Positions 1 through 24,478 of a DNA stretch of 24,478 nt are shown here, piece by piece. The position numbers and the translations under genes are program-made. Below the pieces are notes generated by a model. That model saw nothing but the letters and a program-made list of their open reading frames with translations. It was not told where the DNA came from and made no database searches. Within the stretch, counting starts at the first letter, position 1. The number at the start of each line of letters is the position of its first letter. Source of the DNA: a virus; the IMG/VR virus record IMGVR_UViG_3300037516_000316, positions 1-24,478 of that record. One strand, written 5' to 3'.

Positions 1-1
1 A

Positions 2-1939
2 AATTTAATTAAATTATATGTTGGTGAAGATATTGACGGGCATTATTTAGATTATTTCGCCACAACCAATGTTGAATTAAATGAGGAAAACATCTATTCA
101 CATAGATTACTAGCTAGAATATATGCTGGGTATTTAGCTAAGAACTTAGCGGATAACCCATCATATAACCCTACTGTAACAACCTTTAGAGCATATCTAA
201 ATGAGAATATAGTAATCCCACAAGAAAAAAGATTTGATACATATTTTAATGGATTGATGTTGAAGGTTGGAAAATTACCAATCGACACAACGACTCCAGT
301 AACGGTTTATAGAGGTTTTAATACCGACAAGACAACTAAATTAGAAACCTACAATTTCTTTAAATCGTTTAATGATAAATGGGTTTCTGGTAATTCATTA
401 GGACAAAGAAATCTTTTGGAAGAATTTTTATTCTTAGATAGAGCTAATAAGGATATTGGCAACGAACTATACATGAGTTTGGATAGATTAAAACCATTGG
501 CAGACCCAAGAAATGCAAATAAAAGTTTATTGGGTATGATTTCAATTTTAATTCAAGGTAACAATATTGACTTTAGACCACTACCGGCCTACGTTAATTT
601 TTATGGTACAAACTTTTCTGACAAGAAAAGAATTACCCCATCCAAAAATCTTGCTAGAAATTTATTTGGAACATTTTTAGAAGTTGACTATCAAGAATCA
701 TCTCCTAAAATGATTTTACAATATATCGGACCATCATCAAAACACTTATCAATGGGTGAGGTTAGTCCAAAAAACAAATTTAAGAATGACGGTGCCGATA
801 TTCGTAATGTTAATAAAAATCCATTATTAGTTTCACAACAACTGTTTATGGATACAGATTTTAGTAAGTCAAATAGGGTTGTGGGTTTTGAGGTTAATTT
901 TGGGGATCAAGCACAAAGTATGTTTAAAAACGTTTCGTTAAGTCAAGATTCTAAAACACCAACATCAGAAACATTCTTGGCGTATGAAAATTTAGGTAGG
1001 TCACAATCTGGTTCTAACACATATCAAGTAGATGTTAATTTATTTGATTTGTATAGAACATATTCATACACATGTGAGGTTTCTTCTATGGGTAACGCTA
1101 TGATACAACCAACAATGTATTTTTATTTAAATAATATACCTATGTTTGAAGGTACATATTTTATCACCGAAGTTTCTCACAGTATTAAAGCGAATCAAAT
1201 TGACACAACTTTTAAAGGCGCTAGAATACCCAACGATAATTTACCAAACATAAAGGATAGTTTTGTTGCGGCATATAGACCATTATTTGACAAAATATTA
1301 AAGGCCGCGTTTAAGAAAAAACAAGAAGCAAATGCTGTTACAACCACAACCAAGAGTGCAACGATAAACGGTAAAACTGTTGAATACGACTTAGGACCAC
1401 TTAATGTTAATGGGGAAGTTGTGTTAAGTGAATCCGGATTCCTTTCAGGTATCCCATACAACGGTCAGAACGGTGAAAAATATATCCAATATGTTGAACA
1501 CACAATTAACGGTGTTAAAGACAAGTGGCTACGTGCTAGAGTGGTTCAAATGGGTGGGCCGAACTACACATTACCTAACAACACAGAAATGACCGTTACA
1601 ACAAAAGCTCAAAACAACAATATTTTAACATTTGGCGACATTAATGAAAATATTGATTATTACTTCTCAACTAGATTCGATTTTTCAAACAAGTCAGCAT
1701 CTGAGATATCAAATATCAATATGATATTCTATAACCCATTTTTGGCTAAGAATACCACTGATACAGGTGTTCCAAATCCATTAAAAGTTCTACCTTCAAT
1801 AAACTTTACAACTGGTCTGTTTTCTGGCGCGGTACATAATGGTTTACCAGATACAACTTATGGTATAGCAATGTCACCCCAATTAATGAGGAAGTTAAAA
1901 GTGCAAGACGGTTACGTTATTTATTTTAAGCCCGAATAG
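2..1939 (+). CDS. Large virion protein, baseplate hub-like (5' truncated by the window)
   Basis: This frame is open from the first bases of the window to the TAG at 1937-1939, so the gene starts upstream; the 645 visible residues are its C-terminal part. A TTG/ATG pair at 254-259 is internal and not the true start. The section around 1070-1230 reads MGNAMIQPTMYFYLNN, then MFEGTYFITEVSHSIK, then a TTFKGARIP motif. A beta-strand run of the form 'G..I.P....L...P.F.G.Y.I..V.H.I......T.F.G.R' is typical of hub proteins of contractile tails (T4 gp27, late-control protein D, VgrG N-terminal fold). About 230 more residues follow, ending in a short strand-rich stretch (DGYVIYFKPE) whose role I do not recognise. 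Residues near 420-480 contain 'EEFLFLDRANKDIG', which I also take as virion-type sequence. Structural role is fairly sure; assignment to the hub is a pattern-based inference. Confidence 0.55.
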   Translation, partial: NLIKLYVGEDIDGHYLDYFATTNVELNEENIYSHRLLARIYAGYLAKNLADNPSYNPTVTTFRAYLNENIVIPQEKRFDTYFNGLMLKVGKLPIDTTTPVTVYRGFNTDKTTKLETYNFFKSFNDKWVSGNSLGQRNLLEEFLFLDRANKDIGNELYMSLDRLKPLADPRNANKSLLGMISILIQGNNIDFRPLPAYVNFYGTNFSDKKRITPSKNLARNLFGTFLEVDYQESSPKMILQYIGPSSKHLSMGEVSPKNKFKNDGADIRNVNKNPLLVSQQLFMDTDFSKSNRVVGFEVNFGDQAQSMFKNVSLSQDSKTPTSETFLAYENLGRSQSGSNTYQVDVNLFDLYRTYSYTCEVSSMGNAMIQPTMYFYLNNIPMFEGTYFITEVSHSIKANQIDTTFKGARIPNDNLPNIKDSFVAAYRPLFDKILKAAFKKKQEANAVTTTTKSATINGKTVEYDLGPLNVNGEVVLSESGFLSGIPYNGQNGEKYIQYVEHTINGVKDKWLRARVVQMGGPNYTLPNNTEMTVTTKAQNNNILTFGDINENIDYYFSTRFDFSNKSASEISNINMIFYNPFLAKNTTDTGVPNPLKVLPSINFTTGLFSGAVHNGLPDTTYGIAMSPQLMRKLKVQDGYVIYFKPE

Positions 1940-1960
1940 TGAAAATTAAGATTTTTTAGA

Positions 1961-1972
1961 TATTTATAAAAT
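1961..1972 (+). promoter_or_regulatory. Putative late promoter motif, copy A
   Basis: TATTTATAAAAT lies 11 bases (counted from the end of TATTTAT) before the ATG at 1979. It is in the only gap between the hub-like gene and the small genes. The TATTTAT core recurs in front of four other transcription units in this window, which is the reason for listing it. No experimental support; the core is short and common in AT-rich DNA. Confidence 0.35.
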
Positions 1973-1978
1973 AAAGTT

Positions 1979-2179
1979 ATGGAAAATAATAGAAACAGTT
2001 CAATAGATCAGTTCTTAAATCCAAAAATGGTTAAAACCCAATCTGAGGATGGAAAAGAACAAGAGGTTTGTGACTTACAAACCGGGGAGTGTTATACAAT
2101 TAAGTCAAAAGACGGTATTGTTGAAAGAATAAATAAAAAATATATTACCGAAGACGGTAGACAATTATTACAAGATTAA
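1979..2179 (+). CDS. Small protein of unknown function, 66 aa
   Basis: I do not recognise a family. The 66-residue product is hydrophilic, with no signal peptide or membrane segment. Its middle has two cysteines seven apart (C31 and C38, in EVCDLQTGEC), followed by a charged KSKDGIVERINKKY stretch and a C-terminal EDGRQLLQD. The cysteine pair could bind metal or form a disulfide, but two ligands alone are weak evidence. The start is fixed by the ATG at 1979, preceded by an A/T-rich leader holding the TATTTAT motif. It is followed after four bases by the next gene, so the two are probably co-transcribed. Placement beside virion genes suggests a structural or assembly role, which is only an inference. 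Confidence 0.75.
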   Translation: MENNRNSSIDQFLNPKMVKTQSEDGKEQEVCDLQTGECYTIKSKDGIVERINKKYITEDGRQLLQD

Positions 2180-2183
2180 AATC

Positions 2184-2810
2184 ATGCTAGAAAAAAAACT
2201 CCTTGAAGAATTAAACAGATTTAAAAGTATTAATAGAAATGCTTCAAATTTGAATGAACAGGAATTACCAGCGCCTCCACCACCAGCCGATCCTGCGGCG
2301 TCACTAACTCCAGCACCAGAAGACGCTCCAGCAGCGGATTTAGGGGCACTTCCAGAAAATCCGGCGTTAGATGCTCCAGCAGCAGGCGGTGATACTGAAG
2401 AAGTCGATGTTACCGAATTGGTTAACATGACAAAAAATATAAAAAATGACTTAGAATCGTCAAAAGGTGAAAATACCGCCGTTTTACAAAAAATGGATGA
2501 CGCGTTCAGTAAGTTAGCTGATTTGGAAACAAAATTAGCGCAGATGGATCAGGTTTTATTAAAAATAGACGAATTAGGTTCTAAAATTGAATCAATGAAA
2601 CCAACAACTCCACAAGAGAAATTGGAAATGCGTTCATTGGACTCATATCCTTTTAACCAAAAACCTAATGATTTTTTCTCAATGAAGCAAGCTGAAATGC
2701 AAGCATCAGGTAAAAACGAATACGTTTTAACTAAAAATGACATTGAAAATTACTCTAAGGATGAAATAGCAAAAACATTCAACCCATTACAAGATGATAC
2801 TCAATACTAG
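2184..2810 (+). CDS. Pro/Ala-rich linker plus coiled-coil protein, 208 aa, unknown function
   Basis: The family is not recognised. Architecture is clear: residues 1-26 are a charged N-terminal helix (LEKKLLEELNRFK); residues 27-70 are low complexity, rich in Pro, Ala and Asp (APPPPADPAASLTP, APEDAPAADLG); residues about 75-140 form heptad-like helices (VTELVNMTKNIKNDL, DAFSKLADLETKLAQM, VLLKIDELGSKIESM) consistent with a coiled coil; the C-terminal 65 residues are polar and include SYPFNQKPNDFFSMKQ. The Pro/Ala stretch is noticeably richer in G and C than its neighbours, as expected from the codons it needs. The gene follows the 66-aa gene by four bases and its 3' end overlaps the next gene by 17 bases. 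A flexible linker joined to a coiled coil would suit a virion spacer or scaffold, but this is speculative. Confidence 0.75.
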   Translation: MLEKKLLEELNRFKSINRNASNLNEQELPAPPPPADPAASLTPAPEDAPAADLGALPENPALDAPAAGGDTEEVDVTELVNMTKNIKNDLESSKGENTAVLQKMDDAFSKLADLETKLAQMDQVLLKIDELGSKIESMKPTTPQEKLEMRSLDSYPFNQKPNDFFSMKQAEMQASGKNEYVLTKNDIENYSKDEIAKTFNPLQDDTQY

Positions 2811-3168
2811 TGTTCAAAAATTTTTAGAAATACAGGTCCAATTAAGAATATTACATTGGCAAACTAAAGGATATGCAAGACATATCGCATTTGGTAAAAC
2901 ATACTCAACATTAGAAGGTTTTATCGACACGTATGTTGAAACGGCTATGGGTAAACAAGGTAGATTTGTTTTGGAAGAGCAAGACAAGAATATTAGAATT
3001 GACAATTTAACGGATGTTAAAATTGTTGAATTTTTACAAAATATTAAAGGTTTTTTAATTTCATTAAGTAATGAATTAGAACCAACTAAAGATAGTGATT
3101 TGTTAAATATTAGAGACGAAATGTTGGCAACAATAAACAAATTAGCTTACAAATTAACATTAGAATAA
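2794..3168 (+). CDS. Small Dps/ferritin-like helical protein (DUF5856-like), 124 aa
   Basis: The product appears all-helical. Residues 19-50 contain ILHWQTKGYARHIAFGK followed by TLEGFIDTYVETAMG. This resembles the second-helix region of Dps, where HWNxKG is followed by His, Asp and Glu ferroxidase ligands. Here H21 opens HWxxKG, and H30, D45 and E49 keep the H-x14-D-x3-E spacing of the E. coli Dps ligands H63, D78 and E82. The loop between H21 and H30 is three residues shorter than in Dps. At 124 residues it is shorter than Dps (about 167). It also resembles my recollection of a phage and algal-virus family annotated DUF5856; I could not check this. The ATG at 2794 lies inside the end of the previous gene (17-base overlap), suggesting translational coupling. 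Function as a metal-binding or DNA-protecting protein is inferred. Confidence 0.6.
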   Translation: MILNTSVQKFLEIQVQLRILHWQTKGYARHIAFGKTYSTLEGFIDTYVETAMGKQGRFVLEEQDKNIRIDNLTDVKIVEFLQNIKGFLISLSNELEPTKDSDLLNIRDEMLATINKLAYKLTLE

Positions 3169-3180
3169 AATATATAGAAA

Positions 3181-3423
3181 ATGATATCAGGTTCATTAGC
3201 AACAACAAACACAGATTCGACAAGAAGTTCATTATCATATGTGAATAATGTGATAACCGGCGCAACGTCTCAAGGACAGTACAATGCTTTTATTGACGAA
3301 AGAAGTATGGATGATAATATGGCAAATGTGTTAAAAAACACTTATGGGTATAATGTCACTAAAAGAACGGATTCTATGGGTACTTTTGCGAACTACTTAA
3401 TTAATTGGGGGGAACCTACCTAA
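3181..3423 (+). CDS. Small protein of unknown function, 80 aa
   Basis: I do not recognise this protein. It is 80 residues, polar, Ser/Thr/Asn-rich at the N-terminus (GSLATTNTDSTRSSLSYVNN) and ends with ANYLINWGEPT. There is no cysteine and no membrane segment. The ATG at 3181 follows the previous stop by 12 A/T-rich bases with no Shine-Dalgarno sequence. It is the last gene before an intrinsic terminator, so it closes the left-hand structural cluster. A minor virion role would fit the context but has no direct support. Confidence 0.7.
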   Translation: MISGSLATTNTDSTRSSLSYVNNVITGATSQGQYNAFIDERSMDDNMANVLKNTYGYNVTKRTDSMGTFANYLINWGEPT

Positions 3424-3472
3424 GGTTCTAACACGCTATTTAGCTAAAAAAACGATTTTTATTAAAATAATT

Positions 3473-3501
3473 AACCTGGATTTTTTAATTCGGGTTTTTT
3501 T
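3473..3501 (+). terminator. Rho-independent terminator after the left structural block
   Basis: AACCTGGA (3473-3480) pairs with TTCGGGTT (3489-3496), using two G-T wobbles; two inner T-A pairs extend the stem to about 10 bp and leave a TTTT loop. A run of seven T (3495-3501) follows. It lies about 50 bases after the stop at 3423 and separates the small virion genes from the gp32-like gene. Confidence 0.8.
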
Positions 3502-3512
3502 ATTTATATTAG
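3501..3512 (+). promoter_or_regulatory. Putative late promoter motif, copy B (upstream of gp32-like gene)
   Basis: The 12-mer TATTTATATTAG begins at the end of the terminator T-run and is identical, base for base, to the one at 14228-14239 before the 1291-aa tail gene. It lies 36 bases from the ATG at 3549, leaving an AT-rich, apparently unstructured leader. T4 gene 32 also has its own late promoter, which makes a late-type signal here plausible. An alternative reading of the same bases is a Bacteroidota -7 element (TAnnTTTG): TATATTAG matches with one mismatch. Confidence 0.4.
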
Positions 3513-3548
3513 CTCATAACAAAATTTATTCATTTAAAACGTAACATT

Positions 3549-4388
3549 ATGTCAGCATTAGATGCAATTCTCAACCAGTATGAGAAAAACAAACAACCAG
3601 CGGGAGCAGCCCAAAGAGTTAGTTCAGAAGAGAGATTGAAAAAGTATTTCGCACCCATCTTAACAAAAGGTGTGTCTTCTGGAGAAAAAAGAATCAGAAT
3701 CATCCCAATGAAGGATGGTACATCACCATTTAAAGAGGTATGGTTCCACGAAATCCAAGTGGATGGTAAGTGGGTTAAATTATATGACCCAGGAAAAAAT
3801 GAAGGTAAGCGTTCACCTTTAACCGAGGTAAACGAAGCACTTCGTAGCACAGGTAATGAAGCCGATAGAGAATTGGCTAAAAATTACAATCCTAAACGTT
3901 TTTATATCGTTAAAGTTATCGACAGAGATAATGAGCAAGACGGTGTTAAATTCTGGAGATTTAAGCACAACTCAAAAGGTGATGGTCCTCTAGATAAAAT
4001 TGTGCCAATCATGCGCAATAAGGGCGATATTACAGACCCTAAAAATGGTCGTGACTTAGTTATTTCATTAACATTAACTAAGAAGCCAAGTGGCGGAGAA
4101 TACACAACCATTTCATCAATTTTCCCAGATGATGCTAGTCCAATCAGTACAAACGAAGGACAAGCAACAGAATGGTTAATGGATGATTTAACATGGGCAG
4201 ACGCGTACTCTAAAAAGCCAGAAGAATATCTAGAAGGTGTTGCTAAGGGTTATACCCCAAAATGGAACACTGAAGAGAAGAAATGGGTTTATGGTGACGA
4301 CGGACAAGTTGACTTGGGAGCGACTGAGACACAGAAATTAGTTGATCCACAAGACACTGATGAGGTAGACGAAGATTTACCGTTCTAA
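3549..4388 (+). CDS. 32: gp32-like single-stranded DNA-binding protein
   Basis: This is a T4 gp32-type ssDNA-binding protein that coats ssDNA during replication and recombination. At 279 residues it is close to T4 gp32 (about 301). The OB-fold core begins near residue 47 with KRIRIIPMKDG, matching the gp32 RIRFLPS strand, followed by FKEVWFHEIQVDGKW and later FYIVKVIDRDNEQDG, which match the gp32 order. Two features differ from T4. There is no cysteine in the whole protein, so the gp32 zinc site (His plus three Cys) is missing; the equivalent place reads KNEGKRSPLTEV. The C-terminus is acidic and ends DEVDEDLPF, which looks like the tip of bacterial SSB (DDDIPF). The gene stands alone between two terminators, as suits a protein needed in large amounts. 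Family assignment is confident. Confidence 0.88.
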   Translation: MSALDAILNQYEKNKQPAGAAQRVSSEERLKKYFAPILTKGVSSGEKRIRIIPMKDGTSPFKEVWFHEIQVDGKWVKLYDPGKNEGKRSPLTEVNEALRSTGNEADRELAKNYNPKRFYIVKVIDRDNEQDGVKFWRFKHNSKGDGPLDKIVPIMRNKGDITDPKNGRDLVISLTLTKKPSGGEYTTISSIFPDDASPISTNEGQATEWLMDDLTWADAYSKKPEEYLEGVAKGYTPKWNTEEKKWVYGDDGQVDLGATETQKLVDPQDTDEVDEDLPF

Positions 4389-4398
4389 TTAAGATGTT

Positions 4399-4448
4399 GA
4401 GGGCCCTTGTCAAATTTTAATCTAAGGGAGACAAGGGTCCCTCTTTTT
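4399..4448 (+). terminator. Rho-independent terminator after the gp32-like gene
   Basis: GAGGGCCCTTGTC (4399-4411) pairs with GACAAGGGTCCCTC (4430-4443), 13 bp with one bulged T, followed by five T. The loop is 18 bases (4412-4429), long for a terminator. It begins 10 bases after the gp32-like stop and ends before uvsX, so it would limit read-through from the abundant gp32 message into uvsX. Confidence 0.88.
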
Positions 4449-4461
4449 AAAAAAAAATATT

Positions 4462-5472
4462 ATGGCAATTAAGAAAAACGATTTTTCAGCAATAAAGAAA
4501 AAATTCTCAAAAGAGGCGTCATTTAAGCCAGATAGATTCTTTGATCTTGGTGACGCATTCTCAGACGCAGTAGGTATACCTGGACCAGCTATGGGGCATT
4601 TAAACATGCTTCTAGGGCATTCTGATACTGGTAAGACAACAGCATTGGTAAAAACGGCGGTAGATGCACAAAAGAAAGGTATATTACCAGTGTTTATCAT
4701 TACAGAACAAAAATGGGATTTTCCACACGCAAAACTTATGGGTTTTGAAGTTGAAGAAAGCATTGACAAGGAAACTGGAGATAAGACATTTGATGGATTT
4801 TTCTTATTTAACAATCACTTTGAATACATTGAACAAATTACTGATTATATTGGTGAATTATTAGATGCACAAGATAAAGGTGAATTGGATTACGATTTAT
4901 GTTTCCTTTGGGATTCGGTAGGGTCAGTTCCATGTAAGATGACTTTTGATGGTAAAGGTGGTGCACAACATAACGCCAGAGTATTATCAGATAAAATTGG
5001 TCAAGGAATTAATCAAAGAATTTCAGGTTCAAGAAGAAGTGATAAGAAATTTACAAACACACTAATTATAGTAAACCAACCTTGGGTAGAGTTACCAGAT
5101 AATCCATTTGGTCAACCTAAAATTAAAGCTAAAGGTGGCGAAGCCATCTGGTTAAACTCAACATTAGTTTTCCGTTTTGGTAATGAAAAAAATGCCGGCA
5201 CAACTAAGATTGCTATCACTAAAGATGGTAGAAAAGTTAAAATGGCTGTAAGAACTAAAATCTCAATTATGAAAAACCACGTAAATGGTTTAGGATATGA
5301 GGATGGTAAGATTATTGTTACAGCACATGGTTTTATGCCGGGTAAGTCAGAACCAGAAGAGAAGAAAAGTATTGAAGAATACAAAAAAGATTATGGTAAC
5401 TATATTAGTGAAAGATTAGAAGTTAGTATTGACGAAATTTCTAAACTAAAAGTTGTCACAGAAGAGGAATAG
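4462..5472 (+). CDS. uvsX: UvsX/RecA-like recombinase
   Basis: A RecA-fold ATPase that forms filaments on ssDNA and performs strand exchange; in T4-like phages UvsX drives recombination-dependent replication. The Walker A motif GHSDTGKTT is at residues 52-60, the catalytic-type Glu is in FIITEQKWDF (E82), and the Walker B strand LCFLWDSVGSV ends at D151 and beyond. Downstream are NTLIIVNQPWVELPDNPFG, the region of loop L1/L2 (about 205-225), and KAKGGEAIWLNST, matching the conserved 'GG.A..f.s' stretch of RecA proteins. It is 336 residues, shorter than T4 UvsX (about 390). The C-terminal 40 residues are highly charged (PEEKKSIEEYKKDYG). Its neighbour gp32 is the expected partner. The ATG at 4462 follows a terminator and an A-run and has no Shine-Dalgarno sequence. 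Confidence 0.9.
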   Translation: MAIKKNDFSAIKKKFSKEASFKPDRFFDLGDAFSDAVGIPGPAMGHLNMLLGHSDTGKTTALVKTAVDAQKKGILPVFIITEQKWDFPHAKLMGFEVEESIDKETGDKTFDGFFLFNNHFEYIEQITDYIGELLDAQDKGELDYDLCFLWDSVGSVPCKMTFDGKGGAQHNARVLSDKIGQGINQRISGSRRSDKKFTNTLIIVNQPWVELPDNPFGQPKIKAKGGEAIWLNSTLVFRFGNEKNAGTTKIAITKDGRKVKMAVRTKISIMKNHVNGLGYEDGKIIVTAHGFMPGKSEPEEKKSIEEYKKDYGNYISERLEVSIDEISKLKVVTEEE

Positions 5473-5500
5473 TTTTTTAACATTATAATTTAAATTTTAA

Positions 5501-6514
5501 ATGTCTGTACTGCTTGTTGATGGTGACAATTTACTTACGATTGGTTTTTTTGGTGTCAAAAATTACTTCTATAAGGGAAAACATATTGGAGGAATTTATC
5601 ATTTTCTCAATACTCTTAGAAAATCATTTGAGACATACCACCTAGACAAGATATGCGTTTTTTGGGATGGTGCCGACAGTGCCGCCACTCGGAAAAAAAT
5701 TTACCACTTATACAAAGACACAAGAAGAAGTAACAGATGGACGGATGAAGCACAAAGTTCATACGGTTATCAAAGAGTTCGAATTAAACAATATCTAGAA
5801 GAGTTATACGTACGCCAAGGCGAATATCAAAATTGCGAATCAGATGATTGTATTGCCTATTATTCACAAAATTCACCCAAAGAGAAAAAAATCATCTATT
5901 CATCAGATAGGGATTTAGCACAATTAGTTTCAGTTGATACTGATTTATATAATCCAGCACATGGCAAAATATATAAACCAGGGGATAATATTGAATACGA
6001 CCATGAAACAATCTTAATTGAAAATGTTAAAATTGTAAAAATGCTGTGCGGAGACCCATCTGATAACATATTTGGTATTAGAAACTTAGGACTGAAAAGG
6101 ATGATTGGGTTATTTCCTGAAATGCAAACAAAAATTTTAACACTTAACGAGGTTAGAACTAAAGCAGAAGAAATATGGCAAGTGGATAAACACAACAAAA
6201 CCTTACAGAATTTACTTACTGGTGTTAGCAAATTAGGGGTACTAGGTGAAGAATTTTTCGAAACAAATGAAAAAATAGTTGATTTAACGGAACCAATATT
6301 AACTGATGATGCGAAAACGCAAATACTTGACTTAATAAATGAAACATTGGATTCCGAAGGGCGATCATATAAAAATACTATGAAAATGATGATGGATGAC
6401 GGGATGTTCACCGTATTACCCAAACAAGAAGACGCCTGGATAAAATTTCTAAACCCCTTTCTGAGGTTAACCAGAAAAGAAAAAAATAAAAAAATAATAA
6501 AATTTAAAATTTAA
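5501..6514 (+). CDS. FEN/PIN-type 5'-3' exonuclease (RNase H-like)
   Basis: A member of the 5' nuclease superfamily (T4 RNase H, T5 exonuclease, Pol I 5'-nuclease domain), which removes RNA primers and 5' flaps. The acidic metal-binding residues are all visible: D7 and D9 in LLVDGDNL, D56 in CVFWDGADS, E113/D115/D116 in NCESDDCIAYY, D136/D138 in YSSDRDLAQL, and D185/D188 in CGDPSDNIFGI. The last motif begins the helix-hairpin-helix region (GIRNLGLKRMIGLF) that binds DNA. It is 337 residues, slightly longer than T4 RNase H (305). I call it a functional equivalent of T4 rnh rather than a proven orthologue. It lies 28 bases after uvsX; the spacer (5487-5500) is AATTTAAATTTTAA directly against the ATG. 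Its stop is four bases from the next gene, so it is co-transcribed. Confidence 0.88.
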   Translation: MSVLLVDGDNLLTIGFFGVKNYFYKGKHIGGIYHFLNTLRKSFETYHLDKICVFWDGADSAATRKKIYHLYKDTRRSNRWTDEAQSSYGYQRVRIKQYLEELYVRQGEYQNCESDDCIAYYSQNSPKEKKIIYSSDRDLAQLVSVDTDLYNPAHGKIYKPGDNIEYDHETILIENVKIVKMLCGDPSDNIFGIRNLGLKRMIGLFPEMQTKILTLNEVRTKAEEIWQVDKHNKTLQNLLTGVSKLGVLGEEFFETNEKIVDLTEPILTDDAKTQILDLINETLDSEGRSYKNTMKMMMDDGMFTVLPKQEDAWIKFLNPFLRLTRKEKNKKIIKFKI

Positions 6515-6517
6515 AAC

Positions 6518-6961
6518 ATGAACATCCAAGAACAAAACAAATTTGAATTCCTTTTGACGTTGGACAATAACATCATCTGCCAAAGATTTTTTAATGTCCA
6601 CGACTATAACCCAGTTAGTAGACGGTCTATGGACCTGCACTATTATATACAAGATATTTGTGTAGAAATTAGTGAGGATTTAAAAATAAAAAGTTCCAAT
6701 TATTTGGTTGAAAATCAAAATTATATCCTGAATTCGACATACGTGGAAGACCCAAAAGAAACCGAAGAACAATACTTTTTGTTACAAGTGAAACAAGGTA
6801 ACGATGTATTTATTGAAAGGATTTTCCTTGCGAGTGTGTTCCATCCAAAAGTGAGATACTCGGTTGACATTAGACCAAATTTGAGAAGAATTTTATCTGA
6901 TTTAACTGACATAATGTCAAGAGAAGACCTAGAAACGGTATATCTACAGTATGAACTGTAA
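6518..6961 (+). CDS. Unknown replication-cluster protein, 147 aa
   Basis: I do not recognise a named family. The 147-residue protein is soluble, with mixed strands and helices: KFEFLLTLDNNIICQRFF, then a helical YIQDICVEISEDLKIK, then EEQYFLLQVKQGND and a C-terminal helix RILSDLTDIMSRED. There is no nucleotide-binding motif, zinc site or membrane segment. The two cysteines (in NIICQR and QDICVE) are isolated. It starts three bases after the exonuclease stop and precedes the helicase by 36 bases, so its place is inside the replication operon. No gp59-type helicase loader is evident elsewhere in the window, so an accessory role at the helicase or fork is a reasonable guess, but only by position. 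Confidence 0.75.
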   Translation: MNIQEQNKFEFLLTLDNNIICQRFFNVHDYNPVSRRSMDLHYYIQDICVEISEDLKIKSSNYLVENQNYILNSTYVEDPKETEEQYFLLQVKQGNDVFIERIFLASVFHPKVRYSVDIRPNLRRILSDLTDIMSREDLETVYLQYEL

Positions 6962-6997
6962 GATATAGTTATTTAATTTAATTTAAAAAAAAAGATT

Positions 6998-8383
6998 ATG
7001 TCGAAAGAAATGAATTTTGGTTATTTGGGTCCTAGATTCCAACAATCATTATTAAAAACAATTATTGAAGATAAAAAATTCGGTGATTCAATTGTTGAAG
7101 TTATCGAAAGCAACTACTTTGATGGTGTGTATTTTAGAGTGATTATGGAACATATTAAAGAGTTGTATATAACCTTAAATTCAATACCAGCTTATGAAAC
7201 TATTAAAAATAAAATTTTAATTGAAACAAAAGAAGGTTCATCGTCTTCTAAAGTTATTATTGACACATTAAGTGATATTCAAACTATAGAAATTAACGAT
7301 GCATTGCACATTCAAGGCAGTGCCCTTAATTTCTGTAAACAACAAGTGTTAAAGAAAGCATTAAAAGAAGTTGAGGCGATAACTAATGACGGTGAATTTG
7401 AAGCATACAAAAGAATTGAAAATATTATTCAAAAAGCACTACAGGTTGGTGTGATTGATCATGATATGACAGATATTTTTGACGATGTCATGTCGGCATT
7501 ACAAAAAGATTGTAGAACCGCTATACCAACAGGTGTTGTGGGCGTTGATAACTTATTAAAGGGTGGTCTAGGTAGAGGTGAGTTAGGTGTGGTATTAGCA
7601 CCAACAGGTACTGGTAAAACAACGTTACTAACCAAGTTTGCGAACGCAGCGTTTAATAATGATTTTAATGTTGTTCAAATATTTTTTGAGGATAACGTCA
7701 ATAATATTAAAAGAAAGCATTTTACAATTTGGTCTGGGATTGCGCCAGACGACCAAACAGAAGTTCCTGAAGAGGTTGAAAAAAGAGTTAATGAAGCCAA
7801 AGAAAGGTCTAAAGGTCAAATTAGGTTATTAAAATTACCTAGTGATTCTGTAACCGTTAGTGAAATTAAATCTAAATTAAGAAAGATGATTGCCGATGGT
7901 TTTAAAATAGATTTATTAACACTGGACTATGTTGATTGTATTTCACCAGAAAGAAGTGCATTTGGTGAAGAATGGAAAGGTGAAGGTGCTATTATGAGAC
8001 AATTGGAATCGATGACTTCTGAGTTTGATATTGCAATCTGGACTGCAACACAAGGTAATAGAGAATCAATTAAAAGCGAAGTAGTTACAACGGACCAAAT
8101 GGGTGGTTCTATTAAGAAAGCACAAATTGGTCACGTAGTTTTATCTATTGGTAAAACATTACAACAAAAAGAATTAAATTTGGCAACTCTTACATTGTTA
8201 AAATCTAGAGTTGGTAGAGATGGTGTTATATTTGATAACTGCCACTTTAACAATGAGTATTTAACGATTGATACTGATTCACAAAGCACTATGCTTGGTT
8301 TTGAACAAGACAAAGAAGAAAAAAACAAGCAAAGAATTAGAAAACTATTAGACGAGAAAACAAAAACTCGCGTAACTAACTAA
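6998..8383 (+). CDS. 41: Replicative DNA helicase, DnaB/T4 gp41 type
   Basis: A RecA-fold hexameric 5'-3' helicase that unwinds the phage replication fork. At 461 residues it is close to T4 gp41 (475). Residues 1-160 form the helical N-terminal domain. The ATPase core follows: TGVVGVDNLLKGGLGRGEL (178-196) leads into the Walker A motif APTGTGKTT (201-209), the catalytic Glu is in FFEDN (E231), Walker B is LLTLDYVD (306-313), motif H4 is WTATQGNRES (348-357), and the arginine-finger region is LKSRVGRDG (401-409). The C-terminus is charged (DKEEKNKQRIRKLL). A primase gene, its usual partner, is not in this window. The leader 6971-6988 holds ATTTAATTTAATTTAAAA, and the ATG follows a run of nine A with no Shine-Dalgarno sequence. 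Confidence 0.92.
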   Translation: MSKEMNFGYLGPRFQQSLLKTIIEDKKFGDSIVEVIESNYFDGVYFRVIMEHIKELYITLNSIPAYETIKNKILIETKEGSSSSKVIIDTLSDIQTIEINDALHIQGSALNFCKQQVLKKALKEVEAITNDGEFEAYKRIENIIQKALQVGVIDHDMTDIFDDVMSALQKDCRTAIPTGVVGVDNLLKGGLGRGELGVVLAPTGTGKTTLLTKFANAAFNNDFNVVQIFFEDNVNNIKRKHFTIWSGIAPDDQTEVPEEVEKRVNEAKERSKGQIRLLKLPSDSVTVSEIKSKLRKMIADGFKIDLLTLDYVDCISPERSAFGEEWKGEGAIMRQLESMTSEFDIAIWTATQGNRESIKSEVVTTDQMGGSIKKAQIGHVVLSIGKTLQQKELNLATLTLLKSRVGRDGVIFDNCHFNNEYLTIDTDSQSTMLGFEQDKEEKNKQRIRKLLDEKTKTRVTN

Positions 8384-8397
8384 AAAAACAATAAATT

Positions 8398-9372
8398 ATG
8401 GTAGAGAAAATTTTGGTTGAAAACCCAAACCGATTTGTTTTGTTCCCAATAGAACATGAGGATATTTGGAAATTGTACAAACAACAAGAAGCGTGTATTT
8501 GGACAGCAGAAGAGATTGATTTAGGTCAAGATATTACTGACTGGGAGCATAAACTTAATAATGATGAACAACATTTTATTAAGAATGTGTTGGCATTTTT
8601 TGCGGCATCGGATGGTATTGTTAATGAGAATTTAGCAATGAACTTCGTAAATGAGGTTCAATATACTGAAGCAAAATTTTTCTACGGATTTCAAATAATG
8701 ATGGAAAATATCCATAGTGAAACATATTCATTATTGATTGACACATACATTAAAGATAGAGAAGAACAAATGCATCTTTTCCGTGCAGTAGATACAATCC
8801 CAGCAATTAAAAAGAAAGCTGATTGGGCTATTAAATGGATTAATTCTGAATCTTTTGTTGAAAGATTAGTTGCGTTTGCGGCTGTTGAAGGTATCTTTTT
8901 TTCGGGTTCATTTTGTTCTATCTTTTGGTTAAAAAAGAGAGGTCTAATGCCTGGATTAACATTCTCCAATGAATTAATTTCTAGAGACGAAGGTATGCAT
9001 TGTGATTTTGCTTGTCATTTATACAACAGTCATATTGAGAAAAAAATACCTGAAAAGAAACTTAAAGAAATCATTGTTAGCGCATTAGAAATTGAGAAGG
9101 AATTTATATTAGAGGCGTTACCTGTTAGATTAATCGGTATGAACTCAGATTTAATGTCTCAGTATCTTGAATTTGTCACAGACAGGTTATTAGTTGCTTT
9201 AGGTTGTTCTAAAGTATACAACGTAGCGAATCCATTTGACTTCATGGAGAATATCGCTATTCAAGGTAAAACCAATTTCTTTGAAAAAAGAGTTGCTGAG
9301 TACCAAAAAGCAGGAGTACATAATAAAGCTGAAGAAGAACTTGACAGCGCATTTTCTGACATGGATTTTTAA
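8398..9372 (+). CDS. nrdB: Ribonucleotide reductase class Ia small subunit (NrdB, R2)
   Basis: R2 houses the diiron-tyrosyl radical that class Ia reductase uses to make dNTPs. All metal ligands are present at the mouse R2 spacing: D72 in AASDGI, E103 and H106 in MENIHSE, E164 in AAVEGIFF, E198 and H201 in RDEGMH. The radical tyrosine is Y110 (ENIHSETY). W35 ([10 protein letters not shown]) and D197 match the radical-transfer chain, and Y302 (RVAEYQKAG) matches the flexible-tail tyrosine. The protein ends FSDMDF, resembling the mouse R2 tail FTLDADF that docks into R1. Overall it is far closer to eukaryote-like R2 than to T4 or E. coli NrdB, a type also seen in Bacteroidota. It is 324 residues because it lacks the long N-terminal extension of mouse R2 (390). 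It precedes nrdA by 11 bases, reversed from the usual nrdA-nrdB order. Confidence 0.96.
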
Positions 9373-9383
9373 AATAATAAAAA

Positions 9384-11795
9384 ATGAAGGTAAAAAAAAG
9401 AAACGGTGAATTAGAAGAAATGAGATATGACAAAATTACTAAAAGAATTAGTGCCCTTTGTCATGACTTAAATTTGGAATATATTGACCCAACATACATC
9501 ACTCTTAAAGTAACGCAAGGGATATATGATGGAATTAGTACATTAGAGTTAGATAAACTAGCGGCTGAAACCGCCGCATCAATGACAACAACTCATCCAG
9601 ATTACGCAAAATTAGCTGGTAGAATTGCTGTTTCAAATTTACATAAATCAACACCAAATAAATTTTCACAATGTATTAAACAATTATATTCTTTCAATGA
9701 ACCTAAAACTGGAAAAGAATCATCATTGATTTCAAAAAATCTATATGATTTTGTTTTGGAAAACAAAGAAGTAATTGACTCAGCGATTGATATCGAAAGG
9801 GATTTAGATTTTGATTTTTTTGGGATTAAAACTTTAGAAAGATCATACCTATTAAAGATTGGCGAAAAAATAGTTGAAAGACCACAGTATCTTTATATGC
9901 GAGTTGCTATGGGTATTTGTAATGGTGATTTAGAAATGGGCTTAAGAATCTATGATGATTTGTCTACTCATTTATATACACACGCAACACCAACATTGTT
10001 TAATGCCGGAACACCAAAGGCACAAATGTCATCATGTTTCTTATTAGCGAATAAAGACGACAGTATCGAGGGGTTGTTTTCAACAATTAAAGACGTTGCA
10101 CACATATCTAAATGGGCCGGTGGTATTGGATTACACGTTCACAATGTTAGAGCAAAGGGTGCGTATATAAAGGGTACAGGCGGTGAATCTGATGGCTTAA
10201 TCCCTATGATGAAGACATACAATGAAATTGCTCGTTGGATTAATCAAGGTGGTAAACGTAAAGGTTCATTTGCAATTTATTTAGAACCTTGGCATTCAGA
10301 CGTTTTTGAATTTATTGAATTAAGAAAAAATACTGGTAAAGAAGAGATGCGTGCTAGAGATTTATTTTTAGCAATGTGGACTCCAGATTTATTCATGAAG
10401 CGAGTTGAGGAAGATGGTGATTGGTCACTATTCACACCAGACGAAGCTCCAGGTTTATCTGATACATATGATACACCAGAAGAAAAGAACTTTACAAAAT
10501 TATATGAACAATACGAACAAGAAGGTAGAGCGCGTAAAGTTGTAAAGGCAAGAAAATTGATGGATAAGATTTTAGAAGCGCAAATGGAAACAGGTACACC
10601 TTACATGTTGTACAAAGACCCTGCAAATTATAAATCAAACCAAAAGAATTTAGGTACAATCAAGTCATCTAACTTATGTACTGAAATTATCGAATATTCA
10701 TCTGCCGATGAACAAGCGGTTTGTAATTTAGCGTCAATCGCTTTACCAAAATATATTATTAATGGTGAGTTCAATCATGAATTATTATATGAAACTACTA
10801 AGCAAATTGTTAGGAACTTAAACAATGTGATTGATTTAAATTATTACCCGACAGAAGAAACTAAACGTTCTAACTTTAGACACAGACCAGTAGGTTTAGG
10901 TATTCAAGGTTTAGCAGATATTTTCTGTTTGTTAGGTATTGCATTTGAAAGTGAATTGGCGGATAAAATCCAAGTGGAAATTTTTGAAACAATTTATTTT
11001 GCTGCACTAACATCTTCAATGGAGATAGCACAAAAAGAAGGTGCTTATGAAACATTTGAAGGATCACCTTTATCTCAAGGTATTTTACAATATCAAATGT
11101 GGGGTAAAACTGATAAGGACACTTCAGGTAGATGGGACTGGAAATCACTAAGAAAAGAAATCATCAAATTTGGTGTTAGAAACTCGTTATTAGTTGCACC
11201 TATGCCAACGGCATCTACAGCACAAATTTTGGGTAACAATGAAGCGTTTGAACCATTCACAACAAATCTTTACTTGAGAAGAACTTTAAGTGGAGAATTT
11301 GTTGTAATTAACAAACATTTAGTAAAAGATTTATTAAAGATTGGTATGTGGAACGATACCATCAAAAATAAATTAATTATGGAAAATGGTTCTGTTCAAA
11401 ATATCCCAGAAATTCCTACAGAATTAAAAGAGATATATAAAACCGTTTGGGAAATGTCACAAAAAAGAATTATCCAAATGGCTGCAAATCGCGCTGTTTA
11501 TATTGACCAATCACAATCTATGAATTTATTTATGGACAATGTGACAAAACCAAAATTATTGGCGGCACACATTTATGGTTGGAAAATGGGTTTAAAAACC
11601 GGAATGTATTATTTAAGAACTCGTTCAGCGGTAGATGCTATAAAAAGTTTAGGGGTGGATATTTCAGCCACAACACCAAAACCAGAACCAGTGCAAGCAC
11701 AAACGACGAATTCAATACATTTTGAACAAAACGATGCAACCTTGACAGCAAAACCAGACGATTCACCATTTGAATGTGTTGGTTGTGGTTCATAA
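9384..11795 (+). CDS. nrdA: Ribonucleotide reductase class Ia large subunit (NrdA, R1)
   Basis: R1 reduces ribonucleoside diphosphates at a thiyl-radical site. Residues 1-90 are an ATP-cone (KKRNGELEEMRYDKITKRIS), so overall activity should respond to ATP/dATP. The barrel has C218 (MSSCFLL) and C447 (AVCNLAS) as the redox pair, N430, C432 and E434 in NLCTEI as the catalytic trio, and Y742-Y743 (GMYYLRTR) as radical-transfer residues. The C-terminal tail ends FECVGCGS, with a CxxC (798-801) for re-reduction by thioredoxin or glutaredoxin; mouse R1 ends ECLMCGS. The 803-residue length equals eukaryotic R1 (792) more than T4 NrdA (754). About 50 residues (750-795) before the CxxC are a low-complexity linker rich in Thr, Pro and Gln. 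No intron, intein or frame break is visible. The gene ends just before a strong terminator. Confidence 0.97.
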   Translation: MKVKKRNGELEEMRYDKITKRISALCHDLNLEYIDPTYITLKVTQGIYDGISTLELDKLAAETAASMTTTHPDYAKLAGRIAVSNLHKSTPNKFSQCIKQLYSFNEPKTGKESSLISKNLYDFVLENKEVIDSAIDIERDLDFDFFGIKTLERSYLLKIGEKIVERPQYLYMRVAMGICNGDLEMGLRIYDDLSTHLYTHATPTLFNAGTPKAQMSSCFLLANKDDSIEGLFSTIKDVAHISKWAGGIGLHVHNVRAKGAYIKGTGGESDGLIPMMKTYNEIARWINQGGKRKGSFAIYLEPWHSDVFEFIELRKNTGKEEMRARDLFLAMWTPDLFMKRVEEDGDWSLFTPDEAPGLSDTYDTPEEKNFTKLYEQYEQEGRARKVVKARKLMDKILEAQMETGTPYMLYKDPANYKSNQKNLGTIKSSNLCTEIIEYSSADEQAVCNLASIALPKYIINGEFNHELLYETTKQIVRNLNNVIDLNYYPTEETKRSNFRHRPVGLGIQGLADIFCLLGIAFESELADKIQVEIFETIYFAALTSSMEIAQKEGAYETFEGSPLSQGILQYQMWGKTDKDTSGRWDWKSLRKEIIKFGVRNSLLVAPMPTASTAQILGNNEAFEPFTTNLYLRRTLSGEFVVINKHLVKDLLKIGMWNDTIKNKLIMENGSVQNIPEIPTELKEIYKTVWEMSQKRIIQMAANRAVYIDQSQSMNLFMDNVTKPKLLAAHIYGWKMGLKTGMYYLRTRSAVDAIKSLGVDISATTPKPEPVQAQTTNSIHFEQNDATLTAKPDDSPFECVGCGS

Positions 11796-11826
11796 TATAA
11801 TGGGTGGCACCTAAAAAGTCACAATT

Positions 11827-11862
11827 ATCGCGACATTTTTTAATAAAGTGTCGCGATTTTTT
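11827..11862 (+). terminator. Rho-independent terminator after nrdA
   Basis: ATCGCGACA (11827-11835) pairs perfectly with TGTCGCGAT (11849-11857), a 9-bp stem with a 13-base loop, followed by six T. It lies about 30 bases after the nrdA stop and divides the replication block from the baseplate block. An upstream GTG frame (from 11804) runs through this hairpin and into gp25, but is not coding. Confidence 0.92.
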
Positions 11863-11895
11863 ATTTATTACCATTTCGGTATTCTTTATATTTAT
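11862..11895 (+). promoter_or_regulatory. Two TATTTAT motifs, putative late promoter copy C
   Basis: TATTTAT occurs twice, at 11862-11868 (in the terminator T-tail) and 11889-11895, the second only four bases before the ATG at 11900. If the second acts as a -10-like element, transcription would begin at or inside the start codon and the gp25 message would be leaderless; if the first acts, a leader of roughly 25 bases would result. Confidence 0.4.
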
Positions 11896-11899
11896 TGGT

Positions 11900-12352
11900 A
11901 TGGCAACATCCTATGGTATAGATTTCCCATTTAGGGATAGTATGGTCGGTGACTTTGTTAGAATGACAAAAACCCCCGAGCAAGAGATTAGAGCGAATCT
12001 AATACACCTTATATTAACAAAGAGGGGTACTAGATATTTTTTACCTGATTTTGGTACTAGAATTTATGAATATATTTTTGACCAAAATGATGTTATCACC
12101 TTTAACCATATTGAAGACGAAATAAGAGAATCGGTAAAAAAATACATTCCAAATTTAGATATAAATTCAATAAAGGTTGTTAACGCTGAAAATGATCCAG
12201 ATGAACAGGTTAGTGTTAGTGAAGATGAAGATAGTCGATTATTTAGAACATCTGATTCATCAAACAAACCTTATACAGCAAAAGTAAGAATTGATTATAC
12301 AGTAAATAATGGGGCATTTGGTTCAAGTGATTTTATAATTATTAACATATAA
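11900..12352 (+). CDS. 25: Baseplate wedge protein, gp25-like
   Basis: Member of the GPW/gp25 family, a small sheath-initiating wedge component of contractile-tail baseplates, related to type VI secretion TssE. The signature runs from about residue 8 to 60: FPFRDSMVGDFVRM, then EIRANLIHLILTKRGTRYF, then PDFGTRIYEYIFDQND, matching the family pattern 'I...I..lL.T..GtR...P.fGs.i..yiFe'. The C-terminal part carries an acidic stretch (SVSEDEDSR) and a final strand pair. At 150 residues it is a little longer than T4 gp25 (132). I chose the ATG at 11900: the longer frame from GTG 11804 would encode 32 extra residues through the terminator hairpin, which is unlikely. It is separated from the gp6-like gene by a single base. 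Confidence 0.9.
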   Translation: MATSYGIDFPFRDSMVGDFVRMTKTPEQEIRANLIHLILTKRGTRYFLPDFGTRIYEYIFDQNDVITFNHIEDEIRESVKKYIPNLDINSIKVVNAENDPDEQVSVSEDEDSRLFRTSDSSNKPYTAKVRIDYTVNNGAFGSSDFIIINI

Positions 12353-12353
12353 G

Positions 12354-14183
12354 ATGAGTAAAAAAATATCGTACACGAATAGAGATTTCGCGGGAATTAG
12401 AGAAGAGTTAGTTAATTTAACAAAAGATTACTATCCCGAATTAATTAAAAATACAAATGACGCATCAATATTTTCGGTGTCATTGGATTTAAATGCCGCT
12501 GTTGCGGATAACTTACATTACCATATAGATAGGGTTTGGCAAGAAACTATGCTGGACTTTGCTCAACAAAAACAATCATTATTTCATATAGCAAAAACAT
12601 ACGGAATTAGGGTTCCAGGTCAAAGACCGGCCGTTTCATTATGTGATTTTAGTATTAATGTACCAGTTAGAGGTGATAAGGATGATGAAAGATACGAAGG
12701 TATCTTAAGAGCTGGCGCTCAAGTGTCTGGGGGTGGTCAAATATTTGAAACAATTTCTGATATTGATTTTTCTAACCCATTTAATGACAGAGGAGAACCA
12801 AACAGATTAAAAATACCAAATTCTGATGCCAATAATAAATTGATTTCATATACGATTACAAAAAGAGAAGCTGTTGTTAATGGTGTTACTAAAATTTTTA
12901 GAAGAGCAATCACGCAAAGAGACCAAAAACCATTCTTAAAACTCTATTTACCTGAAAAAAATGTTCTAGGAGTTACTTCAATTATACATAAAGAAGGAAC
13001 GTCTTTCGGTGCTAATCCAAATGCTTCTGAATTTATTAGTTCAACAAATAAATGGTATGAGGTTAAAACACTAATACAAGATAAAGTATTCATTAAAGAC
13101 CCTACAAGCACTTCTGACAAAAAGAATTTTGTTGCAGGTACAAATGTTAAGGTTTCAAATAAATTTATTACAGAATATACACCAGAAGGTTATTTCTCAT
13201 TAACATTTGGTTCAGGTAATGTTGATCCATTAGATAATTTGGACAACTATATTACAAGTAATTTAAAGGTTAACCTAGGAACATATCTAAATAATATGTC
13301 AATGGGTACAATTCCTAAAGCAAACACAACCTTATTTGTAAAATATAGGATTGGTGGTGGTAAGGAAAGTAATCTAGGGGTTGGTGTTTTAACAACGGTA
13401 GAAAATGTTGATTTTGTGATGACGGGTCCTTTAAGTTCTATAAATAACCAAGTATCTCAATCATTACAAGTTACAAACGTAACACCGGCTGTGGGTGGGG
13501 CGGATCAACCAACTGTTGAGGAATTAAGAAATATGGTTGCATATAATTTCGCAGCACAAAACAGAGCAGTTACGCTTAATGACTATAAATCATTGATTGA
13601 AAATATGCCATCAACATTCGGGGCTCCGGCCAAAGTTAATGTAATGGAAGAAAACAACAGAGTGAGAATTAAGTTATTATCATATGATGAGAATGGTAAC
13701 TTAAGTGATACAGTTTCTAACACCCTAAAAAACAATATTTTAAATTACTTGTCGGAATATAGAATGATTAACGACTATTTGGATATTGTTAGTGGTGAGG
13801 TTATTGATATGGGTTTAGAAATCGATTTGGTGGTTGATAAAAACCAAAACCAAGCAGATTTATTAAGAGAAGCGATTACTAAAATAACAGCTTATTTCTC
13901 AATCGACAAACGTAAGATGGGAGACCCATTATTTGTGGGTGATTTGCAAAAAGAAATCAATGATATTTCTGGTATTGTCAACGTGGTCAGTATTAGAGTT
14001 TTTAATAAAATTGGTGGAGAATATTCAACAGCACAGGTTGCTCAAGAGTCAAATCCTATAACAAAAGAAATTGTACAATCTGATTCAACCATATATATGA
14101 AAGCAAATCAGATATTTCAAATCAGATTTCCAAATAAAGATATTAAAATAAGAGTTAAAACCTTAGGTTCCACTACATACTAA
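12354..14183 (+). CDS. 6: Baseplate wedge protein, gp6/baseplate J-like
   Basis: A wedge subunit that, in T4, forms the inner ring of the baseplate and binds gp25 and gp53. Residues 6-93 carry the gp6/J opening: YTNRDFAGIREELVNL, DASIFSVSLDLNAAVADNLHYHIDRVWQE, and the IAKTYGIRVPGQRPA helix and strand. The central J-like core appears at about 379-425 as GGADQPTVEELRNMVAYNF followed by AAQNRAVTLNDYKSLIE. C-terminal segments include LEIDLVVDKNQNQADLLRE, then GDPLFVGDLQKEINDISGIVNV, typical of the last domains of J proteins. Length 609 compares with 660 in T4 gp6. Adjacent gp25 is the expected partner, which raises confidence. The stop is followed by a 57-base gap holding a putative promoter motif. 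Confidence 0.88.
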   Translation: MSKKISYTNRDFAGIREELVNLTKDYYPELIKNTNDASIFSVSLDLNAAVADNLHYHIDRVWQETMLDFAQQKQSLFHIAKTYGIRVPGQRPAVSLCDFSINVPVRGDKDDERYEGILRAGAQVSGGGQIFETISDIDFSNPFNDRGEPNRLKIPNSDANNKLISYTITKREAVVNGVTKIFRRAITQRDQKPFLKLYLPEKNVLGVTSIIHKEGTSFGANPNASEFISSTNKWYEVKTLIQDKVFIKDPTSTSDKKNFVAGTNVKVSNKFITEYTPEGYFSLTFGSGNVDPLDNLDNYITSNLKVNLGTYLNNMSMGTIPKANTTLFVKYRIGGGKESNLGVGVLTTVENVDFVMTGPLSSINNQVSQSLQVTNVTPAVGGADQPTVEELRNMVAYNFAAQNRAVTLNDYKSLIENMPSTFGAPAKVNVMEENNRVRIKLLSYDENGNLSDTVSNTLKNNILNYLSEYRMINDYLDIVSGEVIDMGLEIDLVVDKNQNQADLLREAITKITAYFSIDKRKMGDPLFVGDLQKEINDISGIVNVVSIRVFNKIGGEYSTAQVAQESNPITKEIVQSDSTIYMKANQIFQIRFPNKDIKIRVKTLGSTTY

Positions 14184-14227
14184 TAGTTTTTTTACTTATA
14201 TTCTACATTAGAAAATCAGTAGGTTTC

Positions 14228-14239
14228 TATTTATATTAG
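14228..14239 (+). promoter_or_regulatory. Putative late promoter motif, copy D
   Basis: TATTTATATTAG, identical over 12 bases to copy B at 3501-3512, ends one base before the ATG at 14241. It is in the only sizeable gap of the right-hand block. A near-copy (ACTTATATT) lies about 35 bases upstream, near 14194-14202. A start site 5-7 bases downstream of the TATTTAT core would fall at the ATG, giving a leaderless message. Confidence 0.42.
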
Positions 14240-14240
14240 T

Positions 14241-17200
14241 ATGGTTCAAAAACATAGAATTTTAACAAATGTTGGGAAGGATAAATTGGTTACTGTTGAA
14301 TTACAACAGAAATTCGATTTATTAGAGATACTTTCATTAAAATTTACTCAACAAGACACTTACGCATCATTGTGCGCCGACTATGGCGTTGTTTGTGGTA
14401 GAATATCAGTAAACAACGGATTTGGTGTTCCTAATGCTAGAGTATCCATATTTGTTCCATTAGCCCAAGAAGACGAAGATGACCCAGTGGTATCAGCTTT
14501 ATACCCATTTAAATCAGCACAAGATAAAAATGAGAACGGATATCGCTATAATCTACTTCCAGCAAGAAAACAACACGGCGGTCATGAACCAACAGGAACA
14601 TTTCCAGACCAGACAGATATTTTAACAAGAGAAGAAGTTCTAGAGGTATATGAGAAATATTACAAATATACTGTTAAAACAAATACTTCAGGCGATTTTA
14701 TGATTTGGGGGGTACCCCTAGGTGAACAAACAATACATGTGGATGTTGATTTATCTGACATTGGTTGCTTCTCATTACGCCCAGATGATTTTTTAAGGAA
14801 TGGTTATGGGGTTGACCAATTTAAGTCAACATATCAGTTTAAACCAAGCGTAGATTTAGATTCACTACCACAAGTCGTTTCTTTTGATAGAACCGTTGAA
14901 GTTCACCCTTTCTGGGGAAATGTCGAACTATGCACTTTAGGAATTACTAGAAGCGACTTTGATTTGTCTAGTCAAGGGGTTAAAATACAACCAAAAGCAT
15001 TTGTTATTGGTGGTTTATTTACTGACAAGGATAGTAATGCAATTAATAAGAATTGCCAACCAAGAAGACAAATGGGTAGAAAGTGTGATTTGGTAACAGT
15101 TAATTCCACTATCGAATCAATTAGATTTACAACACAGAGAGATTCAAGTAATCGACCAATATTAGAACTTATTGAAACAAAAGAAGATATTGACGAAAGT
15201 GGTTCATTCGTAATGCCAATTGAAATGAATATGGACTATGTCTATACAAATGAATTTGGTGAAAACGAGTTTACAAATGACCCAAACAAAGGTATTCCAA
15301 CGTCAGCCATTTATAGAATGCGAATGTCTGTTAAGAACGAAACATTGGGTAGGGTTAGAACAACCGCAAGTTATCTTTTACCAAACATTAAAGAGTATAG
15401 TAACGACCAAATGAAATCGTATGCGTGGTCAACCGAATATTCGGATTACCCCGCATCTGCTATGGGCGACATATTAAACAATGTCGACGGGTTTAATTAC
15501 CCACAAGATTATTTCTATAGATTTTCATATAATAAAGTTTATACTGTTTCATCTTTTCAAAGTTCATATTTTAGAAACGTACCATTCTCAACTGATAATT
15601 TCTTAGCAATTAAAGAAATTGTTCCAAGTGAAGAAGAAGATTGTACAAGTTCAGCAAATACATTCCCAGTTAACTTTGGTACTAAAAATGTAACTTTCAC
15701 ATTATTAATTGCTGAGGTTCTATTATTTTTAGAACATTTAATAAATCTATTAACATTGACGTTTACAAATTCTTTAGTGCGTTTATTATTTACAATTGGG
15801 GATGGTGCAGATTTTAGACCTATTAGACAATTAGCCAAAAGTATTAAAAAGGCAGCATTTAGAGCACAAGAAAATGGTCAAAGACGTTTATATCTAATAA
15901 ACTATCCAGAATGTGAGGAATGTAACGGTGATGACACTTATGGCTCTGTTGTAAGCGGTACTGGAACTAGTAGTGATTATTGTTCAGTTGGTAGTGTAAC
16001 AATAACTGGAGATTATTTAGAAAATAGTAGAACGTTAAATGTGACATCATTAACATTTGCACCATCGTCAACAGGTAATTGTTCTGGCGAAGATTTAGAT
16101 GCCTTAGGCGCCGCATTAATTTCTGGCGGTACAGGTATTCTTTATTTTATAAATAATCAGTCAAATTATCTATTATCTAGTGTGACTTATGGAAACCAAA
16201 ATTTAACCAATCAATTTTCGGGAACACCTGTTTTAGATATTAGCGGTAATACTATTAGTTATAGCAATATAACATTTGAAGATATAGAAGCATCATTAGG
16301 TGAACCAATATCATACACATTAACAATTAGAAGCGCAACAGAAAAAGAAGGTACAGACACATCAACATTAGTTCAATTAGAATCTGGTTGTGAATTATAT
16401 GATACACCATATGATGAAAGTATTGTTAGCTGGTATTATCCAACAACCGGTTACACTAATTACAGTCAATCGGGTGTAATATCACCAGCAAGTTATAATG
16501 CTGGTACAACATCAGTTGTTGCAACAAACATTACCAATACCGGATATGGTGCAACAACAGATGCTTATACTTCAACACTTTCAGGTACAGACGATATTAT
16601 TTTTTATCCTAGTTCAGGTGTTCCATTAGTTACATCTTTTGGTGGTGATTCCTATGAAAAATTTACCCGTAGTGGTATGTCTGAATTTGAAAATGGTGTT
16701 TTCACCATTGTCCCTGGATCCCAATCAACAAAAAGGGTTTGGGAGATACTGAGAGAATATCGAAGAAGAAAACGTGTTGGTAAACTTTTTTGTGGTGGTA
16801 TCGTAAATTATTCATTTGTTGATAACTGGTTATCTGGTTCGTTATATTTCTTTGCATTTAAAGCTAAGAATAAAACATCAACAGATGCTGATTATTGTAA
16901 AGATATTATAAAATGGGCGCCAGATCAAAATATATTTTATTACAGATCATGCCCGTATAATCCTAGTACAAGTGCTTGGGGGGCAGGCGCTAGTTTATTT
17001 TTTACCAAAAAAAGAATTAATCGCCCAACAACATTTGTTGATTTAGGTCCTAGAGATGAATTCATTAAAGAAATTTGCACTGACCCAAATTTAGACCCAA
17101 ACTGTTCTGTTAGTAGACAGATTGGTCCAACATCATATAAAAATTTTGGTGAACTGTTAGGGTTGGCAATTAACTATAGAATGGATGTTAGTAACAATGA

Positions 17201-18116
17201 ACATGATATTAATAATTTTTTTGATAATGAAGGATTTAAAGTAAACGGTATTAATAAGGTGTTGGATGGTGATATTATGCAATTAATATCCATTAATAAT
17301 GAAGTTGGTATTGAACCATTTGATTTACAAAGCCCAAAATATCTTGGGTATTCATATCAAGTATTAGATCCAGATGTATACCCTAGTGTGTTTAAAAACG
17401 GAACAAATGTGTATGGACCATTACCAGTAACTTTTGAATTTGCTGAAGATGGCGAAAGACAAAGAGCTTGTTTAAATGAACCAACACATATTGCAAATGA
17501 TGGTTTAACACTTGTGCAGGGTAGATTGACAGAATCGGCTCAACCAGTACCATTTTATTTATGGGAAAAAGGCGGAACCGGATTTGGACCACATAATGAA
17601 ACAACGTTAGATAATCAACGATGGGATTATGGAAATGTTCAAGTACAACCTTTACAAGGAATGACTTATGGCTATAATTTAACATCGGCGGCGGATGATT
17701 CTTCTGACAAATATCTGTTATTACCAATGACATATACATTCTCTGGTTTAACTATTGGTGGTATTGATGTAACAACAACAGTTGAATTTGATGTGGTATC
17801 GTCATCTGATGGTCACGCATCATATGATGGTGAGTATCCAGGATTTACTTATCTATATTATACTAGTGGTACTCAAATAGAACCAACAGCAGGAACACTA
17901 TACACTAGATATGGTACCGCTGGAACTTGGAATCAAGTTACTTGGGATGCTTCTATGGATTTTATAATTAGAAAAACACAAGATTATTATAGTAGTTCAA
18001 AACAGATTTTATCAACACCATTTTTATTTTATTTCGGTTTAAGACCAGGCAAAACCGGCTTGGATAAGTTTATTGAAAGATTTGGTCCGAAAGGAGCATT
18101 CCCATCAGCAGAATAA
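14241..18116 (+). CDS. Large tail/baseplate protein with carboxypeptidase-regulatory-like domain and hydrophobic segment, 1291 aa
   Basis: A 1291-residue virion-type protein; no whole-length match is recognised. Residues about 50-75 (VCGRISVNNGFGVPNARVSI) and 145-180 (TNTSGDFMIWGVPLGEQTI, then DVDLSDIGCFSLRP) form a carboxypeptidase-regulatory/transthyretin-like beta-sandwich with a 70-residue insert. Residues 484-521 (VTFTLLIAEVLLFLEHLI, NLLTLTFTNSLVRLLFTIG) are strongly hydrophobic with few charges and could cross or insert into a membrane; a basic helix follows (RQLAKSIKKAAFRAQ). Residues about 555-830 are Ser/Thr/Gly-rich, beta-type. About 18 cysteines occur, some paired (CADYGVVC, PECEEC, CTDPNLDPNC), which is many for a phage tail protein. 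It starts six bases after a TATTTAT core and ends in a TAATG overlap with the next gene. It is probably a virion tail protein; its exact part is unknown. Confidence 0.7.
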   Translation: MVQKHRILTNVGKDKLVTVELQQKFDLLEILSLKFTQQDTYASLCADYGVVCGRISVNNGFGVPNARVSIFVPLAQEDEDDPVVSALYPFKSAQDKNENGYRYNLLPARKQHGGHEPTGTFPDQTDILTREEVLEVYEKYYKYTVKTNTSGDFMIWGVPLGEQTIHVDVDLSDIGCFSLRPDDFLRNGYGVDQFKSTYQFKPSVDLDSLPQVVSFDRTVEVHPFWGNVELCTLGITRSDFDLSSQGVKIQPKAFVIGGLFTDKDSNAINKNCQPRRQMGRKCDLVTVNSTIESIRFTTQRDSSNRPILELIETKEDIDESGSFVMPIEMNMDYVYTNEFGENEFTNDPNKGIPTSAIYRMRMSVKNETLGRVRTTASYLLPNIKEYSNDQMKSYAWSTEYSDYPASAMGDILNNVDGFNYPQDYFYRFSYNKVYTVSSFQSSYFRNVPFSTDNFLAIKEIVPSEEEDCTSSANTFPVNFGTKNVTFTLLIAEVLLFLEHLINLLTLTFTNSLVRLLFTIGDGADFRPIRQLAKSIKKAAFRAQENGQRRLYLINYPECEECNGDDTYGSVVSGTGTSSDYCSVGSVTITGDYLENSRTLNVTSLTFAPSSTGNCSGEDLDALGAALISGGTGILYFINNQSNYLLSSVTYGNQNLTNQFSGTPVLDISGNTISYSNITFEDIEASLGEPISYTLTIRSATEKEGTDTSTLVQLESGCELYDTPYDESIVSWYYPTTGYTNYSQSGVISPASYNAGTTSVVATNITNTGYGATTDAYTSTLSGTDDIIFYPSSGVPLVTSFGGDSYEKFTRSGMSEFENGVFTIVPGSQSTKRVWEILREYRRRKRVGKLFCGGIVNYSFVDNWLSGSLYFFAFKAKNKTSTDADYCKDIIKWAPDQNIFYYRSCPYNPSTSAWGAGASLFFTKKRINRPTTFVDLGPRDEFIKEICTDPNLDPNCSVSRQIGPTSYKNFGELLGLAINYRMDVSNNEHDINNFFDNEGFKVNGINKVLDGDIMQLISINNEVGIEPFDLQSPKYLGYSYQVLDPDVYPSVFKNGTNVYGPLPVTFEFAEDGERQRACLNEPTHIANDGLTLVQGRLTESAQPVPFYLWEKGGTGFGPHNETTLDNQRWDYGNVQVQPLQGMTYGYNLTSAADDSSDKYLLLPMTYTFSGLTIGGIDVTTTVEFDVVSSSDGHASYDGEYPGFTYLYYTSGTQIEPTAGTLYTRYGTAGTWNQVTWDASMDFIIRKTQDYYSSSKQILSTPFLFYFGLRPGKTGLDKFIERFGPKGAFPSAE

Positions 18117-19861
18117 TGGAAAAGAGACAAATTATATTACCAGAAAAGGAATACGCTAAAGCGCCAGAAAAAGATTTGGTGACTAAAATTGGTTTGAATA
18201 CATCTGAAGAATTGTTAAGAGAAGGTGACAAAACAATATTATTGGATGTTCAAGAATTATTTGGTGAGGAGAGAAACGAAAGTCCTAAGTATAAAATATA
18301 TGGTAAATTAAAAATGATTTTTAGAAATCTATATTCTGGAACAACAGGATATGCAAAATTACAAAAGTCGTTATATCTAAATGGTGACGGAGCAACTGGT
18401 GCACAAAATGAAGGTTACTTACCATATGATGAATTTGCTTTTTTAAGACGTGATTTATTGCGTGAAGTCATAACAGAGCCAGATGTAAATGCTGGAACTA
18501 TGGGCACGTATAGTGGTTATGGCGTTAGCGTTACAGGAAACAATAACCATGCGTCAATATCAACTATGGACGCACCATACCATAACTGGAATTTATATCT
18601 TAGTTATGTTTATGGTTCTGACCCCGAATACCCTATTGCGTATACATTAACCGGCGGGGTAAAAACACCAAGTGGAAATAAAGCTAAACACGGAATACCG
18701 GCAAGAGTAACCGATAAAGGAAGTTATTATAAGTTAACAACACCAGTTCCTCACGGAATTGAACAAAAAGAATTTGTGGTTATTAATGGTACAGCACATT
18801 CAATTAAAAGTATTGGTGACGAGGTTTATGAATCTGAAAAGTATGTTATTAATGTTGATAAAACAGAATTAAGTGGAACTACCATTAGTGGTGTGATTAT
18901 GATTAAAAGATGTTTAAGTGATAACGACGTAACAGGAACAACTTGTTCGTATTATGTACATAAACATAAAACACTTACAGATAATTCAGCTTATATAATG
19001 GATAAGGCAGGATTTGAAACGCCAATATTTGAGGATGAAAAAAAATTATTATTTGAAAATAGCGCGCAAGAAAACGATGTGTTAGTTGAGAAAAATAGAA
19101 TGGAGTCAGTGATATTTGATTTTAGGGAACCATTTATTTTAACTGGTATTACTAACAATTTAGATTTTACACCAAGCGAAGTTTACTTGTCTGTTGTTTT
19201 TAAAAATGGCTCTGGATATTTTGAATACCCACCAAAAGTGGGATATAAGTTTCACTTACATAATTCATGGGTTGATGAACACTTCAGCGGATCAACATCT
19301 AATGAAACCGGAATGTCTGGTCAAACATTTACAAGAACTCAAGGATCAGACACTTATACATTTAGTAGTGGAACAACATTACCAAAAGGCACTGTATTAA
19401 TTGGTGCTTTTGTGGAATATGACCCAGTTAATTTAAAAGAAAGAATTATTAGTGAATCTTTACATAAAATCACTAACCCAGTTTCAATATTCGACTTTAA
19501 TCAAGATGATTCTGTTTATTATGTGGGTAATAGCGCACAAAATAAAATGGGGTTATATTATCAACCACATTATAGAATTAAATTAAGACAACTTTCGCCA
19601 TATATTGAAACTTCAAATACGGATAATATATATGATTTACCAGATAACGTACAATATTTTCCAAAAGAAGGTATTTGGAAATGGAGAGACGTTTATGACC
19701 ACGGATATATCGATGACGAAGGTAACGGAACAAATTTTCCATTTGTTAATGGTCAACATTATGTTATGCAAGATATTAATTTCTATATGAGAAATGAGAA
19801 GGAATATTTAAATAAAACAAATGGCATTAGAGCGTTTGGTAAAAAGAAAACTATCTGTTAA
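18116..19861 (+). CDS. Uncharacterised virion protein, 581 aa
   Basis: I recognise no family. The N-terminus (MEKRQIILPEKEYAKAPEKD) is charged and extended. The next part has ILLDVQELFGEERNESP and FRNLYSGTTGYAKLQKSLYL, and the remainder is rich in short beta strands with many Gly, Thr, Asn and Tyr (VSVTGNNNHASIST, FKNGSGYFEYPPKVGY, YTFSSGTTLPKGTVLIGAF), the usual look of tail or baseplate beta-structures. The C-terminal 60 residues are aromatic (GIWKWRDVYDHGYID). There is no membrane segment and no catalytic motif. The start codon shares a base with the preceding stop (TAATG at 18114-18118), and the stop overlaps the next start in the same way. Co-translation with the 1291-aa protein suggests the two products belong to the same part of the particle. 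Confidence 0.75.
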   Translation: MEKRQIILPEKEYAKAPEKDLVTKIGLNTSEELLREGDKTILLDVQELFGEERNESPKYKIYGKLKMIFRNLYSGTTGYAKLQKSLYLNGDGATGAQNEGYLPYDEFAFLRRDLLREVITEPDVNAGTMGTYSGYGVSVTGNNNHASISTMDAPYHNWNLYLSYVYGSDPEYPIAYTLTGGVKTPSGNKAKHGIPARVTDKGSYYKLTTPVPHGIEQKEFVVINGTAHSIKSIGDEVYESEKYVINVDKTELSGTTISGVIMIKRCLSDNDVTGTTCSYYVHKHKTLTDNSAYIMDKAGFETPIFEDEKKLLFENSAQENDVLVEKNRMESVIFDFREPFILTGITNNLDFTPSEVYLSVVFKNGSGYFEYPPKVGYKFHLHNSWVDEHFSGSTSNETGMSGQTFTRTQGSDTYTFSSGTTLPKGTVLIGAFVEYDPVNLKERIISESLHKITNPVSIFDFNQDDSVYYVGNSAQNKMGLYYQPHYRIKLRQLSPYIETSNTDNIYDLPDNVQYFPKEGIWKWRDVYDHGYIDDEGNGTNFPFVNGQHYVMQDINFYMRNEKEYLNKTNGIRAFGKKKTIC

Positions 19862-20619
19862 TGAAAATTTTAAAAACAACTGATGATTTTTATTTAAACA
19901 TTCCACAATCCGTTGATTTCAAAACTAATGCTGGTTGGGAAGAAAACTTTGCTAGTTATGAAAAAGAAACGATGAAAAAAATTATCAATCAAGTTGATAA
20001 CTACGAAACGACCAGATACATACATGAACCATATTTAAATTCAGGAATCAATCAAAGCGATATTTGGTTTTACTTTTATTTTTTAGACGCTAATAATGGG
20101 TATTCAAATGGTTTAGATTATAATCTAGTTGGTATATCTCCAGAAGAGAATGCTATGTTATTAGCACATACTGTTAAGAGTTTCTTCAGAATAGAATTTT
20201 ATAGCACACCAAAAAAGGAAACACAAAAATTAATATTTGCCAAAACATTATCATTACCATTAGGTCAAAAAGTATTCTATACCTCTTTAGGTGACTATAT
20301 CCATGTTCCAGTTTTTACTGGTAACAATTACAGGAATAGTGAAAACATGTACTTCTTTTGGTTCCAAGATAATTCCGTTTATTCTGGTGACACTTTTTAC
20401 ATTTCAGCTAGATTTTTTAATGCTGAGGATGGTTCAATTTTAAGTTTTTCCAATAAAAATATTATTGGATCAGAATTAAATCAAGATGATGACTTGTATT
20501 ATGAAGTGCAAACAGATATGACAAATCATTCATATGTTATTTATGAGTATGATGGTTCAACTGGATCTAGAAAGGGTTTAAGAACAACACCAATAAATTT
20601 TTATGAAATACCAGAATAA
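19861..20619 (+). CDS. Uncharacterised virion protein, 252 aa
   Basis: The 252-residue product matches no family I know. It begins with MKILKTTDDFYLNIPQSVDF and continues with a helical stretch (EKETMKKIINQVDNYETT). It is unusually aromatic, for example DIWFYFYFLDANNGY (about 67-81) and MYFFWFQDNSVYSGDTFY (about 160-177), which suggests a compact beta fold with sugar- or protein-binding surface; that is speculation. No membrane segment, signal peptide or cysteine is visible. The ATG overlaps the preceding stop by one base, and its own stop (20617-20619) is directly followed by the next ATG at 20620 with no gap. It is therefore part of one polycistronic message with its neighbours. Confidence 0.72.
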   Translation: MKILKTTDDFYLNIPQSVDFKTNAGWEENFASYEKETMKKIINQVDNYETTRYIHEPYLNSGINQSDIWFYFYFLDANNGYSNGLDYNLVGISPEENAMLLAHTVKSFFRIEFYSTPKKETQKLIFAKTLSLPLGQKVFYTSLGDYIHVPVFTGNNYRNSENMYFFWFQDNSVYSGDTFYISARFFNAEDGSILSFSNKNIIGSELNQDDDLYYEVQTDMTNHSYVIYEYDGSTGSRKGLRTTPINFYEIPE

Positions 20620-21534
20620 ATGAATAAAAATCAATTTCAAATATTACAAAATACCGGAAAAACATTCAATGTGCCAATATTTTTAGAGGCAGATTTGGAC
20701 GAGATGGGGGTAATGGTGGAATTTGATGGCGAATTAGAACAAATTGAACAGCTATGCAATTTTACTTATTCTGGAAATGGTAATGCAATTACAGTTTATA
20801 ATACCGGAAGCACAAATAGGTTAAAAAAACTTGTTGAAGCCGAATTTACAGTTGATTGGGGTGACGGTGCATTGTTAACCGGATTTACATTACTATCAAA
20901 TACATCACACACATATACTAGTAGCGGTGAAAAAACAATAACAATAACAATGGATAGCCCCTGGGGTGTTCAAGAGGTTGAAAAAACAATACAGGTACCT
21001 TTGGTTAGCGGGTATACCGGCACAAATGCATTAGGAACACTAACGTTTGATGTACCATATACAAGCATTACTGGAGTTACACAAGATTATTTGAACGATT
21101 ATGATTATGCTACCGGACATACGGGTACCACCACTTTCTTAGGTGTTGGAACTAGTAGAGTAGACGAATTAAAATTATATGGTTCAGGAAATTCATACAG
21201 TGGAATTACAACCGGAACAACAACAGTTGAAGGTGAAACATACGCATATACAGGATACACATTAGATGGATTACAATATAAAGATTTATCTGATGGTTCT
21301 ACATATATTTCTGGGAACACGGCGTCATTTCAAATAGAATCAACAATAAACGCAATGTTAACCAGAAATGAACATTTTTTAGGGTTTATTGATGATCCTG
21401 TGATATATTCTGACATTTTTGTTGAAAGAGGAAAGCAGGGTGTTTGCGAATATAACTTAAGATTAGGTGAAGTTGACAGTTTAGGTGAGTTAGAAGTGTA
21501 TGGAAATGGATTTTTTACAGTAAGAAAACAATAA
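20620..21534 (+). CDS. PKD-domain virion protein, 304 aa
   Basis: Residues 72-127 are a PKD (Ig-like) domain: EAEFTVDWGDGALL is the signature D-W-G-D-G strand and loop (79-83), and SHTYTSSGEKTITITM (96-111) is the H-x-Y...G-x-x-x-I-T strand pair. PKD domains usually serve as spacers or adhesion modules in surface proteins. The N-terminal 70 residues (LQNTGKTFNVPIFLEADLDEMG) and the C-terminal part, rich in Gly, Thr and Tyr, are unassigned. The end (EHFLGFIDDPVIYSDIFVER, then LGEVDSLGELEVYGNGFFTV) looks like a conserved closing fold. The gene directly abuts the 252-aa gene and is the last of the four-gene unit that starts at 14241. A role in the tail or in host contact is inferred from domain type and position. 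Confidence 0.78.
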   Translation: MNKNQFQILQNTGKTFNVPIFLEADLDEMGVMVEFDGELEQIEQLCNFTYSGNGNAITVYNTGSTNRLKKLVEAEFTVDWGDGALLTGFTLLSNTSHTYTSSGEKTITITMDSPWGVQEVEKTIQVPLVSGYTGTNALGTLTFDVPYTSITGVTQDYLNDYDYATGHTGTTTFLGVGTSRVDELKLYGSGNSYSGITTGTTTVEGETYAYTGYTLDGLQYKDLSDGSTYISGNTASFQIESTINAMLTRNEHFLGFIDDPVIYSDIFVERGKQGVCEYNLRLGEVDSLGELEVYGNGFFTVRKQ

Positions 21535-21540
21535 AAATTA

Positions 21541-21552
21541 TATTTATTATTA
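21541..21552 (+). promoter_or_regulatory. Putative late promoter motif, copy E
   Basis: TATTTATTATTA at 21541-21552 lies 11 bases (core end to ATG) before the gene at 21559, in the only gap between 20619 and the right edge. The spacing matches copy A. Single short copy; moderate support only from recurrence. Confidence 0.35.
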
Positions 21553-21558
21553 AAACAC

Positions 21559-22464
21559 ATGGCAGTAGGATCATACGGAATAGTTAGACCAGCAGACGCA
21601 TCACCAGAAGATGTTGAAATCATCTACCATTATGCGGCGACAAGGTCGACAGATTCCGCCCCAATTTTGAAAAAATTATCTGCAACAGATATTTTAACTC
21701 CAGTATATCATAATGATAGTACGGGTGCTTCAAATGGTGTTGAAGTTTTAGGTGGTATGTACAATCTAAAATTAGAATCGTCAGATTTCACAGATATTGG
21801 AATATATACATTACATATTAGACCTAAACAAATTAGAACATTAATAGCTGATTGTGGGGTTTTAGCGTCATTACCATCAGTTAGAGGTATTATTGTAGAT
21901 TTAGGTAATATTGAAACAGAGGATAGAAACAAGTTCACACCTCAAGGTCTAATTGGTCACAGAATTGAATATCTAGATGCTAATCACAAAAAAGTTCCTA
22001 ATTTTTACCGAATAGTGACTTCTTCATTTTATTGTGAGCCAATCACATCTAATTTAACAAACTCGTCACAAAAAGCGATTCGTTATAGATACATTGATTC
22101 TGCTAGTAATTTAATGTTTTTGACGGTGACACCATCATCGTCTCCAGCAAACAGACCGAATACAATACCTTTTATTGGTCAGCCAAACCAAGAAATAATC
22201 ATTACAAATACATACTTTAACCCAACAACAATTGAGGTTGAAATGGTTGAACATGATGCATCGACATTAGCACTTGCTCTTTATGGTAATCAAACTAAAG
22301 CAATTAATAGTGGTATATACAGCATATACAATAAAGAAAATAATATATACAAACAATTTAATCTTTACGAAGTTAAAGACGAATTTAATGAAACATTATA
22401 TGAAGTTCGTGAAGAGAGAACAACTATTGATGAATCTTTAAACTTTGATGATATTACAGAATAA
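21559..22464 (+). CDS. Uncharacterised virion protein, 301 aa
   Basis: No family is recognised. The protein is 301 residues and mostly beta-type. The opening is MAVGSYGIVRPADASPEDVE, followed by EIIYHYAATRSTDSAPILKK; the middle includes GGMYNLKLESSDFTDIGIYT and LHIRPKQIRTLIADCGVL, which resembles an Ig-like strand pattern ending in a surface domain; then GQPNQEIIITNTYFNPTT; and a C-terminal acidic, Tyr/Asn-rich region (SIYNKENNIYKQ, REERTTIDESLNFDDITE). One cysteine near residue 95 and another near 155 are not paired in any known motif. It begins a new leader with a TATTTAT motif. Its stop overlaps the next ATG by one base (TAATG at 22462-22466). The product is probably another tail or baseplate component; the evidence is its position only. 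Confidence 0.75.
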   Translation: MAVGSYGIVRPADASPEDVEIIYHYAATRSTDSAPILKKLSATDILTPVYHNDSTGASNGVEVLGGMYNLKLESSDFTDIGIYTLHIRPKQIRTLIADCGVLASLPSVRGIIVDLGNIETEDRNKFTPQGLIGHRIEYLDANHKKVPNFYRIVTSSFYCEPITSNLTNSSQKAIRYRYIDSASNLMFLTVTPSSSPANRPNTIPFIGQPNQEIIITNTYFNPTTIEVEMVEHDASTLALALYGNQTKAINSGIYSIYNKENNIYKQFNLYEVKDEFNETLYEVREERTTIDESLNFDDITE

Positions 22465-24478
22465 TGGCAAAATATAAGGTACCAAGTCAAGCAACGAGCG
22501 GAAATCAAACATTTTCCGACAGTATTATCGGTAGTCAAATTACCGATGGAACTAGTCAATTGACCAATACCAATTTTGCTTTAGATAAAATCATACCAGA
22601 AAAAGATTCAAAATCGTTTAAAACTGCGCCGTTTTCGGATTTTTTAACATTAGAAGATTTAAAAATTGAAACAGAATCACCAACAACTGTTACACAGTCA
22701 ACAGGTGAAAAAAGACCAATCAAATTTAATGATTCTAAAGCAGATGCCGGAAAATCATTATATGGTTCATTAAGAGAAAGATTTAGAGTTTCAACAGCTA
22801 GGATTATTAATAATTTCCCAGCAGCACTTTTAGCAGATAGTACATCACCTGTTGGTGTTAACAAAAACACCGCTGAAAATATTGTTTACAATATAATCAC
22901 AAATAGAACTACGTTTACATTACAAACATCATTAATGTATAATCCATTAGATGTTGTTTTAGTTGAACCGACAGTTGTTGTTACTGGAGAAACAACAAAT
23001 AGTATAAGAAATTTATATTCAGCATATAAAAAATATGCCGTTGATGTTAACAACACAACTTATACTGTAACAAAATATACGGAGCCAGATGTTAATAATG
23101 TTGTTGGGTTCGAAGTTATTGGTAAGCCATTTACTGGTTCAACATATACAAGTTCATATTTAATTCGCCCAAATAATGGCGTTGTCGAAGAGTTTTATAT
23201 AGGGTTAGACGATTTAGAACAAACAATTTTAAATAGAGAAACACTACCAATATATAAGACAACGTTTCAAATACCTAGAGATACTTCCGGCGGAACAAAA
23301 ACCGAAATTATTCCAGTTGAAGTTAATTGGCCAGTATCTAAAGACGGTTGGAATATTAGAATTGTTGGTTTAGAATACCAAAACTATATTGACACTGTTA
23401 ACTCAATTGCGATTGAGGTAGATGAGTACAAATCTGATTTAATAATTAGATTTCTATCATCACCACAATTATTTGAATTTGATACAGATGACCAAAAAAC
23501 CAATAAAATTTTCCAATTATATGGTCAAAATTTTGATAAGGTTAAAAAATATATTGACAACATTGCATACATGCGTAATGTTAGTTATGATACCATCAAT
23601 AACATACCAGATGTATTCTTAAAAAACTTAGCAAACACGTTAGGTTTTAATACAATTAATATGTTTGATGAGAAAACATTACAAGATCAAATATATAACG
23701 CTTCAATTCAAACATACGACGGGGTTTCAATAGGTAAAAACTTAGTTGAAGCAGAACTTGAATTTTATAGAAGAATTGTTGTTAACCTAGCACATATCTA
23801 TAAATCTAAAGGTACTAGAAGTAGTTTAGATTTCTTTTTAAGGTTTATAGGTGCACCACCACAAATGGTAAAAATTGATGAGTTCGTTTATAACGTTGAA
23901 TCAAGTTTACCTAGTTCAACAATTGAGCAAGATATCTTTGATGTTATGCAAGGCAACAAAGTCAATAAAACGTTAACCTTTAACACTACTGGTTACACAT
24001 ATGACATTGTTGAAGAAACGGCATCAACATCATTTAGTTCTAGAACCGATTTCCCTGTTGATGAAAATACTGGGTTACCAATATCACCAACAACAAATGA
24101 TGAGAACGTGTTCTTCCAAATGGGTTCTGGTTGGTATGAGGAAACATTAGACCATAGATCATATGATGTTTTAGATGAAGCTAATTCAATTACAACAGGT
24201 AGAACTAAAACATTAAAAACCAAATCTAGAGAATTCACATATGGTGAGGACTTCTACAATTATTATAGAACATTACCAGGATTAGATTACGGTTATGAAT
24301 TAAGAAGTAGTATTGATAATGTTAAAGGACAAATAGTTGACGATTTAGATTCAACTAATTTAATATTAAATAGAAAAAATATAAACGTTTTCGTATCATC
24401 TTCAAAAGCAATTGATTATGATATTTGGAGAAAATCACAAAACTTAACATTATCTTTTGGCACACTAGATGTTCAAAC
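22464..24478 (+). CDS. Large baseplate/tail protein with tail protein I-like section (3' truncated by the window)
   Basis: An uninterrupted frame from ATG 22464 to the right edge, 671 residues with no stop; the gene continues outside. Residues 1-190 are polar and include KRPIKFNDSKADAGKSLYG. From about 290 the sequence reads WNIRIVGLEYQNYIDTVN, then KIFQLYGQNFDKVKKYIDN, FLKNLANTLGFNTINMFDE, and at about 440-475 VNLAHIYKSKGTRSSLDF followed by FLRFIGAPPQ. The pattern 'I.ksKGT..sl.f.l.f.G' is the hallmark of tail protein I-type baseplate proteins, where such helices position the tail tip and fibres. This match is judged by eye and only moderate. The ATG shares a base with the preceding stop, so translation is probably coupled to the 301-aa gene. 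Confidence 0.7.
   Translation, partial: MAKYKVPSQATSGNQTFSDSIIGSQITDGTSQLTNTNFALDKIIPEKDSKSFKTAPFSDFLTLEDLKIETESPTTVTQSTGEKRPIKFNDSKADAGKSLYGSLRERFRVSTARIINNFPAALLADSTSPVGVNKNTAENIVYNIITNRTTFTLQTSLMYNPLDVVLVEPTVVVTGETTNSIRNLYSAYKKYAVDVNNTTYTVTKYTEPDVNNVVGFEVIGKPFTGSTYTSSYLIRPNNGVVEEFYIGLDDLEQTILNRETLPIYKTTFQIPRDTSGGTKTEIIPVEVNWPVSKDGWNIRIVGLEYQNYIDTVNSIAIEVDEYKSDLIIRFLSSPQLFEFDTDDQKTNKIFQLYGQNFDKVKKYIDNIAYMRNVSYDTINNIPDVFLKNLANTLGFNTINMFDEKTLQDQIYNASIQTYDGVSIGKNLVEAELEFYRRIVVNLAHIYKSKGTRSSLDFFLRFIGAPPQMVKIDEFVYNVESSLPSSTIEQDIFDVMQGNKVNKTLTFNTTGYTYDIVEETASTSFSSRTDFPVDENTGLPISPTTNDENVFFQMGSGWYEETLDHRSYDVLDEANSITTGRTKTLKTKSREFTYGEDFYNYYRTLPGLDYGYELRSSIDNVKGQIVDDLDSTNLILNRKNINVFVSSSKAIDYDIWRKSQNLTLSFGTLDVQ

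Follow-up and report, generated by a model that had tools for sequence, protein, structure and literature searches.

Why does a single-stranded DNA-binding protein of a phage end like the SSB protein of a bacterium? The question is raised by an open reading frame of 279 amino acids (3549..4388, plus strand) in a viral DNA stretch of 24,478 nucleotides, hereafter the window (IMG/VR record IMGVR_UViG_3300037516_000316). An earlier note, made from the letters alone, had taken its product for a gp32-like ssDNA-binding protein with a tip of the bacterial SSB type. The gp32 assignment holds. The protein matched the Pfam profile PF08804 over residues 44-215 (E=5.8e-13; 49.8 bits compared to a curated cut-off of 26.8) as well as PHROG 1192/224 (ssDNA-binding protein). 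An AlphaFold model, built with 22 relatives, reached a mean pLDDT of 74 and mostly 75-95 in the core. While phmmer of the protein against the PDB gave no match, a fold search with the model succeeded: at E<=0.001 it returned only gp32 cores of RB69 and T4, including the gp32-Dda complex, with E values from 1.6e-9 to 3.7e-9 (T4 1gpc: E=3.7e-9, TM 0.66 by target length; RB69 2a1k was matched as well). The bacterial SSB profile PF00436 gave no match in the protein or elsewhere in the window. By sequence and predicted fold, membership of the gp32 family is near certain.

The folded core comprises approximately residues 44-252 (3678..4304, plus strand; pLDDT mostly >70, PF08804 at 44-215). It is followed by an acidic, predicted disordered C-terminal tail, residues 253-279 (4305..4385, plus strand; pLDDT <50), whose length varies among relatives, with indels in the alignment columns and 40-55 residues from a P-x-W motif to the end. 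Having three to five acidic residues among the last nine in most relatives, it is an acidic disordered tail of the gp32 type. The gp32 proteins of the Straboviridae T4 and RB69 share the fold and the Pfam family and possess such a disordered acidic tail, which in T4 is a protein-protein interaction domain (PMC3016280). However, the window protein differs from T4 gp32 in two aspects. First, it contains no cysteine; hence the T4-type zinc-binding residues are missing and it does not belong to the zinc-finger subtype. Since almost all cyanophage and Immutovirus gp32 proteins lack cysteine too, the zinc-binding cysteines are not a family-wide feature. Second, T4 gp32 ends TDLDDLLNDL, and as stated in the earlier note it carries no Pro-Phe tip.

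The translation of 3549..4388 closes DPQDTDEVDEDLPF, followed by TAA; the same ending can be given as KLVDPQDTDEVDEDLPF-stop. The last nine residues indeed read DEVDEDLPF (residues 271-279; 4359..4385, plus strand), with Phe as the free C-terminus ahead of the stop at 4386-4388. The known features of the bacterial SSB C-terminal tip (SSB-Ct) are present: a free C-terminal Phe, a penultimate Pro, a hydrophobic residue and an acidic run. Random acidic endings in related phages had been named as the outcome that would make the tip a coincidence; in the aligned endings, Pro-Phe is clearly kept. Among the best 80 IMG/VR matches (56-100% identity), 79 end in PF-stop and one in DLPFF. When a divergent relative served as seed for a second query, all 78 complete tails among the matches listed carried PF. 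Both scans covered the best 80 matches each, so that more divergent members and intermediates lie outside the sample. The merged set of at least 109 distinct proteins comprises 63 DLPF, 30 ELPF, 10 DMPF, three EMPF and two NLPF endings, i.e., [DEN][LM]PF-stop in 108 of 109 distinct relatives, and one LPFF, the protein ending DLPFF. The window protein and these 108 relatives, with an acidic run and then a hydrophobic residue, Pro and Phe as final residues, fit a docking tip of the SSB-Ct type.

To judge the constraint on this tip, we considered the 32 proteins that remained after dereplication at 90% core identity, with pairwise core identities as low as 57%. Pro and Phe are present in 32/32 each, the preceding position is Leu in 30 and Met in two, while the linker ahead of the tip varies in sequence and length. 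The tip codons vary synonymously (CCA, CCG or CCT for Pro; TTC or TTT for Phe). Because synonymous codons differ at fixed positions, the amino acids of the tip appear to be under selection, and the alignments indicate that this purifying selection is clade-wide. Among 535 distinct open reading frames (at least 100 amino acids) of the relatives' loci, 53 end in PF, and all of them are gp32, one truncated. Conservation in relatives and the lack of PF endings outside gp32 rule out chance, or a coincidence within an acidic tail. The invariance also bears on a reading in which the tip is mainly an intramolecular acidic flap that rivals ssDNA for the gp32 cleft and modulates cooperativity, without any dedicated pocket on a partner. 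The SSB-Ct does contact its own OB domain (PMC10164576), and the gp32 tail is acidic and predicted to be disordered. However, if only charge mattered, Pro-Phe would not stay invariant across 32 divergent proteins whose acidic positions change, and we regard such a flap as improbable.

The tip is not a general trait of gp32 tails, as sister groups and other phage gp32 proteins end otherwise. At least 81 loci of Immutovirus relatives (one tail lost at a contig end) carry FDDLFN or FDELFN and never PF; some have one extra residue, e.g., FDDLFN(E), and a few an altered last residue. The gp32 tails of the Microcystis phage Mel-JY01 group are mostly FDDLFN-like, those of cyanophages YFQKLAEE-like. 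No PF ending was found in the Immutovirus, cyanophage and Microcystis-phage sets or in gp32 of T4, Pelagibacter, Lysinibacillus and Bacillus phages. FDDLFN (e.g., L081, L482-L561) is a strongly conserved tip of its own that resembles LDDLLNDL of T4, and we found no published description of it. When 52 gp32 cores, freed of their last 30 residues, were used for a maximum-likelihood tree, all sampled proteins with the Pro-Phe tip came to lie beyond one branch (support 100/99). This topology would fit a single gain of the tip, on a long branch (2.8 changes per column) with uncertain deep joins. The closest gp32 proteins of named phages share 27-32% identity among the matches listed. No cultured phage of the tip clade was present in the collections searched, a scan of bacterial genome contigs gave no relatives, and PF08804 was not detected above its cut-off in 396 Bacteroidota genomes.

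Which bacteria do these phages infect? The nearest relatives of NrdA were found in Tenacibaculum and Cellulophaga phages (53%) and that of the RecA/UvsX-like recombinase in Flavobacterium phage immuto (46%). In addition, the relative G002 (272 kb) contains type IX secretion sorting domains, which to our knowledge are confined to Bacteroidota. NrdA, RecA and the sorting domains together point, indirectly but in agreement with each other, to Bacteroidota as hosts of the tip clade. The SSB proteins of this lineage end as the phage protein does: among the matches listed from Flavobacteriaceae genome loci, 79 of 80 SSBs carry DLPF, 75 of these DDLPF (the search seed was partly a flavobacterial SSB; the tails themselves were read in real genome loci), and in a phylum-wide sample of Bacteroidota SSBs 28 of 30 end LPF. 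In both the Bacteroidota SSB-Ct (DDLPF) and the phage tip, a variable disordered linker precedes the acidic run, the hydrophobic residue, Pro and the terminal Phe. However, the phage body has the gp32 fold instead of PF00436, a DPQ motif stands ahead of its tip, and Met is allowed for Leu. The phage-host match is thus imperfect, because Met occurs in phage tips only (13/109 compared to 0/110 host SSB tips). Leu is not unique to Bacteroidota either, as the Bacillus SSB likewise ends LPF. According to published sequences, Flavobacterium and Psychroflexus SSBs end DLPF, those of Gammaproteobacteria DIPF (PMC3991886). The assignment to an SSB-type tip stands; the form DDDIPF given in the earlier note is the Ile variant (E. 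coli DIPF) and the phage tip the Leu variant of the likely hosts.

What might such a tip do on gp32? We consider the chances about even that it lets gp32-coated phage ssDNA recruit host SSB-interacting proteins such as RecO, PriA, RecG and others. The earlier note, whose interpretation is supported in part, had proposed that the tip could either draw such host partners or compete with host SSB for them. The analogy is drawn from the E. coli SSB-Ct, which has many partners: its Phe lies in a hydrophobic pocket, a basic lip holds the carboxyl group and Asp is contacted, while loss of Phe abolishes and a Pro-to-Ser exchange strongly weakens partner binding (PMC10164576). The binding, partners and benefit that we infer for the phage would be as follows: gp32 covers the phage ssDNA, its disordered tail would expose ...DEDLPF-COOH, host SSB-interacting proteins would take the terminal Phe into their SSB-Ct pocket, and phage ssDNA would so acquire host helpers. 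Among the candidate partners RecO would come first, as it might load the recombinase that the phage encodes in the adjacent gene; PriA, RecG and proteins of the RecQ type are candidates too. RecO contacts the nine C-terminal residues of SSB, and a model has been proposed in which it helps RecA loading on SSB-coated DNA (PMC7913777). The RecA/UvsX-like recombinase is the next gene (4462..5472, plus strand; PHROG UvsX-like, E=1.6e-11) and would be a candidate for loading onto gp32-coated ssDNA. RecO was found in 0/9 phage records and in 3/3 Bacteroidota genomes tested, PF00436 as a sign of an own bacterial-type SSB in none of 13 related viral records, and T4-type UvsY was detected neither in tip phages nor in their tip-less sister groups; absences from viral records weigh little, since these are contigs without completeness estimate. 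Loss of UvsY as cause of the tip is unsupported, as the tip-less sisters likewise have no detectable UvsY.

The abundant gp32 might instead serve as a decoy that titrates host SSB partners off host ssDNA, or that hides phage ssDNA from defence systems sensing complexes of phage SSB and ssDNA. Phage SSBs including T4 gp32 are known to trigger defence, whereas E. coli SSB failed to do so when co-expressed with AbpAB (PMC10732053). However, sensing by AbpAB was shown to need ssDNA binding by gp32 (PMC10732053), and a dependence on the tip is unsupported here, so that we think a decoy very unlikely.

The docking of host partners has to be weighed against Immutovirus. Flavobacterium phage immuto shares with the window the order gp32-recA-exonuclease-DnaB-NrdB-NrdA, a Bacteroidota host and the gp32 family. 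However, its gp32 is only 27% identical over 60% of the protein and ends FDDLFN(E)/FDELFN, and its polymerase is of the A-family, not the B-family. This counts against host docking: since Immutovirus infects Flavobacterium without the tip, the tip is optional and not required for such hosts. Tip-less Immutovirus, together with the nearly invariant DPQ motif that may point to a phage partner, tempers the host reading.

Besides the recombinase, the replication cluster next to gp32 comprises a 5'-3' exonuclease (5501..6514, plus strand; PF02739, E=1.1e-25) and a DnaB-type replicative helicase (6998..8383, plus strand; PHROG 19, E=2e-52), and ribonucleotide reductase genes are also located downstream of gp32. 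Directly 3' of the gp32 stop, a hairpin with a T-run resembles an intrinsic terminator (4399..4443, plus strand; 13-pair stem, -23.5 kcal/mol, then TTTTT). Hairpin-like sequences past the gp32 stop occur also in L007, L012, L018, L021 and L023, and upstream of gp32 there is another terminator-like site of lesser strength (3473-3496). Thus gp32 might be transcribed on its own, inside an otherwise tightly packed cluster. The polymerase is of the B-family in the tip phages and in the FDDLFN-bearing Mel-JY01 group, and of the A-family in Immutovirus. This rules out that the tip is due to a missing polymerase and use of the host replisome, as tip phages encode their own, and likewise that it is tied to the B-family enzyme, which the Microcystis-phage group has too. 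As a side aspect, the divergent B-family polymerase (G001-G004, G006, G411-G413) and the A-family polymerase (G012, G013, G414) represent a swap between otherwise syntenic replication clusters.

The DPQ motif (residues 266-268; 4344..4352, plus strand) is conserved to 31/32 for D, 27/32 for P and 31/32 for Q among the dereplicated relatives, and by pattern it occurs in 95 of 109 distinct relatives. It is phage-specific, not evident in the Flavobacteriaceae SSB tails examined, and, standing outside the known bacterial SSB tip, may mark a second phage-specific contact. The motif favors the main rival explanation: the tip might dock a phage-encoded partner (the RecA/UvsX-like recombinase, the helicase, a DnaG-type primase or the B-family polymerase), and its likeness to SSB would be convergence on a useful amphipathic acidic tip. 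There are precedents, as the SSB of phage HK620 (NDYPPF) brings its own recombinase Sak4 via the last six residues (PMC5928155), and the acidic C-terminal domain of T4 gp32 serves UvsX, UvsY, gp59 and Dda (PMC3016280). Furthermore, the sister gp32 groups keep other tips (FDDLFN, YFQKLAEE), as expected if the tip co-evolves with the phage's own replisome. However, a phage partner alone leaves the choice of a Bacteroidota-type SSB tip unexplained, and across the tip clade, the Mel-JY01 group and Immutovirus the kind of tip is not linked to the type of polymerase. We therefore see this alternative as possible, yet rather doubtful.

If host docking is right, the tip would have come to copy the bacterial SSB-Ct by convergence, on a gp32 fold and in a clade of Bacteroidota myoviruses. 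A more far-reaching version, which we hold tentatively and at somewhat less than an even chance, is that this whole uncultured clade swapped a T4-type recruitment tail for a copy of the host SSB-Ct, and that its gp32, structurally unrelated to host SSB, serves on phage DNA as hub of the host SSB interactome, replacing host SSB during infection. Host-type tips on phage SSBs as such are not new: besides HK620 (NDYPPF; PMC5928155), the SSB of Croceibacter phage P2559S carries one (DDDLPF). Both, however, are SSBs of the bacterial-type fold with the tip in its usual setting, while here the architecture is unrelated. In T7 gp2.5, likewise a phage SSB, interactions are made through the C-terminal tail and its last Phe; this protein is of another family, interacts with the phage replisome, and is not known to carry the L-P-F form. 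Its C-terminal phenylalanine is mentioned elsewhere (PMC9917605). In the open-access literature, we found no report of an SSB-Ct tip on a gp32 fold. What is new is the fold on which a known motif sits, fixed in a large uncultured clade.

Should the tip work, nine residues would suffice to link an unrelated phage protein to the DNA-maintenance network of the host. Nature would thereby have tested if the interactome is determined by the SSB-Ct alone, and a recombinase-loading mechanism would be available for T4-like phages without detectable UvsY. The sister gp32 clades, with swappable FDDLFN, LDDLLNDL and [DE]LPF tails, allow a clean comparison.

Further observations concern other genes of these phages. 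The NrdB protein of the window (8398-9372) ends DSAFSDMDF, acidic with a terminal Phe; presumably this is the ordinary C-terminal peptide that docks NrdA and not an SSB-type tip. In the relative G002, two more genes code for a Y-family polymerase similar to UmuC and a GIY-YIG nuclease similar to UvrC (L461:12800-14029, L461:14805-16109). Finally, Por_Secre_tail, CHU_C and SprB repeats are found in phage genes of G002 (L449:13700-17734, L460:4472-6916) and also of G013, which suggests that such sorting-domain phage proteins might be exported via the host's Bacteroidota-specific secretion system.
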